Origin: Pelagibacterales bacterium SAG-MED48
GTDB taxonomy: Bacteria; Pseudomonadota; Alphaproteobacteria; Pelagibacterales; Pelagibacteraceae
NCBI GenBank assembly: GCA_014653375.1
Contig: JACWEP010000003.1
Coordinates: 1-64,000, forward strand
DNA: 64,000 bases
Direction of reading: 5' to 3'
Both the position numbers and the translations under genes were made by a program. Below the pieces are notes generated by a model that worked only from the letters and a program-made list of their open reading frames with translations, had not been told where the DNA came from and did no database searches. How positions within the stretch are numbered: position 1 is the first letter of the stretch; every line of letters begins with the position of its first letter. This document shows positions 1 to 64,000 of this stretch, in pieces.

Positions 1-204
1 ATTTTTTGTACTTATGGCTCACCAAGATTAGCAATTACTACATTTTTTTTAAACCTACCTATTAGAAGGTTAAAAAGAGGAGTGTTTCATATGTGTGGCA
101 TATATAACATTGTCTATAGAAGATACTTTGCAGTACCATTTGTATCAGATGCAAAAAGACAAGAATTTTTAGAAGATGTTAAAAAGACAGCTAATAATAT
201 TTAA
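1..204 (+). CDS. C-terminal end of an unrecognised protein (cut by window edge)
   Basis: The frame starting at base 1 is open for 67 codons and closes with TAA at 202-204. The visible tail is hydrophobic at first, then has a basic patch (RRLKRG) and ends in a charged helix-like stretch (AKRQEFLEDVKKTANNI). I do not recognise the family. The next gene starts inside it at 176, a 29-base overlap, which supports both being real and co-transcribed. Confidence 0.45.
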   Translation: MFCTYGSPRLAITTFFLNLPIRRLKRGVFHMCGIYNIVYRRYFAVPFVSDAKRQEFLEDVKKTANNI

Positions 205-649
205 AATTTTATTTTTTTTATTAATTTCAATTTCAATCTCTAAAGCAGAACTATTAAAACCTAATAGTGCAATTAACCCTTCAGATGTTGTTAAAATTCA
301 GCTAACAGGTCTCCAACAAAATGATGCTAATTTTAATGATAGCGGTATTGAACAAACTTGGAATTTTGCTCACCCTAATAACAAGAAAGTGACCGGTCCA
401 TTAGATAATTTTAAGAGAATGATCAAGGGTGAAGCTTATCAAATGATGATTAATCATTTAAGCCACACAATCACCCAGTTAGGAAGCAGTGATAAATGGG
501 CTCAATTTGAAGTGGTTATCTTAGATAAAGATAAAATTTATCATAAGTTCAATTGGCAAGTTGAAAAGTATACTCTAGAAGGTGATTTAAAAGATTGTTG
601 GCTGACTACTATGGTATCTAATCCAATCCCACTTGGAAGCTCAATTTAA
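176..649 (+). CDS. DUF4864-like secreted protein
   Basis: A 157-residue protein with an N-terminal signal peptide (hydrophobic residues 6-20, ending ISKAE). The mature part follows the DUF4864 pattern: a region leading to WNFAHPNNKK, then GPLDNFKRMIKGEAYQMM, then a beta-rich half ending in a W-containing strand. Members of that alphaproteobacterial family have no established function. The start overlaps the preceding gene by 29 bases. Family assignment is from pattern memory only; the gene call is firmer than the name. Confidence 0.6.
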   Translation: MLKRQLIIFKILFFLLISISISKAELLKPNSAINPSDVVKIQLTGLQQNDANFNDSGIEQTWNFAHPNNKKVTGPLDNFKRMIKGEAYQMMINHLSHTITQLGSSDKWAQFEVVILDKDKIYHKFNWQVEKYTLEGDLKDCWLTTMVSNPIPLGSSI

Positions 650-658
650 TTATCCACA
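650..658 (+). promoter_or_regulatory. Consensus DnaA-box sequence
   Basis: TTATCCACA, an exact match to the classical DnaA box, directly after the stop of the preceding gene and about 50 bases before the dimethylglycine dehydrogenase start. It stands alone; I saw no cluster of further boxes around it, so it is not evidence of an origin and may be chance. Confidence 0.3.
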
Positions 659-705
659 GATACAATTTTGTTTCGTTATTTCAAAAAATTTAGTAGGAAT
701 CGCTG

Positions 706-3138
706 ATGAAAACAAAAACTAAAGTTGTAGTAGTAGGTGGTGGTGTAGTAGGTGTTAGTGCACTTTATCATTTAGCAAAAAAAGGTTTAACCGACGTTGT
801 TCTTGTTGAAAGAAAAGAATTAACATCAGGATCTACTTGGCATGCTGCAGGACTACTTCCTTTATTCAATATGAGTTATTCTGTTGGGCAACTTCATAAA
901 TATGCGGTTGATCTTTATAAAAAATTAGAAGAGGAAACGGGTCAAAATGTTGGTTTCAGTGTTGTATCAAATATTAGATTAGCAAGTACAAAAGATAGAA
1001 TGGATGAGTATCATCAATATGCGGGCGTTGCTCAAACAATTGGTGTTGATGTAAAATTTTTAACACCTGATCAAGTAAAAGAAATTTGGCCTTTATGTAA
1101 TACTTCAGATTTACTTGGAGCAATTCAACACCCAGAAGATGGATATATCCAGCCAGCTGATTTAACACAAGCAATGGCTACTGGTGCAAGAAATATGGGG
1201 GCAGAGATTTATAGAAATACTGCTGTAATTGGAATTAAACAAACTAAAGATGGATGGATTGTTGAAACTGACAAAGGGTCAATTGAATGTGAACATGTAA
1301 TTTCTTGTTCAGGAAATTTTGCAAGACAAACTGGAAAAATGGTTGGTTTAGATATTCCTGTTATACCAGTTGAACATCAGTACATAGTAACTGAAGCACA
1401 CCCAGATATTTTAAAAAGAAAAAAAGAAGGTCTACCTGAAATGGGAGTTTTAAGAGATAGCGATAGTAGATGGTATATGAGAGAAGAAGCAGGTGGTTTA
1501 ATATTAGGACCCTATGAAGATGGTGCGCCAGCATGTTATGTGGATGGACCATCAAAAGATTCTGAGTATGAATTATTTCAAGAAGATCTTGATAGACTTG
1601 CTCCACATATAGAAGGTGCAATTCATCGTGTGCCAGCTTTTGGAGAAGTTGGGGTGAAAAAAGTTTATAATGGTGCAATTTGTTATACGCCAGATGGAAA
1701 CCCTATTGTTGGTCCAGCTTGGGGACTTAAAAATTTTTGGATTAATGAAGGACATAGCTTTGGAATTACTGCTGCAGGTGGAGCAGGGTGGCAACTTGCA
1801 GAATGGATTGTAGATGGCGAACCAACAATTGATATGCTTGGAGTTGAACCAAGAAGATTTGGTGACTATGCAACAAAATCATATTTAAAAGAAAAAAATG
1901 AAGAAGCTTATAATCATGTATTTAAAGTTCATTACCCAGATGAAGAAAGAGGAGCTGCTAGAGAGCTAAGAACATCTCCTTGCTATGATAGAATGAAGGA
2001 TTTAGGAGCTGTATTTGGCCAAAAATTTGGTTGGGAAAGACCAAACTTTTTTGCAACTGATGGAATGGAGCAAAAAGATGACTGGTCTTTTAGAAGATCC
2101 AAATGGTTTGAGGCAATAAAAAAAGAATGTAAAAATGTAAAAGAAAATGTGGGTCTTTTAGATATGACAGCATTTGCAAAATGTAGAATTAAAGGACCAG
2201 GTGCAGAAGAGTTTTTAGATTATTTAGTAGCAAACAAACTTCCAAAAAAAATTGGAAGAATTGGGTTGTGTCACGCCCTTAATACTAAGGGGGGAGTTCA
2301 TTCAGAATTTACAATAATGAGAGAAGCACCTGATAGTTTTTATTTAGTATCAGCTGGAGCCAATCAAAGATTAGATCATGACTGGATCCAAAAGTGGATG
2401 CCAACCGATGGTACTGTTCAATTTGAAAATCTAACTAACTCAATGGGTGTGCTTGTTGTATCTGGTCCAAAAGCTAGAGAGTTAATGTCAAGAGTATCAA
2501 ATGATGATTTTACAGCTGAAAATTTTAAATGGTTGAGTGCAAAAAATGTTAATGTTGGAAATGCTCCAGTTAATGCTATGAGAGTAAACTTTGTAGGGGA
2601 ACTTGGCTGGGAGCTTCATCATCCAATTGAATATCAAAACCATATATTTGATACATTAATGGAAGCTGGTAAAGATTTAGGACTAAAGCCATATGGAATT
2701 AGAGCAATGAACAGTTTAAGACTTGAAAAATCTTATAAATTAGTTGGAACAGAATTATCAATTGAATATTCGCCTTACGAATCTGGATTAGATAGATTTA
2801 TTCACCCAAACAAAGGTAACTTCATTGGGCTAGAAGCATTAAATAAATGGAGAGAAAAAGGTTTTGAAAATAAATTAGTAACTATGGAAATTCATAACGT
2901 AGAAGATGCTGATGTTCTTGGAAATAATCCAATTTATGAAAATGATAAAGTTGTAGGACGTGCTACAGGAGGAGATTTTGGATTTAGATTAGATAAATCA
3001 ATTGCTTTAGGAATGGTAAATCCCAATGTTGCGACAACAGGTCAAAAATTGAAAATTGATATTTTAGGAAAAATGTACGATGCTACAATATTGGATGAGA
3101 GTCCATATGATCCAGAAAATAATTTATTAAGAGCATAA
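706..3138 (+). CDS. Dimethylglycine/sarcosine dehydrogenase-like FAD- and folate-binding oxidoreductase
   Basis: An 810-residue two-part enzyme. Residues 1-370 are a DAO-type FAD domain with GGGVVG at 11-16 and STWHAAGL around residue 46, where the histidine corresponds to the covalent FAD attachment site of dimethylglycine dehydrogenases. The second half is a GcvT-like tetrahydrofolate domain ([17 protein letters not shown], then [10 protein letters not shown]). The family removes an N-methyl group and passes it to folate, with electrons going to ETF. ETF beta begins at the stop codon (TAATG overlap) and ETF alpha and ETF-QO follow, which fits exactly. The substrate (dimethylglycine or sarcosine) cannot be fixed from sequence. 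Confidence 0.88.
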
Positions 3139-3887
3139 TGAAAATTTTAGTCGCCGTTAAAAGAGTAATTGATTATAACGTTCAGGTAAGAGTTAAAGAA
3201 GATGGATCTGGTATTGTTACTGACAATGTCAAAATGTCTAGCAATCCACCTGATGATAATGCTATTGAAGAAGCTGTAAAAATTAAAGAAGCAGGCAAAG
3301 CAACTGAAATTATTGCAATTACAGTTGGTGAAGAAAAATCACAAGACACGGTTAGAAAAGCTTTGGCAGTTGGTGCTGATAGAGGTATTTTAATTAAAAC
3401 TGAAGGAACTGTTGAGCCATTAGCTGTAGCAAAAGCATTACAAAGAATTGTTGAAAAAGAAAAACCTGATTTAGTTTTTATGGGAAAACAAGCAATCGAT
3501 GATGATTGTAACCAAACAGGGCAAATGCTAAGTGCATTATTGAATTGGCCTCAAGCAACTTTTGCATCTAAAATTGAGGTAAAAGAAAAAACTTTAGAAG
3601 TAACAAGAGAAATTGATGAAGGCTTAGAAACAATTGAAGTTAATGTTCCAGCAATAATCACATGTGACTTAAGATTAAATGAACCAAGATATGCATCATT
3701 ACCCAATATAATGAAAGCTAAAAAGAAACCTTTAGAAATTTTAAATGCATCAGATCTAGGCGTCGATACAACTCCTAGAGTGCAACAAATTAAAGTTGAA
3801 GAACCACCAAAAAGAAAAGCAGGAATTAAGGTAGCTAGTGTAGCTGAGTTAGTTAGTAAACTTAAGAATGAGGCAAAAGTAATTTAA
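3138..3887 (+). CDS. etfB: Electron transfer flavoprotein subunit beta
   Basis: A 249-residue protein beginning [14 protein letters not shown], the typical EtfB N-terminus. It contains the AMP-binding-type stretch [19 protein letters not shown] and the [11 protein letters not shown] region of the recognition loop. It forms the ETF heterodimer that takes electrons from flavin dehydrogenases. It overlaps the upstream dehydrogenase stop and the downstream etfA start by single bases, so the three are translationally coupled. Confidence 0.95.
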
Positions 3888-4840
3888 TGTCAGTTTTATT
3901 AATAGCAGAACATAACAATAAAGAAGTAAGACCTTTTACATTGAATGCAATTACTGCAGCCTCACAAATTGATAGTGATGTACATGTTTTGTTAATTGGA
4001 AATAATTGTGGAGATGTTGCTGAATCTTTATCTAAAATGTCGGCAGTTAAAAAAGTATTACATGCTGAAGCTGCTCATTATGAAAATTATTTAGCGGAAA
4101 ACTTTGCGCCATTAGTAGTAAAAATTTCTGAAAATTATACTCACATTGTTAGTTCAGCAAATACGTTTGGTAAAAATTTGATGCCAAGAATAGCAGCACA
4201 TTTAGATACATCTCAAGTAAGTGATATTATCAAAGTTATATCACCTGATACATTTCTAAGACCTATTTATGCAGGAAATGCATTTGCGACAGTAAAAAGT
4301 GATGATGCAAAAAAATGTATAACAATTAGACCAACATCTTTTGACCCCTGTGAAACTTCAGGAGGATCTGCTGAAATTGAAAAAATTGAACCAACTGAAG
4401 AATTTAAATCATCAAAATTTATTAAAAGAGAAGAAGTTAAATCAGATAGACCTGAACTTGGAACTGCTAGAGTTGTAGTTTCTGGTGGTAGAGGAATGCA
4501 GAATGGAGAAAATTTCAAATTGATAACTGATATTGCGGATAAATTAAATGCAGCAATTGGTGCGTCAAGAGCAGCAGTTGATGCGGGATATATAAGTAAT
4601 GAACATCAAGTTGGACAAACAGGTAAAGTGGTTGTTCCTGACCTATATATTGCAGTTGGAATTTCAGGTGCTATTCAACATCTTGCAGGAATGAAAGAAA
4701 GCAAAATTATTGTTGCTATAAATAAAGATGGTGAGGCACCAATATTTAGTGTTGCAGATTACGGTTTAGAAGCAGATTTATTTGAAGCATTACCTCAATT
4801 CCTAGAGGAATTGAATAAATTAAACAGTATACAAAAATAA
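3887..4840 (+). CDS. etfA: Electron transfer flavoprotein subunit alpha
   Basis: A 317-residue protein. The C-terminal FAD domain has the family signature GQTGKVVVPDLYIAVGISGA followed by IQHLAGMK. The N-terminal half matches EtfA (TFGKNLMPRIAAHLD). It binds the FAD that shuttles electrons from the dehydrogenase encoded upstream to ETF-ubiquinone oxidoreductase encoded downstream. Confidence 0.95.
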   Translation: MSVLLIAEHNNKEVRPFTLNAITAASQIDSDVHVLLIGNNCGDVAESLSKMSAVKKVLHAEAAHYENYLAENFAPLVVKISENYTHIVSSANTFGKNLMPRIAAHLDTSQVSDIIKVISPDTFLRPIYAGNAFATVKSDDAKKCITIRPTSFDPCETSGGSAEIEKIEPTEEFKSSKFIKREEVKSDRPELGTARVVVSGGRGMQNGENFKLITDIADKLNAAIGASRAAVDAGYISNEHQVGQTGKVVVPDLYIAVGISGAIQHLAGMKESKIIVAINKDGEAPIFSVADYGLEADLFEALPQFLEELNKLNSIQK

Positions 4841-4863
4841 TCAATACTGTAAAAATCAAAGTT

Positions 4864-5274
4864 ATGCCTAGAGAAGCTATGGAATATGATGTTGTAATAA
4901 TTGGAGGGGGCCCCTCTGGTTTATCAACGGCTATAAGGCTTAAACAATTAGATCCACAATTAAATATTTGTTTATTAGAGAAAGCATCTGAAATAGGTGC
5001 TCATATTCTTAGCGGTAATGTTTTTGAAACTAGAGCTTTAGATGAGTTATTGCCAAATTGGAAAGAATTAAACTCACCAATTAAAACTAAAGTTTCAAAA
5101 GAAAAATTTTTATTCTTAGGAAAAAATAAATCATTAAGTTGGCCCACATGGTTACTTCCTAAGGTTCAGCAAAATCATAACAATTATATTATTAGTTTAG
5201 CAAATTTATGTAGATGGCTTGCAGAACAAGCAGAAGCTTTAGGAGTTGAAATTTTTTCCAGGTTTTCCTGCTAG
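4864..5274 (+). CDS. ETF-ubiquinone oxidoreductase, N-terminal part (reading frame broken)
   Basis: The first 136 codons of ETF-QO, starting MPREAMEYDVVIIGGGPSG (FAD-binding GGGPSG) and keeping SEIGAHILSGNVFETRAL, a strong family signature. The frame reads through LCRWLAEQAEALGVEIF and then runs into SRFSC and a stop. The expected continuation, PGFPASEILYNEDG, lies in frame +2 immediately afterwards. The shift falls in a run of six T at 5252-5257; five T would restore one continuous protein of about 540 residues. It is either a sequencing or assembly indel or a true frameshift mutation. Confidence 0.85.
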   Translation: MPREAMEYDVVIIGGGPSGLSTAIRLKQLDPQLNICLLEKASEIGAHILSGNVFETRALDELLPNWKELNSPIKTKVSKEKFLFLGKNKSLSWPTWLLPKVQQNHNNYIISLANLCRWLAEQAEALGVEIFSRFSC

Positions 5275-6484
5275 TGAAATTTTATACAATGAAGATGGCT
5301 CAGTTAAAGGAGTTGCAACTCAGGATATGGGTATAGATAAAGAGGGAAATCAAAAAGATAGTTTTGAACCAGGTATTGAATTGTTAGGCAAAGTAACTGT
5401 TTTTGCTGAAGGATGCAGAGGACATCTTGGAAAACAATTAATTGAAAAATTCAATCTATCAGAAGGTAAAGACCCTCAGCAATATGGAATAGGTTTTAAA
5501 GAAATATGGGAAATTGAAGATAAAAATCATGAAGAGGGAATGGTTATGCATACAGCTGGATGGCCATTAGATAACAATACTTATGGTGGAAGCTTCATGT
5601 ACCATGCGGAAAATAAACAAGTTTTTTTAGGTTATGTAATTGGTCTTGATTATAAAAACCCTTATTTATCACCATTTGATGAGTTTCAAAGGTTTAAAAC
5701 TCACCCAGCAATTAAAAAAATAATTGAAGGTGGAAAAAGAATTTCTTATGGGGCCCGTGCTTTAATTGAAGGAGGTCTTCAGAGTTTACCTAAAATGTAT
5801 ATGCCAGGAGCACTATTAGTTGGCTGTGATGCGGGAACTTTAAATATGCCAAAAATTAAAGGTTCACATACTGCAATGAAAAGTGGAATGATTGCAGCAG
5901 AAACAATAATAGAAAACATTAAAGAAAAAAAAAATCTATCGATTTATGAAGAAAAATTTAAAAAAAGTTGGGTTTATGAGGAGCTTCATAGAGCACGTAA
6001 TGTTAAACCTAGTTTTAGCTGGGGATTAATTCTTGGAATAATATTTACTGGAATTGATCAAATTTTATTCAAAGGAAAATTACCTTTTACCTTAAAACAT
6101 AAGCATGCTGATCATGAAACATTAAAACCAGCAAATGAAATGCCAAAAATAGAATATCCCAAGTATGATAATATTTTTACTTTTGATAAAACAAGTTCAG
6201 TATATTTAACTGGAACTAATCACGCAGATAATCAACCTGTCCATTTAAAACTTAAGGATCCTAATTTGCCAATTAGTTATACTTTAGAAAAATTTGATGA
6301 ACCTGCTCAAAGATATTGTCCAGCTGGAGTTTATGAAGTCCAAAAAGAAAATGATGTAAATAAATTTGTAATTAATTCTCAAAATTGTATCCACTGTAAA
6401 ACATGCGATATTAAGGAACCCTCACAAAACATTACATGGGTAACTCCAGAGGGAAGCGGTGGTCCTAAATACGGAAATATGTAG
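5246..6484 (+). CDS. ETF-ubiquinone oxidoreductase, C-terminal part (reading frame broken)
   Basis: This carries the rest of ETF-QO: the FAD/ubiquinone domain (TVFAEGCRGHLGKQL, GGLQSLPKMYMPGALLVGCDAG read in two parts) and the C-terminal 4Fe-4S ferredoxin-like motif NCIHCKTCDIKEPSQNI. The in-frame ATG at 5246 lies inside the upstream fragment and is probably not a natural start; the homology begins at PGFPASEI just after it. ETF-QO is the membrane-associated enzyme that passes ETF electrons to ubiquinone. Every downstream motif is intact, which argues for a recent or artefactual break. Confidence 0.85.
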   Translation: MKFFPGFPASEILYNEDGSVKGVATQDMGIDKEGNQKDSFEPGIELLGKVTVFAEGCRGHLGKQLIEKFNLSEGKDPQQYGIGFKEIWEIEDKNHEEGMVMHTAGWPLDNNTYGGSFMYHAENKQVFLGYVIGLDYKNPYLSPFDEFQRFKTHPAIKKIIEGGKRISYGARALIEGGLQSLPKMYMPGALLVGCDAGTLNMPKIKGSHTAMKSGMIAAETIIENIKEKKNLSIYEEKFKKSWVYEELHRARNVKPSFSWGLILGIIFTGIDQILFKGKLPFTLKHKHADHETLKPANEMPKIEYPKYDNIFTFDKTSSVYLTGTNHADNQPVHLKLKDPNLPISYTLEKFDEPAQRYCPAGVYEVQKENDVNKFVINSQNCIHCKTCDIKEPSQNITWVTPEGSGGPKYGNM

Positions 6485-6485
6485 A

Positions 6486-6860
6486 TTAAGATAGATCTAT
6501 TGCAAACTTTTTTAATTTTTCAATTGGCAAATGTTTAAGAGTATTTTTGTGAGTTCTCTTTAAAAATACTGGACAACCTTTTCCAGCTTCAACAGCTCTT
6601 GCATACCACATAGCACATACACACCAACCATCTCCATCTTTTAAACCTGGAAATCCAAATTCAGGATGAGGAGTTATTAAATCATTACCTGCTTCTTTTA
6701 ACCATTCTAAAAATTCAGTTGTAACCTTTGCGCAAACTGTATGAACACCATGATCGTTTTCATCCGTATTACAACAACCATCGCGATACCATCCAGTTAA
6801 AGGATTGTTTGAGCATTCTTCTAAGTCTTCGCCTAGAACATTTTTTTGTTTATCACTCAT
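6486..6860 (-). CDS. DUF2237 family protein
   Basis: A 124-residue cysteine-rich protein with the DUF2237 hallmarks: NPLTGWYRDGCCNTDENDHG near the start, VHTVCAKVT, then the segment GDGWCVCAMWYARA. Members are widespread small proteins of unknown function. Its ATG directly follows the hisI stop (TAGATG), so the two are co-transcribed on the minus strand. It converges on the ETF-QO gene with almost no gap. Confidence 0.88.
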   Translation of the reverse strand: MSDKQKNVLGEDLEECSNNPLTGWYRDGCCNTDENDHGVHTVCAKVTTEFLEWLKEAGNDLITPHPEFGFPGLKDGDGWCVCAMWYARAVEAGKGCPVFLKRTHKNTLKHLPIEKLKKFAIDLS

Positions 6861-7328
6861 CTAAATTTTGGTTGGATTGGGTTGACCTTTATAAACTTCT
6901 TCTGGATCAAAAGATTTTTGTTTTTCTTCAAACTTCATCTTAATTTCTCTGCCATTTTCTATTGGTCCCATCGGAATAGATCTATAGAAACATGATCTGT
7001 ATCCAACATGGCAACTTGATCCATCACCAATATCAACAGTCATCCAAACTGAATCTTGATCATCATCTATTCTTATTTCAGTTACTTTTTGAGTAAAACC
7101 ACTTGTCGCACCTTTATGCCAAATCGCTTTTCTAGATCTGCTAAAATAATGAGCTTCTTTCGTCTCGATTGTTTTCTTTAAAGCCTCAACATTCATATAA
7201 CCGTGCATTAAAACGTCTTTTGTTTTAGAACACATCGTAATTACAGGTATTAAGCCATCATTATCAAATTTTGGTGATAACAAATTGCCTTCTTCGATTT
7301 CTAGGACATTTTCTCTTTTTTTGAACAT
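6861..7328 (-). CDS. hisI: Phosphoribosyl-AMP cyclohydrolase
   Basis: A 155-residue enzyme for the third step of histidine biosynthesis, opening the adenine ring of phosphoribosyl-AMP. It has HGYMNVEALKKTIETKEAHY, the SRSRKAIWHKGATSG motif, and the metal-binding cysteines in SCHVGYRSCFYR. It is the stand-alone cyclohydrolase (no HisE fusion). It leads a two-gene unit with the DUF2237 gene and is divergent from folE. Confidence 0.95.
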   Translation of the reverse strand: MFKKRENVLEIEEGNLLSPKFDNDGLIPVITMCSKTKDVLMHGYMNVEALKKTIETKEAHYFSRSRKAIWHKGATSGFTQKVTEIRIDDDQDSVWMTVDIGDGSSCHVGYRSCFYRSIPMGPIENGREIKMKFEEKQKSFDPEEVYKGQPNPTKI

Positions 7329-7404
7329 ATGTAGTGACTATTTAGCATATATCTCGGTATATTAAATATTTTAAAATTAAGTATTTACTGTATAAAAAGG
7401 CGCT

Positions 7405-8013
7405 ATGAAATTAGTTAAAGACACAGACAATAAAATTATAGAAACAAATAAAGTTTCTGACAAAGAAGCTGAAGAAGCTTTTAAAACTATATTATCTTGG
7501 ATGGGTGAAGATCCTGAAAGAGAAGGATTACTGGAAACTCCCAAAAGAGTGATGAAAGCATATAAAGAATATTTTAGTGGGTATAAAGAAAACCCGGACA
7601 AAATTTTAGAAAAAACATTTGGTGATGTCGATGGTTACGATGATATGGTAATTCAAAAAAACATTTCTATCCAAAGTCATTGTGAACATCACATGGCACC
7701 AATTATTGGAAAAGCTCATGTTGCTTATATTCCAAAAGAGCGAGTAGTTGGATTAAGTAAACTTGCAAGAGTTGTTGAAGTTTTTTCAAAACGATTACAA
7801 ACCCAAGAAAGACTAACAATGCAAGTTGCTAAAACTTTAATGGAGTCGTTAGATGCTAAAGGAGTTGCCGTAACAATAGATTCTACTCATCAGTGTATGA
7901 CCATGAGAGGAATTAAGAAAGAAAATGCAACAACTGTAACCAATTACTTTTTAGGTCAGTTTAAAGAAGATTTAAGTATTCAAAATAGATATCTAAGATT
8001 TACAACCAAGTAA
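7405..8013 (+). CDS. folE: GTP cyclohydrolase I
   Basis: A 202-residue FolE. The zinc-site motifs are present: SHCEHHMAPIIGKAHVAYIP and the cysteine in HQCMTMRGI. It converts GTP to dihydroneopterin triphosphate, the first committed step to tetrahydrofolate. That cofactor is used by the dimethylglycine dehydrogenase and DmdA encoded in the same window. The next gene begins four bases after its stop. Confidence 0.95.
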   Translation: MKLVKDTDNKIIETNKVSDKEAEEAFKTILSWMGEDPEREGLLETPKRVMKAYKEYFSGYKENPDKILEKTFGDVDGYDDMVIQKNISIQSHCEHHMAPIIGKAHVAYIPKERVVGLSKLARVVEVFSKRLQTQERLTMQVAKTLMESLDAKGVAVTIDSTHQCMTMRGIKKENATTVTNYFLGQFKEDLSIQNRYLRFTTK

Positions 8014-8017
8014 TATT

Positions 8018-9019
8018 GTGTCAGATCAATTTAAAGCTCTAATCATCAATCAAGAGGGTGAAAATTTTACTAGAGAAGTTAAATCAATTGATAAAAGTTT
8101 TTTAAAACATGGCGATGTAACTATTAAAGTAGATTACTCAGATCTTAATTTTAAAGATGGAATGATTTTAAAAAATGGAGGAAGACTAGTTAAAGAATTT
8201 CCACATATACCGGGGATAGATTTTTCAGGTACAGTTTTAGAAAGTGAAAATTCAAAATTTAAAGAAGGTGATGAAGTAATTTTAACTGGATTTAGAGTAG
8301 GAGAAGTTTTTTTTGGTGGCTACTCTCAAATAGCAAAAGTTAATGCAGATTTCTTAGTTAAAAAACCTGATAACTTAACTAGTAAGCAGGCAATGATTTT
8401 AGGAACAGCAGGTTTTACCTCTTTGATGAGTGCTTTTGCAATTCAAGCAAGAGAAAGTATTTTATTAGGTGATAAAGTTAATGATGTTTTAGTTACGGGT
8501 GCTACAGGTGGAGTTGGCAGTGTTGCAGTTATGGCTTTAACTAAATTAGGATATAATGTAACTGCGGTTACAGGAAAAGATTCAAAAACTGATTATCTAA
8601 AATCTTTAGGTGCCAAAAACGTTGTAAATAGAGCTGAATTTGACAAAGATCCAAGACTAATTGACAAAGGTTTGTGGGACGGAGTTGTTGATACAGTTGG
8701 AGGAAAAATTTTAGCTAATGCAATTGTGCAAACAAAACCCAATGGAATTATAGCTGTTTGTGGAAATGCAAATAATAACGAACTTAATACAAGCGTCATT
8801 CCATTTATGCTTAGAGGTATTAAACTTTGGGGAATGGACTCTGCAAATTGCAGTATTAAAAGAAGAGAATTTATATGGGCAGAAGCTTCAAAATTAATTG
8901 ATTTTGATTTACTTGAGAAATCAATACTAACAGTAAGTTTAGAAGAATTACTTGAAACTTATCCAAAAATTTTAAAAGGTGAAATTTCTGGAAGAGTTTT
9001 AGTTGATTTGAATAAATAA
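8018..9019 (+). CDS. acuI: MDR-family acryloyl-CoA reductase-like oxidoreductase (AcuI/YhdH type)
   Basis: A 333-residue zinc-free medium-chain dehydrogenase/reductase starting with GTG. It shows the YhdH/AcuI features YSDLNFKDGMILKNGG, HIPGIDFSGTV and the NADPH Rossmann motif TGATGGVGSVAV. The AcuI family reduces acryloyl-CoA to propionyl-CoA, a detoxification step linked to DMSP degradation. That role fits an organism that also carries dmdA in this window, but the exact substrate is inferred. It overlaps the following LysR gene by one base. Confidence 0.85.
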   Translation: MSDQFKALIINQEGENFTREVKSIDKSFLKHGDVTIKVDYSDLNFKDGMILKNGGRLVKEFPHIPGIDFSGTVLESENSKFKEGDEVILTGFRVGEVFFGGYSQIAKVNADFLVKKPDNLTSKQAMILGTAGFTSLMSAFAIQARESILLGDKVNDVLVTGATGGVGSVAVMALTKLGYNVTAVTGKDSKTDYLKSLGAKNVVNRAEFDKDPRLIDKGLWDGVVDTVGGKILANAIVQTKPNGIIAVCGNANNNELNTSVIPFMLRGIKLWGMDSANCSIKRREFIWAEASKLIDFDLLEKSILTVSLEELLETYPKILKGEISGRVLVDLNK

Positions 9020-9906
9020 TGGATTGGGATAAATTAAAAATTTTTCATGCAGTAGCAGAGGCTGGAAGTTTTACTAACGCAACAATTAATCTAAACTTAA
9101 GTCAATCAGCAATCAGCAGACAAATACAATCTTTAGAACAAGATTTAAAAGTTCAATTATTTGAAAGACATGCGCGTGGCTTAACTCTTACAGAGAATGG
9201 AGAATATGTATTTAAAACAGCTCATGAAGTTATTGCTAAATTAAAAGAAGTAGAAACATCTTTGGGAGATCAAAAAAATAAGCCAACTGGAAAATTAACC
9301 ATTACCACAGTTAGAAGTTTTGGTACCCACTGGCTTACGCCAAGAATTCAAGAATTTATGAGACTAAATCCTGAAATTGAAATTGAATTAGTATTTGACG
9401 ATAAAGAATTAGATTTGAGCACTCGACAAGCTGATATTGGTATTTTTATGAGAAGACCAAAACAATTAAATTATATCCAAAAAAAATTAGTTGATATCAA
9501 ATATTTTATTTATGGATCTAATAAATATTTAGAAAAATTTGGAATGCCAAAAACAATTACTGATTTAAATAAACATAATTTAATATCTTTTGGAAAAGGT
9601 GCGCCATCACCAGTTTATAATCCTGATTGGGCATTAAAACTTGGAATGCACGATGGAAAAAAAAGAAAAACTGTAATGAAAGTAAATAGTGTGATGGGAT
9701 TACTTTTAGCTGTAGAATCTGGAGTTGGCTTAGCAGCTTTACCAGAATATCTAGTATCGAACTCAAACAATGTTATTAAAGTTCTTCCAAAATCAGAGGG
9801 ACCTATTACTGAAGCACATTTTGTTTACCCTCAATCATTAAAGAATACTGCTAGAGTTCAAGCTTTTAGAAATTTCTTGTTTAGTAAAATAGGTGACTGG
9901 AAATAA
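9019..9906 (+). CDS. LysR-family transcriptional regulator
   Basis: A 295-residue regulator with an N-terminal winged HTH (residues 1-60, FHAVAEAGSFTNAT, LSQSAISRQIQSLE) and a LysR substrate-binding domain (TTVRSFGTHWLTPRI onwards). It is joined to acuI by a TAATG overlap, so it may be autoregulated with, or control, that gene. The inducer is unknown. The usual divergent target arrangement of LysR regulators is not seen here. Confidence 0.92.
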   Translation: MDWDKLKIFHAVAEAGSFTNATINLNLSQSAISRQIQSLEQDLKVQLFERHARGLTLTENGEYVFKTAHEVIAKLKEVETSLGDQKNKPTGKLTITTVRSFGTHWLTPRIQEFMRLNPEIEIELVFDDKELDLSTRQADIGIFMRRPKQLNYIQKKLVDIKYFIYGSNKYLEKFGMPKTITDLNKHNLISFGKGAPSPVYNPDWALKLGMHDGKKRKTVMKVNSVMGLLLAVESGVGLAALPEYLVSNSNNVIKVLPKSEGPITEAHFVYPQSLKNTARVQAFRNFLFSKIGDWK

Positions 9907-9941
9907 GAATTTTCCTTATTAAAACCCTCAATTCTTTTTAA
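9905..9941 (+). terminator. Weak terminator-like hairpin after the LysR gene
   Basis: AAGAATT at 9905-9911 pairs exactly with AATTCTT at 9930-9936 and is followed by TTTTA. The stem is short and AT-rich with an 18-base loop, so its strength is doubtful. Confidence 0.3.
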
Positions 9942-9965
9942 ACACTTTACAAATGTTACAAAATA

Positions 9966-10008
9966 TGCGATTGATAATCATTCGCATTGAGAATAGTTAT
10001 CATTCGCA
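9966..10008 (+). promoter_or_regulatory. Tandem Fur-like iron boxes
   Basis: The segment 9966-9986 is a near-palindrome: arms TGCGA and TCGCA around TGAT-A-ATCA, with 18 of 21 positions symmetric. A second box at 9988-10008 contains GAGAATAGTTATCATTCGCA, close to the enterobacterial Fur consensus. The sequence ATCATTCGCA recurs at 9977-9986 and 9999-10008, exactly 22 bases apart, about two helical turns. A possible promoter (TTGATA at 9971, 17-base spacer, TAGTTA at 9994) lies inside the boxes. Control of the downstream iron transporter is the natural inference. Confidence 0.75.
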
Positions 10009-10037
10009 AAATAATAAGGGTAAAGAAAAGAAAAATA

Positions 10038-11057
10038 ATGAAAAAAATAACATTAATAGTATTAATTTTAGCATTCTTTACAAATATTGGTAATGCAGCT
10101 GAAGTTAACGTTTTCAGTGCAAGACATTACGATTCAGATATTCAACTTTATGAAAAATTTACTGCTAAAACAGGAATTAAAGTAAACGTCATTTCTGGAA
10201 AAGATAAGGCTCTCCAAAAAAGAATTGTTGAAGAAGGAGCCGATTCTAAAGCGGATATTTATATTACTGCAGATGCTGGAAGATTAGGTGCATTTGATGC
10301 AAAAGGAATGTTTCAAAACTCTATGACACCCGTAATTAAATCAGCCGTACCTAAAAACTTTAGATCTACAAATTGGACTGGTATAGCTAAGAGAGCTAGA
10401 ATTATGTATTACTCTCCAGAAAGAGTTAATGCTAATGAACTTAATGGCATGACATATGAAGGTCTCGCAGACTCTAAATGGAAGGGTAGAGTTGTTATAA
10501 GAAAATCTAATAATATCTACAATCAATCTCTTGTAGCATCATTAGTTAAAAATGTTGGAAAAAAAGAAACATGTTCTTGGGCAAAAGGTGTAGTTGCTAA
10601 CATGGCTAGAGACTCTAAAGGAAATGATAGAGCTCAAATTTTAGCTGTTGCAGCAGGTGAAGCAGATTTAGCGGTCGCTAATACATATTACTATGCTTTG
10701 ATGTTATCTGGAAAAAAAGGTGCTGAACAACAAGCAGCAGCTAAAAAAGTATTACCATTTTTTCCTAACCAAGGAGATAGAGGAACTCACATGAATATTA
10801 GTGGAGGTGGTATACTTAAAAATGCTCCAAACACTACCAATGCAAAAAAACTACTTGAGTTTTTATTAACTAAAGAAGCGCAGAGCCACATAGTTAATAA
10901 TACATTTGAATATCCAATGATTGATGGTGTTGAGCCACATGAATTAGTTAAGCAAATGGGTCTTGGATACAAACAAGATTTAAATACTAAAGTAGTTAAC
11001 TACGAAAAAAACCAAGCTAAAGCATTAGAGTGTATGTTAGCTGCAAATTGGAAATAG
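10038..11057 (+). CDS. Ferric iron ABC transporter substrate-binding protein (FutA/AfuA type)
   Basis: I place the start at ATG 10038, giving a 339-residue precursor with a clean signal peptide (MKKITLIVLILAFFTNIGNA). The longer frame from TTG 9987 would run through the Fur-like operator. The mature protein begins EVNVFSARHYDSD, as in FutA/IdiA periplasmic iron-binding proteins. It keeps the paired tyrosines in ANTYYYALM that coordinate ferric iron in this family. It delivers iron to the permease and ATPase encoded next. Confidence 0.92.
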   Translation: MKKITLIVLILAFFTNIGNAAEVNVFSARHYDSDIQLYEKFTAKTGIKVNVISGKDKALQKRIVEEGADSKADIYITADAGRLGAFDAKGMFQNSMTPVIKSAVPKNFRSTNWTGIAKRARIMYYSPERVNANELNGMTYEGLADSKWKGRVVIRKSNNIYNQSLVASLVKNVGKKETCSWAKGVVANMARDSKGNDRAQILAVAAGEADLAVANTYYYALMLSGKKGAEQQAAAKKVLPFFPNQGDRGTHMNISGGGILKNAPNTTNAKKLLEFLLTKEAQSHIVNNTFEYPMIDGVEPHELVKQMGLGYKQDLNTKVVNYEKNQAKALECMLAANWK

Positions 11058-11063
11058 TTAATT

Positions 11064-11177
11064 GTGAAAAAGAATTTATTAAATAATCATTTACTATCTA
11101 CAAGTGTGGATCAGTCTAATGGTTCACTAGTGGGTCAGATAACATGTGAGCCATGTGCACTTAATATTAAAGGGTAA
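11064..11177 (+). CDS. Possible 37-residue peptide between futA-like and futB-like genes
   Basis: A short frame from GTG 11064 to TAA 11175-11177 encodes 37 residues including a CEPC pair. There is no homology I can name and the start codon is weak. The same bases form a stable inverted repeat, which may be the real selected element. Treat it as a doubtful gene. Confidence 0.2.
   Translation: MKKNLLNNHLLSTSVDQSNGSLVGQITCEPCALNIKG
11119..11154 (+). other. Intercistronic hairpin between iron-binding protein and permease genes
   Basis: ATGGTTCAC at 11119-11127 pairs with GTGAGCCAT at 11146-11154 (nine pairs, one of them G-U). No U-tract follows, so it is not a normal terminator. Such structures between a binding-protein gene and its permease commonly stabilise the upstream mRNA and lower downstream expression; that role here is inferred. 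Confidence 0.5.
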
Positions 11178-11179
11178 AT

Positions 11180-12799
11180 ATGTATTTAAGAAAAATAAAC
11201 ATTTGGTATTTAAGCTCATTTTTAATTTCTGTAGCAGTGGCTATACCAATTGTTACTGTATTTTCTAGCTTTTTTGAAAGTACAAGTGATTACTCTTCAA
11301 TTATTCAAAATACATTTCTCTATGAATACATTTTTAATTCTTTCTCACTTTTATTAGGGGTTTTAATTTTAACCTTTGTTATTGGAGTAGGGTGTTCTTA
11401 TCTAGTTTCATTTTATCAGTTCCCAGGAGCCAATTTCTTTAAATGGGCATTGATTTTATCATTTGCAGTTCCAGCTTATATTTATGCTTATTCTTTAACT
11501 GCTTTTTTTGAAAATTATGGAACTGCGTTTACGATATTAAAAAACATATTTGGCGAAGGTAATTACAATTCTCAAATACCAAAGTTTGATGGAATGATGG
11601 GGGCAATAATTGCAATTTCATTTTCTTTATTTGGCTATGTATATGTTCTCACGCGAGCATCATTCCACTATCAGTCTCAAAATTTAATCGAACTTGGTAA
11701 AAATTTAGGTTTTAGTAAACAAAAATCATTTTTTAAAATAATTCTTCCCTCAGCAAGACCAGCAATAGTTGCAGGATTATCTCTTGTTGCAATGGAAACA
11801 TTGTCAGACTTTGGCTCAGTATCTTTTTTTGGAATTTCTACTCTTACTACGGGAATTTATAATGCCTGGATTTCTTTTGATGATCTTGCTTTAGCAAATC
11901 AATTATCATTTTATCTATTAATGTTTATTTTAGGTTTATTTGTTTTAGAAAATTTATCTAGAAAGAAAGCGCAATATCACTCTCCAGCTAAGGGTGGTTT
12001 TAAAAAAAAATCAAAAAGTATTTTAAAAGGATATAAAGCTGTATTAGCGTTTTCTTTTTGTGCATTGATATTTTTTATAAGTTTTTTATTTCCTGTATTA
12101 CAAATGTTATACTGGACTATTATTTTTCCAAAGCATTTAGCAGATTTAAATTTAATTGAATTATTTTTTAACACAACTATTTTAGTTTTTTTATCTAGTA
12201 TTGTTTTGATCAGTTTTGCTTTTATTTCTAATTATGGAAATAGACTTTCAAAAAGTAAATTTTTAGAAATTTTAACTACATTTTCAATTTCAGGTTATGC
12301 AATGCCAGGCATAATTTTAGCCGTTGCATTTATTACATTTATTTCTTGGTTTGATAATAACATTGTTGCTTACTTTAAATTAGAAACAATTAAATCTATT
12401 TTTATTGGTTCAATCATCGGTCTTGTTGTTGTTTATTTTATAAGATTTTATTCTTTAGCTAGTAATGGAATTAAATCTGGATATTTAAAAATAAGTTATT
12501 CAATTGATGAAAGTGCGTATTTACTTGGTTATTCTAAATTCAAAACTTTTAAAGATATACATATCCCTTATTTGAAAAACTCTATTTTATTGATTGGAAT
12601 ATTAATAGCTATTGAGATCATTAAAGAATTACCAATTACATTAATAATGAGGCCTTTTAATTTTGAAACTTTTGCAACACAAGCATATATCTATGCCTCA
12701 CAAGATTTATTAGAGGCGGCTGCTGCACCTTCATTATTCCTTATTCTTATTGCAAGTTTCTTTATTTTAATTACATCTAGATATATTCTTAAAGACTAA
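11180..12799 (+). CDS. Ferric iron ABC transporter permease (FutB/FbpB type)
   Basis: A 539-residue inner-membrane protein with about twelve helices and two internally repeated permease domains, each carrying an EAA-type loop (IELGKNLGFSKQKSFFKIILPSARP in the first half, DESAYLLGYSKFKTFKDIHIP in the second). This duplicated architecture is characteristic of FbpB-like iron permeases. It lies between the binding protein and ATPase genes. Confidence 0.9.
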   Translation: MYLRKINIWYLSSFLISVAVAIPIVTVFSSFFESTSDYSSIIQNTFLYEYIFNSFSLLLGVLILTFVIGVGCSYLVSFYQFPGANFFKWALILSFAVPAYIYAYSLTAFFENYGTAFTILKNIFGEGNYNSQIPKFDGMMGAIIAISFSLFGYVYVLTRASFHYQSQNLIELGKNLGFSKQKSFFKIILPSARPAIVAGLSLVAMETLSDFGSVSFFGISTLTTGIYNAWISFDDLALANQLSFYLLMFILGLFVLENLSRKKAQYHSPAKGGFKKKSKSILKGYKAVLAFSFCALIFFISFLFPVLQMLYWTIIFPKHLADLNLIELFFNTTILVFLSSIVLISFAFISNYGNRLSKSKFLEILTTFSISGYAMPGIILAVAFITFISWFDNNIVAYFKLETIKSIFIGSIIGLVVVYFIRFYSLASNGIKSGYLKISYSIDESAYLLGYSKFKTFKDIHIPYLKNSILLIGILIAIEIIKELPITLIMRPFNFETFATQAYIYASQDLLEAAAAPSLFLILIASFFILITSRYILKD

Positions 12800-12804
12800 C
12801 AATT

Positions 12805-13863
12805 ATGGCTAAAAATTTTTTAGAAATTGACAATGTTACTTTTGCAGCAAGCGAAAAAAGCAAGGTTAACAATGTCTCTTTAACAATTGAAAATGAAGGA
12901 GATATTATCTGTCTTTTAGGACCATCTGGAATTGGTAAAACTACAATTTTAAGAACTATAGCTGGACTTGAAAAAATTCAATCAGGAACAATTTCATTAA
13001 AAAATAAGATTATTTCATCTAAAAATGTACATATTGAACCAGAAAATCGAAATATATCTTTAGCTTTTCAGGATAATTCTCTTTTTCCACATTATAACGT
13101 AATTCAAAACATACAGTTTGGAGCAGAAAGAAATAAAAAAAATAAAAAAACCTTAACAATTGATGAGGTTGTTGAGTTTCTACATTTAGATCATATTAAA
13201 GATAAATTTCCACATCAAATAAGTTCTGGTGAAGCTCAAAGAGCTGCGTTAGCAAGAGCATTACTTTCGAAACCTGATTTATTATTGTTAGACGAACCAT
13301 TATCTAATGTTGATCAAAGTTTTAAGGAAGAAATACAAGTTAAGTTAAAACAAATTTTAACCGATTTAAAGATTACAACAATTATTGTAACTCATGACTC
13401 TTATGAGGCATTTTATCTAGGAAGTAAATGTGGGATAATTTTAGATAGTCAATTAAAGCAGTATGATGATCCTTATAACGTTTATCATTTTCCAAATTCA
13501 ATAGAAGTTGTTAATTTTTTAAATAGAGGAATTTTAATACCAGCAAAAGTCACAGGCGAAAATAGCTTGGAGAATGAAGATTTAGGAACAATTAAGGGAA
13601 ATTTTATTAAACATTACCCTAAAGGATCTGATGTTCAGTTACTACTTCAGCCAGAGGATTTAGAACATGATGATAAAAGTAATTTGAAATTAGAGGTTGT
13701 TGATAGAAAATTTAGAGGAACAAACTTTATTTATACCCTTAAAACTTTAAGTAACCTGCTTATCCCTGTATTTGTTCACTCTCATCACATTCATCAGCAT
13801 GAAGTAGATGAAAAGTTTGGTATTAAAAGACCAATTAATATTGATCATATAGTTTGTTTCTAA
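12805..13863 (+). CDS. Ferric iron ABC transporter ATP-binding protein (FutC/FbpC type)
   Basis: A 352-residue ATPase with Walker A GPSGIGKTT, a variant signature ISSGEAQRAA, Walker B LLLLDEPLSNVD and a switch histidine in IIVTHDSYEA. The C-terminal third is a TOBE-like regulatory domain (LLLQPEDLEHDDKSN). It begins five bases after the permease stop and completes the iron importer. Confidence 0.92.
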   Translation: MAKNFLEIDNVTFAASEKSKVNNVSLTIENEGDIICLLGPSGIGKTTILRTIAGLEKIQSGTISLKNKIISSKNVHIEPENRNISLAFQDNSLFPHYNVIQNIQFGAERNKKNKKTLTIDEVVEFLHLDHIKDKFPHQISSGEAQRAALARALLSKPDLLLLDEPLSNVDQSFKEEIQVKLKQILTDLKITTIIVTHDSYEAFYLGSKCGIILDSQLKQYDDPYNVYHFPNSIEVVNFLNRGILIPAKVTGENSLENEDLGTIKGNFIKHYPKGSDVQLLLQPEDLEHDDKSNLKLEVVDRKFRGTNFIYTLKTLSNLLIPVFVHSHHIHQHEVDEKFGIKRPINIDHIVCF

Positions 13864-13881
13864 TAAATACTATTTCCATAT

Positions 13882-14580
13882 ATGAGCAATAGATTTAAGA
13901 TATTTTTTAAAGGAGTAACTGATGTAAGCCCTTTAATGATACCAGTTGTACCTTTTGGAATAATTTTTGGTGTACTTGCTATTGATCTTGGATTATCAGC
14001 ACTTACCACAATGGCAATGTCGATCATTATCTTTGGTGGCGCATCACAAATAGTTTTTTTACAACTCTTTTCAGCAGGTGCCTCCTCACTAGTAATACTA
14101 AGTTCGGTAGGAGCTGTTAATTCAAGACATTTACTATATGGAGCAGTTTTATCAGAGCATATGTCGGATTTTAAAATGACATGGAAAATAATAATTTCAT
14201 ATTTTTTAGTTGATCAGGCTTTTGCAGTTACAAATCCTTATTTAAAGAAAAGTAATGATAAAGATAAGGTATTTCATTCATTTGGAGCAGGGGCCACCTG
14301 TTGGACAGTTTGGCAAACAACCACATTAATTGGAATATTTCTAGGTTCAATAATACCTGAAAAATTAGGTTTAAGTTTTGCAGTTCCTTTAACGTTTTTA
14401 GCTCTTTTAGTTGATGATTTTAGAAAATTGATAAATGTAATTGTAATTATTGCTTCTGGATTTATCGCAACAATTGGCTATGAAGTTATACCTTTTAAAG
14501 CGTATGTAATTGTAGCTGCAGTTAGTGGTTTATTATTGGCTATGATTTTAACAAAATTTAAAGGATTAAATAATGGTTGA
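13882..14580 (+). CDS. azlC: AzlC-family branched-chain amino acid exporter, large subunit
   Basis: A 232-residue membrane protein with the AzlC features: VSPLMIPVVPFGIIFGVLA at the N-terminus, GGASQIVFLQLFSAGAS and NSRHLLYGAVLSEH. With AzlD it forms a transporter linked to branched-chain amino acid export. The azlD start overlaps its 3' end by eight bases. Confidence 0.9.
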   Translation: MSNRFKIFFKGVTDVSPLMIPVVPFGIIFGVLAIDLGLSALTTMAMSIIIFGGASQIVFLQLFSAGASSLVILSSVGAVNSRHLLYGAVLSEHMSDFKMTWKIIISYFLVDQAFAVTNPYLKKSNDKDKVFHSFGAGATCWTVWQTTTLIGIFLGSIIPEKLGLSFAVPLTFLALLVDDFRKLINVIVIIASGFIATIGYEVIPFKAYVIVAAVSGLLLAMILTKFKGLNNG

Positions 14581-14893
14581 GTGGTCATTAATAGTTTATT
14601 GCGGAATAATTACTTTCTTTTCAAGATATCTTATGATTGCGATACTTAAAAAAGAAATGTTTACAGATAGAATTAGAGAAGTTTTATCTTATGTTCCATC
14701 AGCAATTTTTCCTGCAATAATTTTTCCAGCGATATTTTTAGATAATTCTGGAGATCTTTTATTAGAAGCTAATCCAAAAATATTTGCAGCAATTATAGCA
14801 ATTTTAGTAGGCTTGATCACAAAAAATGTAATAGCAACAATTTTTTCTGGATTAATTTCTTATTGGTTTTTAATTTTTATTATTTTTAATTAG
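14573..14893 (+). CDS. azlD: AzlD domain protein, small subunit of the AzlCD transporter
   Basis: A 106-residue protein with about four hydrophobic helices. It matches AzlD by size, by the RYLMIAILKKEMFTDRIREVLSYVPSA-type central segment (basic loop then V-P-S-A) and by its position overlapping azlC. It ends convergently with the MBL-fold gene, overlapping it by eight bases. Confidence 0.88.
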   Translation: MVEWSLIVYCGIITFFSRYLMIAILKKEMFTDRIREVLSYVPSAIFPAIIFPAIFLDNSGDLLLEANPKIFAAIIAILVGLITKNVIATIFSGLISYWFLIFIIFN

Positions 14894-15569
14894 CACCTAA
14901 TTGAATATTTCTACTAACGTTACTTTCAATCATTTTAGGCCTAGCTAGGTTCAGTTTAGACATTATATCAACATATTCATTGACACTTTTAACTTGTAGT
15001 CTTGGATTAAATTTTTTTTCATTTCCAATAGTGCTTGATAATTTGCCATTATAGTCGTGTCCTGGATAAACTAAAGTTTCATCAGGTAATTTTAAAAGAT
15101 TATTGAATAAAGAGTTGTAAGCGTCCTCAGAACTACCGTTTTGAAAATCTGTTCTTCCAGTTCCATTTATTAAAAGTGTGTCACCAGTGAAAAGATGATT
15201 ATCTAATAAAAAACTATAACTGTCCGAAGTATGTCCAGGTGTATAAAGTGATTTAATCTTTAAACTATCAATTTCTATAACCTCACCATCTTTTACTTTT
15301 ATTTCAACAGTATCAGCTGGAGTATGTTCGCCCATCAAAGTTGCACAATCTGTTACTTCTTTTAATTTAGATGCACCAGTTACATGGTCAGCATGAATAT
15401 GAGTGTCTATTACTTTAACAAGTTGAAGATCTAATTCTCTAAGAATTTTTATATAATCATCTGTATTTTCTATTACAGGATCTATAATGACCGCTTCGCG
15501 ACCTTTTGCCGATGCGATTATGTAAGTGTAAGTAGAAGATTTAGTATCAAATTCTTGTTTAAAAATCAT
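14886..15569 (-). CDS. MBL-fold hydrolase, persulfide dioxygenase (ETHE1)-like
   Basis: A 227-residue metallo-beta-lactamase-fold enzyme with the metal motif THIHADHVTG and the downstream ligands in TPGHTSDSY, FTGDTLLINGTGRTDFQNG and YPGHDYNG. The GTGRTDFQ stretch is typical of ETHE1-type persulfide dioxygenases, which oxidise glutathione persulfide to sulfite. A glyoxalase II role is the main alternative. Sulfite production would link it to the sulfite-handling genes near 53-60 kb, but that link is inference. Confidence 0.82.
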   Translation of the reverse strand: MIFKQEFDTKSSTYTYIIASAKGREAVIIDPVIENTDDYIKILRELDLQLVKVIDTHIHADHVTGASKLKEVTDCATLMGEHTPADTVEIKVKDGEVIEIDSLKIKSLYTPGHTSDSYSFLLDNHLFTGDTLLINGTGRTDFQNGSSEDAYNSLFNNLLKLPDETLVYPGHDYNGKLSSTIGNEKKFNPRLQVKSVNEYVDIMSKLNLARPKMIESNVSRNIQLGAN

Positions 15570-15620
15570 GAGTAGATTAATATCAGAAAATGTTTAATTT
15601 TCTATTACAATTAACATTTA

Positions 15621-16073
15621 ATGATTAAAGATATAAAAACCTTGAAATTAAAACCCATTCTATTAATTGCTGTATATTTTAGTTTGATTAATTTTGCTTA
15701 TTCTCACAATCATTTTCCCATAACAATTGACTCAAAAATAATGATTGCAAAAGGTAAAATTGCATATGAAAATAATTGTGTTTCTTGTCATATGATTAAT
15801 TTAGCTGGTGCAAAGAATTGGAAAGGTGTTGATGAAGATGGTCATAGAAAAGCACCTCCTCTAAATGGAACGGGCCATACTTGGCATCATGATGACAAAA
15901 CTTTACATGCTATAATTAAAAATGGTTTAGCAAAATTAGTAAAAAACTACGAAGGAAAAATGATAGGGTTTGAAGACAAGTTATCAGATAAAGATATTGA
16001 TAGTGTTTTAGCTTATATTAAGTCTTATTGGCCAAAAGATAAATATGATCATCAAATAAACATGAGCAAATAA
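15621..16073 (+). CDS. Periplasmic c-type cytochrome
   Basis: A 150-residue protein with a signal peptide (hydrophobic residues 12-27) and a single haem motif CVSCH near residue 53. It also has APPLNGTGHTWHH and a likely axial methionine in GKMIGF. The fold is a class I cytochrome c with the ending DIDSVLAYIKSYWP. Its redox partner is unknown. The DUF4396 membrane protein gene starts three bases after its stop, so the two probably work together. Confidence 0.88.
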   Translation: MIKDIKTLKLKPILLIAVYFSLINFAYSHNHFPITIDSKIMIAKGKIAYENNCVSCHMINLAGAKNWKGVDEDGHRKAPPLNGTGHTWHHDDKTLHAIIKNGLAKLVKNYEGKMIGFEDKLSDKDIDSVLAYIKSYWPKDKYDHQINMSK

Positions 16074-16075
16074 TC

Positions 16076-16513
16076 ATGGAAGATCAAAAATTTAATTGGT
16101 CTTGTAAAGCCACCTGGAAAAAAAGTGCAAAAAATACAATGTGGTGTGTGCTTGGTTGTGCAATTGGTGATTTTGGAACTATTTTATTTTTTCAATTAAC
16201 CCAAATACCTTTTCCAATATTGGGAATAATGATACTTGCAATTATTAATGGGTTAATAACCAGTATAATTCTTGAAACATTTATATTAATTAGGCAAAAT
16301 TTTACTTTTATAAATGCATTGAAAACTGCATCAGGAATGAGTTTAATTTCAATGTTAAGCATGGAAATAATGATGAACTTAACCGATTATATTTTAACAG
16401 GAGGTGCAATTTTAACATGGTGGGTAGTTCCAATAATGTTGACTGTTGGTTTTTTAACACCATGGCCCTACAATTATTGGAGACTTAAAAAGTTTGGAAT
16501 AAATTGTCATTAG
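16076..16513 (+). CDS. DUF4396 family membrane protein
   Basis: A 145-residue protein with about four hydrophobic helices. It carries the DUF4396 signatures WKKSAKNTMWCVLGCAIGDF and GMSLISMLSMEIMMNLTDY. Members have no known function. Its tight coupling to a cytochrome c gene suggests a membrane redox or metal role. Confidence 0.8.
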   Translation: MEDQKFNWSCKATWKKSAKNTMWCVLGCAIGDFGTILFFQLTQIPFPILGIMILAIINGLITSIILETFILIRQNFTFINALKTASGMSLISMLSMEIMMNLTDYILTGGAILTWWVVPIMLTVGFLTPWPYNYWRLKKFGINCH

Positions 16514-16541
16514 TATTAATTGAACGTAATTAATCAATAAA

Positions 16542-17855
16542 CTATTTTTTAAATCTTAAGTAAATTCTATCTAAATAATAAAATAGCGACAAAGCTCTCA
16601 AGATCATAAAGATGCATAGAGAAATCCAAATTCCTGTATTAGAAAAATAATTTACTAAGATTAAAGAAATAATTAAATAAAGAAACACAGAAAAAATCAT
16701 AGCATTTTTAAGTTCTTTTGTTTGAGATGCCCCTATGAATATTCCATCAAATTGAAAACAAAAAGATGAAATAAAAGGAATTATAATCAACCAAATAGAA
16801 TAATCTAAACTTAAAATTCTAATTGTATAAATATCAGTCATCAAAAAAATTATTTTTTCATGAATAATAAGATATAAAATAGAAATTATTAATCCTGTAA
16901 TCGAGCTCAAGATAAAAGAATTTTTTAAAATTGATTTAAATAACTTGAAATCTTTTTTTCCTAAAGAATAACCTACGATACCTTCTGTTGAAAAGGCGTA
17001 TGCATCCAGGATAAAAGCAGATAAAAAAACAAGATTAATTAATATTGCATTAGCAGCAATAAACTGTTCTCCTATTTGAGAGCCTAAATAGGTAAACCAT
17101 AAAAAAGAAAAAGTTAGCAAAATTGTTCTAACAAAAATATTAAAATTGATATTAAATATTTCTTTAACTCTTTTTATTTTTAAGAGCTTTTTAATATCTA
17201 TATTGATTATTGAAATTTTATTTAAATACCAAAATGTATAAACTAAGAATATTAAGGAAGTGACGGCTGCAGAAATTAGTGTACCGTATGCAACACCTTT
17301 AATATTTAAATCGTATTTAGTAACAAAAATTATACTTAAAATTATGTTAAGAATTGAAAAAATTCCAACAGCTAAACTTGAAATTTTAGTTTTTTGAAGC
17401 CCAACAAAAAGTCCAGTTATAATATAAATAGTCAATTCACCTGGAGCAGAGTAAATTCTTATTTTGAAATATTGTTTAAATAATTCACTAGTATCGTTTG
17501 AAAGACTGAATATTTTTAAACTTAATAATAGTATAAAGTTCTGAAGAATTATTAGCGATAAAGATAAAAAGAGTACAAATAATAAATTTCTTAAAAGAAT
17601 ATTTGTTATTTCTTGAAAATTATTTTGACCAAAAGCATTAGATACCATTCCAACGGTTCCCATTCTTAAAAAGCCAAAACTCCAAAAAATCATTGAAAAT
17701 AAATTTGCAGCTATTGACGTTGCTGATAAATAAGAAAGTTCTTCAAGATTTCCCATTAATGATGTGTCAATAATTCCAACTAGCGGCACTGCAAGATTGG
17801 CAAAAAATATGGGTATAGAGAGTTTTAAGATATATTGGATAGAGGATTTTTGCAT
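16542..17855 (-). CDS. MATE-family efflux transporter (DinF-like)
   Basis: A 437-residue protein with about twelve hydrophobic helices. MATE hallmarks are the opening IFFANLAVPLVGIIDTSLMG, the segment SFGFLRMGTVGMVSNAFGQN, and the repeat-two segment AYAFSTEGIVGYSLGK. The DinF/NorM family exports drugs or metabolites using ion gradients. The substrate is not predictable. It is divergent from the methyltransferase gene. Confidence 0.9.
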   Translation of the reverse strand: MQKSSIQYILKLSIPIFFANLAVPLVGIIDTSLMGNLEELSYLSATSIAANLFSMIFWSFGFLRMGTVGMVSNAFGQNNFQEITNILLRNLLFVLFLSLSLIILQNFILLLSLKIFSLSNDTSELFKQYFKIRIYSAPGELTIYIITGLFVGLQKTKISSLAVGIFSILNIILSIIFVTKYDLNIKGVAYGTLISAAVTSLIFLVYTFWYLNKISIINIDIKKLLKIKRVKEIFNINFNIFVRTILLTFSFLWFTYLGSQIGEQFIAANAILINLVFLSAFILDAYAFSTEGIVGYSLGKKDFKLFKSILKNSFILSSITGLIISILYLIIHEKIIFLMTDIYTIRILSLDYSIWLIIIPFISSFCFQFDGIFIGASQTKELKNAMIFSVFLYLIISLILVNYFSNTGIWISLCIFMILRALSLFYYLDRIYLRFKK

Positions 17856-17911
17856 TATCTTAACTTTAATACTTTATTTAAAAAAAATTTCTAATGATTT
17901 ACATATTATAA

Positions 17912-18625
17912 ATGACACCATTAAAAAATTGGGATAATAAAACTTGGCTTTCATCTCAAAGATATATTCTTTCTTTTAATAGATTCATATTAAAACAAAT
18001 AAAACTAGATAGAAATTCTCGTGTTTTAGACATTGGTTGTGGAAGAGGAAAAATTATAAGCAATTTATCTAATAAATTAAAGTTACACAACAAACCTATT
18101 GGAATTGATATTGAAAAACATAAAGATAAAAGTGAAAAAATAATTTTTAAAAAAACAGATGCATTATCATTTGTGTCAAAAACCAAAATAAATTTTGATC
18201 TAATCTTAATAAAACAAACAATACATCTTGTAAAAAAAAATCAAATTAATAAACTTTTATTAATTTGTAAAAATAAACTTAATACAAATGGTAAGATAAT
18301 TATTTTAAGTTTATATCCACACAAAAACCAAATACCAACATTTGTTTTAATGAAAAAAAAATTAAAACAATCATTAAAACGAGACAAAAGTTTATTTCAA
18401 TTAATTAAAAAACATAATCCGAATCTAACTGTTAAAAAATTTATATTTAATGTAAGAATTTCAAAAAACAAATATCTTCAAATGATAAAAGATCGATATA
18501 TTTCTACTTTGCTCAATTTTACAGAAAAACAAATACAAAATGGTTTAAATGAAATTAATAAAAAATATAAAAAGAAATTAAATTTTAAAGATCAATTAAT
18601 TTGTTTGATTATAAAAAATAATTAA
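17912..18625 (+). CDS. Class I SAM-dependent methyltransferase
   Basis: A 237-residue protein with motif I VLDIGCGRGKI, an acidic strand end IGIDIEK, and motif IV-like FDLILIKQTIHLV. The rest is lysine-rich and poorly conserved. The acceptor substrate is not evident. It converges on the cytochrome b561 gene with a four-base overlap of their ends. Confidence 0.82.
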   Translation: MTPLKNWDNKTWLSSQRYILSFNRFILKQIKLDRNSRVLDIGCGRGKIISNLSNKLKLHNKPIGIDIEKHKDKSEKIIFKKTDALSFVSKTKINFDLILIKQTIHLVKKNQINKLLLICKNKLNTNGKIIILSLYPHKNQIPTFVLMKKKLKQSLKRDKSLFQLIKKHNPNLTVKKFIFNVRISKNKYLQMIKDRYISTLLNFTEKQIQNGLNEINKKYKKKLNFKDQLICLIIKNN

Positions 18626-19164
18626 AGAATTTTTTTTAGTAAATTGTCACCAAAAAATAATTTGTGAACAATTACTGCTAAAATGTGGACAATGACTAAA
18701 ACAATCAACAAATAATTTGAAAAAATATGGATATCATAAAAAAAATCAGCTATTTCAAAATTTTCAAGTATTTTAATCTCCCTAAATAAAATAACTAAAG
18801 TTTCTCCATTAAATAATTTTTTTAAAATTCCCGAAATAGTAATTAATAAAATTGTCACATATAATAAGAGATGATTGGTTTTTGCTAAGAATTTCTGTCC
18901 TTTAAAAATACTTGGCTCTAACTTTGGTGGTGGATTAATAATTTTATTTATTAGTCTTAAAATAACCAGATAAAACATAGATAAACCAACTAACACATGT
19001 ATATTTTCAATATTTATTCTTTCTGGTCCAAAATCTAAATCGACTAAATAAAATCCTAGAGGAATTTGAATAAAAATTAAAATTGCACTTGCCCAATGCA
19101 ATATTTTTGAAATTAAACTATACTCTGATAAAGTATTTTTATCATGCATTTTATAATTAAACAT
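18622..19164 (-). CDS. Cytochrome b561 family membrane protein
   Basis: A 180-residue, four-helix diheme protein with histidines in the helices: SKILHWASAILIFIQIPLGF, ENIHVLVGLSMFYLVILRL, TNHLLLYVTILLITISGI and IFSNYLLIVLVIVHILAVIVHK. These are the axial ligands of bacterial cytochrome b561. An internal ATG at 19149 (MHDKNTLSEYS) is an alternative start. The gene is head-to-head with a cytochrome c' gene, a frequent functional partner. Confidence 0.9.
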   Translation of the reverse strand: MFNYKMHDKNTLSEYSLISKILHWASAILIFIQIPLGFYLVDLDFGPERINIENIHVLVGLSMFYLVILRLINKIINPPPKLEPSIFKGQKFLAKTNHLLLYVTILLITISGILKKLFNGETLVILFREIKILENFEIADFFYDIHIFSNYLLIVLVIVHILAVIVHKLFFGDNLLKKIL

Positions 19165-19611
19165 ATTGTGAGTAATATTGGTATTAGTTTGTTTTTAATT
19201 TTTTCAATACTAATTGGCTCAAATGCTTATTCTGAGCAATCCGCTGAAGATATTATTAAGGAGAGAAAAGCATTATTTAGCAAGAATTATAAAACTGCCA
19301 AAAGAGTTCAAGCTTTGTCAGCTAAAGGTGAATTTGATAAAGCAAAAGAATTAATGATTGTAATGAGTGAAAATTATAAAGATTTATTAGAACTATTTCC
19401 TGAAAATTCAAAAGAAGGTTTTAAAACTGGGTCTTTGCCGATTATTTGGGATGACAAAGAGAATTTTAATACTCTTATGCAGAAATCATCTGATGATATG
19501 ATTAAATTAACTTCAATTATTGAAACTGTCGAAGATGTCAACATTCCAATTAGAGAATTGATGTGGGGTAACTGTAAGGCTTGTCACAGTAAGTATAGAG
19601 AAGAACATTAA
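19144..19611 (+). CDS. Cytochrome c' family protein
   Basis: The precursor has a signal peptide (SLFLIFSILIGSNAYS) and a C-terminal haem motif CKACH in GNCKACHSKYR, the class II cytochrome c layout with haem near the end of a four-helix bundle. ATG 19144 overlaps the divergent cytochrome b561 start. A GTG at 19168 gives a more compact signal peptide (MSNIGISLFLIF) and avoids the overlap; I think the latter is at least as likely. Confidence 0.87.
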   Translation: MHFIIKHIVSNIGISLFLIFSILIGSNAYSEQSAEDIIKERKALFSKNYKTAKRVQALSAKGEFDKAKELMIVMSENYKDLLELFPENSKEGFKTGSLPIIWDDKENFNTLMQKSSDDMIKLTSIIETVEDVNIPIRELMWGNCKACHSKYREEH

Positions 19612-19637
19612 TTTTTATCCATAATTTTTAGTTAAAT

Positions 19638-20162
19638 ATGATCCCTCAAAGATTTAAAGAACATTTAGAAGAATACATAAGTCAAGAGTTGTATGTTCAA
19701 ATAGCAATTATTAAAGGCAAAGAAAAAGTTTCTACAGACTCTGCAATAAATAAATATCTTAAAAGTAATCACTTTAAAGATTTCTCAAATGGAAAACCAT
19801 TTGATCATTTTATAGATGGTCTTAGAGATAAATGCCTTGGTATGCTAAAAAATTCACCAATGAAAAACAAACAAACAACTGATGAAACTATTTTAGAATT
19901 ACAAAATAAATTAAAAGAGTTAAGTGATGAAGAGTTAGACAATACCTATTGGGAAATTGAAACTGGTGAATTTTTTTCCAGTAATCAAATTAAAGAATTA
20001 GAAAGTAATCGTAGTGAATTAATTGAAAAATTAAATATTACAAAAAATAAAAATGAAGTTTTTCAAACAATTATAAGTTTTTGTAAAAGCTATGAAGAGC
20101 TATGCCAAAAAAAATATCCTGAAGCCCCATTACCATTAGAAATATTAAAATCAATTAATTAG
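19638..20162 (+). CDS. Uncharacterised soluble helical protein
   Basis: A 174-residue protein with no signal peptide or membrane segment. It is rich in charged residues and predicted helices, with a coiled-coil-like centre (ETILELQNKLKELSDEELDN). I do not recognise a family. It begins 26 bases after the cytochrome c' gene, and an 83-base gap separates it from the ABC transporter. Confidence 0.7.
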   Translation: MIPQRFKEHLEEYISQELYVQIAIIKGKEKVSTDSAINKYLKSNHFKDFSNGKPFDHFIDGLRDKCLGMLKNSPMKNKQTTDETILELQNKLKELSDEELDNTYWEIETGEFFSSNQIKELESNRSELIEKLNITKNKNEVFQTIISFCKSYEELCQKKYPEAPLPLEILKSIN

Positions 20163-20245
20163 CTTAAATTAAGGCAATGCAGTGATTTTAAATTTTAAAA
20201 CCTTATTGTATTATACTGATTAAACCTTATATATCCTCAAATCTA

Positions 20246-21181
20246 ATGTCAGAAAATCAAATAATCATTAATAATTTATCTAAAGTCTATAGCAATGGAT
20301 TTGATGCTTTAAAGACAGTCAGTCTTAATATTAAAAAAGGTGAGATTTTAGCAATGCTTGGACCTAATGGTGCTGGTAAAACTACTTTGATTAATATTAT
20401 CTGTGGAATAGTAAAACCTTCTTCAGGATCTGTGACTATTGATGGGTTTGATATTATAGACGATTATAGAGAAACAAGATCTAGAATTGGTTTAGTTCCA
20501 CAAGAGCTTACATTAGAACTATTTGAAACAGTTTTTAACAATGTTTCATATTCAAGAGGTTTATATGGAAAAAAACCTAGTCCCGAGCATATTGAAAAAA
20601 CTCTTAAAGATTTAAGTCTTTGGGATAAAAAAGATCAAAGACTAAGACAATTATCTGGAGGAATGAAGAGAAGAGTTTTAATTGCTAAAGCTCTCTCTCA
20701 CGAACCATCAATTTTATTTTTAGATGAACCTACGGCGGGCGTTGATGTTGAGCTTAGAAAAGATATGTGGAAAATAGTAGAGGAGTTAAAAAGAACAGGA
20801 GTTACAATTATTTTGACTACCCATTACATTGAAGAAGCAGAAGCTATTGCTGATAGAGTGGGTGTTATTAATCAAGGAGAAATAATTGTAGTTGAAGATA
20901 CTAGAGAATTACTAAAAAAAATGGGATATAAAAAATTAACTGTCTCTCTTCAAGAAAAAATAATGGAAATTCCAAGTAGTTTAGAAAAATATAATCTTAA
21001 AATTAGAAAAGATAATATATCAATCGATTATATCTATAATATTCAAGCTGAACAAACTGGAATTACAAATTTACTTCAAGATTTGAAAGATGCAGGTTTA
21101 AAATTAAGAGATTTAAAAACAGAACAAAATTCATTAGAAAAAATATTTGTTAGATTGGTAAAGGAAAATAATGAAATTTAA
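20246..21181 (+). CDS. ABC-2 type exporter, ATP-binding protein (YadG-like)
   Basis: A 311-residue ATPase with Walker [12 protein letters not shown]-loop [13 protein letters not shown], signature LSGGMKRR, Walker [13 protein letters not shown] and the switch histidine in TTHYIEEAE. It closely follows the E. coli YadG pattern. The permease start overlaps its 3' end by eleven bases. The exported substrate is unknown. Confidence 0.92.
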
Positions 21182-21938
21182 TTATCTTGCGTGTAAAGCA
21201 ATTTATCTTCATGAAATGGATAGATTTAGACGAACTTTATTGCAGTCTTTGTTATCCCCGGTTTTATCTACCTCTTTATATTTTATAGTCTTTGGTTCTG
21301 TTATTGGTGGTTATGTAGAAAATATTGATGGTATTAGTTATGGTTCATATATTGTTCCAGGATTATTGATGTTAACACTATTAACTCAATCAATTAGTAA
21401 TACTTCATTTGGAATATTTTTTCCTAAATTTAATGGAACTATATATGAAATCCTGGCAGCTCCAATATCTACATTTGAAATTGTCCTTGCATTTGTTGGT
21501 GCAGGTGCATCTAAAACTTTAATAGTTGGAGTTGTAATTTTTATAACTGCTACTTTTTTTGTTGAAGTTGAGGTTAAATATCCATTGTTAATGATTTTTT
21601 TACTTTTGTTAGTTGCTTTTACTTTTGCTTTATTTGGATTTTTAATCGGTTTGATAAGCTCTAACTTTGAACAAATGTCAATTATACCAACACTAGTAAT
21701 CACCCCGATGGTATTTTTGGGTGGAAGTCTTTATTCATTGGATATGTTGCCATCATTTTGGCAAACAATCACATACTTTAATCCTGTAGTTTATTTAATT
21801 AACGGACTTAGATTTGCATTTTATGGTGTATCTGACTTTAATATATGGATTAGTATCAGTTCAATGGTTTTCTTTTTGATTGTTTGTGTTTCTGTAGTTT
21901 CTGTTCTTCTTAAAAAAGGCTACAATATTAAATCCTAA
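21171..21938 (+). CDS. ABC-2 type exporter, permease (YadH-like)
   Basis: A 255-residue membrane protein of the ABC-2 family with six helices and the family box [19 protein letters not shown] followed by [16 protein letters not shown]. It pairs with the overlapping ATPase gene. Its stop overlaps the end of the convergent dmdA gene by four bases. Confidence 0.92.
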
Positions 21939-23077
21939 CTACTACTAGCTATTTTTTTTTTGGGATCGTAAAAAGGTTTTTCAACAACTACAGAATTGTA
22001 TTTACCTTCATTGGTAATTACTTCAAGCTTAGTTCCTGTTTCTGATTGCTCGATTTCAATCATTGCTAAAGCAATATTTTTTTTCAGTCTTGGTGAATAT
22101 ACAGCTGATGTAATTTTTCCAATTTTTTTATTATCTTTTTCAACTGGCCAAAAAGTTGTATTAGGTCCAGTTAACGGTTTACAATCAATTTCTAAACCAA
22201 CTTGTTTTCTTTTTATACCATCCTGCTTGATTTTCTTTAATGCTTTTTTACCTACAAAATCTATATCAGAATCTAAACTTACAAGACGATCCAATCCAAG
22301 TTCAAATGGATTAGTGTCAATATCAGCATCTGCATGATATGATAACATTCCTCCTTCAATTCTTCTAATTGATGAAGTATGACCTGGTTTAAGCCCATGT
22401 TCTTTTCCTGCTTCCATAATTTTTTCATATAGTTCATTTCCTTTAGAACCATCTCTAAGATATATTTCATATCCCAGTTCACTAGACCAACCAGTTCTAG
22501 ATATAATTAAAGGAATGCCATCCAAATTATATTCTTTTAACCAATAATATTTCAAATCTTTTATATCTTCTCCAAATAATTTAACCATGATATCACCTGA
22601 GGTAGGACCTTGTAATTGTAACGGAGAAACATCAGGTTCTTTGATTTGAACATTTAAACCTGAGTTAACAGCAACACCTTGAGCCCATAGTAAAACATCA
22701 CTATCAGCAAGTGATAACCAAAAATGATTTTCATCAAGTCTTAATAAAACTGGATCATTTAAAATACCACCATCATTATTAGTAATTAAGACATATTTAC
22801 ATTGGCCAATTGCAAGTTTTGATAAATCTCTTGGAGTTAATAGTTGTGTGAATTTGTAAGCATCTGGTCCAGTTATTTCTACTTGTCTTTCAACTGCAAC
22901 ATCGCAAAGAATAGCTTTTTCAATTAAATTCCAAAAGTTTTGCTCAGGATCTCCAAAATCTCTTGGAATATACATATGATTATAAACTGAAAATCCAGTT
23001 GCTCCCCATTTTACTGTAGAGTCGAAGTAAGGTGATTTTCTTATTTGTGTACCAAAACCAAAGTTTTTATTACTCAT
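21935..23077 (-). CDS. dmdA: Dimethylsulfoniopropionate demethylase
   Basis: A 380-residue GcvT-fold protein that matches SAR11 DmdA along its length: KWGATGFSVYNHMYIPRDFG, CDVAVERQVEITGPDA, PLQLQGPTSGDIM, RTGWSSELGYEIYLRDGSKG and HTSSIRRIEGGMLSYHAD. It moves a methyl group from DMSP to tetrahydrofolate, yielding methylmercaptopropionate. It differs from aminomethyltransferases in the W-G-A and H-A-D segments. The SD AAGGAT precedes the start. It lies downstream of the aceA terminator and must have its own promoter in the 43-base gap before that hairpin. Confidence 0.95.
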   Translation of the reverse strand: MSNKNFGFGTQIRKSPYFDSTVKWGATGFSVYNHMYIPRDFGDPEQNFWNLIEKAILCDVAVERQVEITGPDAYKFTQLLTPRDLSKLAIGQCKYVLITNNDGGILNDPVLLRLDENHFWLSLADSDVLLWAQGVAVNSGLNVQIKEPDVSPLQLQGPTSGDIMVKLFGEDIKDLKYYWLKEYNLDGIPLIISRTGWSSELGYEIYLRDGSKGNELYEKIMEAGKEHGLKPGHTSSIRRIEGGMLSYHADADIDTNPFELGLDRLVSLDSDIDFVGKKALKKIKQDGIKRKQVGLEIDCKPLTGPNTTFWPVEKDNKKIGKITSAVYSPRLKKNIALAMIEIEQSETGTKLEVITNEGKYNSVVVEKPFYDPKKKIASSS

Positions 23078-23120
23078 TTTTTGATCCTTAACAGTCCATT
23101 CAATTCTTTACAAACAAAAA

Positions 23121-23142
23121 AATAGCCCAGTTAAGGGCTATT
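23121..23142 (-). terminator. Rho-independent terminator of aceA
   Basis: AATAGCCC and GGGCTATT form an eight-base perfect stem with loop AGTTAA. On the minus strand, which carries aceA, the stem is followed by TTTTTGTTTG. It lies 29 bases after the aceA stop and separates aceA from dmdA. Confidence 0.85.
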
Positions 23143-23170
23143 AAAAATCATAAGGGAATTAATTTTTTAC

Positions 23171-24445
23171 TTAAAATTGTTCAGATTCAGTTGAACCTTC
23201 CATCGCAGTTGTAGAACTTGTACCACTGCTAATCGTGTTTGATACAGAATCAAAATATGAAGTTCCAACCTCTCTTTGGTGTTTAACACTAGTATAACCG
23301 TCTTTTTCTCTTAAAAATTCTTGTTCTTGAATTCTAGAATATGCAGTCATACCTTCTTTTTTATATTTTTCTGCTAACTCAAAGATTGCGATATTTTGAG
23401 TATGAAAGCCTGCTAAAGTTATAAATTGAAACTTATAACCCATTTTAGAAATCTCTTGTTGGAAAGAAGCAATTTCATCATCATTTAGATGTTTCTTCCA
23501 ATTAAATGAAGGAGAACAATTATAAGCTAATAATTTTCCTGGAAATTTTTCATGGATTGCATCAGCAAATTTTTTAGCTTCTTCTAAATTTGGTGTTGCT
23601 GTTTCACACCAGATCAAATCTGAATAAGGAGCATAAGCAAGGCCTCTTGATATAGCTTGTTCAATTCCTTGTTTAACATAAAAGAAACCTTCAGGAGATC
23701 TCTCACCTGTTAAAAATGGTTTATCATTTTCATCATGGTCATTTGTAATTAGTTTTGCAGCATTTGCATCAGTTCTTGCTAAAATAATAAGTGGAACATT
23801 AGCAATATCAGCAGCTAATCTTGCAGCTTTTAAATTTTTAATCATAGTACCAGTTGGAACCAAAACTTTACCACCCATATGGCCACATTTTTTTTCACTG
23901 GCTAACTGATCTTCAAAATGAACACCGGCTGCACCAGCTTTAATAAATTTTTTTGCAAGTTCAAATACATTCAACGGTCCACCAAAACCAGCTTCACCGT
24001 CAGCAATGATTGGTAACATGTAATCAACTTTATTTTCCTCTTTCATGTCACCATCTTTAAGTTCCATGTGTTGAATTTGATCTGCTCTAACTAAAGCGTT
24101 ATTCATTGAATCTACTAATTTTGGGGCACTATCATAAGGATACAAAGATTGATCAGGATACATTTCTCCAGCACTATTAGCATCTGCTGCTACTTGCCAC
24201 CCACTTAAATAAATTGCTTTTAATCCTGCTTTAGCATGTTGAACTGCATGATTACCAGATAATGATCCCAGTGTATTTATATAAGGTTCTGAATTTAATA
24301 ATTTCCATAGTTTTTGTGACTGCATTTTGCACATTGAATATTCAATTTTAATAGAACCTCTTAATCTCTCAACTTCATCCTCAGTGTAGTCACGTTTAAT
24401 TCCGGCAAATCTTTTTAAGTCGTAAGAGATATTTTCTGCGCTCAT
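23171..24445 (-). CDS. aceA: Isocitrate lyase
   Basis: A 424-residue enzyme with the active-site motif KKCGHMGGKVLVPT and the family segments GWQVAADANSAGEMYPDQSL and ARTDANAAKLITND. It splits isocitrate to glyoxylate and succinate, the entry of the glyoxylate bypass. A ScfR/RamB-type regulator is divergent nearby, consistent with control by the C2/C3 carbon supply. The small gene upstream may be in the same transcript. Confidence 0.96.
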   Translation of the reverse strand: MSAENISYDLKRFAGIKRDYTEDEVERLRGSIKIEYSMCKMQSQKLWKLLNSEPYINTLGSLSGNHAVQHAKAGLKAIYLSGWQVAADANSAGEMYPDQSLYPYDSAPKLVDSMNNALVRADQIQHMELKDGDMKEENKVDYMLPIIADGEAGFGGPLNVFELAKKFIKAGAAGVHFEDQLASEKKCGHMGGKVLVPTGTMIKNLKAARLAADIANVPLIILARTDANAAKLITNDHDENDKPFLTGERSPEGFFYVKQGIEQAISRGLAYAPYSDLIWCETATPNLEEAKKFADAIHEKFPGKLLAYNCSPSFNWKKHLNDDEIASFQQEISKMGYKFQFITLAGFHTQNIAIFELAEKYKKEGMTAYSRIQEQEFLREKDGYTSVKHQREVGTSYFDSVSNTISSGTSSTTAMEGSTESEQF

Positions 24446-24527
24446 TATTTTTAGTCCTATGATGTTGTTTGTTTGAGAAAATTGAATTGGTGCGAATGGA
24501 GTTATTATTATTTCTTAAAGACTTGAT

Positions 24528-24689
24528 TTAGCTGTTATCGTCTAAAGATTTAATAAGATCACTCATTCCACTTGAACCCCAATCACAATGATCATCTCTC
24601 ATGTAGATACCTCTACTATTATGTTGGTCAAAATCTTCTTTTTTTATGATTTGAGCTTCATTTTCAGTGTTATTTAATTTTTTTTTCAT
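24528..24689 (-). CDS. Small conserved-looking acidic protein upstream of aceA
   Basis: A 53-residue protein from ATG 24689 (MKKKLNNTENEAQIIKK). The frame extends further upstream, but that part would run through the regulatory motifs, so I reject the longer start. The C-terminal half, RGIYMRDDHCDWGSSGMSDL, looks ordered and has one Cys and one His. No family recognised. It sits between aceA and its likely regulator on the aceA strand. Confidence 0.6.
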   Translation of the reverse strand: MKKKLNNTENEAQIIKKEDFDQHNSRGIYMRDDHCDWGSSGMSDLIKSLDDNS

Positions 24690-24702
24690 GTAAATTTTAT
24701 AA

Positions 24703-24719
24703 TTTACAGAGTTTACAAA
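24703..24719. promoter_or_regulatory. Paired TTTACARA motifs, small-gene side
   Basis: TTTACAGA at 24703-24710 and TTTACAAA at 24712-24719, nine bases apart. They lie just upstream of the small gene that precedes aceA. They match the pair next to the regulator start, so this is a likely ScfR-type operator. Confidence 0.55.
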
Positions 24720-24762
24720 AGCTACTAAAAAGAACAAAATGCTTGTAAATCATAGAAAAAAA

Positions 24763-24792
24763 TTGTAAAAATAAATTTACAAAATTTACAAA
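24763..24792. promoter_or_regulatory. Paired TTTACAAA motifs, regulator side
   Basis: TTTACAAA at 24776-24783 and again at 24785-24792, nine bases apart and directly before the regulator ATG at 24801. An inverted copy TTGTAAA is at 24763-24769, and a further TTGTAAA at 24743-24749. Binding here would block the regulator's own transcription. Related PccR/RamB-type regulators are known to bind TTTGCAAA-like repeats. Confidence 0.6.
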
Positions 24793-24800
24793 TAGAAAAC

Positions 24801-26246
24801 ATGAGTCAATTAGATTTAAAAATAGGGCCTAAAATCAAAGCTTTTAGAAGGCAGCTTGGACTACAAGCTAATAAATTAGCAGAAGAATTAAGCATATCTC
24901 CTAGTTATTTGAATTTAATTGAAAGCGGTAAACGTAAAATTGATGGCGATTTATTATTAAAAGTATGTGAAAAACTTAACATAGAGCTATCACACCTTAC
25001 GTCAAAAACTGACATTAACTTACAAAACACTATTTCAGAAATTTTAGATGATCAACTGTTTGAAGATTTAGATATTTTAGGACCAGAAGTTAAAGACCTA
25101 GTTAGTACAAATCCAAAAATTGGAAAAGCTATTGTAAGACTTGGTGACATTTTGAAAAAAAAAGATCATGAGTTGTTTGATAAGGTTGAAAAAATTTCTG
25201 GAAAAATTGTTGATAATAGAAAAAACTCATTTCCAGGAGAAGTTATTTCAGATTTTCTACAACAAAATAGAAATTACTTTTCAAAATTAGAAGATTTTGC
25301 AAATAAAGTTTTTGATAAAATTCAAAAAAATAATCGAACAAGATATATTGCTCTTTGTGAATATTTAGATTCAGAATACTCTATTAAAGTTAAAGATGTG
25401 ATACCTGATGAAAATAAACCTTTTTCAAAAATATATAAGAAGAGTAAAAAAGAACTTTTATTAAGTGATTATAGTTCATTAGAAACTAAAAAACTTCATG
25501 CTGCAGCACAAATTGCACAAGAGGGTGCAAGTAAAGAAATTGACAATTATTTATCTAAATTTAGTTTTCCATCAAATGAATCTAAAACATTAACAAGAGT
25601 TGCTTTGCTTAATTATTGTGGGGCCGCAATATTAATGCCCTATAAACTTTTTCATACCGAATGTAAAAAGCTTAAATATGATTTAGAATTATTACAAAAT
25701 ACATTTGCAACTTCTTTTGAACAAGTTGCTCATAGAGTAACTTGTTTACAAGACCCAAAACTTCCAGGGATACCATTTCATTTTTTAAGAGTTGATATGG
25801 CTGGAAATATTTCAAAAAGATTTTCACTATCTGGAATTGATATTCCTAGATATGGAGGAGCTTGTCCAAGATGGAATGTTTATTCTGCATTAACTAGACC
25901 TGGTGTTATTCAGGCTGCAGTTAGTAAAATGACGAATGGAGAAAAATATGTTTGTATTGCAAGAACAGTTGAAAAAGGAATAGGAAGATTTGGTCAAGCA
26001 AAAAGCATATTATCAATTGGTCTTGGTTGTGAAGCAAAATATGCAAAAGATTTTGTTTATACAGAAAATGTAAATATTAATGATAAATCTACTGAAATTC
26101 CAATAGGGGTTTCATGTAGAACTTGCGATAGATTAGACTGTTCACAAAGAGCATTCCCTCCGTTACACAAAAAATTTGATATAGATATCAATACTAGAGG
26201 TGTATCTGTTTACGTGACCGATGAAAGTTCACAGGGAAAATCCTAA
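24801..26246 (+). CDS. ScfR/RamB-type XRE-family transcriptional regulator
   Basis: A 481-residue regulator. Residues 5-65 are an XRE helix-turn-helix (ANKLAEELSISPSYLNLIESGKRK, quoted in part: SISPSYLNLIESGKR). The middle is an IrrE-like region (LTRVALLNYCGAAILMPY) and the C-terminus is the ScfR domain with the cysteine cluster CRTCDRLDCSQRAFPP. This family senses short-chain acyl-CoA and controls glyoxylate or propionyl-CoA genes. Its position divergent to aceA and the intervening TTTACAAA motifs support control of aceA and of itself. Confidence 0.9.
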   Translation: MSQLDLKIGPKIKAFRRQLGLQANKLAEELSISPSYLNLIESGKRKIDGDLLLKVCEKLNIELSHLTSKTDINLQNTISEILDDQLFEDLDILGPEVKDLVSTNPKIGKAIVRLGDILKKKDHELFDKVEKISGKIVDNRKNSFPGEVISDFLQQNRNYFSKLEDFANKVFDKIQKNNRTRYIALCEYLDSEYSIKVKDVIPDENKPFSKIYKKSKKELLLSDYSSLETKKLHAAAQIAQEGASKEIDNYLSKFSFPSNESKTLTRVALLNYCGAAILMPYKLFHTECKKLKYDLELLQNTFATSFEQVAHRVTCLQDPKLPGIPFHFLRVDMAGNISKRFSLSGIDIPRYGGACPRWNVYSALTRPGVIQAAVSKMTNGEKYVCIARTVEKGIGRFGQAKSILSIGLGCEAKYAKDFVYTENVNINDKSTEIPIGVSCRTCDRLDCSQRAFPPLHKKFDIDINTRGVSVYVTDESSQGKS

Positions 26247-26334
26247 ATTTCAATTTAAGATAAATGATAAAAATTATTGAAAAATAAGACCTTTTAACTC
26301 TAAAAAATAAGAGTACTGCAAATTTAGTATATGA

Positions 26335-28872
26335 TTATTGATTTCTTATAAGAGGATAAACCTTAGGATTTAAATACTTTAAATTTGTTAACATTATTAA
26401 AAGTAAAGTTACTAACCCAATTGAAAAACCCAGTGTTAACAAAACTTTAAAATCAAATTTCCAAACAAGTTCAAATAAATTTTCCATTATAAATTTAGAA
26501 GCAATTACTGCAAAAAAGGTCGCAATTAATATGACTGAGTTAAAAATTATTAAAAACTCAATTATTGAAGATAAAATTACATCTCTTTTTGTAAAACCAA
26601 TAATTTTAAAAACTAAATTTTGATATTCCTTAACCTTACCCTGCACCATGATTGCACTAGAAATAACTATCAATCCAATGATAATGGTCACTGCTGATAT
26701 TAATGTTACAGCCATAAAAACTTTATTTAAAACAGAAGTTACTTTATTTAAGTAATCTGCAATTTTAATCATTGATAAACTTGGTAATACTTCCAGCATT
26801 GAAATTTCATCAAAATTTTCTATGTTTTTAAATTTAGTAGTGGCTAAATATTCGTGAGGAATATTATTTGCAAATTGTGGATTGAATAGCATTGCAAAGT
26901 TAATACTCAAGTCTCTATAATCAACACTTCTAAAGTTTACAATTTTTCCATCAATTTCACGGCCATAAATATTTAATGTAAAAATATCACCTAAATTAAT
27001 TTTTAAATCTTGAGCAACTTTTGCATCTAATGATATTTGTAGTTCATTTGATTTTGTTAAATCCCACCACTTACCTTCTGTAATAGGATTATCTTCTGGT
27101 ACTTCATTAACCCAAGAAGATCTTCTGTCACTACCAATAACCCAATAACTATCATTATCAGATGAAATGTATGTGTTTGGATTGATACCATTAATTTTTA
27201 CAATGCCTGATGAAACCATAGGCACAATTTCAACTTTTGCATTAGGATCCATCTCAAATATATTTGTTTCAAATTTTTCTTTTTCTCCTTTTTGAATACC
27301 AACAAAGAAATAATCAGGTGCTATATTTGGAATAGATTTTGCAATTTCTCTTTTAAAGTTGGTTCCAACTAAAGCTAAAGTTAATAAAAGAGTTACCCCC
27401 AATCCTAAAGACATAATGGTAATAGGGGTAATACTTTTGGTTTGAGTAATATTTTTAATTGAAACTTTTAATGAAATATTAGGAGTTGACCTAAATTTTT
27501 TTAGAAAAAATATGATTAATTTTGAAAGTAAAAAAAATACACCTAAACATACAAAAAAGGCAGCAAAATACCCTATGCTGTATATTGGGTTTTCTGAATT
27601 ATAACTAAAGACCAAAACCAAAATAGATAGTAACAAAAAACTAAGAATTACTGACTTTTTAGAATAATAAAATTCTAAATTTTGAAATACATTTCTAAAT
27701 AAATTTGAAGCTTTTACTTGGTCAATTGAATTAATTGTTGGAATTGAAAATATAATTAGAACCAATAATCCAATTAAAAAAATCTTAATAAAGTTAATAA
27801 TTGAAAATACTGGTAAAACATTCAAACCTAGGCCATCAGATAAATATTGATCAACAAAAGGGACTATTAAAAAACTAGAGCCATATGCCAATGTAGTTAC
27901 AACAAATAATAGAATTAATAATTGTAGGTAATACAAAATTTTGATGTCACCCGAATAAAATCCTACTGCTTTTCTAACAGCAATGGACATATTGTTCTGA
28001 TTAATAAAAGAAAGCAGAGTATTTGCTACCCCAATACCTGCAATTAACATAGCACTGATTGAAACTAGAGATAAAAACTGTGAAAAGTTGTTAATAATTC
28101 TTTTTAATCCACTTGCTGAATTTTCAGGATATCGAAGCTTAACTTTTTGATCATCTTTAAATATATTTTCAATTCTTTCCTCAATTTCTTGTTCATCATC
28201 ATTTTCATTAAACTTTACTTTGTATTCATAATTTAAAAAACTTCCTATTCCATTAAGTTTAAGAATTTCTAAAGTCTGTTTACCAGCTAGTGCCCAATCA
28301 CCAAATGCAACAAATCCACTAACATCGGGAACTGATTTTACAATTCCTATAACTGTAAATAATTTATCTTGAACTTTTATCTGTTCATTTATTTTAAGGT
28401 TTAAAGTTTTAGATAAACTTTCATTAATTAATACTGTATTAGGTTCATTTTGCATTCTATCAAATGCACCTTCAGGTTCATATTCGACTGTTCCATATAA
28501 TGGATATTTTTCATCTACAGTTTTTATTCTTGTAAATAATGATTTATTTTTATCTCTATTAATTGTAGCAACCATTGTACTGAACTCAATCATTTGAGAG
28601 ATTGTTGCAAATTCTTTTACTTTTGTAACAAGTTTAAGATTTCCTTCATTTCTATTATAATCAATTTCTAAATCTCCACCCAGTAATGCTTTCGCATTAT
28701 CGTTTAATTCTTTTTTTAAAGAGTCTTCAATTGTAAAAATTGCACTTAAAATAAACAGACTAATAAACAATGTAATGATTATACTTATTATCTTTTTATA
28801 GTTTCTGCTTAAATCTTTAAAAGCATATTTAAAAATTAAATTAACTTCAGATGAATTATTTGATTTTTCCAT
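26335..28872 (-). CDS. FtsX-family ABC transporter permease (YbbP-like)
   Basis: A long membrane protein of about 845 residues from ATG 28872 (MEKSNNSSEVNLIFKYAFKD); the frame can be extended to 28920, deeper into the ATPase gene. It has an N-terminal helix, a large periplasmic domain, paired FtsX cores (LIAGIGVANTLLSFINQNNMSIAVRKAVGF and the C-terminal equivalent) and about ten helices. YbbP-type permeases pair with YbbA. The substrate is unknown. Confidence 0.88.
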   Translation of the reverse strand: MEKSNNSSEVNLIFKYAFKDLSRNYKKIISIIITLFISLFILSAIFTIEDSLKKELNDNAKALLGGDLEIDYNRNEGNLKLVTKVKEFATISQMIEFSTMVATINRDKNKSLFTRIKTVDEKYPLYGTVEYEPEGAFDRMQNEPNTVLINESLSKTLNLKINEQIKVQDKLFTVIGIVKSVPDVSGFVAFGDWALAGKQTLEILKLNGIGSFLNYEYKVKFNENDDEQEIEERIENIFKDDQKVKLRYPENSASGLKRIINNFSQFLSLVSISAMLIAGIGVANTLLSFINQNNMSIAVRKAVGFYSGDIKILYYLQLLILLFVVTTLAYGSSFLIVPFVDQYLSDGLGLNVLPVFSIINFIKIFLIGLLVLIIFSIPTINSIDQVKASNLFRNVFQNLEFYYSKKSVILSFLLLSILVLVFSYNSENPIYSIGYFAAFFVCLGVFFLLSKLIIFFLKKFRSTPNISLKVSIKNITQTKSITPITIMSLGLGVTLLLTLALVGTNFKREIAKSIPNIAPDYFFVGIQKGEKEKFETNIFEMDPNAKVEIVPMVSSGIVKINGINPNTYISSDNDSYWVIGSDRRSSWVNEVPEDNPITEGKWWDLTKSNELQISLDAKVAQDLKINLGDIFTLNIYGREIDGKIVNFRSVDYRDLSINFAMLFNPQFANNIPHEYLATTKFKNIENFDEISMLEVLPSLSMIKIADYLNKVTSVLNKVFMAVTLISAVTIIIGLIVISSAIMVQGKVKEYQNLVFKIIGFTKRDVILSSIIEFLIIFNSVILIATFFAVIASKFIMENLFELVWKFDFKVLLTLGFSIGLVTLLLIMLTNLKYLNPKVYPLIRNQ

Positions 28873-29521
28873 CTTTAATTTTAATTTTTCTTTTTGCTTT
28901 ATTAGCAAGTTTTGGGTCATGCGTTACCATAATTAAAGAAGATCCTTCTTCTTTAACGTAATTGAAAAGAATATCTGAAATCATTAATGAGTTTTCAGTA
29001 TCCAAATTACCTGTTGGTTCATCAGCCAAAATTAATTCTGGTTTCATCGCTATTGATCTTGCTATAGCTACTCTTTGTTGTTCTCCTCCTGATAATTGAC
29101 TTGGAAGATTGTTAAATCGGTGTTTTAAACCAAATCTATCTAACAAAAGCTTTGCTTCCTTTTCTGGATTTTTAAACTTGTTAAGTTCTAGCGTTAAAGC
29201 AACATTTTCTACCGCTGTATAGTTCGGGATTAAATAAAAAGATTGAAAAATAATTCCAATATTTTTTTTTCTAATTGCAGAGACTTCGTCCTCATTAAGC
29301 TTAGTGATTTCATGATCTTGAAAAAAAATTTTACCTGAAGTTGCTTGCTCTAAGCCACCAATTAGCATGATTAAGCTAGTCTTTCCTGAGCCACTTTCGC
29401 CCACAATTGAAATTGTCTCTTTTTTCTTTGTGATTAAATCAATATTATTTAAAACCTTTATGGTATCTTTACCTGTTTGGTATTTAAGATTTACCTTTTT
29501 TAATTTAAGAAGAATGCTCAT
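28856..29521 (-). CDS. ABC transporter ATP-binding protein (YbbA-like)
   Basis: I set the start at ATG 29521 (MSILLKLKKVNLKYQTGKDT), giving 221 residues. The longer upstream frame is the antisense of tesA and is not credible. It has Walker A GESGSGKTS, signature LSGGEQQRVA, Walker B LILADEPTGNLD and TH in MVTHDPKLA, the LolD/YbbA pattern. It overlaps the YbbP-like gene, and its start codon overlaps that of the divergent tesA-like gene. Confidence 0.92.
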   Translation of the reverse strand: MSILLKLKKVNLKYQTGKDTIKVLNNIDLITKKKETISIVGESGSGKTSLIMLIGGLEQATSGKIFFQDHEITKLNEDEVSAIRKKNIGIIFQSFYLIPNYTAVENVALTLELNKFKNPEKEAKLLLDRFGLKHRFNNLPSQLSGGEQQRVAIARSIAMKPELILADEPTGNLDTENSLMISDILFNYVKEEGSSLIMVTHDPKLANKAKRKIKIKDGKIK

Positions 29522-30128
29522 GAATAAAAGTTTTATTATTAAAATAATTGTTCTCTGTCTAGTGACCATAAAAGTATATGCAATTGAAAAAGTTGTATTA
29601 TTTGGCGATAGTTTAATGGCAGGGTATGGCTTATCTAATGAGCACCATTTATCAGTTGTTTTAAAAGAAAGTTTAATTGCTGATGGATTTAAAATTGAAG
29701 TTATTAATGGTAGCGTATCAGGTAGCACTTCTGCGGGAGGTTTAAATAGAGCAGAATGGACGTTATCTGAAAGTGATATTGATTTAATGATTTTAGGTCT
29801 TGGTGCTAATGATATGCTTAGAGGTATAAATCCAAAAGAGACAAAAAAAAATTTAGAGCAAATTATTAAAATTGCTCAAGATAAAAATATTGAAGTAGTT
29901 TTAGCTGGTTTGATTGCCCCAACTTCTCACGGTTTTAAATATAAAAAAAATTTTGATAAAATTTATCCAGATTTATCAAAAAAATATAAATTAACACTAA
30001 TTCCCTTTTTACTAGAAGGTGTAGCCTTAAAACCTAAGTATAATTTAAGTGATGGAATGCATCCAAATGAAAAAGGAACAATTATTATTAGTAATACCTT
30101 AAAAAAAGCTATCTTAAATAAACTATAA
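29520..30128 (+). CDS. tesA: Periplasmic SGNH hydrolase, TesA-like arylesterase/lysophospholipase
   Basis: A 202-residue precursor from ATG 29520 (signal peptide MNKSFIIKIIVLCLVTIKVYA). It has block I VLFGDSLMAGYGL with the nucleophilic serine, block III LGANDMLRG and block V DGMHPNEKG with the catalytic Asp and His. The same tesA / ybbA-ybbP layout occurs in E. coli. The ATG overlaps the divergent ATPase ATG by two bases; a longer frame upstream is antisense to that gene and is rejected. Confidence 0.92.
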   Translation: MNKSFIIKIIVLCLVTIKVYAIEKVVLFGDSLMAGYGLSNEHHLSVVLKESLIADGFKIEVINGSVSGSTSAGGLNRAEWTLSESDIDLMILGLGANDMLRGINPKETKKNLEQIIKIAQDKNIEVVLAGLIAPTSHGFKYKKNFDKIYPDLSKKYKLTLIPFLLEGVALKPKYNLSDGMHPNEKGTIIISNTLKKAILNKL

Positions 30129-30162
30129 AGACTTAATCTTTATTTTTTGATATTATTTTTTA

Positions 30163-30708
30163 GTGAATAAGATTCTAACTATAATTATTATATTTCTCTC
30201 GACATCGGTTTTAAGTGCTAATGAAAGGGATGCTAAGCTTGATAAATTATTTATGGAATTAAAAACTAACATTACATCTTCGTCACCTATGATTGCTCAA
30301 CAAATTTGGAGTTTATGGAGCACACATCCAACGGATGAAAAATTGACTTCAATTTTAGATGAGGGTTCAAGGTTAGTTCAAGACAGGCAGCTTGCTCGAG
30401 CTATAAATGTTTTTACTGAAGTCATTGAGTTAGATCCTACCTGGGCTGAAGCTTGGAATAAAAGAGCGACTGTATTTTATATGGTTGGTGAGTTTGATAA
30501 ATCTCAAGATGATATAGATAAAGTTTTAGAGTTAGAAAAAAGACATTTTGGAGCTTTAGCGGGTCAAGGGATGGTCAATATTCAATTAAAAAACTATGAT
30601 AAAGCTAAGAGAAGCTATGAAAAGGTTCAAGAAATTTACCCTGCTATGAAATCACCACAGGTAATGATTGAACAAATTGAAGAGATTATTAAAAGACAAT
30701 CAATCTAA
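30163..30708 (+). CDS. TPR-repeat periplasmic protein
   Basis: A 181-residue protein starting with GTG, with a signal peptide (ILTIIIIFLSTSVLSA) and two or three tetratricopeptide repeats (FTEVIELDPTWAEAWNKRA, FDKSQDDIDKVLELEKRHFG, YDKAKRSYEKVQEIYP). TPR proteins of this kind mediate protein contacts. Partner unknown. It is followed six bases later by the YhiN-like gene. Confidence 0.85.
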   Translation: MNKILTIIIIFLSTSVLSANERDAKLDKLFMELKTNITSSSPMIAQQIWSLWSTHPTDEKLTSILDEGSRLVQDRQLARAINVFTEVIELDPTWAEAWNKRATVFYMVGEFDKSQDDIDKVLELEKRHFGALAGQGMVNIQLKNYDKAKRSYEKVQEIYPAMKSPQVMIEQIEEIIKRQSI

Positions 30709-30714
30709 TATTAA

Positions 30715-31896
30715 ATGTTAAAATATTATGATGTCATCGTAATAGGGGCTGGTGCAGCTGGCATGATGAGTGCTATTGAAGCTGGCAAACGTGGTCGTAA
30801 AGTTTTACTCGTTGATCATTATAAAAAGATAGGAGAGAAGATTAGGATTTCTGGTGGAGGCAGATGTAATTTTACTAATATTCACACAAACCCTAATAAG
30901 TTTCTTTCACAAAATCCAAAATTTGTAAGATCAGCTCTAAGTCAATACACACAAAATGACTTTATTAACTTAATTAATAAGTACGAAATTAAATTTCATG
31001 AAAAAAAACTAGGACAGTTGTTTTGTGATCATAGCGCTCAACAAATAGTTGAGATGTTGCTTAAAGAATGCGAATTAGCAAATGTAACTATTATAAAAGA
31101 ATTTATCATAAAAAATGTTACGAAAGAAAATGATCAATATCTTGTATCAACTGAAACTGACAAATATTCATCACAGTCTTTAATTATTGCAACAGGTGGA
31201 TTATCAGTACCAAAAATTGGCGCCACTTCATTTGGTTATGAAATTGCTAAAAAATTTGATCACGATATCATTGAAACCTTACCTGCATTAGTTCCACTGA
31301 CGTTTAACGAAAAGATATTGGAAATGTGTAAAGAATTAACAGGTTTATCAGTTGAGGCTATTGTCTCTTTTAATAAAACTTTATTTCAAGAAGGAATGTT
31401 GTTCACTCATCGAGGTTTAAGTGGTCCCTCTATTTTACAAATTTCATCATATTGGAAACTAGGAGATAATATTAAAGTAAACCTGTCGCCAAAATTAAAC
31501 ATTTATCAATTATTAGAAGAAAAAAGAAAATTAAATCCTAAATTTGATATTTTAAATATTGTAAGTGAAATTTTACCAAAAAGATTAGCTCAAATTATCT
31601 GTAGTGAAAATAAAGTAAGTGGGAATATTTCTGAATTATCTAACAAAATATTAAAACAGCTAAGTCAGAATATTAATAATTGGTTAATCAATCCAACGGG
31701 TTCTGAAGGATATAGAACAGCTGAAGTCACTTTAGGAGGAGTTAATACTAAAGAACTATCTTCAAAAACTATGATGTCTAATAAGCATAAGAATTTATTT
31801 TTTATTGGCGAAGTTGTTGATGTAACTGGACACTTGGGTGGATATAATTTTCAATGGGCTTGGTCTTCTGGTTATGTTGCGGGCCAATATGCATAA
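30715..31896 (+). CDS. HI0933/YhiN-family flavoprotein
   Basis: A 393-residue FAD protein with GAGAAGMMSAIEAGKRGRK at the N-terminus and the diagnostic ISGGGRCNFTN. The C-terminal signature is GEVVDVTGHLGGYNFQWAW followed by SSGYVAGQ. The family is widespread, and its physiological substrate has not been settled. Confidence 0.93.
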   Translation: MLKYYDVIVIGAGAAGMMSAIEAGKRGRKVLLVDHYKKIGEKIRISGGGRCNFTNIHTNPNKFLSQNPKFVRSALSQYTQNDFINLINKYEIKFHEKKLGQLFCDHSAQQIVEMLLKECELANVTIIKEFIIKNVTKENDQYLVSTETDKYSSQSLIIATGGLSVPKIGATSFGYEIAKKFDHDIIETLPALVPLTFNEKILEMCKELTGLSVEAIVSFNKTLFQEGMLFTHRGLSGPSILQISSYWKLGDNIKVNLSPKLNIYQLLEEKRKLNPKFDILNIVSEILPKRLAQIICSENKVSGNISELSNKILKQLSQNINNWLINPTGSEGYRTAEVTLGGVNTKELSSKTMMSNKHKNLFFIGEVVDVTGHLGGYNFQWAWSSGYVAGQYA

Positions 31897-31941
31897 AACC
31901 ATCGTATCGACTTAATCCATTCTATTTGCTAAAATATTAAA

Positions 31942-32571
31942 ATGTGTGGAAGATATGTTGTAAAAAATCCAGTTACTAAAACTAGCAAGCTAGTTAAATC
32001 TGCAATTCAAGTTGAAGATACTGAAAATTATAATGCTCACCCTTATCAAAAGCTGCCAGTTATTAAAAAATATAAAAATGGAAATACTTTAGAGGCTCTT
32101 AAATGGGGTTTAATCCCAGGTTGGGCTAAAGATAAAGATTTTAAAGCACTAATTAATGCAAGACTAGAGACCATTGATGAGAAAGTTTCATTTAAAAAAT
32201 TAATTAAGAATAATCGATGTGTTGCAGTAGCTGATGGTTTTTATGAATGGAAGAGAGAAGAAAAAGAAAAAACCCCCCATTATTTTACCAGAAAAGATAC
32301 TAACCCAATATTCTTTGCTGGTATTTTTGAAAATGATCAATTTTGTCTAATTACAGAAGAAGCTAAGGATAACATTAGTGAAATTCACCACCGACAACCA
32401 GTTATAATTAACCAAACAGATATTAATCGATATTTAAATCTAGAATTACAAGGTTCTGCTTTTTTGAATGAATGTAATAAACCTGATTTGATATTTCATG
32501 AAGTATCTAAAGATGTTAACAAACCAACAAATAATACAGCGTCTTTAATTCAAAAAGTAAGTAATGAATAA
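31942..32571 (+). CDS. SOS response-associated peptidase (SRAP, YedK/HMCES type)
   Basis: A 209-residue protein starting MCGRYVV, with the catalytic Cys2 that crosslinks to abasic sites in single-stranded DNA. It also has WGLIPGWAKD, INARLETI, ADGFYEWKR and the histidine motif IHHRQPVI, usually IHxRMPVIL in relatives. It shields abasic sites from error-prone processing. Its 3' end overlaps the GFA-family gene by eight bases. Confidence 0.95.
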   Translation: MCGRYVVKNPVTKTSKLVKSAIQVEDTENYNAHPYQKLPVIKKYKNGNTLEALKWGLIPGWAKDKDFKALINARLETIDEKVSFKKLIKNNRCVAVADGFYEWKREEKEKTPHYFTRKDTNPIFFAGIFENDQFCLITEEAKDNISEIHHRQPVIINQTDINRYLNLELQGSAFLNECNKPDLIFHEVSKDVNKPTNNTASLIQKVSNE

Positions 32572-33049
32572 AAAAATTGAATTAAAAGGTCAATGTTTGT
32601 GTGGAGAAGTAAAATACAAACTATCTGAAAAACCTTTATTTACCCAAGCATGTCACTGTAAAGATTGTAAAGTATTGACTGGTTCTTCTTATGTTATTAA
32701 TTCAAGTATTTTAGAAAACACTTTAACCATTACTGATGGTGAACTTTCAGCAACTAAAAAACTTATAGCTGGTAGCGGCAAGTTTATTACAATTTTCTTT
32801 TGTAAAAATTGTGGAGTTTATATTTATACAGATTATGAATCAGCTATTGGTAGATTAAATGTTAGAACTCAAACTTTAGAAAATTCTAAAACATTTCCGC
32901 CCCAAGCTCATATATTTACTAAGGATAAAGATGAATGGGTAAATTTATCAAATATTAATAATTGTTTCGAGAAAATGTATGATCCAAAAGAAACTTGGCC
33001 AAATGAAAGTCTTATTAGAATTAAAGAATATCTAAATACAAAAAAATGA
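32564..33049 (+). CDS. GFA-family (glutathione-dependent formaldehyde-activating-like) zinc protein
   Basis: A 161-residue protein with the GFA cysteine set: CLCGEVKYKL, ACHCKDCKVLTGSSY and FFCKNCGVYIYTD. These bind two zinc ions in the family. Activity as a formaldehyde-glutathione catalyst has been disputed for the family, so only the fold is claimed. It overlaps its neighbours on both sides and is part of one tight operon. Confidence 0.9.
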   Translation: MNKKIELKGQCLCGEVKYKLSEKPLFTQACHCKDCKVLTGSSYVINSSILENTLTITDGELSATKKLIAGSGKFITIFFCKNCGVYIYTDYESAIGRLNVRTQTLENSKTFPPQAHIFTKDKDEWVNLSNINNCFEKMYDPKETWPNESLIRIKEYLNTKK

Positions 33050-34392
33050 AAAATATCTATCATTCAGATATTTATAAATTTAATACACCTGTCAAAAGTT
33101 ACTGGGAAGATAATTCACAAGAAAATCTAAACTTAGAAAAATTAACTAAAGATGTTAAATCAGAAATAGTTGTCATAGGCGGTGGTTATACTGGATTATT
33201 ATGTGCAATTAATTTAATTGAAAATCACAACTTTGATGTAATTTTAGTTGAAGCTGGAAAAATAGGCTGGGGTGCCTCATCTAGGAACGCTGGATTTAAT
33301 TGTTTGCCACCAAGCAAGATGTCTTTTAAAAAAATGCAATCTATTTACGGCAATGATGAAACTAAAAAGTTTTATAAAAACTCTGTTGAAGGCTCAAATT
33401 ATACAAAAGATATTATAAAAGAATATAATATTGACTGTGATGTAACAGGGAATAGCAATTATGTTGTAGCTCATCATCCAAATAAATTTGAGCAAATTAA
33501 AGAACAAGCTAGAGCTTATAAGGATGAATTTGAGATTGAAACAGAAGTGTATTCAAAAGAAGAATTCAATCAAATTGGTCATGGTGGAACTGAACAATAT
33601 GGTGCTTTTTCCTATAAACCTGGATTTGCAATCAATCCTCTTAAATTTGTTAATGGGATTACAAAACACGCTTTATCAAAAAAATTAAAGATATTTGAAC
33701 ACACTAAAGTAGACCAAATTAATAAAGATAATGGATCTTATCTTTTAAAAACTAAAGAAGGATCTATTCGATCTAAAAAAATAGTAGTAGCAACCAATGG
33801 ATTTTACCAAGAAGGTTTAATTCCTAAAATGGATGGAAGGGTACTGCCTGTTATTTCAAATATCATTGTTACAAGAAAACTTAATGATGATGAAATTAAT
33901 CTACATAATTTTAAAACATTTTCACCGATCGCTAATACTAAAAACCTTTTGTATTATTATAGAAAATTGCCAGATAATCGAATTTTGTTTGGAACTAGAG
34001 GAGATTTAAGTGGAAGTGATCAATCAAATTTAGATATGTCAAAAAAAATGGAAAAGTTTTTAAAGGACATATTTCCTAAATGGAGCAATATTAATATTGA
34101 ATATAATTGGCGAGGATTAATTGCTTTATCTCAAAAATTAACTCCTTCAATTGGCAAAATAGATAATGAAGAAATATACTATGGATTTGGCTACAATGGA
34201 GTAGGGGTTAGTGCAGCTCCTTGGACTGGCAAACAGTTATCTAAGTTAGTTTTCTCATCAAATAGTAAAGATCTTGATATCTCAAAGATATATAAAGGAT
34301 TACCTAAAAAGTTTATATTTCCTAAATTGAGATTGTTTTACTTTAGACTAGCAGTTCTATTTTATAATATTAAAGATAAGTTTAATATTTAA
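33046..34392 (+). CDS. DAO-family FAD-dependent amine oxidoreductase (PuuB/OrdL-like)
   Basis: A 448-residue flavoprotein with the FAD motif VVIGGGYTGLLCAINL, GWGASSRNAGFNCLPPS and the C-terminal YYGFGYNGVGVSAAPWTGK. The pattern resembles gamma-glutamylputrescine oxidase and related amine oxidases. The exact amine is unknown. A degraded copy of its last 130 or so bases lies at 34789-34920, past two small genes. Confidence 0.88.
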   Translation: MKNIYHSDIYKFNTPVKSYWEDNSQENLNLEKLTKDVKSEIVVIGGGYTGLLCAINLIENHNFDVILVEAGKIGWGASSRNAGFNCLPPSKMSFKKMQSIYGNDETKKFYKNSVEGSNYTKDIIKEYNIDCDVTGNSNYVVAHHPNKFEQIKEQARAYKDEFEIETEVYSKEEFNQIGHGGTEQYGAFSYKPGFAINPLKFVNGITKHALSKKLKIFEHTKVDQINKDNGSYLLKTKEGSIRSKKIVVATNGFYQEGLIPKMDGRVLPVISNIIVTRKLNDDEINLHNFKTFSPIANTKNLLYYYRKLPDNRILFGTRGDLSGSDQSNLDMSKKMEKFLKDIFPKWSNINIEYNWRGLIALSQKLTPSIGKIDNEEIYYGFGYNGVGVSAAPWTGKQLSKLVFSSNSKDLDISKIYKGLPKKFIFPKLRLFYFRLAVLFYNIKDKFNI

Positions 34393-34426
34393 GAAAATAT
34401 ATGAATTAAAAATTAAAAGAGATCCT

Positions 34427-34612
34427 ATGAATGTATTTATAATTTTATCAGTACTTGTAATTGTAGTGGGGGTTATTTTGTTAGTAGCTTCACCATCAGT
34501 ATTATTTACTTTAAATTGGAAAGAAAAAACAGGAAAAGAAAAATTTCTGATGTTCTTATTTTATAGTATTTTGGTTTATATAATAAATATCATTTTTTGG
34601 ATTATAAAATAA
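34427..34612 (+). CDS. Small two-helix membrane protein (61 aa)
   Basis: Two hydrophobic helices (FIILSVLVIVVGVILLVASP and FLMFLFYSILVYIINIIFWI) separated by a charged loop LNWKEKTGKEK. An AGAGATCCT segment precedes the start. No family recognised. It lies between the intact DAO gene and the DAO remnant together with a second small membrane protein. Confidence 0.55.
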   Translation: MNVFIILSVLVIVVGVILLVASPSVLFTLNWKEKTGKEKFLMFLFYSILVYIINIIFWIIK

Positions 34613-34618
34613 GAAATA

Positions 34619-34777
34619 ATGGATAAAGTTTTATCTGTCATATTTATGGTAGGGATACTAATTTTAGTTCTACCTGCATTTTTAAAATCTAATTCAACAT
34701 TAAAGCTTTTTTTAAAAAACTTATCTATATGGGCACTAATAGTAATTGTTATCTTGGCTATTGTTATATTTTTCTGA
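34619..34777 (+). CDS. Small two-helix membrane protein (52 aa)
   Basis: From ATG 34619 to TGA 34775-34777: MDKVLSVIFMVGILILVLPA, a short basic loop, then IWALIVIVILAIVIFF. It starts six bases after the previous small gene stops, so the two look like a coupled pair. It has no recognised homologue; the evidence is size, hydrophobicity and spacing. Confidence 0.5.
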   Translation: MDKVLSVIFMVGILILVLPAFLKSNSTLKLFLKNLSIWALIVIVILAIVIFF

Positions 34778-34788
34778 GGTAAAAACTT

Positions 34789-34920
34789 AATAGTAAAGAT
34801 CTTGATATCTCAAAGATATATAAAAGATTAGCTAAAAAGTTTGTTTTTCCTCAATTAAGGACTATTCATTTTAAATTGGCTGTGTGCGTTTTATACAGTT
34901 AAAGATAGGTTAAACATTTG
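34789..34920 (+). pseudogene. Remnant of a duplicated DAO oxidoreductase C-terminus
   Basis: Bases 34789-34824 repeat 34261-34296 exactly over 36 bases, and similarity continues to about 34920. The translation SKDLDISKIYKRLAKKF, then FPQLRTIHFKLAV, parallels SKDLDISKIYKGLPKKF, FPKLRLFYFRLAV of the intact gene. One base is missing near the end, so the frame is broken there. There is no start codon and the rest of the gene is absent. This is a decayed tandem copy. Confidence 0.85.
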
Positions 34921-34929
34921 ATATAGTGT

Positions 34930-34966
34930 TTAATACTAATAGAAACTATCTAAGAAAGAGTATTAA
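34930..34966 (+). other. Leader hairpin before the YtoQ-family gene
   Basis: TTAATACT at 34930-34937 pairs perfectly with AGTATTAA at 34959-34966 across a 21-base loop, 18 bases before the ATG at 34985. No U-run follows. It could be a leader structure or an operator; the AT-only character makes chance possible. Confidence 0.3.
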
Positions 34967-34984
34967 CAATAAACAGGAGAAGAA

Positions 34985-35434
34985 ATGTTAAAAGTATATT
35001 TAGCGGGTGAAATTCATACTAATTGGCGTGAAGAAATAATTGAAAATTGTAAAAAAGAAAATTTAGATATTCAATTTACATCTCCTGTAACAGATCACCC
35101 TTCATCTGATGATTGTGGTATTGAAATTCTAGGCCCAGAAGAGAAAAATCTTTGGAAAGATAGGAAAGGTGCAAATATCAATTCAATAAGAACTAAAAAA
35201 TCTATTAAAGACAGTGATGTAGTAGTTGTTAAATTTGGTGAAAAATACAAACAATGGAACGCAGCTTTTGATGCGGGTTATGCATCTGCTTTAAATAAAT
35301 CAATTATTGTTATACAAAATGAAGATCATCAGCATGCATTAAAAGAAATAGATGCAGCAGCCTCTGCTGTTGCCTCAGATCAAATGCAGGTGGTTCGAAT
35401 ATTGAAATATGTTCTAGAGGGAACTTTAAAATAA
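34985..35434 (+). CDS. YtoQ family protein
   Basis: A 149-residue protein matching YtoQ: MLKVYLAGEIHTNWREEI, FTSPVTDHPSSDDCG, VVVVKFGEKYKQWNAAFDAG and the ASAVASDQMQVVRIL ending. It resembles nucleoside 2-deoxyribosyltransferase-like folds, and its function is unproven. A good Shine-Dalgarno (AGGAGA) precedes the ATG. Confidence 0.9.
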   Translation: MLKVYLAGEIHTNWREEIIENCKKENLDIQFTSPVTDHPSSDDCGIEILGPEEKNLWKDRKGANINSIRTKKSIKDSDVVVVKFGEKYKQWNAAFDAGYASALNKSIIVIQNEDHQHALKEIDAAASAVASDQMQVVRILKYVLEGTLK

Positions 35435-35466
35435 AAATTTTGGATCTTAATTAATAAAATCTTATT

Positions 35467-35616
35467 ATGACTGAATTTATAAACTTGTTCTTTAATCAGC
35501 TTTTAAGAATATTTGTTGGAGTAGTATTAGTAGGCTAGATCTGCATTTCTTTATATTATTCTTATAAAGATAAAATTAAAAAGTTATTTAGGATTAATCA
35601 TGACAACAAAAGTTAA
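35467..35616 (+). pseudogene. Small membrane protein frame interrupted by an in-frame TAG
   Basis: From ATG 35467 the frame reads MTEFINLFFNQLLRIFVGVVLVG, meets TAG at 35536-35538, and continues ICISLYYSYKDKIKKLF to a stop at 35614-35616, inside slyX. One hydrophobic helix with a basic C-terminal flank spans the stop, as if a single amber mutation had broken a small membrane protein of about 49 residues. Readthrough is possible but unsupported. Confidence 0.4.
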
Positions 35617-35809
35617 TAAAAATTTAGAAGAACAAGTCACTTATCTCCAGAAAGAATTATCAGACTTAAGTAATGAGCTTTATTCTCAACAAAAAGAGAT
35701 TAAAGATCTTAAAAAAGAAATTACTGATTTGAATAAGAGAATTATAGAAATGGATGGAGAGATTGCATCAGGGGCCATTAAAGAAGATAAAAAACCACCT
35801 CATTATTAA
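35600..35809 (+). CDS. slyX: SlyX family protein
   Basis: A 69-residue protein that is almost entirely coiled coil (LEEQVTYLQKELSDLSNELY and so on) with the SlyX C-terminal signature KKPPHY. Its function is unknown despite broad occurrence in Proteobacteria. It starts inside the end of the interrupted small frame and is followed five bases later by the DMT transporter gene. Confidence 0.9.
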   Translation: MTTKVNKNLEEQVTYLQKELSDLSNELYSQQKEIKDLKKEITDLNKRIIEMDGEIASGAIKEDKKPPHY

Positions 35810-35814
35810 TATTA

Positions 35815-36768
35815 ATGAGCTCAGATAATAATTCAAAAGGAATTGTTTTAATCCTTATCGCTATGAGCTTATTTTCAATGCAAGATGCATTGATTAAGTT
35901 CATCTTTGAGCAATCTGCTCTTTATGAAATTTTCTTTGGAAGGTATTTGATTGCTGCAATTGTTTTATTTATTTACTTAAAATTTAAAGGACAAAAAGTA
36001 TCTTTAAAAACTCATTATCCATTACTAACTTTTATAAGAGTATCGTTACACTTTATTGCCTTTTCGACTTTTTTTATCTCTATTACTTATATACAATTAG
36101 CTACTGCTAATGCTTTATTTTTTTCATGTCCTTTCTTCGTCTCTATATTTGCCAAATTTTTCTTAAAAGAATTTATTGGAATAAGACGTTGGTCTGCTAT
36201 CGCCTTTGGGTTTATGGGAGTACTAATTGTTTTAAATCCTAATTTTTCAAACTTTGAATATAGAAATTTGTTACCAGTTCTAAGTGCTTTGTTTTATGCA
36301 GCTTCAATGACTATTACTAAATACACTTCTGATAAAGATGATGTAAACACTCAGCTATATTACTTTTATTTAATTGCTCTTATATTATGTGGGATCATTT
36401 ATTTATTTATGGGTAATGGTCAATTTAACAACACTGATTTTGATCCAACAACTCAGTTTATATTTAGGGAGTGGTTTTCAAACTTTGATTATACTTGGAA
36501 GTTTATACTATTTTTTGGCTTAGCGGCATCTATTGCATTTGTCTGTATATTCTCAGCTTATATCATTGCATCCCCATCCGTTGTTTCATTATTTGAATAC
36601 TCATTAATTGTTATGTCCATGATCCCAGGTTATTTTTTATTTAGTGAAATTCCATCTCTTAGAACTTTGTTAGGAGTAATCTGTATTATCTCGGCGGGGA
36701 TTTATATTTATTTTAGAGAAGGGGTTAGAAAACAATATATTGCTTCTAAAATTCCAACAAGAAGATGA
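35815..36768 (+). CDS. DMT superfamily (EamA) transporter
   Basis: A 317-residue protein with ten helices and two EamA repeats (ILIAMSLFSMQDALIKFIFE; LLPVLSALFYAASMTITKYT). The end of repeat one, AIAFGFMGVLIVLNP, is typical. Such carriers export or import small metabolites. Substrate unknown. Confidence 0.9.
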   Translation: MSSDNNSKGIVLILIAMSLFSMQDALIKFIFEQSALYEIFFGRYLIAAIVLFIYLKFKGQKVSLKTHYPLLTFIRVSLHFIAFSTFFISITYIQLATANALFFSCPFFVSIFAKFFLKEFIGIRRWSAIAFGFMGVLIVLNPNFSNFEYRNLLPVLSALFYAASMTITKYTSDKDDVNTQLYYFYLIALILCGIIYLFMGNGQFNNTDFDPTTQFIFREWFSNFDYTWKFILFFGLAASIAFVCIFSAYIIASPSVVSLFEYSLIVMSMIPGYFLFSEIPSLRTLLGVICIISAGIYIYFREGVRKQYIASKIPTRR

Positions 36769-36842
36769 TAAATATATATAAGTTTAGTATTAACTAATTC
36801 ACTTATATCGACTTTATGTTCAGTATTTGTTAATCTTGGATT

Positions 36843-37619
36843 ATGAAAAAATTATTCTTATCAATCTTGGTTATTAGTTCTTTGTTGAGCGGGAATGTAT
36901 TTTCATTTGGATTACCAAAAGATGTAGGGTCAGGGAACTCTTATACAAAAAGTCTTGGAAGTGGCTTTAAAAAACATGGAGTTAAAATTGTTAAAGAAAA
37001 AGATGGTTTTCCTGTAAGAGCTGGAAAAAAATCGGTGAGATTTGAAGTTAGATTTGGGGATTGTGGAAAAGACAAGCCTCCAGGGAAATGGAATGATTGT
37101 AAAGAAGATCGTCAAAGACATGAACTTTCGGGAAGAGACTTTAAAGGTAAAAAATGGGTAGCCTTTTCAATCTATTTACCAGAAGATTTTAAAAATGTAG
37201 ATCCTGTTAAACTTGCAATGGGACAATTTCATCAAAGAAAAGGCAGTCCTACTTTAATGTTTCAATTTAATAGATACGGTTATTATGCTGATAGACAGTT
37301 ATTCAATACGACACAGCAGATGGTAAAATTACTTGATGTTGAAGATATGATTGGAAAATGGAATGATATTTTAATTCATGGTAATTTTACAAAGAAAGAA
37401 AGTGGTTTTTATAAAGTTTGGGTTAATAATGAATTAAAATACAAATATAGTGGCGCAACAACATCAGGAAAACCAAGTTTCTTTAAGTTTGGTATTTACC
37501 AAACACATGTAAGTCGTTATCGCGTCTCTGAAAGTAGGACATATCCAACACAAATAGTTTTTTTTGATGAAATTAGACACGGCAAAAATAGAGAAAAAGT
37601 CGTTGGGAATTTATATTAA
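36843..37619 (+). CDS. Secreted heparin lyase I-like polysaccharide lyase family protein
   Basis: A 258-residue precursor with a signal peptide (residues 1-21, LFLSILVISSLLSGNVFS). It has the polysaccharide-lyase jelly-roll pattern: SVRFEVRFGDCGKDKPPG, RQRHELSGRDFKGKKW, MGQFHQRKGSPTLMFQF and GKWNDILIHGNFTKK, ending FFDEIRHGKN. The family includes heparin and glucuronan-type lyases; the polymer here is not predictable and catalysis is unproven. Confidence 0.78.
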   Translation: MKKLFLSILVISSLLSGNVFSFGLPKDVGSGNSYTKSLGSGFKKHGVKIVKEKDGFPVRAGKKSVRFEVRFGDCGKDKPPGKWNDCKEDRQRHELSGRDFKGKKWVAFSIYLPEDFKNVDPVKLAMGQFHQRKGSPTLMFQFNRYGYYADRQLFNTTQQMVKLLDVEDMIGKWNDILIHGNFTKKESGFYKVWVNNELKYKYSGATTSGKPSFFKFGIYQTHVSRYRVSESRTYPTQIVFFDEIRHGKNREKVVGNLY

Positions 37620-37746
37620 ATATAGCCAATTAATAGAGGAAGATTAGGTCATTCTAAGACTTTTTTAAAGAATGTTAAAAAGCCCAAGACTTACTATTGG
37701 TAATGAGGGGTTGAGAATGTTTCAATATTCATTTAAAATATAAATT

Positions 37747-38859
37747 ATGTTTACTTATATTATTCCATTTATTGTCTTGATTTTAGTTGTGGTATTTATC
37801 CATGAATATGGTCATTATTATTTTGCAAGAAAATATGGAGTTGGAGTAACTGATTTCTCAATTGGTTTTGGTAAAGAAATTTTTGGTTGGAATGATAAAT
37901 ATGGCACTAGATGGAAGATATGTTGGATACCACTTGGAGGTTATGTTAAGTTTTTTGGTGATCGAAATGTTTTTTCACAAGCTGATCATGAAAAAATTTT
38001 AAAACAATATAATAAAGAAGACCAAGAAAAGTTATTTGTAATAAAGCCATTATATCAAAGAGCTTTAATTGTATTTGGTGGACCTTTAGCTAATTTCATA
38101 TTAGCTATAGCAATATTCTTTTGTATTTATACCTTTGTTGGTAAAGACTTTACTCCAGCAATGATCACTGAAGTTCAAAAAGATAGTCCAGCTATGGTTG
38201 GTGGACTTCAAAATAATGACGTTATTTTAGAAATTGATGGCAGCAAAGTTGAGAGCATTATGGATGTTGCAAAATTTATCACAACATCAACAGGGTATGT
38301 AATCGATTTTAAAGTAGAACGATTGGATCAAGAATATTTGATAAAAGTTAAACCTAATATTGTCTTTAGTGAAGATAATCTAGGTAATATGATTAATAAG
38401 AGAATGGTTGGCATTCAACTTGGAGCTGTTAATAATGAAATTAACCATGTAAAATTAGGACCTGCTCAAGCAATAATTCATTCATTTAAAGAAGTGTATT
38501 TTGTAAGCGCTTCTTCTCTAAAATATATAGGAAGTATGATTAAAGGGAGTGGGGATACTTCTCAATTAGGAGGCCCTATTCGAATTGCAAAAATTACAGG
38601 ACAAGTTGCTGAAATTGGTATCTTACCTTTTATCTCTATTATGGCTTATATTTCAATAAGCCTTGGTTTAATTAACTTATTTCCGATACCAATGTTAGAT
38701 GGAGGACACTTAATGTTTTATGCATTTGAAAAGGTTTTAGGTCGTCCTTTATCTCAAAGAACCCAAGAAGGGTTTTTTCGAATCGGTATGTTTTTGTTGG
38801 TATCATTAATGTTTTTTACAACCTTTAATGACCTAAAAGACCTAGGTTTATTCAATTAA
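37747..38859 (+). CDS. rseP: RIP metalloprotease RseP (site-2 protease)
   Basis: A 370-residue intramembrane zinc protease. It has HEYGH near residue 22, the third ligand in NLFPIPMLDGGHL, and a PDZ domain in between (MITEVQKDSPAMVGGLQNND). It cleaves membrane-anchored anti-sigma factors and leftover signal peptides. The 127 bases before it hold no gene I can see. The usual dxr and bamA neighbours are not in this window. Confidence 0.95.
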   Translation: MFTYIIPFIVLILVVVFIHEYGHYYFARKYGVGVTDFSIGFGKEIFGWNDKYGTRWKICWIPLGGYVKFFGDRNVFSQADHEKILKQYNKEDQEKLFVIKPLYQRALIVFGGPLANFILAIAIFFCIYTFVGKDFTPAMITEVQKDSPAMVGGLQNNDVILEIDGSKVESIMDVAKFITTSTGYVIDFKVERLDQEYLIKVKPNIVFSEDNLGNMINKRMVGIQLGAVNNEINHVKLGPAQAIIHSFKEVYFVSASSLKYIGSMIKGSGDTSQLGGPIRIAKITGQVAEIGILPFISIMAYISISLGLINLFPIPMLDGGHLMFYAFEKVLGRPLSQRTQEGFFRIGMFLLVSLMFFTTFNDLKDLGLFN

Positions 38860-39016
38860 TTTATTATTCTAAAACGTTAAAAATATAAGTAAAATCAATA
38901 CTAATTCAATATTCTACTAGATATTGTATCTTAAAAAAAATTAGACACTAAAAAAAAGCTTGATTTATCAACGTTTATGACAAATATGGTTATTAACCAA
39001 CATAACCGGAGCTAAA

Positions 39017-39292
39017 ATGAACAAAAAACAACTAATTGCATCGCTTTCTGGCTCATTAAATTTGAGCAAAGCGGATGCTGAGAGAACATTTGATACAATT
39101 ACCAACACTATTTTAGATGCACTAAAAGGTGACGATAATGTAAAAATTGCAGGATTTGGTACTTACAAAGTAGCTAAAAGAAAAGCTAGAGTTGGAAGAA
39201 ACCCAAGAACTGGTGAACAAATTCAAATCGCTGCTTCTCAAAAAGTAAAATTCTTACCTGCTAAAGCTTTAAAAGAAGTATTCAATAAATAA
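39017..39292 (+). CDS. HU family DNA-binding protein
   Basis: A 91-residue HU: MNKKQLIASLSGSLNLSKAD, VKIAGFGTYKVAKRKARVGRNPRTGE and the C-terminal KVKFLPAKALKE. It compacts the nucleoid as a dimer. The 157-base gap upstream holds TGGTTA-T-TAACCA (around 38987-38999), which may be an operator, and a GGAG ribosome-binding site before the ATG. Confidence 0.97.
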   Translation: MNKKQLIASLSGSLNLSKADAERTFDTITNTILDALKGDDNVKIAGFGTYKVAKRKARVGRNPRTGEQIQIAASQKVKFLPAKALKEVFNK

Positions 39293-39302
39293 TTATTTTT
39301 TT

Positions 39303-39339
39303 AACAGCCCTAACGTTTTAAAAAACATTTAGGGCTGTT
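39303..39339 (+). terminator. Hairpin after the HU gene
   Basis: AACAGCCCTAA at 39303-39313 pairs perfectly with TTAGGGCTGTT at 39329-39339, with further GTTTT/AAAAC pairing inside. No U-tract follows (CCTATATG), so it may stabilise the transcript end rather than terminate by itself. Confidence 0.65.
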
Positions 39340-39343
39340 CCTA

Positions 39344-39360
39344 TATGCAAATACTGCATA
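39344..39360. promoter_or_regulatory. Palindrome upstream of the first amt gene
   Basis: TATGCA-AATAC-TGCATA is a perfect six-five-six inverted repeat 73 bases before the ammonium transporter start. It is a candidate operator. It does not match the NtrC site orientation, and the second amt gene lacks a copy. Confidence 0.35.
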
Positions 39361-39371
39361 CCAAATTTTCC

Positions 39372-39438
39372 TAATCAGCGTTAGTTTTTAAAATTTTTAA
39401 AATTATAAGTCATAACCTTAACAGGAGGTCTTATGACT
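39372..39438 (+). promoter_or_regulatory. amt leader 1: hairpin enclosing the ribosome-binding site and start codon
   Basis: AGTCATAA at 39408-39415 pairs perfectly with TTATGACT at 39431-39438, which contains the ATG at 39433. Inside, CCT at 39416-39418 can pair with AGG of the AGGAGG ribosome-binding site (39423-39428). The leader begins with TAATCAGC at 39372, 61 bases before the ATG, exactly as in the second amt gene. It contains CCTTAACAGGAGG. Confidence 0.6.
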
Positions 39439-40734
39439 AAATTAATAAAGAGAATAACTGCACCAGTACTTAGTTTAATAATTTTATTAAACATGAGTAG
39501 TGCGGGAATGGCAGAGACTACAGTTTCTGCTGAAGTGGGGTTTATTTTTAATACTCTATTGTTTTTAATTTGTGGTTTCCTTGTCATGTTTATGGCAGCA
39601 GGTTTTGCAATGCTAGAATCTGGTATGGTAACTTCAAAAAGTGTATCGGTAATTTGTGCAAAGAATATTGGTCTTTATGCAATTGCTGGTATTATGTTTT
39701 GGCTAGTTGGATACAACTTAGCTTATGGTATTCCAGAGGGCGGATACATTGGAACATTTACACCATGGTCAGATGCAAGTGCAGTTGATACTGGTTATGC
39801 AGATGGTTCTGACTGGTTCTTCCAAATGGTATTCTGTGCAACAACAGTTTCAATTTGCTCAGGAGCTATGGCTGAAAGAATCAAACTATGGCCGTTCTTC
39901 TTATTTGCAGCTATTTTAGCTGGAGTAATTTATCCAATCGTAATGGGTTGGCAGTGGGGTGGAGGCTGGTTAGCTGAAATCGGTTTCTCTGACTTTGCTG
40001 GTTCAACTTTAGTACACTCAACAGGTGGTGCTGCTGCATTAGCAGGTATTATGTTGTTAGGTGCTAGATCTGGCAGATTTGATAGCAAAGGTAATCCAAA
40101 AGCATTACAACCTTTTGCTGCATCTTCAATTCCATTAGTAACGATAGGTGTATTCATCTTATGGTTAGGTTGGTTTGGATTTAACGGTGGATCTCAATTA
40201 GCATTAGGAACTTTTGATGATGCTGTTGCAATCTCAACAATATTTATTAATACAAATCTTGCAGCTTGTGGTGGGGTATTAGCAGCAGGTGCAATTACAA
40301 GATTAATGTATGGTAAAACAGATGTAATTCAAATGTTAAACGGAGCAATTGGTGGTCTTGTAGCTATCACTGCAGAACCTTTAGCACCAGCACCATTTGC
40401 AGCTATCTTAATAGGTGCGATCGGTGGTTTGATTGTTGTGTTTGGTACTAAATTATTATTTAGTTTCAAACTTGATGATGTAGTAGGTGCAATCCCAGCT
40501 CACTTGTTTGCTGGAATTTGGGGAACACTTGCAGTGCCATTAACTAATACTGATGCAACATTTAGTGCTCAGTTAATTGGTGTGCTTGCAGTTAACATCT
40601 TTGTATTTGGTGTGTCTTATATTGTGTGGTCAGTAATGAAAGGTATGTTTGGAATTAGATTAAGTAAAGAAGCTGAAACCAAGGGTACAGATGTTACTGA
40701 AACAGGTGTAATCGCATACGCAATACGTGACTAA
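39433..40734 (+). CDS. amtB: Ammonium transporter (first copy)
   Basis: A 433-residue Amt with an N-terminal signal-like helix and eleven further helices. It has ESGMVTSKSVSVICAKNIG, GYNLAYGIPEGGYIG, the pore-lining WQWGGGWLAEIGFSDFAGST with a conserved VHSTGG histidine, and the second histidine in VGAIPAHLFAGIWGTL. It imports ammonium. It is followed by a near-paralogue. No glnK lies next to it, in keeping with the known absence of PII proteins in SAR11. Confidence 0.95.
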   Translation: MTKLIKRITAPVLSLIILLNMSSAGMAETTVSAEVGFIFNTLLFLICGFLVMFMAAGFAMLESGMVTSKSVSVICAKNIGLYAIAGIMFWLVGYNLAYGIPEGGYIGTFTPWSDASAVDTGYADGSDWFFQMVFCATTVSICSGAMAERIKLWPFFLFAAILAGVIYPIVMGWQWGGGWLAEIGFSDFAGSTLVHSTGGAAALAGIMLLGARSGRFDSKGNPKALQPFAASSIPLVTIGVFILWLGWFGFNGGSQLALGTFDDAVAISTIFINTNLAACGGVLAAGAITRLMYGKTDVIQMLNGAIGGLVAITAEPLAPAPFAAILIGAIGGLIVVFGTKLLFSFKLDDVVGAIPAHLFAGIWGTLAVPLTNTDATFSAQLIGVLAVNIFVFGVSYIVWSVMKGMFGIRLSKEAETKGTDVTETGVIAYAIRD

Positions 40735-40751
40735 TTGCATAATAATTGCAA

Positions 40752-40802
40752 TTAAGAGGCTCTTCGATCTCCATATCGTTATCTCATTGGAGGGCCTCTT
40801 AA
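40752..40802 (+). other. Long hairpin after the first amt gene
   Basis: TTAAGAGGC at 40752-40760 pairs perfectly with GCCTCTTAA at 40794-40802, with an inner CTCCA/TGGAG stem (40769-40773 with 40788-40792). It lacks a U-run, so it is probably an mRNA 3'-end or processing structure rather than a terminator. Confidence 0.6.
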
Positions 40803-40837
40803 AAACAGAATAACTATCTCTCTCTCTTATAGTTAGT

Positions 40838-40868
40838 AAAGGGCCCCTTTTTAGGGGCCTTTTTTTTG
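40838..40868 (+). terminator. Rho-independent terminator of the first amt gene
   Basis: GGCCCC and GGGGCC form a GC stem around TTTTTA, flanked by AAA and TTT and followed by eight T. This is the most canonical terminator in the window and implies that the second amt gene has its own promoter. Confidence 0.88.
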
Positions 40869-40900
40869 TACACATGCTTTATCATCATAACTCCTTTGAT

Positions 40901-40964
40901 TAATCAGCAATTCTTAAAATCTTAATCATCAATAAAAGGTCTCCCTTAACAAGGAGAGATAATG
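40901..40964 (+). promoter_or_regulatory. amt leader 2: hairpin sequestering the ribosome-binding site
   Basis: TCTCCCTT at 40940-40947 folds onto AAGGAGA at 40951-40957 (seven pairs, one bulged C, loop AAC). This covers the ribosome-binding site AAGGAG five bases before ATG 40962. TAATCAGC starts 61 bases before the ATG, the same distance as in leader 1, and CCTTAACAAGGAG is shared in all but one base with leader 1. Confidence 0.6.
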
Positions 40965-42254
40965 ATAAATTTATTTAAAAAATTAACTTTAGGTATTGTA
41001 ATTCTATTTAGTATTACAAACTTTGCTTCAGCAGAAACTACTATCTCAGCTGAAGGACAATATATATTTAATACACTTGGATTTTATTTGGGTGGAGTGC
41101 TAGTAGCTTTTATGGCAGCAGGCTTTTGTATGCTTGAGTGTGGTTTGGTTACTACAAAAAGTGTATCAACAATTGCTGCAAAAAATATTGGAAAATTTGC
41201 TATAGCATCAATTGTATTTTTTTTATGCGGTTACAATCTTGCTTATGGAATACCAGAAGGCGGATACATAGGATCATTTTCAATTTGGAGCGATTCTTCT
41301 GAAATAGGAACTGGATATTCTGATTATTCAGATTGGTTTTATCAAGCAATGTTTGTATGTGCCACTGTATCCATAGTTTCTGGTGCTGTTGCAGAAAGAA
41401 TTAAAATTTGGCCGTTCTTTATTTTCTCAGCCGTCATGGCTGCATTTATTTATCCAATCTCAATGGGTTGGCAGTGGGGCGGAGGCTGGTTAGCAACAGC
41501 AGGTTTTTCTGATTTTGCTGGTTCAACTTTGGTTCATGCTTGTGGGGGTGCTGCTGCTTTAGCTGGTGTTATTGTTTTAGGTGCCAGAGCTGGAAGATTT
41601 GGAAAAAAAGGTGAAACTAAATCTTTAGTTCCTTTTGCTGCTTCTAGTATTCCGCTTGTTACACTTGGAACTTTTTTATTATGGTTTGGTTGGTTTGGTT
41701 TTAATGGTTTTAGTCAATTAGCAGTTGGTACTTTTGATGACGTTACAGCAATAAGTAAAATTGCAGTAAACACTCATTTAGCAGGTGCTGCCGGTACAGT
41801 AACAGCAGCTATAGTTACTAGGTTAATTGGTGGTAAAACAGACATTATTATGATGTTGAATGGTGCACTAGCTGGACTTGTAGCAATCACTGCTGAACCT
41901 TTAAATCCAAGCCCAATTCTTGCGATGGTTATTGGTTCTATAGGTGCAATCATTATGTACTTTGGAACTAAGTTTTTAGAAAGCAAATGCATTGATGATG
42001 TAGTTGGAGCTATACCAGTTCATATGTTTGCAGGTATCTTTGGAACGTTAGTTGTTCCAATTTCAAATCCAAACACTACATTTGGAACTCAGTTTACTGG
42101 AGTTCTATCAGTGTGCGTGTTTAGTTTTGTGCTTTCGTATATTGTCTTTAGAGCTCTTAAAGCAACTATTGGTCTTAGAATAAGTGCTCAGGCTGAAAAA
42201 TTAGGAACAGATGTTGCTGAGGTAGGTGTAAAAGCTTACGCAATAAGAGACTAA
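40962..42254 (+). CDS. Ammonium transporter (second copy)
   Basis: A 430-residue Amt paralogue: ECGLVTTKSVSTIAAKNIG, GYNLAYGIPEGGYIG, WQWGGGWLATAGFSDFAGST, VHACGG and VGAIPVHMFAGIFGTL. Both pore histidines are kept. It is similar to the first copy throughout, indicating tandem duplication. The VHACGG cysteine and several helices differ, so affinity or regulation may differ. Confidence 0.95.
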   Translation: MINLFKKLTLGIVILFSITNFASAETTISAEGQYIFNTLGFYLGGVLVAFMAAGFCMLECGLVTTKSVSTIAAKNIGKFAIASIVFFLCGYNLAYGIPEGGYIGSFSIWSDSSEIGTGYSDYSDWFYQAMFVCATVSIVSGAVAERIKIWPFFIFSAVMAAFIYPISMGWQWGGGWLATAGFSDFAGSTLVHACGGAAALAGVIVLGARAGRFGKKGETKSLVPFAASSIPLVTLGTFLLWFGWFGFNGFSQLAVGTFDDVTAISKIAVNTHLAGAAGTVTAAIVTRLIGGKTDIIMMLNGALAGLVAITAEPLNPSPILAMVIGSIGAIIMYFGTKFLESKCIDDVVGAIPVHMFAGIFGTLVVPISNPNTTFGTQFTGVLSVCVFSFVLSYIVFRALKATIGLRISAQAEKLGTDVAEVGVKAYAIRD

Positions 42255-42276
42255 AATATTATCTTCCTATAACGTT

Positions 42277-42307
42277 AAGGGTCCCTTAGAAATAAGGGGC
42301 CTTTTTA
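42277..42307 (+). terminator. Terminator of the second amt gene
   Basis: AAGG plus TCCCTTA pair with TAAGGGG plus CCTT around a GAAA tetraloop (one bulged G, one G-U), followed by TTTTAC. It touches the stop codon of the convergent bcp gene and may serve the plus strand only. Confidence 0.8.
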
Positions 42308-42775
42308 CTTTTTGGTAAATATTTTAAGGGTTTCAAGGACTTCATTGGCATGATCTTTAACCTTAACATTCTCCCAAATCTTTATTATTTTCCCTTTTTT
42401 ATCGATTAAAAACGTAGTTCGATTAATGCCCATAAATTCTCGGCCCATAAACTTTTTTTTACCCCAAACTTTATATTTCTTAAGTACTTTAATCTCTTCA
42501 TCAGCTAATAAATCAAATTTTATCTTATATTTGTCTCTAAATTTATCATGACTTTTAAGGCTATCCTTAGATATTCCATAAATATCACATTCTAATTTCT
42601 TAAATTTTGTAAGTAATTTATTAAAATCATTAGTTTCAATAGTGCATCCTGGCGTATCATCTTTAGGATAAAAATAGATAACAACATATTTTCCAATTGA
42701 ATCTTTTAATGAATAATTTTTTTTTGAAGTTGATAGCAGTTCAAAATTCGGTGCTTTGATATTGTTTTTTAACAT
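42305..42775 (-). CDS. bcp: Peroxiredoxin, BCP/PrxQ type
   Basis: A 156-residue thiol peroxidase with the peroxidatic cysteine in DDTPGCTIETNDF, opening LKNNIKAPNFELLSTSKKNY and ending INRTTFLIDKKGKIIKIW. A second cysteine ten or more residues on (LECDIYG) may take part in the disulfide. It reduces hydroperoxides. Confidence 0.95.
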   Translation of the reverse strand: MLKNNIKAPNFELLSTSKKNYSLKDSIGKYVVIYFYPKDDTPGCTIETNDFNKLLTKFKKLECDIYGISKDSLKSHDKFRDKYKIKFDLLADEEIKVLKKYKVWGKKKFMGREFMGINRTTFLIDKKGKIIKIWENVKVKDHANEVLETLKIFTKK

Positions 42776-42821
42776 AATTTTCTAGCAATATAATGTTTTT
42801 AAGGTATTTTAAAACACAATT

Positions 42822-43205
42822 ATGACTGTCAAATCAATTCAAACTTTAGTCTCAGAAGCAATGCAGGAAATTAAAACAATTAATGCAGATGAAGCTTTTA
42901 AGATGGTTGAGGATAATAATTGTAATTTAATCGATATAAGAGAAGCTAGAGAATTAGAAAAAACTGGAAGTGTTGAAAATTCAGTACATATTTCTAGAGG
43001 AATGATGGAAATATTTTTAGATCCAAATAGTGCTTTTTTTCAACAAGGCAAACTTGATCAAAATAAAGAAATGGTCTTATTTTGTGCGGGTGGCGTAAGA
43101 TCTGCCTTAGCTGTTAAAGCATTACAGAATATGGGATATGAAAAAGTATCACATATTGAAGGTGGTTTTGGTGCAATGAGCCAGAGTAAATTTAAAATTA
43201 TTTAA
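42822..43205 (+). CDS. Rhodanese-like domain protein
   Basis: A 127-residue single rhodanese domain: NLIDIREARELEKTGSVENS and the active-site loop VLFCAGGVRSALAVKAL with its cysteine. It would carry persulfide sulfur. The acceptor is not known. It overlaps the end of the convergent DsbA-like gene by eight bases. Confidence 0.92.
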   Translation: MTVKSIQTLVSEAMQEIKTINADEAFKMVEDNNCNLIDIREARELEKTGSVENSVHISRGMMEIFLDPNSAFFQQGKLDQNKEMVLFCAGGVRSALAVKALQNMGYEKVSHIEGGFGAMSQSKFKII

Positions 43206-43788
43206 TTAAATTCAATTCTTCAATAGCATACTCAAGTCTATCCTGACCCCAGAAAATTTTATTATTTGCAACAAAAGTTGGAGCACCAAATAATTCTTTT
43301 TCAAAAGCATTACTTGTTAATTCTTTTAACTTATCTTTAACTATTTGATTATTTATTCCTTCAAAAAATTTTTTACTATCAATATTTAAATATTTTAAAA
43401 TTTTATTTACTTCAATTTCATCAGATAAGTCTAAGTTATCTTTCCAATACGCATCAAAGAACGCATCTAAATAATTATTTTTATGATTATCATCAACATA
43501 TAAATATCCTCTCATAATATAGAGAGAGTTAATTGGAAATTTTGAATTCCAAGTAAAAGAAATATTGTTTTTTTCTGCAACTAATTCGCAATCACTTTGT
43601 AATATTTTTATTTTATATTTATTAAAGGCTGGAGCATCAATTTCAGCTAACTTATGCAGACCACCTAAAAAAATTGGCTTGTAATTAAAGACGATTTTTT
43701 TATTTTGTTTAATTTTTTGAATTTTTTTATGTGCTATGAAAGAAAAAGGGCTAACTATATCAAAATAAAAATCTATCTGATTACTCAT
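43198..43788 (-). CDS. DsbA-family 2-hydroxychromene-2-carboxylate isomerase-like protein
   Basis: A 196-residue thioredoxin-fold protein with FYFDIVSPFSFIAHKKI, where the CxxC position is SPFS, as in glutathione-dependent HCCA isomerases and kappa-class GSTs. It ends ELFGAPTFVANNKIFWGQDRL, the family signature. The substrate is unlikely to be naphthalene-derived here; a general glutathione-dependent isomerase is the safer call. Confidence 0.88.
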   Translation of the reverse strand: MSNQIDFYFDIVSPFSFIAHKKIQKIKQNKKIVFNYKPIFLGGLHKLAEIDAPAFNKYKIKILQSDCELVAEKNNISFTWNSKFPINSLYIMRGYLYVDDNHKNNYLDAFFDAYWKDNLDLSDEIEVNKILKYLNIDSKKFFEGINNQIVKDKLKELTSNAFEKELFGAPTFVANNKIFWGQDRLEYAIEELNLIK

Positions 43789-44254
43789 ATAAACTCATTC
43801 TTTTGGCATAAAAAATTCTAATTATCCAATAAATGAATAGACCAATTGGACCTATCAAATAAGTTATAATTAAAGGTACGGCTAGTAGAATTTTATTAAT
43901 ATAAAATTTCTCAGCGTCTTTGACAATCCATCCACCTAAAAACAAATTTATAGCAACAAAATGAGACCAGAAAATCATTATGTATAAATCGTCTTCAAAT
44001 AATCTAGAAAGCTGATTTAGTCCAAGATAAAGAGTAAAATTGCTATAAAAATCATAACCAATTAAATAGGATTTATATAAGATGAAGATGTACGCACCAC
44101 TTAATATAAAAATTGGAAATATTGAAGTTACAAAAAATCTACAAATATGAGATTGTGGAAAAAAAATTAGTATAAACCAAAAAGGTAATACACCTAAATT
44201 AATCCACATATAAAGTGTCTCAATAACAAAATAACTATAAATTTGTTCGATCAT
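43781..44254 (-). CDS. ABA4-like (DUF4281) membrane protein
   Basis: A 157-residue, four-helix protein with SHFVAINLFLGGWIVKDAEK and YLIGPIGLFIYWIIR, matching the ABA4-like family of plants, cyanobacteria and alphaproteobacteria. Function in bacteria is unknown. It overlaps the DsbA-like gene by eight bases on the same strand. Confidence 0.8.
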   Translation of the reverse strand: MIEQIYSYFVIETLYMWINLGVLPFWFILIFFPQSHICRFFVTSIFPIFILSGAYIFILYKSYLIGYDFYSNFTLYLGLNQLSRLFEDDLYIMIFWSHFVAINLFLGGWIVKDAEKFYINKILLAVPLIITYLIGPIGLFIYWIIRIFYAKRMSLYE

Positions 44255-44280
44255 TAAAATATATTATATAAAATCTACTC

Positions 44281-44844
44281 ATGATTCCTATAAGAAATAG
44301 AAAAAAAACACTGAATGTAACTGTTGAGGAGATGAGAAATTTTGCTTTTGCTTATATTGAAAAATATGCCCCCTCTAAACAACAGTTAAAGACCTATTTA
44401 TTAAAGAAATACATGAAACTTTCTTCATCCGATATCAAAAAAAAAGATGTAAATAAACTTATTGATATTGTTCTTTCTGATTTAGAAAAAAGTAAATTTA
44501 TTAATGATCAATTTTATTCTGAAAGTAAAGCTAAGAGCATGATCCAAAGAGGAAACTCAATTAATAAAATTAGAAACTATTTAATTGGCAAAGGTATAAA
44601 TGATGAGTTTATCAAAGACACAGTTGATAGAATTAAAGAAGATAATTCTGATCAAGATTTTTTTTCAGCTATAAAAATTTGTAAAAAAAAAAGAATTGGT
44701 CCTGCAAGAGTAGAGGATAATAGAATTTTGTTTTATAAAAAAGACATCTCTTTACTTGCGCGTAACGGATTTGATTTTGAAACATCAAGAAAAGTTATGG
44801 ATATTGATAAAGATGAGTATCTAAAAATAATTAATTTACTTTAA
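44281..44844 (+). CDS. recX: RecX family regulatory protein
   Basis: A 187-residue, lysine-rich helical protein with RecX repeats: EEMRNFAFAYIEKYAPSKQQL, INDQFYSESKAKSMIQRGNS and NKIRNYLIGKGINDEFI. RecX inhibits RecA filaments. recA is not in the window. It ends convergently with a small membrane protein gene, overlapping it by four bases. Confidence 0.8.
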   Translation: MIPIRNRKKTLNVTVEEMRNFAFAYIEKYAPSKQQLKTYLLKKYMKLSSSDIKKKDVNKLIDIVLSDLEKSKFINDQFYSESKAKSMIQRGNSINKIRNYLIGKGINDEFIKDTVDRIKEDNSDQDFFSAIKICKKKRIGPARVEDNRILFYKKDISLLARNGFDFETSRKVMDIDKDEYLKIINLL

Positions 44845-44987
44845 TTTTTTTCTTTTTCTTCCTCTTCTTCTTTAACAAGATGGTTAATCTTATTTCTTAT
44901 ATAATTTTTAACAAATACAAAAACTAATAATCCAAAAATTGAAACTGAAACGATTATTATAAGTATAATTCTAAGTTGTTCATCCAT
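44841..44987 (-). CDS. Small single-helix membrane protein (48 aa)
   Basis: From ATG 44987 to TAA 44841-44843. One helix (RIILIIIVSVSIFGLLVFVF) is followed by a basic then acidic tail (KNYIRNKINHLVKEEEEE). The start overlaps the cysQ-like stop by one base (TAATG), which supports translational coupling. No family recognised. Confidence 0.6.
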   Translation of the reverse strand: MDEQLRIILIIIVSVSIFGLLVFVFVKNYIRNKINHLVKEEEEEKEKN

Positions 44988-45751
44988 TATAAAATATTTT
45001 TACTTTTGAGAATAAGGCTTGGATTTTTAAGATCTTCTTTTCCATATAATATTTCGTTACCATTAAAATCAGTAATAGTACCACCTGACGAGACTAGTAT
45101 TGCATGACCTGCTGCTATATCCCATTCATACGCCCTAGGTTCTGCAACATAACCATCGTATTCACCTGCAGCAACCACACAAAATTTTAATGAGCTTTTC
45201 ATTTTTACATTTTCAGTAACACCGATGTCCTGATAGATTTTTTGAATTTCTGGCTTTAGTTTATTTGAATAAGAAATAAATTTAATTGGTCTATTTTTTT
45301 CAATACTTTTAGTACTTAGATTTATTGTTTTTTCATCACTTAACTCATAAGCATTTCCGTCTCCATATGAATAAAACATTCTTTTTTTAGCTGGAGCGTA
45401 AATTAAACCTGCAACAGGTTTATTATTAATAATTAAACCTGCATTAATTGTAAATTCTTCCAAGTCATTTATATAATCATACGTGCCATCAATAGGGTCC
45501 ACTAACCAAAAGTCTTTTAATAGTGTATTTCCTCTATTGTCGGATGTCTCTTCTGATATGATTGGTATATCTGGTGTAATTTCTGAAATTTTTTTTGTAA
45601 TAAATTTGTTTACTTCAATGTCACCATTACTAACAGGTGTATTATCTGATTTGATTTCTTTTGTAAGACCTTTCTCTCTAAGAGAAAGTGATAACTCACC
45701 CGCTTTTAAAAATGTATCTATTAAATCTTCAACAATCTTTTTTACTTCCAT
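44987..45751 (-). CDS. cysQ: 3'(2'),5'-bisphosphate nucleotidase / inositol monophosphatase family
   Basis: A 254-residue enzyme with the metal motifs PIISEETSDNRGN (Glu) and FWLVDPIDGTYDYI (DPIDGT), plus the C-terminal YEWDIAAGHAILVSSGG. This is the CysQ arrangement. CysQ removes PAP formed in sulfate assimilation. SAR11 is generally considered to lack assimilatory sulfate reduction, so the substrate may be another source of PAP or a different phosphate ester. Confidence 0.88.
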   Translation of the reverse strand: MEVKKIVEDLIDTFLKAGELSLSLREKGLTKEIKSDNTPVSNGDIEVNKFITKKISEITPDIPIISEETSDNRGNTLLKDFWLVDPIDGTYDYINDLEEFTINAGLIINNKPVAGLIYAPAKKRMFYSYGDGNAYELSDEKTINLSTKSIEKNRPIKFISYSNKLKPEIQKIYQDIGVTENVKMKSSLKFCVVAAGEYDGYVAEPRAYEWDIAAGHAILVSSGGTITDFNGNEILYGKEDLKNPSLILKSKNIL

Positions 45752-45757
45752 TTTTAA

Positions 45758-45925
45758 TTAACCAATCTTTTTTAATTCAATATTATTTGCATTAATTACT
45801 TTTTTTCCAACATTTTCAAAATTAACAGTTACTTTTTCTTTAATGATTGATTGAATTTGACCAATACCCCAATCTTTATTGTTTGGATTTGTGACTTTGT
45901 CGCCTGGTTCATAATCTAAAATCAT
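45758..45925 (-). CDS. DUF3553 domain protein
   Basis: A 55-residue protein, [20 protein letters not shown] followed by [20 protein letters not shown] and [15 protein letters not shown]. This is the compact beta-barrel DUF3553, often found in alphaproteobacteria and as an appendage of UvrD/CarD-like proteins. It stops seven bases before the cysQ-like start, in the same direction. Confidence 0.85.
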
Positions 45926-45966
45926 TTAATTTAACTTATATTGGAAATAAGTATAAATACCACCAT

Positions 45967-47085
45967 ATGAATAAAGAATTAAACTCTATTGGAATTAATA
46001 AAAAACCCGAAGATACGACAGTTGTTGTTGCTATGTCGGGAGGAGTAGATTCATCCACTGTAGCCGGTATTATGAAAAATGAAGGCTATAAAGTTATAGG
46101 AATTACCCTAAAGCTTTATGATGATGGTAAAGAAGTTGCAAAATCTAAACAATGTTGTTCGGGTCAGGATATAATGGATGCAAAACGTGTTGCTCATAAA
46201 TTAGGTATTGAACATAAAATTTTATATTATCAAGATAAGTTTAAACAAGGTGTTATAGATAACTTTGTTGAAAGTTATTTAAAGGGAGAAACACCAATAC
46301 CGTGTGTTCAATGTAATCAAACTGTAAAGTTTAAAGATTTATTTGAGGTTTCAAAAGAACTTAATGCTGATGCATTAGTTACAGGTCATTATGTAAAAAA
46401 TATTACAGCAAATAATACCAACAATATGTATAGAGCTATTGATGAAAATAGGGACCAAAGTTATTTCTTATTTAACACAACACGTGAACAATTAGATTAT
46501 TTAAGATTTCCCTTAGGTGGAATGTTGAAGGATAAAACAAGAGAGATTGCTAAAAATCTTGATCTAAATGTAGCTGACAAACCAGATAGCCAAGATATTT
46601 GTTTTGTTCCAAATGGGGACTATGCATCTGTAATTCAAAAATTTAGACCTGACTCTTTTAAAAAAGGTAATATTAAAAATTTAGATGGAGATGTAATTGG
46701 TGTTCATGACGGTATTATAAACTTTACTATCGGACAAAGAAAAGGAATAGGTGTCTCTAATGATAATCCTTTATATGTTTTGAAGATTAATTCTGAACAA
46801 AATGAAATAATAGTAGGACCAAAAGAAAAACTAGGAAAAAAAGAAATTTCTTTAAAAGATTTAAATTTGTTAACCAATAAAAAAGACTTAGATCAGAATA
46901 TTTTTGTAAAAGTTAGATCTACAGGTAATCTTCTTGAGGCAAAAGTAGATTTGAAAGACCATAATACTGCCCAGGTCAGTTTGGTGAATCCTGAAGATGG
47001 AATTTCTCCTGGACAGGCATGCGTATTTTATAGCAAAGACCAATATGGCCATAAAGTTCTTGGAGGTGGTTGGATTAAAGAATAG
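45967..47085 (+). CDS. mnmA: tRNA 2-thiouridine(34) synthase
   Basis: A 372-residue tRNA-thiolating enzyme with the PP-loop [14 protein letters not shown], the catalytic cysteine in [16 protein letters not shown] and the second in [14 protein letters not shown]. It thiolates U34 of tRNAs for Lys, Glu and Gln. It is divergent from the DUF3553 gene. Confidence 0.96.
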
Positions 47086-47093
47086 AGGAGAAA

Positions 47094-47177
47094 TTACTTT
47101 TTCTTATTTTTTCTTTTCGCTCTTCTTTTTTTAGAGCCTTGTTTTCTTCGGCCTCTATGTTTCTTTGGGTAACTCAT
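47094..47177 (-). CDS. Tiny highly basic protein (27 aa)
   Basis: From ATG 47177: MSYPKKHRGRRKQGSKKRR then AKRKNKKK and TAA. More than half of the residues are Lys or Arg. An AGGAC ribosome-binding site precedes the start on the minus strand. It resembles ribosome-associated or nucleic-acid-binding micro-proteins in composition, but I recognise no family. Confidence 0.5.
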   Translation of the reverse strand: MSYPKKHRGRRKQGSKKRRAKRKNKKK

Positions 47178-47252
47178 TAAGTCCTATTTATTAATTTTAT
47201 TGACGTTTTTTACGGGATATAGCATTGTCTTATAAACATATCAAATTTTATT

Positions 47253-48428
47253 ATGAGTAATTCTTTTAAGACATTTTTAAAACATACAGCAAAAGACTTT
47301 CATAACCAGGCTGTTAATCCACCTATAGTAAGAGCTTCGACAATAATCTTTAAATCAATGGGCGATATCAGAAAAATGCAAAATAAAGCCAAATCTGATC
47401 CAACAGGTGGGCATTTTGATTATGGCAGACAGGGCACATCAACAACTCATGTCTTGCAAAAAATTTTATCTAAATTAGAGGAAAGCTATCATACTTTTTT
47501 AACACCAACTGGGTTTGGGGCAGTTTTTTTAGCTATTTTTAGTATCACAAGACCAGGGGATGAAATTATTGTGGCTGACCCTGTTTACAGCCCAACAAGA
47601 ATTTTATCACAAGATTTTTTAAAAGAATTTAATATTAAAACCACTTTTTATAATCCACATGATCTTAAAACTTTAGAAAATAGTATTACCAAAAAAACAA
47701 AATTAATTTTTGTTGAAAATCCTGGAAGCAATACATTTGAATTTCATGACATAGGCAAAGTTGTTTCAATTGCAAAAAAACATAAGATTTTAACTGCAAT
47801 CGACAATACATGGGCAACTCCTTATTTCTTAAAACCAATTAAATTAGGTTTTGATATGGCCATAGTTTCAGCGACAAAATATTATTCTGGTCATTCTGAT
47901 GTTATGGGTGGATCGTTAGCTGTTAATAAAAAAGTATTTAAACAAGTTTTAAAAACTGAAAAAATAACTGGATTACGTTTAGGACCAGATGATGCATATT
48001 TAATCACTAGAGGGTTAAGAACTTTAGATGTTAGACTGGATAGACACAGAGAAAATGCAAAGAAAGTTTCAAACTTTTTATCAAAATTTAAGAATATTAA
48101 ACTGTTATATCCTTATAAAAAAGATTCTTTAAATTTTAGAATGTGGAAAAAATATTATTCTGGTGCATCTGGATTGATGGGGTTAAGAATTAAAGCAAAA
48201 AGTGAAAAATCAGTTACAAAATTTGTAAATAATTTAAAATTATTTGGTCATGGGTATAGTTGGGGTGGATTTGAAAGTTTAGCATTGCATCAAAATCTAA
48301 GAGAACAAGGTGATAGAAAGTATCTTAAATTGAAAAAAAACGAGCATCTTGTTAGATTGCATATAGGGCTTGAAGATCCTAGCGACCTTATCGCTGATAT
48401 CAAACAATCTTTAAAACATTTAAAGTAG
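47253..48428 (+). CDS. Cystathionine beta-lyase-like PLP enzyme (Cys/Met metabolism family)
   Basis: A 391-residue gamma-family PLP enzyme: FDYGRQGTSTTHVLQ, the phosphate-binding LTPTGFGAVFLA, AIDNTWATPYFLKP with the cofactor Asp, and the Schiff-base lysine in SATKYYSGHSD. It most resembles MetC-type cystathionine beta-lyase; beta-lyase versus gamma-synthase activity cannot be told apart from the sequence alone. Confidence 0.85.
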   Translation: MSNSFKTFLKHTAKDFHNQAVNPPIVRASTIIFKSMGDIRKMQNKAKSDPTGGHFDYGRQGTSTTHVLQKILSKLEESYHTFLTPTGFGAVFLAIFSITRPGDEIIVADPVYSPTRILSQDFLKEFNIKTTFYNPHDLKTLENSITKKTKLIFVENPGSNTFEFHDIGKVVSIAKKHKILTAIDNTWATPYFLKPIKLGFDMAIVSATKYYSGHSDVMGGSLAVNKKVFKQVLKTEKITGLRLGPDDAYLITRGLRTLDVRLDRHRENAKKVSNFLSKFKNIKLLYPYKKDSLNFRMWKKYYSGASGLMGLRIKAKSEKSVTKFVNNLKLFGHGYSWGGFESLALHQNLREQGDRKYLKLKKNEHLVRLHIGLEDPSDLIADIKQSLKHLK

Positions 48429-48435
48429 ACATTAA

Positions 48436-49656
48436 ATGTCTGCTGAAAAATTAATCAAAAATAAAACAGTTTTAATCACTTTAATATCAGCTTGTGCGAT
48501 TGTAATTGTGTCTCTTGGAATTAGACAAACCTTCGGAATGTTTTATTTTGATTTCTCAACTGATTTAGGAATTACACTTTCACAATTTGGTTTTGCCCTA
48601 GGTCTTCAGATGTTTTTATGGGGAGCTTTTGCACCTTGGTTTGGTGTTATTACAGATAAATATGGTGGTCACATTGCTGTGTTTATTGGTTTTATATTTT
48701 ATTTAGCAGGTATTTTAATGCTAGTTTCAGAATACAATACTGGACTTTATTTTGTAACAGGAATTGGTGTATTAGTAGGAGTAGCACTTGGTGGAACTGC
48801 AATCAGTATCCCTGTTTCTGTTGTTGCTAAACATTTTCATGACTCAAACAGAACTTTAGCCATAGGCATTGTTACAGCAGCTGGTTCTTTCGGTTATTTT
48901 GTTTCACCAGTTTTTACAAGATATTCATTAGTAGAATTTGGATGGGAGAGTACACTATTAATTTTTGCAGCATTTATTGCAGCAGGGTTATTTTTAGCTT
49001 TTTGTTTAACCACTCCAAAAAAAGTTGTTGGCGGTAAAACTGATGATAATCAAACAGCAATGGAAGCGCTGAAAGAAGCTATTAATAATAAAAGTTATAT
49101 TTATTTGACTTCAGGTTTTTTTGTATGTGGATGGCATATTGCTTTAGTTGCAACACATATTCCAGTTTATATTAACGACAGAGGTTTACCAGAATGGTGT
49201 ACGGTTACAATTTTATCAATGATAGGATTATTTAACATTGCAGGAACATTATCGTCAGGATATTTGGCTCAAAAATTTAGTAAAAAAATGATTTTAAGTA
49301 CTATTTATTTGGCTAGAGGATTAGTTATCGCAATATTTATTTTTCTTCCACCAAGTCCAATTATTGCAGTGTTGTTTGGTATTACTTTTGGTTTTTTATG
49401 GTTATCTACAGTTCCTCCAACAATGGGGATTGTTGGATTTGTGTTTGGAACTAAATATATTGGATTATTATATGGAATAGTTTTTTTAAGTCATCAAGTA
49501 GGATCTTTTCTAGGAGCTTATTTGGGTGGAGTATTTCATGATTTATATGGCTCATATGATTATGCCTGGTATATATCGATTGCTCTATCAATTTTTGCTG
49601 GCTTGATACATTTACCAATAGTAGAAAAACAGGTTGCAAGACTTCAAACAGCTTAG
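48436..49656 (+). CDS. MFS transporter
   Basis: A 406-residue, twelve-helix carrier. It has FGVITDKYGGHIAVFIG, the MFS motif between helices 2 and 3, and the second-half equivalent GYLAQKFSKKMILS. The pattern GIRQTFGMFYFDFSTDLGIT resembles oxalate/formate-antiporter-like monocarboxylate carriers. Substrate unknown. It overlaps the pabB-like start by 23 bases. Confidence 0.88.
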   Translation: MSAEKLIKNKTVLITLISACAIVIVSLGIRQTFGMFYFDFSTDLGITLSQFGFALGLQMFLWGAFAPWFGVITDKYGGHIAVFIGFIFYLAGILMLVSEYNTGLYFVTGIGVLVGVALGGTAISIPVSVVAKHFHDSNRTLAIGIVTAAGSFGYFVSPVFTRYSLVEFGWESTLLIFAAFIAAGLFLAFCLTTPKKVVGGKTDDNQTAMEALKEAINNKSYIYLTSGFFVCGWHIALVATHIPVYINDRGLPEWCTVTILSMIGLFNIAGTLSSGYLAQKFSKKMILSTIYLARGLVIAIFIFLPPSPIIAVLFGITFGFLWLSTVPPTMGIVGFVFGTKYIGLLYGIVFLSHQVGSFLGAYLGGVFHDLYGSYDYAWYISIALSIFAGLIHLPIVEKQVARLQTA

Positions 49657-50824
49657 AAAATTGATTAAAAAAGATTATTTAAATACCATTACTAGTTCAG
49701 GTCAGCCTTTTATTATTTATAAATCAATCAAAGGTTTTAATCTTTTTACAGATTTTTCAAAAAAAATAACTTTGAATAATAAAAATATTAAAGGATTTTT
49801 AGATACAAAATTTAAATTTAAAAATAATTATAAAAATACAGATCTATTTGTAGGCTTTTTTGGGTATGAACTATTGAATAATCTTATTGGGGTTAAATTA
49901 CCAAAACAAAAAAGTATAAATTTTCCTAAAGGAATTTTTTATAAGCCAGAAACTAAAGTAAGCTTAAAAGAAAAACTTGTTTATAAATCAAATAAATACA
50001 ACAAAATAGCTAAAAATTTTAAGATAAATATAAACCAGACTGCATACACAAAAATTTTTAATAAGTTTAAAAAAAGGATAAGATCAGGAGAAACTTATCA
50101 GATTAAAATATGTACAAAATATAAGAATAAATCGAAAATAGATCCTTTAGATTTTTTCTGTAGACTTACTAGGTCTAATTTAGCACCTGAAGCTTTTATG
50201 ATCAAAGATAAAAACTTCTCAATTATTAGTTGTTCCCCTGAAAATTTAATTACAAAAAATGGTTTGAATATATCAACCAAACCAATAGCTGGCACCTTGA
50301 GAAAAACATCAAAAATCAATAAAAAAAAAGCTTTAACTTTTTTTAGAACCAATATTAAAGAGACCAAAGAGCATAACATGATTGTTGATATGGAAAGAAA
50401 TGATCTTTCAAGAATATGTCAGCCAGGAACTGTAAAATTAAAAAAAGAAAAAACAGTTGAGGAATATAAAGACCTATATCATTACGTTAGCTTAATTACT
50501 GGTAAATTAAATAAAGTGGTAAAAAATATTGATATTATAAAAGCAATGATGCCTGGTGGTTCTGTTATTGGATGTCCTAAAATAAGTACTCTTAATCTCT
50601 TAAACAAACAGGAAAAAGAGAATAGAAATATTTATACAGGTAGTTTTGGTTATATAAAATTTAATGGTGATATGAAGTTCAATATTATTATTAGATCAAT
50701 TTTGAATTATAAAAATATATCTGAAATTTCAGTCGCATCAGGTGTTGTAATTGACAGTAATGCAAAACATGAATTTAATGAAAACTTTATTAAAGCTAAA
50801 GCATTAATAGATTTATTTAAATGA
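49634..50824 (+). CDS. pabB: Aminodeoxychorismate synthase component I-like chorismate-binding enzyme
   Basis: A 396-residue chorismate-binding protein: SGETYQIKICTKYKN, the substrate motif KPIAGTLRK, EHNMIVDMERNDLSRIC and MPGGSVIGCPK. The neighbours (glutaminase and class IV aminotransferase) make PabB the natural assignment. However, the motif reads PIAGT, the anthranilate-synthase form, rather than PIKGT of E. coli PabB. The N-terminal domain is shorter than usual. Confidence 0.82.
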   Translation: MQDFKQLRKLIKKDYLNTITSSGQPFIIYKSIKGFNLFTDFSKKITLNNKNIKGFLDTKFKFKNNYKNTDLFVGFFGYELLNNLIGVKLPKQKSINFPKGIFYKPETKVSLKEKLVYKSNKYNKIAKNFKININQTAYTKIFNKFKKRIRSGETYQIKICTKYKNKSKIDPLDFFCRLTRSNLAPEAFMIKDKNFSIISCSPENLITKNGLNISTKPIAGTLRKTSKINKKKALTFFRTNIKETKEHNMIVDMERNDLSRICQPGTVKLKKEKTVEEYKDLYHYVSLITGKLNKVVKNIDIIKAMMPGGSVIGCPKISTLNLLNKQEKENRNIYTGSFGYIKFNGDMKFNIIIRSILNYKNISEISVASGVVIDSNAKHEFNENFIKAKALIDLFK

Positions 50825-51378
50825 TATATGTAATAGATCATAAAGACTCATTTACGCACAATGTGGTCCATCAATTATCTTTATTTGATAAAGTAGAATG
50901 TGATGATTTTTCAAAGATTAATAAATCAAAATTAAATAAAGCATCTACTATTGTTTTTTCACCAGGCCCTGGGTCGCCAAAGGATTATCCGTTATCTTCA
51001 AAAATTTATAAACAATTTAAAGGTAAAAAAAAAATAATTGGAATTTGTCTTGGTTTTCAACAAATACTATTTAGTGAAGGAGCTAGTATAATTGAACAAA
51101 ATAAAATTTATCATGGATTTCAATCTGAAGTACTAGTTAATAAATCTAGTAAGTTGTTTATTGCTGGTGATAAATTTAAAGTGGGCAGATATCATTCTCT
51201 AAGACTTAAAGAACCTTTTAATGCAGATAATTTTGACATAACGATGAGATGTGTTATTTCAGGAGCGGCAATGTCATTTGAAAATAATGTTGATAAAATA
51301 TATGGATTTCAATTTCACCCAGAATCATTTCTTACTATAAATGGTAAAATACTTATTAAAAAAATCTTATCGGCTTAA
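50821..51378 (+). CDS. pabA: Glutamine amidotransferase, aminodeoxychorismate/anthranilate synthase component II
   Basis: A 185-residue class I glutaminase with the oxyanion strand FSPGPGSPKDYP, nucleophilic cysteine in IGICLGFQQI and the His/Glu pair in GFQFHPESFL. It supplies ammonia to the component I enzyme, with which it overlaps by four bases. Confidence 0.92.
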   Translation: MIYVIDHKDSFTHNVVHQLSLFDKVECDDFSKINKSKLNKASTIVFSPGPGSPKDYPLSSKIYKQFKGKKKIIGICLGFQQILFSEGASIIEQNKIYHGFQSEVLVNKSSKLFIAGDKFKVGRYHSLRLKEPFNADNFDITMRCVISGAAMSFENNVDKIYGFQFHPESFLTINGKILIKKILSA

Positions 51379-52111
51379 AGACCTTAAGGAAATTAAATTT
51401 AACGATTTATGGGGTGACCACGGTGTATTTACCACAATGTGGATTTATGGAGTTCCGCCAAAAATTCTCTTTTTCAAAGATCATATTAATAATTTAGTTA
51501 AATCCACTAAATCTTACTCAATTGTAAAACCAACTATTAAATCTGATATATTAAGATTAATTAAAGATAACGTAAATTTAACAAAAAAATATAATCATTT
51601 GTTAAGAATTGCCCTTAATAAAAACACTATATCAATTTCGTTACGTAAGAGAATTAAACCTAAATTAAATTTTAATTTAAAATTAGTTAATCTAAAGCGA
51701 CCAAAACCAGAATTTAAGAATTTGAAATATAAACAAATTCTAAAGCATCTATCAAAAATGGATAACTCATCATCAGATATAGGTTTGTGTTCAAATAACA
51801 AAATTTTTGAGACAGGAACATCTAACTTAATTTTTATAAAAGATGGCAGTGTATATTCACCAAAAAGTAAATTTTATAAAGGAATTACATATAAATTTTT
51901 TAAATCCAAAGTTAAAAAAGTAATTAATAAAGATATATTTGTTAAATCATTAAAAGAATTTGATGAAATTATTTTAATAGGGTCTGGTAAAGGTGTTGCT
52001 TCTGTTAAAACAGTAGATCAAATTAAATGGAAAAGAAAAAGTTTAAAATTTTACAATATTTTATTTAAGCACTACAATTTAGCTATTAATAATTGTCCGA
52101 AATATAAATAA
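51341..52111 (+). CDS. pabC: Class IV aminotransferase, aminodeoxychorismate lyase-like
   Basis: A 256-residue fold-type IV PLP protein. It has FNDLWGDHGVFTTMWIY near the start, a candidate PLP lysine in FKNLKYKQILKHL, the cofactor-binding IFETGTSNLIFIKDG and GSGKGVASVKTV. With pabB and pabA it would complete 4-aminobenzoate synthesis for folate. It overlaps pabA by 38 bases, so a start slightly downstream is possible. Confidence 0.8.
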   Translation: MVKYLLKKSYRLKDLKEIKFNDLWGDHGVFTTMWIYGVPPKILFFKDHINNLVKSTKSYSIVKPTIKSDILRLIKDNVNLTKKYNHLLRIALNKNTISISLRKRIKPKLNFNLKLVNLKRPKPEFKNLKYKQILKHLSKMDNSSSDIGLCSNNKIFETGTSNLIFIKDGSVYSPKSKFYKGITYKFFKSKVKKVINKDIFVKSLKEFDEIILIGSGKGVASVKTVDQIKWKRKSLKFYNILFKHYNLAINNCPKYK

Positions 52112-52509
52112 TGAGAGATCCTAACAACCCTTGTTTATTTTGTAATTCAAAAATTAGTGGTATTGCACATGAAAATGAACTTGCTTACGCAAGCTATGAT
52201 ACTTATCCAGTATCCCAACATCATTGCTTAATAATTCCTAAAAGACACGTTGTTGATTATTTTGAGTTATCAGATGAAGAGTTAATTGCATGTAATAATT
52301 TGATTAAGATAATTAAAGAGGATGTTTTAAGAAAAGACAACACTGTAAAAGCTTTTAATATTGGAACTAATGCTGGCAAAATAGCCGGTCAATCTATTAT
52401 GCACTGCCACATTCATGTGATTCCTCGAAGAGAAGGTGATGTTGATAATCCTCAAGGTGGAGTTAGATCTGTAATTACAAAAAATCAGCATTATAAACGT
52501 AAAATATAA
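52111..52509 (+). CDS. HIT family hydrolase
   Basis: A 132-residue histidine-triad protein with the active-site motif QSIMHCHIHVIPRREGD (H-x-H-x-H) and the N-terminal CLFCNSKISGIAHENELAYA. It probably hydrolyses dinucleoside polyphosphates or nucleotide phosphoramidates. It overlaps the stop of the aminotransferase gene by one base. Confidence 0.93.
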   Translation: MRDPNNPCLFCNSKISGIAHENELAYASYDTYPVSQHHCLIIPKRHVVDYFELSDEELIACNNLIKIIKEDVLRKDNTVKAFNIGTNAGKIAGQSIMHCHIHVIPRREGDVDNPQGGVRSVITKNQHYKRKI

Positions 52510-52534
52510 ATTATAGGTTGTTATTAAAGACACA

Positions 52535-52563
52535 TTGACCAATACTTAAGGTTGAACTATAGA
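52535..52563 (+). promoter_or_regulatory. Sigma-70-type promoter of the apr genes
   Basis: TTGACC at 52535-52540, an exact 17-base spacer and TATAGA at 52558-52563. It is placed 55 bases before the aprM start codon in the 108-base gap after the HIT gene. The two hexamers each match consensus in at least four of six positions. Confidence 0.6.
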
Positions 52564-52617
52564 ATTAACTAGATTAAAAAACTTTTTATTAATTTAAAAA
52601 TTTAATACAAGGGTAAA

Positions 52618-53412
52618 ATGTTAGAGACAAATCCATTTTCTATATTAGCAGAGACGGTATCTCCTTTTGCTATGCAAAGTTTTATAATTGCAATGATTTT
52701 ATTGATTGCATTTGGAACGATAATTCAAATGATACATCATAAAAATCTGACATATTTCTTAAACAATGCAAAAAAAGCAAAACTTCAGGCAACTAGAGAA
52801 ATTGGTACTGGAGAGAGAGTATCTATATTAGCTAAGACAGCAGTTGTTGATATTGGAACTACAGCTGAACTAGGTTTTGGAAAAAGAAGATTATCTCATG
52901 TGCTAGGAATGTATGGAACAATCATATTCTGGGTTTCATCAGCAATGTTGGTATTTTGCTATACTGGTGCAGATAAATCATCATCTACAATTTGGTCAAT
53001 GTTATGGCATGCAGGAGCAATTTTAACTTGTATAGGTGGATATTGGTTTTGGTTTTTTTTAAGAGTAGATGTTTCAGCTGAAGCTCATCCTTGGTACAGA
53101 ATTATTAAAGCAGATTTATTCGTTTTAGCATTGTTGGCTTGTTCTACTTTTGGGTTAGCTTGGTCATATGCTCAATTTAATGGTCAAGTAGGACTATCAT
53201 TTTTATTCTTAACATTATTTGTCACTGCAAATTTGGTGTTATTTGGTGGTGTGTACTGGTCTAAATTTGCACATATGTTTTATAAACCAGGAGCTGCAAT
53301 ACAGAAAAATTTAGCTGAAGCTGATGGATCAAGAGATAACCTTCCGCCACCAGCAGATGTGCCTGAGCAATTTGGCCTAGGTATAAAAAGAGAAGAGCCA
53401 AAACATTATTAA
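52618..53412 (+). CDS. aprM: Membrane anchor of adenylylsulfate reductase (AprM)
   Basis: A 264-residue protein with about six helices. It has an N-terminal anchor, a cytoplasmic loop with basic residues, and histidines in RLSHVLGMYGTIIFW and SMLWHAGAILTCIGGYWFW that could be haem or quinone ligands. It lies 31 bases upstream of aprB. In SAR11-type apr loci this position is held by the AprM anchor linking the enzyme to the quinone pool. The assignment relies mainly on context. Confidence 0.78.
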   Translation: MLETNPFSILAETVSPFAMQSFIIAMILLIAFGTIIQMIHHKNLTYFLNNAKKAKLQATREIGTGERVSILAKTAVVDIGTTAELGFGKRRLSHVLGMYGTIIFWVSSAMLVFCYTGADKSSSTIWSMLWHAGAILTCIGGYWFWFFLRVDVSAEAHPWYRIIKADLFVLALLACSTFGLAWSYAQFNGQVGLSFLFLTLFVTANLVLFGGVYWSKFAHMFYKPGAAIQKNLAEADGSRDNLPPPADVPEQFGLGIKREEPKHY

Positions 53413-53443
53413 TATGATAATTAGAAAAGGAAAAAATTAAATT

Positions 53444-53914
53444 ATGTCAACTTTTGTATACATGACTAGATGTGATGGCTGTGGTCATTGCGTAGATATT
53501 TGCCCATCAGATATAATGCACATTGATGAAAATATAAGACGTGCAAAAAACATTGAACCTAACTTTTGTTGGGAGTGCTACTCATGTGTTAAAGCTTGTC
53601 CAAATCATGCTATTGATGTTAGAGGGTATGCTGATTTTGCTCCAATGGGACATAGTGTTAGAGTAAGACGTGAAGAAGAAAAAGGAACTATTTCTTGGAA
53701 AATTAAGTTTAGAAATGGAACCACAAAAGATTTTGTTTCTCCAATTACAACAAAACCTTGGGGAAAATTTATTCCAAAACTTGCTGAGGGTGACAAACCT
53801 AATCAAGGTGAAATTAACTCACAAAGATTATACTCTGAACCTGAAGGTTTAAATATTGATGGCGAGCTACCAGTAGTACCTAAAGATTCATTTAAAAAAG
53901 GAGTTTACTACTAA
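53444..53914 (+). CDS. aprB: Adenylylsulfate reductase subunit beta
   Basis: A 156-residue iron-sulfur protein with two 4Fe-4S motifs, CDGCGHCVDICPSD and CWECYSCVKACPNH. The C-terminal extension (YADFAPMGHSVRVRREEEKG) wraps the alpha subunit in known structures. It carries electrons between AprA flavin and the membrane anchor. The aprA start overlaps its last base. Confidence 0.95.
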   Translation: MSTFVYMTRCDGCGHCVDICPSDIMHIDENIRRAKNIEPNFCWECYSCVKACPNHAIDVRGYADFAPMGHSVRVRREEEKGTISWKIKFRNGTTKDFVSPITTKPWGKFIPKLAEGDKPNQGEINSQRLYSEPEGLNIDGELPVVPKDSFKKGVYY

Positions 53915-55773
53915 TGGCTAAGCACAAAACTCATTACGAAGATTGCGATGTTCTAGTTGTTGGTGGCGGTATGGCTGGAACTGGTGCTACTTTTGAAGCT
54001 AGGCACTGGGGTAGAGATATGAAGATTATTTGTGTTGAAAAAGCTAATATCGACAGAAGTGGAGCAGTTGCTCAAGGTCTTTACGCAATTAACTGTTATA
54101 TGGGAATGCAGTGGGGCGAAAACCAACCAGAAGATCATGTAAGATATGCAAGAAATGATTTAATGGGAATGGTTAGAGAAGATTTAGGTTACGATATGGC
54201 CCGTCACGTAGACTCAACAGTTCATATGTTTGATGAATGGGGTCTTCCAATGATGAAAAATGAAGAAACTGGTAGATACTTAAGAGAAGGTAAGTGGCAA
54301 ATCATGATACATGGTGAAAGCTACAAACCTATTGTTGCAGAAGCAGCAAAAAAATCAGCAGATAAAATTTATAATAGAATTATGATCACTCATCTTTTAA
54401 TGGATGAAGCTCAAGAAAATAGAGTAGGTGGAGCAGTAGGATTTAACATGAGAACAGGTGATTTTCATGTGTTTAGAGCAAAAGCTGTAATAGTTGCAGC
54501 AGGTGGAGCTTCTCATATATTTAAACCAAGAGCTGTTGGTGAAGGAATGGGAAGAACTTGGTATGCCCCATGGAGTAATGGCTCAGCTTATGCTTTACCG
54601 ATTGCTGCTGGAGCTAAAATGACCCAAATGGAAAATAGAATTGTATTATGTAGATTTAAAGATGGATATGGACCAGTTGGCGCTTATTTCCTACACTTAA
54701 AAACTTATACCCAAAATGCGAATGGTGAAAACTATGAGAAGAAATGGTATGATCAAACTAAAGAGTTAGTTGGAGAATATATAGATCATCACCCAACACC
54801 AACTTGTCTTAGAAATCACGCTTTTATTCAAGAAACTATGGCAGGTGGTGGACCAATTCATATGGTTACAACTGAAGCTTTTCAAGACCCACATTTAGAA
54901 ACTGTTGGTTGGGAAAACTTCTTAGGAATGACTGTTGGACAAGCAGTAGTTTGGGCATCACAAAATATTGATCCAAAATATACAAACCCAGAATTAACAA
55001 CTTCTGAGCCATATGTAATGGGATCACATGCAACTTGTTCAGGTGCATGGGTTAGTGGTCCTGAAGATTTATCTCCACCAGAATATTTCTGGGGTTATAA
55101 CAGAATGCTTACTATTGATGGGTTATTTGGTGCAGGTGATACTGTTGGTGGAAGTGCTCATAAATTTTCATCAGGTTCATTTACAGAAGGTAGACTAGCT
55201 GCAAAAGCTGCAGTTAAGTATATTGAGGATAAAAAAGCTGAAGGTTTAAAAGTATCAGATAAACAGTGCGAAGATTTTAAAGAACAAGTCTTCAAACCAT
55301 TAGAGACATACACTGTAGCTCAAAATGAAATTACTGGAGGAACAGTTTCTCCAAGTTATATTTCACCAATTCAAGGTTTACAGCGTTTACAAAGAATTAT
55401 GGACGAATATGTAGGAGGAATAGCTACTAACTATATGACTAATGCTAATATGCTTAAAAGAGGTTTAGAGCTTTTAGCTTGGTTAGAAGAAGATCTTGAA
55501 AAGGTAGGTGCTGAAGATTATCACCAGCTAATGAGAGCTTGGGAGCTCAAACATAGAGCTATTACTTCCCAGTGTGTTACTGAACATACTATGTTTAGAG
55601 AAGAAACTAGATGGCCTGGATATTACTATCGTGGAGATCACATGAAACTAGATGATGATAATTGGCATTGTTTAACAGTTTCTAGAAGAGATCCTAAAAC
55701 AGGCAAATTTAGTATGGAGAAAGTTCCCGTCTATCATATTGTGGATGAGAATGAGAAGAAAAAAGCCTCTTAG
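53914..55773 (+). CDS. aprA: Adenylylsulfate reductase subunit alpha
   Basis: A 619-residue flavoprotein: the FAD motif VLVVGGGMAGTGATFEARHW, RSGAVAQGLYAINCYMGMQW and the FAD-contact GAGDTVGGSAHKFSSGSF. It interconverts APS and sulfite plus AMP. In an aerobic heterotroph beside sulfite-releasing enzymes, the direction is probably sulfite oxidation. No sat gene is seen nearby to turn APS into sulfate and ATP. Confidence 0.96.
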   Translation: MAKHKTHYEDCDVLVVGGGMAGTGATFEARHWGRDMKIICVEKANIDRSGAVAQGLYAINCYMGMQWGENQPEDHVRYARNDLMGMVREDLGYDMARHVDSTVHMFDEWGLPMMKNEETGRYLREGKWQIMIHGESYKPIVAEAAKKSADKIYNRIMITHLLMDEAQENRVGGAVGFNMRTGDFHVFRAKAVIVAAGGASHIFKPRAVGEGMGRTWYAPWSNGSAYALPIAAGAKMTQMENRIVLCRFKDGYGPVGAYFLHLKTYTQNANGENYEKKWYDQTKELVGEYIDHHPTPTCLRNHAFIQETMAGGGPIHMVTTEAFQDPHLETVGWENFLGMTVGQAVVWASQNIDPKYTNPELTTSEPYVMGSHATCSGAWVSGPEDLSPPEYFWGYNRMLTIDGLFGAGDTVGGSAHKFSSGSFTEGRLAAKAAVKYIEDKKAEGLKVSDKQCEDFKEQVFKPLETYTVAQNEITGGTVSPSYISPIQGLQRLQRIMDEYVGGIATNYMTNANMLKRGLELLAWLEEDLEKVGAEDYHQLMRAWELKHRAITSQCVTEHTMFREETRWPGYYYRGDHMKLDDDNWHCLTVSRRDPKTGKFSMEKVPVYHIVDENEKKKAS

Positions 55774-55792
55774 TAAATTCTTAATTTAACTT

Positions 55793-56143
55793 ATGGATAT
55801 TTTATCAAAAAACGATGATGAGATATATGAACTAGCCAAGCCCATTTGGGATAATTTGGTTAGATCATCTAATTTGAAGGATTATGGTGGATTTACTAAA
55901 GATTTTTCAACACAAATGTTATTTGGAGCCAATGAAGTAGAGCTTGGCAAGCAGTGGGCTAATAATAAAATCATCACCAATCTAAAAGAAACATTTGAGC
56001 CATTTGGCTGCCTTAGACGAGGAATTCATGTCACTGTTTTAATTAAGCAGACCAATAAAGAAATCTCAGGAGAGTTTTTGGGTAGGCTTGTACTTGGCGT
56101 TGAAGATGATGTCGTTAAAGTATTTGGAGCTACAATTTACTAA
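55793..56143 (+). CDS. Uncharacterised protein downstream of aprA (116 aa)
   Basis: A soluble 116-residue protein without signal or membrane segment. The N-terminal half is helical (DDEIYELAKPIWDNLVRSSN). The second half is beta-rich, with CLRRGIHVTVLIKQTNKEIS and GEFLGRLVLGVEDDVVKVFG. It has a single cysteine. I recognise no family. It follows aprA by 19 bases on the same strand and is probably co-transcribed, so a role in sulfite or APS chemistry is plausible but unproven. Confidence 0.7.
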   Translation: MDILSKNDDEIYELAKPIWDNLVRSSNLKDYGGFTKDFSTQMLFGANEVELGKQWANNKIITNLKETFEPFGCLRRGIHVTVLIKQTNKEISGEFLGRLVLGVEDDVVKVFGATIY

Positions 56144-56210
56144 AAAAAAAGATTTCTAGTTATTAAGTATTTGTTTGACAAATAGAATCGTGGGTGTATT
56201 GACGATTTAA

Positions 56211-56345
56211 ATGCACCTCTCAAATATAAAAATCATAAATAAAATCATCGAAGCAAAAGCAGCTATAATAAAAACAGGTATATTTATGAGCCTTGCTGCT
56301 TATTGGGGTGTTATTTTAGTTGGAACTTTTATCACATTTAACTAA
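56211..56345 (+). CDS. Small membrane protein between apr and tauE (44 aa)
   Basis: From ATG 56211: MHLSNIKIINKIIEAKAAII, then KTGIFMSLAAYWGVILVGTF and ITFN. An amphipathic N-terminus precedes one hydrophobic helix. No clear ribosome-binding site is seen, and no family is recognised. It occupies an otherwise empty 230-base interval. Confidence 0.45.
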   Translation: MHLSNIKIINKIIEAKAAIIKTGIFMSLAAYWGVILVGTFITFN

Positions 56346-56365
56346 GTTGTTTTTTAACAACTTTT
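56344..56365 (+). terminator. Terminator-like hairpin before tauE
   Basis: AAGTTGTT pairs perfectly with AACAACTT around TTTT, followed by TT and an AT-rich stretch. It overlaps the stop of the 44-residue frame and lies only nine bases before the tauE start. It could end the apr transcript or regulate tauE translation. Confidence 0.45.
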
Positions 56366-56373
56366 AAATTTTT

Positions 56374-57453
56374 ATGGAAGTATTTTTACCCATAGCTCAA
56401 GTCTTTATTAATCCTATTGAAATACTTTTATTAAGTGCAATTGTTGGAGTGCTATCTGGTTTGTTTGGTGTAGGAGGTGGTTTTTTAATGACGCCTTTTC
56501 TAATTTTTTTAGGTGTACCCCCTGCATATGCAGTTGCAAATGAAGCTAATAATATTTTAGCAACATCAGTATCAGGATCTACAACTCATTATTTAAAAAA
56601 TACACTAGATTATAAAATGGGCTTTATGATTGTAATAGGTGGCACAATTGGAACCGCTTTAGGAATTTATACTTTTACATATTTTAAAGGGATAGGAAAG
56701 ATAGATACAGTAATTTCATTAGCCTATATGTATATATTAGCAATTATTGGTACCCTCATGTTGGTAGAAAGTCTTAGAGAAATAGATAGAGAAAAAAGAA
56801 ATCTTGTAGTTAAAAAAAAATTACATGTTCACTATTGGATACATGGTCTACCACTAAGAATGAGATTTCCAAAATCAAAATTATATGAAAGTATATTTAC
56901 ACCAATTTTAATAGGTTTGTTGGTAGGATTTATTGCAGCAATTATGGGAATAGGGGGTGCTTTTATTTTGGTGCCTGCGATGATTTATATTATTAAGATG
57001 CCAACAAGATTAGTTCCAGGAACTTCTTTATTTGTCACAATTTTTGTAAGTGTCATTGTTACTTTTTTGCATTCATTTAATTATGGTTCAATAGATTTAT
57101 TGTTAGTTCTTATGTTAGTAATTGGATCAATTGTAGGTGTTCAAGTAGGTCAAAAACTTGGTGAAAAAATTGATAGTTCTGGTTTAAGAGCATTGCTAGC
57201 AATCTTGTTATTAGTTGTTGGTATCGCTATTGCATATGACACTTTTTTCGCAGAACAAATTCAAAAAGAAATAATTAGTGTATCAAACTCGGATTTAAAC
57301 TTTTTCTCAACATTTATTATAGAATTTTCTAAAGACATGCCATTCTTTTATGGATTATTTTCAATTATGTTCGCTATATTTTTAGGAGTTGCGGCAGCTT
57401 TTATCAGACGCTTTGTATCAAACTTCAAGAAAAAAATGTTATTACAATCTTAA
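56374..57453 (+). CDS. TauE/SafE family putative sulfite exporter
   Basis: A 359-residue protein with about nine helices and the family's repeated glycine motifs VGVLSGLFGVGGGFLMTPFL and VGFIAAIMGIGGAFILVPAM. TauE/SafE proteins are implicated in exporting sulfite or sulfoacetate. Its position between aprBA and suyAB/xsc supports a sulfite role. Confidence 0.88.
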   Translation: MEVFLPIAQVFINPIEILLLSAIVGVLSGLFGVGGGFLMTPFLIFLGVPPAYAVANEANNILATSVSGSTTHYLKNTLDYKMGFMIVIGGTIGTALGIYTFTYFKGIGKIDTVISLAYMYILAIIGTLMLVESLREIDREKRNLVVKKKLHVHYWIHGLPLRMRFPKSKLYESIFTPILIGLLVGFIAAIMGIGGAFILVPAMIYIIKMPTRLVPGTSLFVTIFVSVIVTFLHSFNYGSIDLLLVLMLVIGSIVGVQVGQKLGEKIDSSGLRALLAILLLVVGIAIAYDTFFAEQIQKEIISVSNSDLNFFSTFIIEFSKDMPFFYGLFSIMFAIFLGVAAAFIRRFVSNFKKKMLLQS

Positions 57454-57462
57454 GTTAAAAGT

Positions 57463-58548
57463 CTAATAAATAAATTTAATTAAAGTTTCAATATATATAA
57501 GACTGATAAAACCAACTGTAATAGCTGCAATTAAACCAACAACAAAGGGTTTATAACCCATTGATTTTAATTCGCTTAAATTAATTGAAATACCTACAGC
57601 AGCCATAGCCATAGTTAAAAATACTGTTGCTAAAGTTTTTAAATAGCCAATTAAGCTTGTCCAAACAACATAGCCATCATTGTCAGTTGTAAAAATCTGA
57701 TCCCCGATATTTCTTACAAAAATCATTCCTATGAAGCCAATAACAAAATAAGGAAAAATACTCAAAATAGAGTAATTTTGACCTTTTAATTCACCTCGAT
57801 TATATAAAAATGCAAATAAAGGTATCAGAATTACTAAAAAAGTATTTCTTATTAATTTAGTAACAGTTGCTACATTTAATGTTTCTGGACTATTAAATTG
57901 TTGGTCATAAATTAAACCAGCAGCTGCTACTTGAGATGTCTCATGAATTGAGGTCCCTAAAAATAAACCAATTTTTAAAGCATCATTATCAAAATACCAT
58001 TCTGCAAAATATGGATAAACAATCATTGCAATAACCCCAAACAATGTAATGTTTGCAATAGCGTATGCTACTTCAGATTTTTTTCCATTAATAACAGGTG
58101 CTGTCGCAACAATTGCAGTTGCCCCACAAACACTTGTACCTATGGCTATCAAGTAAGACATCTTTGAAGAAATAGGTACTTTCTTAATCAATAACTTTAC
58201 AAGTATTAATACACCAATAATACAAATAATAATTAAAGGTATAGCAATAGATCCAAATTTAATAAGTTCCTCAAAACTTAATCTAATTCCTAAAAAAATA
58301 ATTCCTAACTTTAAGATATATTGTTGTGTAAAATCTAAACCAACCATCATGCCTGGTCTAGGTGTAAATGCATTACCCATTAAAATTCCAAGTAAAATTG
58401 CAATTAGAACTGTTGAAATTGGACTTTTAGGTGTTCCAAAAATTTCTATCGCTAAAAGATTATTTATTCCTTGAGAGAATAAACAAAATACTAATGCTAA
58501 TACTACGCCAGGAATAATTGTTTTAAAGTATTGAAAATTAATAGGCAC
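57463..58548 (-). CDS. YeiH family putative sulfate/sulfite exporter
   Basis: A 361-residue protein with ten or more helices: QYILKLGIIFLGIRLSFEEL, GTSVCGATAIVATAPVI and GTSIHETSQVAAAG are family hallmarks. YeiH relatives occur with sulfonate and sulfite metabolism genes. It begins eleven bases after suyB in the same direction, so it is probably part of that operon. Confidence 0.88.
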   Translation of the reverse strand: MPINFQYFKTIIPGVVLALVFCLFSQGINNLLAIEIFGTPKSPISTVLIAILLGILMGNAFTPRPGMMVGLDFTQQYILKLGIIFLGIRLSFEELIKFGSIAIPLIIICIIGVLILVKLLIKKVPISSKMSYLIAIGTSVCGATAIVATAPVINGKKSEVAYAIANITLFGVIAMIVYPYFAEWYFDNDALKIGLFLGTSIHETSQVAAAGLIYDQQFNSPETLNVATVTKLIRNTFLVILIPLFAFLYNRGELKGQNYSILSIFPYFVIGFIGMIFVRNIGDQIFTTDNDGYVVWTSLIGYLKTLATVFLTMAMAAVGISINLSELKSMGYKPFVVGLIAAITVGFISLIYIETLIKFIY

Positions 58549-58559
58549 GTAAGTAGATT

Positions 58560-59726
58560 TTATGCACTTCTATAGAGTTTAGTCATCACAAATTCTTTGT
58601 GACCTAAAGCTTCCGCACAAGTTAATCTTCCGTTTGCTACCCTTAATGTTGCTTTGATTAATTCATCTCCAGCTTGAGACATGTTCATTTCACGTGTTAA
58701 TATTTTTGAAACATCACAATCAATGTGTTCGCCCATCCCTTTAACAGTTAATGGATTTGCAGTTAATTTCACAACAGGTTCTATTGGGTTACCCACAATG
58801 TTACCTTGGCCTGTTGGAAATAAATGAATATTAAAACCCGCTGCTGCTTGAAGCGTTACACATTCTGCTGCTGCAGATGAAGTATCCATAAAATACAAAC
58901 CTTTACCTTTAGTTGGTTCTTCTGCTGGCTCTAAAACATCGATAAATTTACAATTTCCAATTTTTTGAAAATTTCCAAAAGCTTTTTCTTCAATAGTAGT
59001 TAATCCACCAGCAATATTTCCAGCTGTTGGCTGACTTTCTGAAAGATCATCTGTTGCTTCCTTTAAAATAAAATCATTATATGAATTCCAAGTATTCATA
59101 AATTTATCAGATGCCTCTGGTGTTGCTCCTCGTGTAGCACAAACTTGTTCAGCACCGGTTAATTCAGATGTTTCTCCAAAACATAAATGAACACCCATTG
59201 GCTCCAATTTATCCATTAGATTTCCAACTGTAGGGTTTGCAGCTAAGCCAGATGTTGTATCAGATTCTCCACATTTAACAGATATCCAAAGATCACTCAT
59301 AGGGCATTCTTCTCTTTGTTTTTCAGATGCCCACATCACTAATTCTTGAGCTTTTTTAGAAGCTTTCATTACAGTACCAATATCTCCAGTACGCTCTATA
59401 TGAAATCCTTCAACTGGTTTTCCAGTTTTAGCAATGCCATCAACAATTTTTTTAGTCCACTTAGGCTCAATACCAATAACAATTACTGCTGCAACATTCG
59501 GGTTACAACCAGTTCCAATCATAGTTCTGAAATGAAGATCTAAATCTGCTCCAAATTGAAGTCTTCCGTATGAATGGGGAAGTGCCATTGTTCCTTTTAT
59601 ATTATTAGCAACTGCTTCAGCACATGCATTTGAAATATCATCCACTGGAAGAATGATTACGTGATTTCTAGTGCCAGCTCTGCCATTTTCTCTTTTATAA
59701 CCTAAAAAACTTTTTGGAATTTCCAT
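58560..59726 (-). CDS. suyB: UxaA-family hydro-lyase, probable sulfolactate sulfo-lyase subunit beta
   Basis: A 388-residue protein of the altronate/galactarate dehydratase C-terminal family: [57 protein letters not shown] and [18 protein letters not shown]. In SuyAB it splits (R)-sulfolactate into pyruvate and sulfite. The xsc gene and sulfite exporters next to it favour that over sugar-acid dehydratase. Confidence 0.85.
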
Positions 59727-59730
59727 ATTA

Positions 59731-60015
59731 TTACCACTTCTTTGTTTTTACATTGTGAACATGCACGTGTTCACCTTTTTTAATTGATTTAACAACTTTT
59801 CCTATATCGTGACCATATTTAAGAATTGTATCACCTTCATTTAAATCAGCCATTGCAATTTTGTGTCCTAAAGGAATTTCATCTAAAGATTGAATGCTTG
59901 TTGAGCTGTCATCTTCCATTATCCAACAATCACAGTCTTGTTTTGGAGTGATTTTTTCTATAACAACTACTCCTACGTTGTCTTTTTTATCGTGAATTAT
60001 GATATCTGTGGCCAT
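59731..60015 (-). CDS. suyA: UxaA-family N-terminal (SAF) subunit, probable sulfolactate sulfo-lyase subunit alpha
   Basis: A 94-residue SAF-domain protein: [20 protein letters not shown] and [20 protein letters not shown], ending HNVKTKKW. This is the small subunit that pairs with the enzyme encoded four bases downstream. The gene is divergent from xsc, with a 115-base shared promoter region that includes TTTGTAAA at 60044-60051. Confidence 0.85.
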
Positions 60016-60130
60016 ATTTATTGTGTCAATTGTTTGTTTGAAATTTGTAAAATCTTATATATTAATCGCAAAAATTAACAAATGAATTTTAAAATTGTTT
60101 AAATTTATACTTTAGAGAGGTTCTAGTTTT

Positions 60131-61915
60131 ATGACAAAAATGACAACAGAAGAAGCTTTTGTAAAAGTTTTACAAATGCATGGAATTGAGCACGCGTTCG
60201 GAATTATTGGTTCAGCATTTATGCCAATTTCAGATATTTTTCCTGATGCAGGAATCACTTTTTGGGATGTTGCTCATGAAACTAACGGTGGATTAATTGC
60301 AGATGGATACACAAGAGCCACTGGCAAAATCTCAATGGTCATTGCTCAAAACGGACCTGGTATAACTGGTTTAGTAACTCCTATTAAAACTGCATATTGG
60401 AACCACACTCCACTTTTATTAGTTTCACCTCAGGCTGCAAACAAAACTATGGGTCAAGGTGGTTTTCAAGAAGTTGAACAAATGAATTTATTTAAAGACA
60501 TGGTTTGTTATCAAGAAGAAGTTAGAGATCCTTCAAGAATGGCAGAAGTATTAAATAGAGTAATTGAAAAAGCAATTAGAGGATCTGCTCCAGCACAAAT
60601 AAATGTTCCTAGAGATTATTGGACACAAGTAATTGATATAGACCTTCCTCCAATTGTAAGATTAGAAAGACAAGCAGGCGGTGTTGAAGCGATTAAAAAA
60701 GCAGCTGATTTGTTATCTAATGCAAAATTTCCAGTAATTTTATCCGGTGCAGGTGTAGTAATTGGTGGTGCTATAGAAGATTGTAAAAAACTTGCTGAAA
60801 AATTAGATGCACCAGTTTGTTCTGGTTATCAACATAATGATAGTTTTCCAGGAAGTCATCCATTAGCAGCTGGTCCATTAGGATACAATGGTTCAAAAGC
60901 TGGAATGGAATTGATTCAAAAGGCTGATGTGGTTTTAGCATTAGGGACAAGACTTAATCCTTTTTCAACTTTACCAGGTTATGGAATGGATTACTGGCCA
61001 AAAGACGCAAGCATTATTCAAGTTGATATGAATTCTGATAGAATTGGTTTAACTAAAAAAGTAAGTGTTGGAATTTGTGGGGATGCTAAATTAGTTGCGC
61101 AACAAATCCTTGCTCAACTTTCACCAACAGCAGGTGATACTGATAGACAAAAAAGAAAAGATATAATTCATCAAACTAAATCAGCATGGCTACAAAAATT
61201 ATCAAGTCTTGATCATGAAGATGATGATGAAGGTACAGTTTGGAATAAAGAAGCAAGAGAAAGAGATGCAGATAGAATGTCTCCTAGACAAGCATGGAGA
61301 GCAATTCAAGCTGGTATGCCTGATGATGTAATTATATCAAGCGATATCGGAAACAACTGTGCAATTGGAAATGCTTATCCTACTTTTGAAAAAGGAAGAA
61401 AATATCTAGCACCAGGGTTATTTGGTCCTTGTGGTTATGGCTTTCCTTCAATTCTAGGGGCAAAAATTGGTTGCCCAGATACCCCAGTAATAGGTTTTGC
61501 TGGTGATGGTGCTTTTGGTATTAGTATGAATGAAATGAGTTCATGTGCTAGAGAAGAGTGGCCTGCAATTGCAATGGTTATCTTTAGAAACTACCAATGG
61601 GGTGCTGAGAAAAGAAATACTACTCTATGGTTTGATGATAATTTTGTTGGAACAGAACTTGATCCAGAATTAAGCTACGCTAAAGTTGCTGATGCTTGTG
61701 GATTAAAAGGAGTTTCTGTTAGAACCATGGAAGAAACTACGGCTGCTATCAAGCAATCTTGTGAAGATCAAAAGAAAGGAATTACAACATTTATTGAAGT
61801 AATTCTTAACCAAGAACTTGGTGAGCCATTTAGAAGAGATGCTATGAAGAAACCAGTTAAAGTTGCTGGTATCAATAAAGCAGATATGAAGAAGCAACCC
61901 TCATTAAATTCTTAA
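60131..61915 (+). CDS. xsc: Sulfoacetaldehyde acetyltransferase
   Basis: A 594-residue thiamine-diphosphate enzyme: the cofactor glutamate in VAHETNGGLIADGYTRATG, QGGFQEVEQMNLFKDMVCY, NVPRDYWTQVIDIDLPP and the diphosphate motif GDGAFGISMNEMSS. Xsc turns sulfoacetaldehyde plus phosphate into acetyl phosphate and sulfite. It is the central step for C2 sulfonates such as taurine. An AGAGAGG ribosome-binding site precedes the start. Confidence 0.95.
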   Translation: MTKMTTEEAFVKVLQMHGIEHAFGIIGSAFMPISDIFPDAGITFWDVAHETNGGLIADGYTRATGKISMVIAQNGPGITGLVTPIKTAYWNHTPLLLVSPQAANKTMGQGGFQEVEQMNLFKDMVCYQEEVRDPSRMAEVLNRVIEKAIRGSAPAQINVPRDYWTQVIDIDLPPIVRLERQAGGVEAIKKAADLLSNAKFPVILSGAGVVIGGAIEDCKKLAEKLDAPVCSGYQHNDSFPGSHPLAAGPLGYNGSKAGMELIQKADVVLALGTRLNPFSTLPGYGMDYWPKDASIIQVDMNSDRIGLTKKVSVGICGDAKLVAQQILAQLSPTAGDTDRQKRKDIIHQTKSAWLQKLSSLDHEDDDEGTVWNKEARERDADRMSPRQAWRAIQAGMPDDVIISSDIGNNCAIGNAYPTFEKGRKYLAPGLFGPCGYGFPSILGAKIGCPDTPVIGFAGDGAFGISMNEMSSCAREEWPAIAMVIFRNYQWGAEKRNTTLWFDDNFVGTELDPELSYAKVADACGLKGVSVRTMEETTAAIKQSCEDQKKGITTFIEVILNQELGEPFRRDAMKKPVKVAGINKADMKKQPSLNS

Positions 61916-61954
61916 GACCTTTTAAAAATTAAACAATTATCGTATGGTCACTTC

Positions 61955-63259
61955 ATGGAAGTGACTAATGATAATGGTTGTAGTTGGGTTAATGATTTAA
62001 TCCCGCGAACAAATATTCAATCACTTCAATCAAATGAAGATTGTGAATGGTTAATAATAGGTGCGGGATATACAGGTTTATCTGCTGCAAGAAAATTAGG
62101 TCAATTATATCCAAACCAAAAAATTATATTAATAGATGCACAATTAGCAGGTGAGGGTGCTAGCAGTAGAAATTCAGGATATCTAGTTGATACCACTCTT
62201 AATGACGGTTTTACCTCAAATAAAGAACTAAATAATTATAAAAAAAAAACTGACATTTATGATTTAGGCATCAATACAGTTAAAAAATTTATAAATGAAT
62301 ATCAAGTTGATTGTGACTGGAACGAGTGTGGAAAATATTTTGCATCTTCAAATCGAGAAGATCAAAAAATTTTAACAAATTTTTCAGATACTCTTTCAAA
62401 ACTAGGATTTGAATATAATTTATTATCAAGTAATGAGTTATTAAAAAGATTAGGCACTAGTTTTTATAATGTAGCACTTCATACTAAAGGTGGAGTTTTA
62501 TTGCATCCTGGAAAATTAGTTAGAGCAATGATCGATGTGTTGCCAAGCAATGTATGTTTGTATGAAAATTCGTCATTGTTAAATTGGAGCAAAAACAAAG
62601 ATATAATTTCCTGTTATTTTAAAAATGCAACAATTAATACCAAGAAAATTATTTTTGCTACAAATGGGTTTTTGAAATTTTTAGGAATTAAATCTAATTA
62701 TAATTTTCCTATTACTTTAACTGCCAGTATGACAAGAGTATTAACTGAAGAAGAATTTCGATCAATTGGTCAACCAAAAGAATGGGGTGTATTACCGGTA
62801 AGACCAATGGGTGCCACAATAAGAATGACAAAAGACAGAAGAATTTTGATTAGAAATACAGCTGAAGTTTACAATCCCTTTAAGATGTCTAAGACAGATT
62901 TGAATAAAAGATCAATTAATCAAAAAATTGGAATTAAAAAAAGATTTCCACAATTACCTAATGATATTATCCAATCTTCCTGGTCTGGAATTGTCTCTAG
63001 AACAAGAAATAGTTCTCAAATATTTGAAAAAATTGATAACAATGTCTTTGTAGCCGGCTGTTATAATGGCTCTGGCATTGGTGTTGGCACTTTATTTGGC
63101 GAACAAATTGCAATTAAAGCAAGCAATGAAAACACTAAAGAAATAGAAGTTATTGAAGCTAGAAACAAACCTACCTGGCTTCCACCACAACCTTTTTTAA
63201 ATCTAGGGGTTAAAACTCGACTAATTTACGAACGCTTTAAAGCAAGATCAGAAATTTGA
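61955..63259 (+). CDS. DAO-family FAD-dependent oxidoreductase next to xsc
   Basis: A 434-residue flavoprotein with EWLIIGAGYTGLSAARKLG, GEGASSRNSGYLVDTT and the C-terminal VFVAGCYNGSGIGVGTLFGE. It could be a taurine dehydrogenase large subunit (TauY-like) making sulfoacetaldehyde for Xsc, given the 39-base spacing from that gene. No TauX small subunit is visible beside it, so a different amine substrate is possible. No clear ribosome-binding site precedes the ATG. Confidence 0.8.
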   Translation: MEVTNDNGCSWVNDLIPRTNIQSLQSNEDCEWLIIGAGYTGLSAARKLGQLYPNQKIILIDAQLAGEGASSRNSGYLVDTTLNDGFTSNKELNNYKKKTDIYDLGINTVKKFINEYQVDCDWNECGKYFASSNREDQKILTNFSDTLSKLGFEYNLLSSNELLKRLGTSFYNVALHTKGGVLLHPGKLVRAMIDVLPSNVCLYENSSLLNWSKNKDIISCYFKNATINTKKIIFATNGFLKFLGIKSNYNFPITLTASMTRVLTEEEFRSIGQPKEWGVLPVRPMGATIRMTKDRRILIRNTAEVYNPFKMSKTDLNKRSINQKIGIKKRFPQLPNDIIQSSWSGIVSRTRNSSQIFEKIDNNVFVAGCYNGSGIGVGTLFGEQIAIKASNENTKEIEVIEARNKPTWLPPQPFLNLGVKTRLIYERFKARSEI

Positions 63260-63323
63260 TTTGGGTTTCTGTTATACTAAAGTTTTTTATGTTAAAATAT
63301 TTTAATAAAAATAGGATTTTAAA

Positions 63324-64000
63324 ATGAAAGTAAAAGCAGCAATTGCATTAGAAAAAGCTAAGCCATTAATTATAGATTATGTAGATCTTGAGGGACCTAA
63401 AAAAGGAGAGGTTCTTGTTGAAATAAAATCTACAGGCGTATGTCACACAGATGCATACACTTTATCTGGCGATGACCCAGAAGGTATTTTCCCATCAATA
63501 TTAGGTCACGAAGGTGCAGGTGTTGTTGTTGAAGTAGGTGAAGGGGTAACCTCTTTAAAAAAAGATGATCATGTTATACCTTTATATACACCTGAATGTC
63601 GTAAATGTAAGTTTTGTCTATCTGGTAAAACAAATTTATGTCAAGCCATTCGTGAAACACAAGGTAAAGGATTAATGCCTGATGGGACTTCAAGATTTTC
63701 GTTTAAAGGAAAAACTTTATTTCATTATATGGGTACCTCAACATTTGCAAATTATACGGTTGTACCAGAAATTGCCTTAGCTAAAATCCGTGATGACGCT
63801 CCCGCAAGTAAAGCTTGTTATATCGGTTGTGGTGTAACAACAGGTATTGGTGCAGTAATAAATACAGCAAAAGTTGAAGAGGGTGCAACCACAGTTGTTT
63901 TTGGTTTAGGTGGAATTGGTCTTAATGTTATTCAAGGATGTAAGTTAGCTAAGGCAAGTGTGATCGTTGGAGTAGATTTAAATCCAGAACGTAAACAGAT
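63324..64000 (+). CDS. frmA: S-(hydroxymethyl)glutathione dehydrogenase / class III alcohol dehydrogenase (cut by window edge)
   Basis: The first 225 residues of a zinc class III alcohol dehydrogenase: [20 protein letters not shown], the catalytic-zinc cysteine in [28 protein letters not shown], the structural-zinc set [17 protein letters not shown] and the Rossmann [14 protein letters not shown]. It oxidises the glutathione-formaldehyde adduct. It runs off the right edge. An ATAGGA ribosome-binding site precedes the ATG. Confidence 0.95.

Follow-up and report, generated by a model that had tools for sequence, protein, structure and literature searches.

A 116-residue protein with a predicted NTF2-like fold is inherited with the aprM-type APS reductase in SAR11 and other bacteria

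The window, the 64,000-nucleotide stretch of SAR11 DNA analysed here, carries an open reading frame for a protein of 116 amino acids, named X116, directly behind the APS reductase gene aprA, and the question that this locus raises is what such a protein does next to the enzyme. Lineage-I APS reductase is the form found in SAR11, one of the dominant groups of ocean bacteria, and in purple sulfur bacteria. According to the available portion of one report, SAR11 lacks the assimilatory genes and sat, and AprBA was proposed to detoxify sulfite (PMC5069961). The literature, as far as its accessible text goes, gives the gene set as aprMBA, sometimes with sat; what is new here is the near-constant presence of X116 and, outside SAR11, of a SlyD-like gene. 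No paper naming or describing X116 was found in a search largely limited to papers available without subscription.

The X116 gene and its locus

The genes of the locus are arranged in the following order, the name aprM being that used in the accessible parts of PMC2211403 and PMC3779200.

52111-52509, + strand: HIT-family protein (PF01230, E = 1e-18)
52618..53412, + strand: aprM, membrane protein encoded 5′ of aprBA (42-47% identity to genes upstream of aprBA at six non-SAR11 loci)
53444..53914, + strand: aprB, beta subunit of APS reductase, a ferredoxin-like protein carrying two 4Fe-4S motifs (NCBIfam TIGR02060 above the cut-off; PF12139)
53914..55773, + strand: aprA, APS reductase alpha subunit of the aprM-type or lineage I clade (NCBIfam TIGR02061, 988 bits; AprA tree)
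55793..56143, + strand: X116, 116-amino acid putative NTF2-like accessory protein, the main subject (ORF, alignment, model and structure matches)
56211-56345, + strand: ORF of 44 codons in the interval from X116 to the tauE-like gene, with one hydrophobic stretch recognized by eye
56374..57453, + strand: candidate sulfite exporter of the TauE/SafE type, given as context only (PF01925, E = 1.5e-46)

The X116 reading frame starts with the ATG at 55793 and ends with a TAA at 56143. The end of aprA at 55773 leaves a gap of 19 bases on the same strand, as the initial annotation had described, and a consensus scan detected no terminator-like site in it. Among 150 SAR11 loci with both genes the median aprA-X116 distance is 21 nt, measured with the start set 116 codons before the stop and with some genomes counted twice. 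The alignment of 30 diverse SAR11 members has 116 columns and no internal gaps, with 58-93% identity to the window protein; one member (L138) is without its first residues at a contig end. The dN/dS ratio relative to the window has a median of 0.018 and a maximum of 0.035 in the seven usable pairs of 149, i.e., those with dS between 0.05 and 1.5, the remaining pairs lying beyond that range; this set consisted of 150 sequences including the window, all from loci where X116 has 116 amino acids. X116 is confirmed as a real, strongly conserved gene and not a chance ORF. Of 473 relatives in the genome collection, the 80 listed are Pelagibacterales/Pelagibacteraceae records.

The genes on both sides of the locus deserve a brief description. 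The HIT gene ends 108 bases upstream of aprM in the window, and a HIT gene on the same strand within 600 nt of aprM was found at 80 of 114 loci with aprM, many of which are close relatives. Since SAR11 has been reported to be without sat (PMC5069961, available portion), an APS-splitting HIT enzyme would be a candidate for APS turnover. Relatives of the 44-codon ORF are present at 118 loci, and its product is possibly a small membrane protein. The tauE-like exporter adjoining the locus would fit sulfite handling in SAR11.

Distribution of X116, aprM and the SlyD-like gene

Co-occurrence in SAR11 was determined in two overlapping samples of 147 genomes each. The family sample includes X116 in 66 genomes and aprA in 67, both in 65 and neither in 79; the numbers for the order sample are 109, 108, 107 and 37, respectively. 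In the single family-sample genome counted as X116 without aprA (G318), the contig begins within aprA, the remaining piece of which ends just upstream of X116, and in G199, counted as having both, the aprA piece and X116 are located at different contig ends. The one order-sample genome with aprA and no X116 (G401) has its aprA cut by a contig end before the 3′ end, and in the two with X116 and no aprA (G420 and G393) X116 lies 166 and 195 bases from the contig start, so that an aprA located there would have been cut off.

The only family-sample genomes with aprA and no X116 are G230 and G309, in which aprMBA is intact, X116 is missing, and the next gene after aprA is a different one, dienelactone-hydrolase-like in one genome and xsc-like in the other, both named by eye. 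Their aprM, aprB and aprA products show 60-87% identity to those of the window. As the two AprA proteins form one supported pair in the tree (100/98), a single loss explains both cases, and the retention of aprMBA indicates that X116 is dispensable at least there. The loci of the two genomes are L184 and L185, and in L185 the xsc-like gene lies 30 bases past aprA.

Outside SAR11, a profile of SAR11 X116 sequences matched 17 of 398 genomes of the phylum. Eleven of them have apr-type X116 (the window's own genome, nine with complete copies and one with a fragment) and six gave weak matches with E values of 1e-7 to 1e-20. At E = 1e-80, aprA was detected in 41 of the 398 genomes, including all 11 of the apr-type group and none of the six with weak matches; the genome with the X116 fragment (G536) has a single aprA match, which lies on a different contig and has a score like those of the other AprA clade described below. 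The window aprM matched eight of the 40 other aprA genomes, X116 being present in all eight, and it matched none of the 30 aprA genomes of this sample that lack X116. The apr-type genomes with no aprM match are G590 and G536, whose X116 contigs end inside or before aprA. Screening 48 genomes of the class of G506 yielded seven X116 matches, all already in the phylum-sample set. A search of 190 genomes of the window's class with the single X116 sequence was too insensitive and returned only its own genome; the profile found X116 in two further genomes of that class.

A sample of 270 genomes from the order of G777 gave 16 strong X116 matches (15 new ones and G777 itself) and five weak ones. This sample was screened by X116 only, a design in which aprM-type loci without X116 would go unseen. 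All 15 new strong loci have the order aprA-X116-SlyD-like, and aprM is within the stretch in 14 of them, the stretch of the other (L239) beginning inside aprA. Taken over the 25 non-SAR11 loci, the order is aprM-aprB-aprA-X116-SlyD-like, with aprA directly upstream of X116 in 24, at distances of 7-377 nt, and the 25th (L178) cut by a contig end. An ATP sulfurylase gene is found in the same stretch at 13 of the 25 loci, in varied positions. In these samples, the close homologues of X116 outside SAR11 were found only at aprM-type apr loci.

These results agree with the tree of AprA proteins, in which rows shorter than 500 amino acids were left out. Its 40 rows fall into an aprM-type clade of 28, which includes the window AprA, and another clade of 12, separated by a long branch with 100/100 support. 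Placed on this tree, X116 requires two changes, of which the first falls on the branch leading to the aprM-type clade and the second is the loss in the pair G230 and G309. For the other clade, 12 genomes were chosen as the source of its 12 rows, ten of the 30 without X116 together with G444 and G506. The latter two have AprA of both clades, and X116 is located only beside the aprM-type copy. No X116 or SlyD-like frame was detected in the 12 stretches around other-clade AprA genes, namely those of the ten genomes and of the second copies in G444 and G506. The position of the window aprM, directly upstream of aprBA, matches the lineage-I definition in the accessible text of PMC2211403, which distinguishes two Apr types in sulfur-oxidizing bacteria, lineage I with aprM and lineage II with qmo. 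A qmoC family search of 48 genomes, the window's own not among them, gave no match anywhere, controls included, and a Pfam search with ten chosen proteins, nine of them encoded near aprA of the other clade, gave no decisive match for a qmo link of that clade.

X116 is thus tied to aprMBA: it is inherited with AprA of the aprM type and was not detected beside AprA of the other clade. The close association suggested in the initial annotation is borne out by these data, and the check proposed there, whether X116 always accompanies the aprM type, came out positive with one derived SAR11 exception, that of G230 and G309.

Outside SAR11 the association extends to a further gene. The gene directly downstream of X116 encodes, at all 25 non-SAR11 loci, a SlyD-like prolyl isomerase/chaperone of about 170 residues. 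Compared with a profile built from eight of these proteins, all gave E values of 1e-76 or better. Compared with the PDB structure of SlyD (2k8i), the profile aligned over positions 6-157 of 170 with an E value of 1.3e-21, a match that covers the FKBP part and the inserted flap and therewith nearly the whole chain. All eight members matched NCBIfam PRK10737; the one score shown, 67.1 bits, is below the equivalog cut-off of 174 bits, and for this reason the protein is named SlyD-like and not SlyD. The spacing from X116 to the start of the profile match is 15-32 nt at 21 of the 25 loci (range, -2 to 120). A SlyD-like frame was absent from the window and from the SAR11 loci examined, a result that holds for the loci only, and likewise from the two SAR11 loci without X116 and one further stretch. 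The pair formed by X116 and the SlyD-like gene is consequently not universal.

A comparable arrangement may exist in Allochromatium vinosum, whose sat-aprMBA genes (Alvin_1118-1121) encode a lineage-I Apr (PMC3779200, accessible part) and share the aprM-B-A core with the X116 locus. In the available text of PMC11267869 the Apr group is described as suppressed on pyrite and Alvin_1122 is listed as a 'conserved hypothetical protein' with a value of -2.73 on pyrite; the same text names neither Alvin_1118-1121 nor Alvin_1123. By its position as the next locus tag, Alvin_1122 is a candidate X116 homologue.

Fold and conserved residues of X116

X116 had been described as lacking a recognized domain, and indeed it gave no match to Pfam or NCBIfam up to E = 10. 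A Pfam search with 30 X116 members produced chance-level matches only, the best at 0.028, and searching PDB sequences returned one chance match with the single sequence and none with the profile. Among the phages searched, the SAR11 query gave two chance-level matches (E values of 1 and 6); a non-SAR11 query gave 17 pattern matches and no relatives in the viral contigs searched, and none in the plasmid collection searched, these absences and that in the PDB holding for the collections used.

The AlphaFold2 model built from 30 rows has a mean pLDDT of 91.5, a pTM of 0.83 and no residue below 70. It consists of helices at residues 8-27, 31-34, 40-43 and 48-56 (37 residues) followed by strands at 69-76, 79-88, 94-104 and 107-115 (38 of the 116 residues), in accordance with the half-helical, half-beta layout proposed before. 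The predicted protein would also be soluble, as had been suggested, judging from the model and from a sequence with no hydrophobic stretch of membrane length. The best solved structures found with Foldseek are NTF2-like proteins, the best E value being only 0.0036. VIA-align gave a best Z of 10.2, with Z values of 8 or more for 383 of the 1000 chains compared, and among the best 50 of the 1000 the Z values are 8.9-10.2 over 96-111 residues at 4-16% identity, many of the top entries being titled NTF2-like or cystatin-like. Against a viral structure library the model matched nothing at E = 0.001, and a few NTF2-named proteins appeared. KSI, scytalone dehydratase, LinA, the CaMKII association domain and part of PBP2a are among the structure matches, and these proteins are known for the NTF2 fold.

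The model thus assigns X116 with confidence a cone-shaped alpha+beta, NTF2-like fold. Like members of that superfamily such as SgcE6/SgcJ (4i4k/4ovm), KSI, NTF2 (1ar0) and 2rgq, the model has helices followed by a four-stranded sheet; it differs from them in having no Pfam match, in the 4-16% identity and in its genomic tie to APS reductase. The absence of a Pfam match does not exclude X116 from the NTF2-like superfamily. Homodimer formation through the sheet is common among NTF2-like proteins, though not universal. As the fold is known and no sequence-family match was obtained, X116 is a new protein family, with respect to the libraries used, with a known fold. A clear match to an unrelated family, which would have spoken against the proposed association, was not obtained by sequence, and NTF2-like folds span enzymes, subunits and regulators, so that the fold fixes no function and does not favor a chaperone.

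Residue conservation was determined from 135 apr-type rows, all from loci where X116 has 116 amino acids; 111 rows are from SAR11 (110 distinct sequences), and the window sequence occurs twice, leaving one fewer distinct sequence than rows. Twenty-three positions show conservation of 98% or more, including Trp19, Ser26, Asn27, Tyr31, Phe34, Gln54, Gly72, Arg75, Arg76, Thr81, Gly93, Leu96, Gly97, Arg98, Leu99, Gly102, Phe111 and Ala113. Cys and His are not found among the 23, and Cys73 of the window protein is replaced by Thr, Met or Ile in other members.

Homologues at 15-38% identity were examined in ten of 11 cases, a weak match in G953 being the one left out, and none has apr genes in its stretch. 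The initial annotation had named homologues widespread without apr genes as evidence against its proposal; this is not the case for close homologues, although distant ones lacking apr genes in their stretch exist, as members of an uncharacterised wider family. Fifteen of the 23 conserved positions are present in at most two of the ten distant proteins. Ser26, Arg75, Arg76 and Gly93 are common to nine or ten of them, Arg76 being found in 135/135 apr-type rows and in 10/10 distant homologues, and Trp19, Thr81, Arg98, Gly102 and Phe111 are present in none. Positions 31, 34, 98 and 111 are occupied in the apr-type set by Tyr (135/135), Phe (135/135), Arg (135/135) and Phe (134/135), where the distant homologues mostly have His (6/10), His (7/10), Glu (8/10) and Asp (8/10). 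Judging from the strand register of the model, positions 98 and 111 would lie on one face of neighboring strands, and a rebuilt pocket is for that reason possible. The distant homologues (L177, L179-L183 and L244-L247) occur in varied settings, for example beside a BLUF photoreceptor gene in L179, and the L181 copy contains an interrupting stop.

Possible roles of X116

X116 is probably a helper that the AprM-type APS reductase needs for its building or its working. The initial annotation had offered an assembly factor, a sulfite-binding regulator or an electron-transfer accessory, and the first of these fits the data best. There is about an even chance, in our judgment, that X116 is a dedicated assembly or maturation factor for the lineage-I AprBA(M) enzyme, a reading favored by the narrow tie to one branch of the enzyme, the retention of the enzyme where X116 was lost, and the neighboring chaperone gene. 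X116 would then be an NTF2-fold protein, soluble and cytoplasmic, that attaches to AprA or AprBA soon after their synthesis, assists cofactor insertion or docking to AprM, and departs again. The SlyD-like protein would act in the same step outside SAR11, and in SAR11 this step would be done without a SlyD-like gene at the locus. SdhE and SdhAF2 are small soluble assembly factors dedicated to SdhA, a flavoprotein related to AprA, and SdhE is all-helical. The likeness of X116 to them would lie in the proposed working only, that of a small soluble factor for one flavoprotein/Fe-S enzyme; membership in the SdhE/SdhAF2 family was considered and rejected because 38 of the 116 X116 residues are in strands. 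SlyD of E. coli and Helicobacter pylori has metal enzymes and Fe-S biogenesis proteins among its interaction partners, and in E. coli lacking SlyD two Fe-S regulators still mature (PMC10653786, available text). The contact of SlyD with Fe-S biogenesis reported there fits the assembly-factor reading indirectly.

The location directly behind aprA, the near-perfect co-inheritance and the fixed length could also describe a third soluble subunit that stays with the lineage-I APS reductase permanently and either gives the complex its shape or connects AprBA to AprM; this is the main rival of the assembly factor. The 23 positions kept at 98% or more, most of them scarce in the distant homologues, would suit such a protein. 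Ring-hydroxylating dioxygenases offer a precedent, as their beta subunit has the NTF2 fold and is encoded beside the catalytic subunit; X116 would resemble it in both respects and one PDB match, 3b8l, is titled putative aromatic ring hydroxylase, although no sequence similarity to X116 was found. Several facts make a subunit rather unlikely: aprM, aprB and aprA were kept when X116 was lost in G230 and G309, the spacing of X116 to the SlyD-like gene is smaller than that to aprA at all 24 non-SAR11 loci with both distances, and the lineage-I enzyme is given as AprBA plus AprM only in the accessible text of PMC2211403 and PMC3779200. A stable subunit predicts the same genetics as an assembly factor, and only biochemistry separates them. 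A role centered on a small molecule of the pathway, in which the NTF2-type pocket of X116 would bind or convert AMP, APS, sulfite or FAD and X116 might, for instance, pass AMP or FAD on to AprA or protect APS, draws on the invariant Arg76 and on the exchange at positions 31, 34, 98 and 111, since aromatic and Arg residues could suit a nucleotide; we consider it unlikely, as no known binding motif is present and the chemistry of AprBA requires no additional enzyme. A combination of these ideas, doubtful in our opinion, is a two-part loading machine in which X116 with its rebuilt pocket would carry an adenine nucleotide, whether FAD, AMP or APS, to AprA and the SlyD-like isomerase would fold the chain, SAR11 having kept the carrier with no isomerase at the locus.

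The remaining two proposals can be given little weight. The soluble pocket fold predicted by the model and the shift of SAR11 aprB and aprA transcripts with sulfur status, described in the available part of PMC5069961, would be compatible with a sulfite- or APS-sensing regulator of AprBA or its genes; such a regulator is very improbable, given a model that consists of one small domain with no recognized DNA-binding part and a tie to one enzyme type, not to aprA in general. As for electron transfer, the acceptor of lineage-I AprBA is described in the accessible parts of PMC2211403 and PMC3779200 as unknown or only postulated, a point in favor of such an accessory. The lack of Cys and His among the 23 positions is evidence against an electron carrier, the variation at Cys73 points in the same direction, and the protein matched no domain, those of flavin, haem and Fe-S families included, so that this function is hardly credible. 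The assembly factor remains the preferred reading; X116 may matter for producing the lineage-I enzyme elsewhere, and it offers a direct means of testing the assembly of AprBA and its joining to AprM.

Two further observations concern the partners of AprA. AprM has invariant His residues at positions 40, 94, 219 and 263 across 16 sequences. In NCBIfam it has weak matches, to TcuB (0.0016) and QmoC (0.017), that fall far short of the cut-off; its model (pLDDT of 77.6) has no significant structure match, NarI chains appearing with probabilities of 0.57-0.84 and E values above 0.5. AprM may be more than an anchor, namely a haem b quinone module. Near aprA genes of the other clade, a gene for a protein with a CxxCxxCC metal-chelating domain (PF03692) was observed at L198:7650-8561, L199:8187-9161, L202:8291-9193 and L205:4126-5079, being the next gene behind aprA in L198, L199 and L202, and its product is possibly a parallel accessory protein for the other AprA type.
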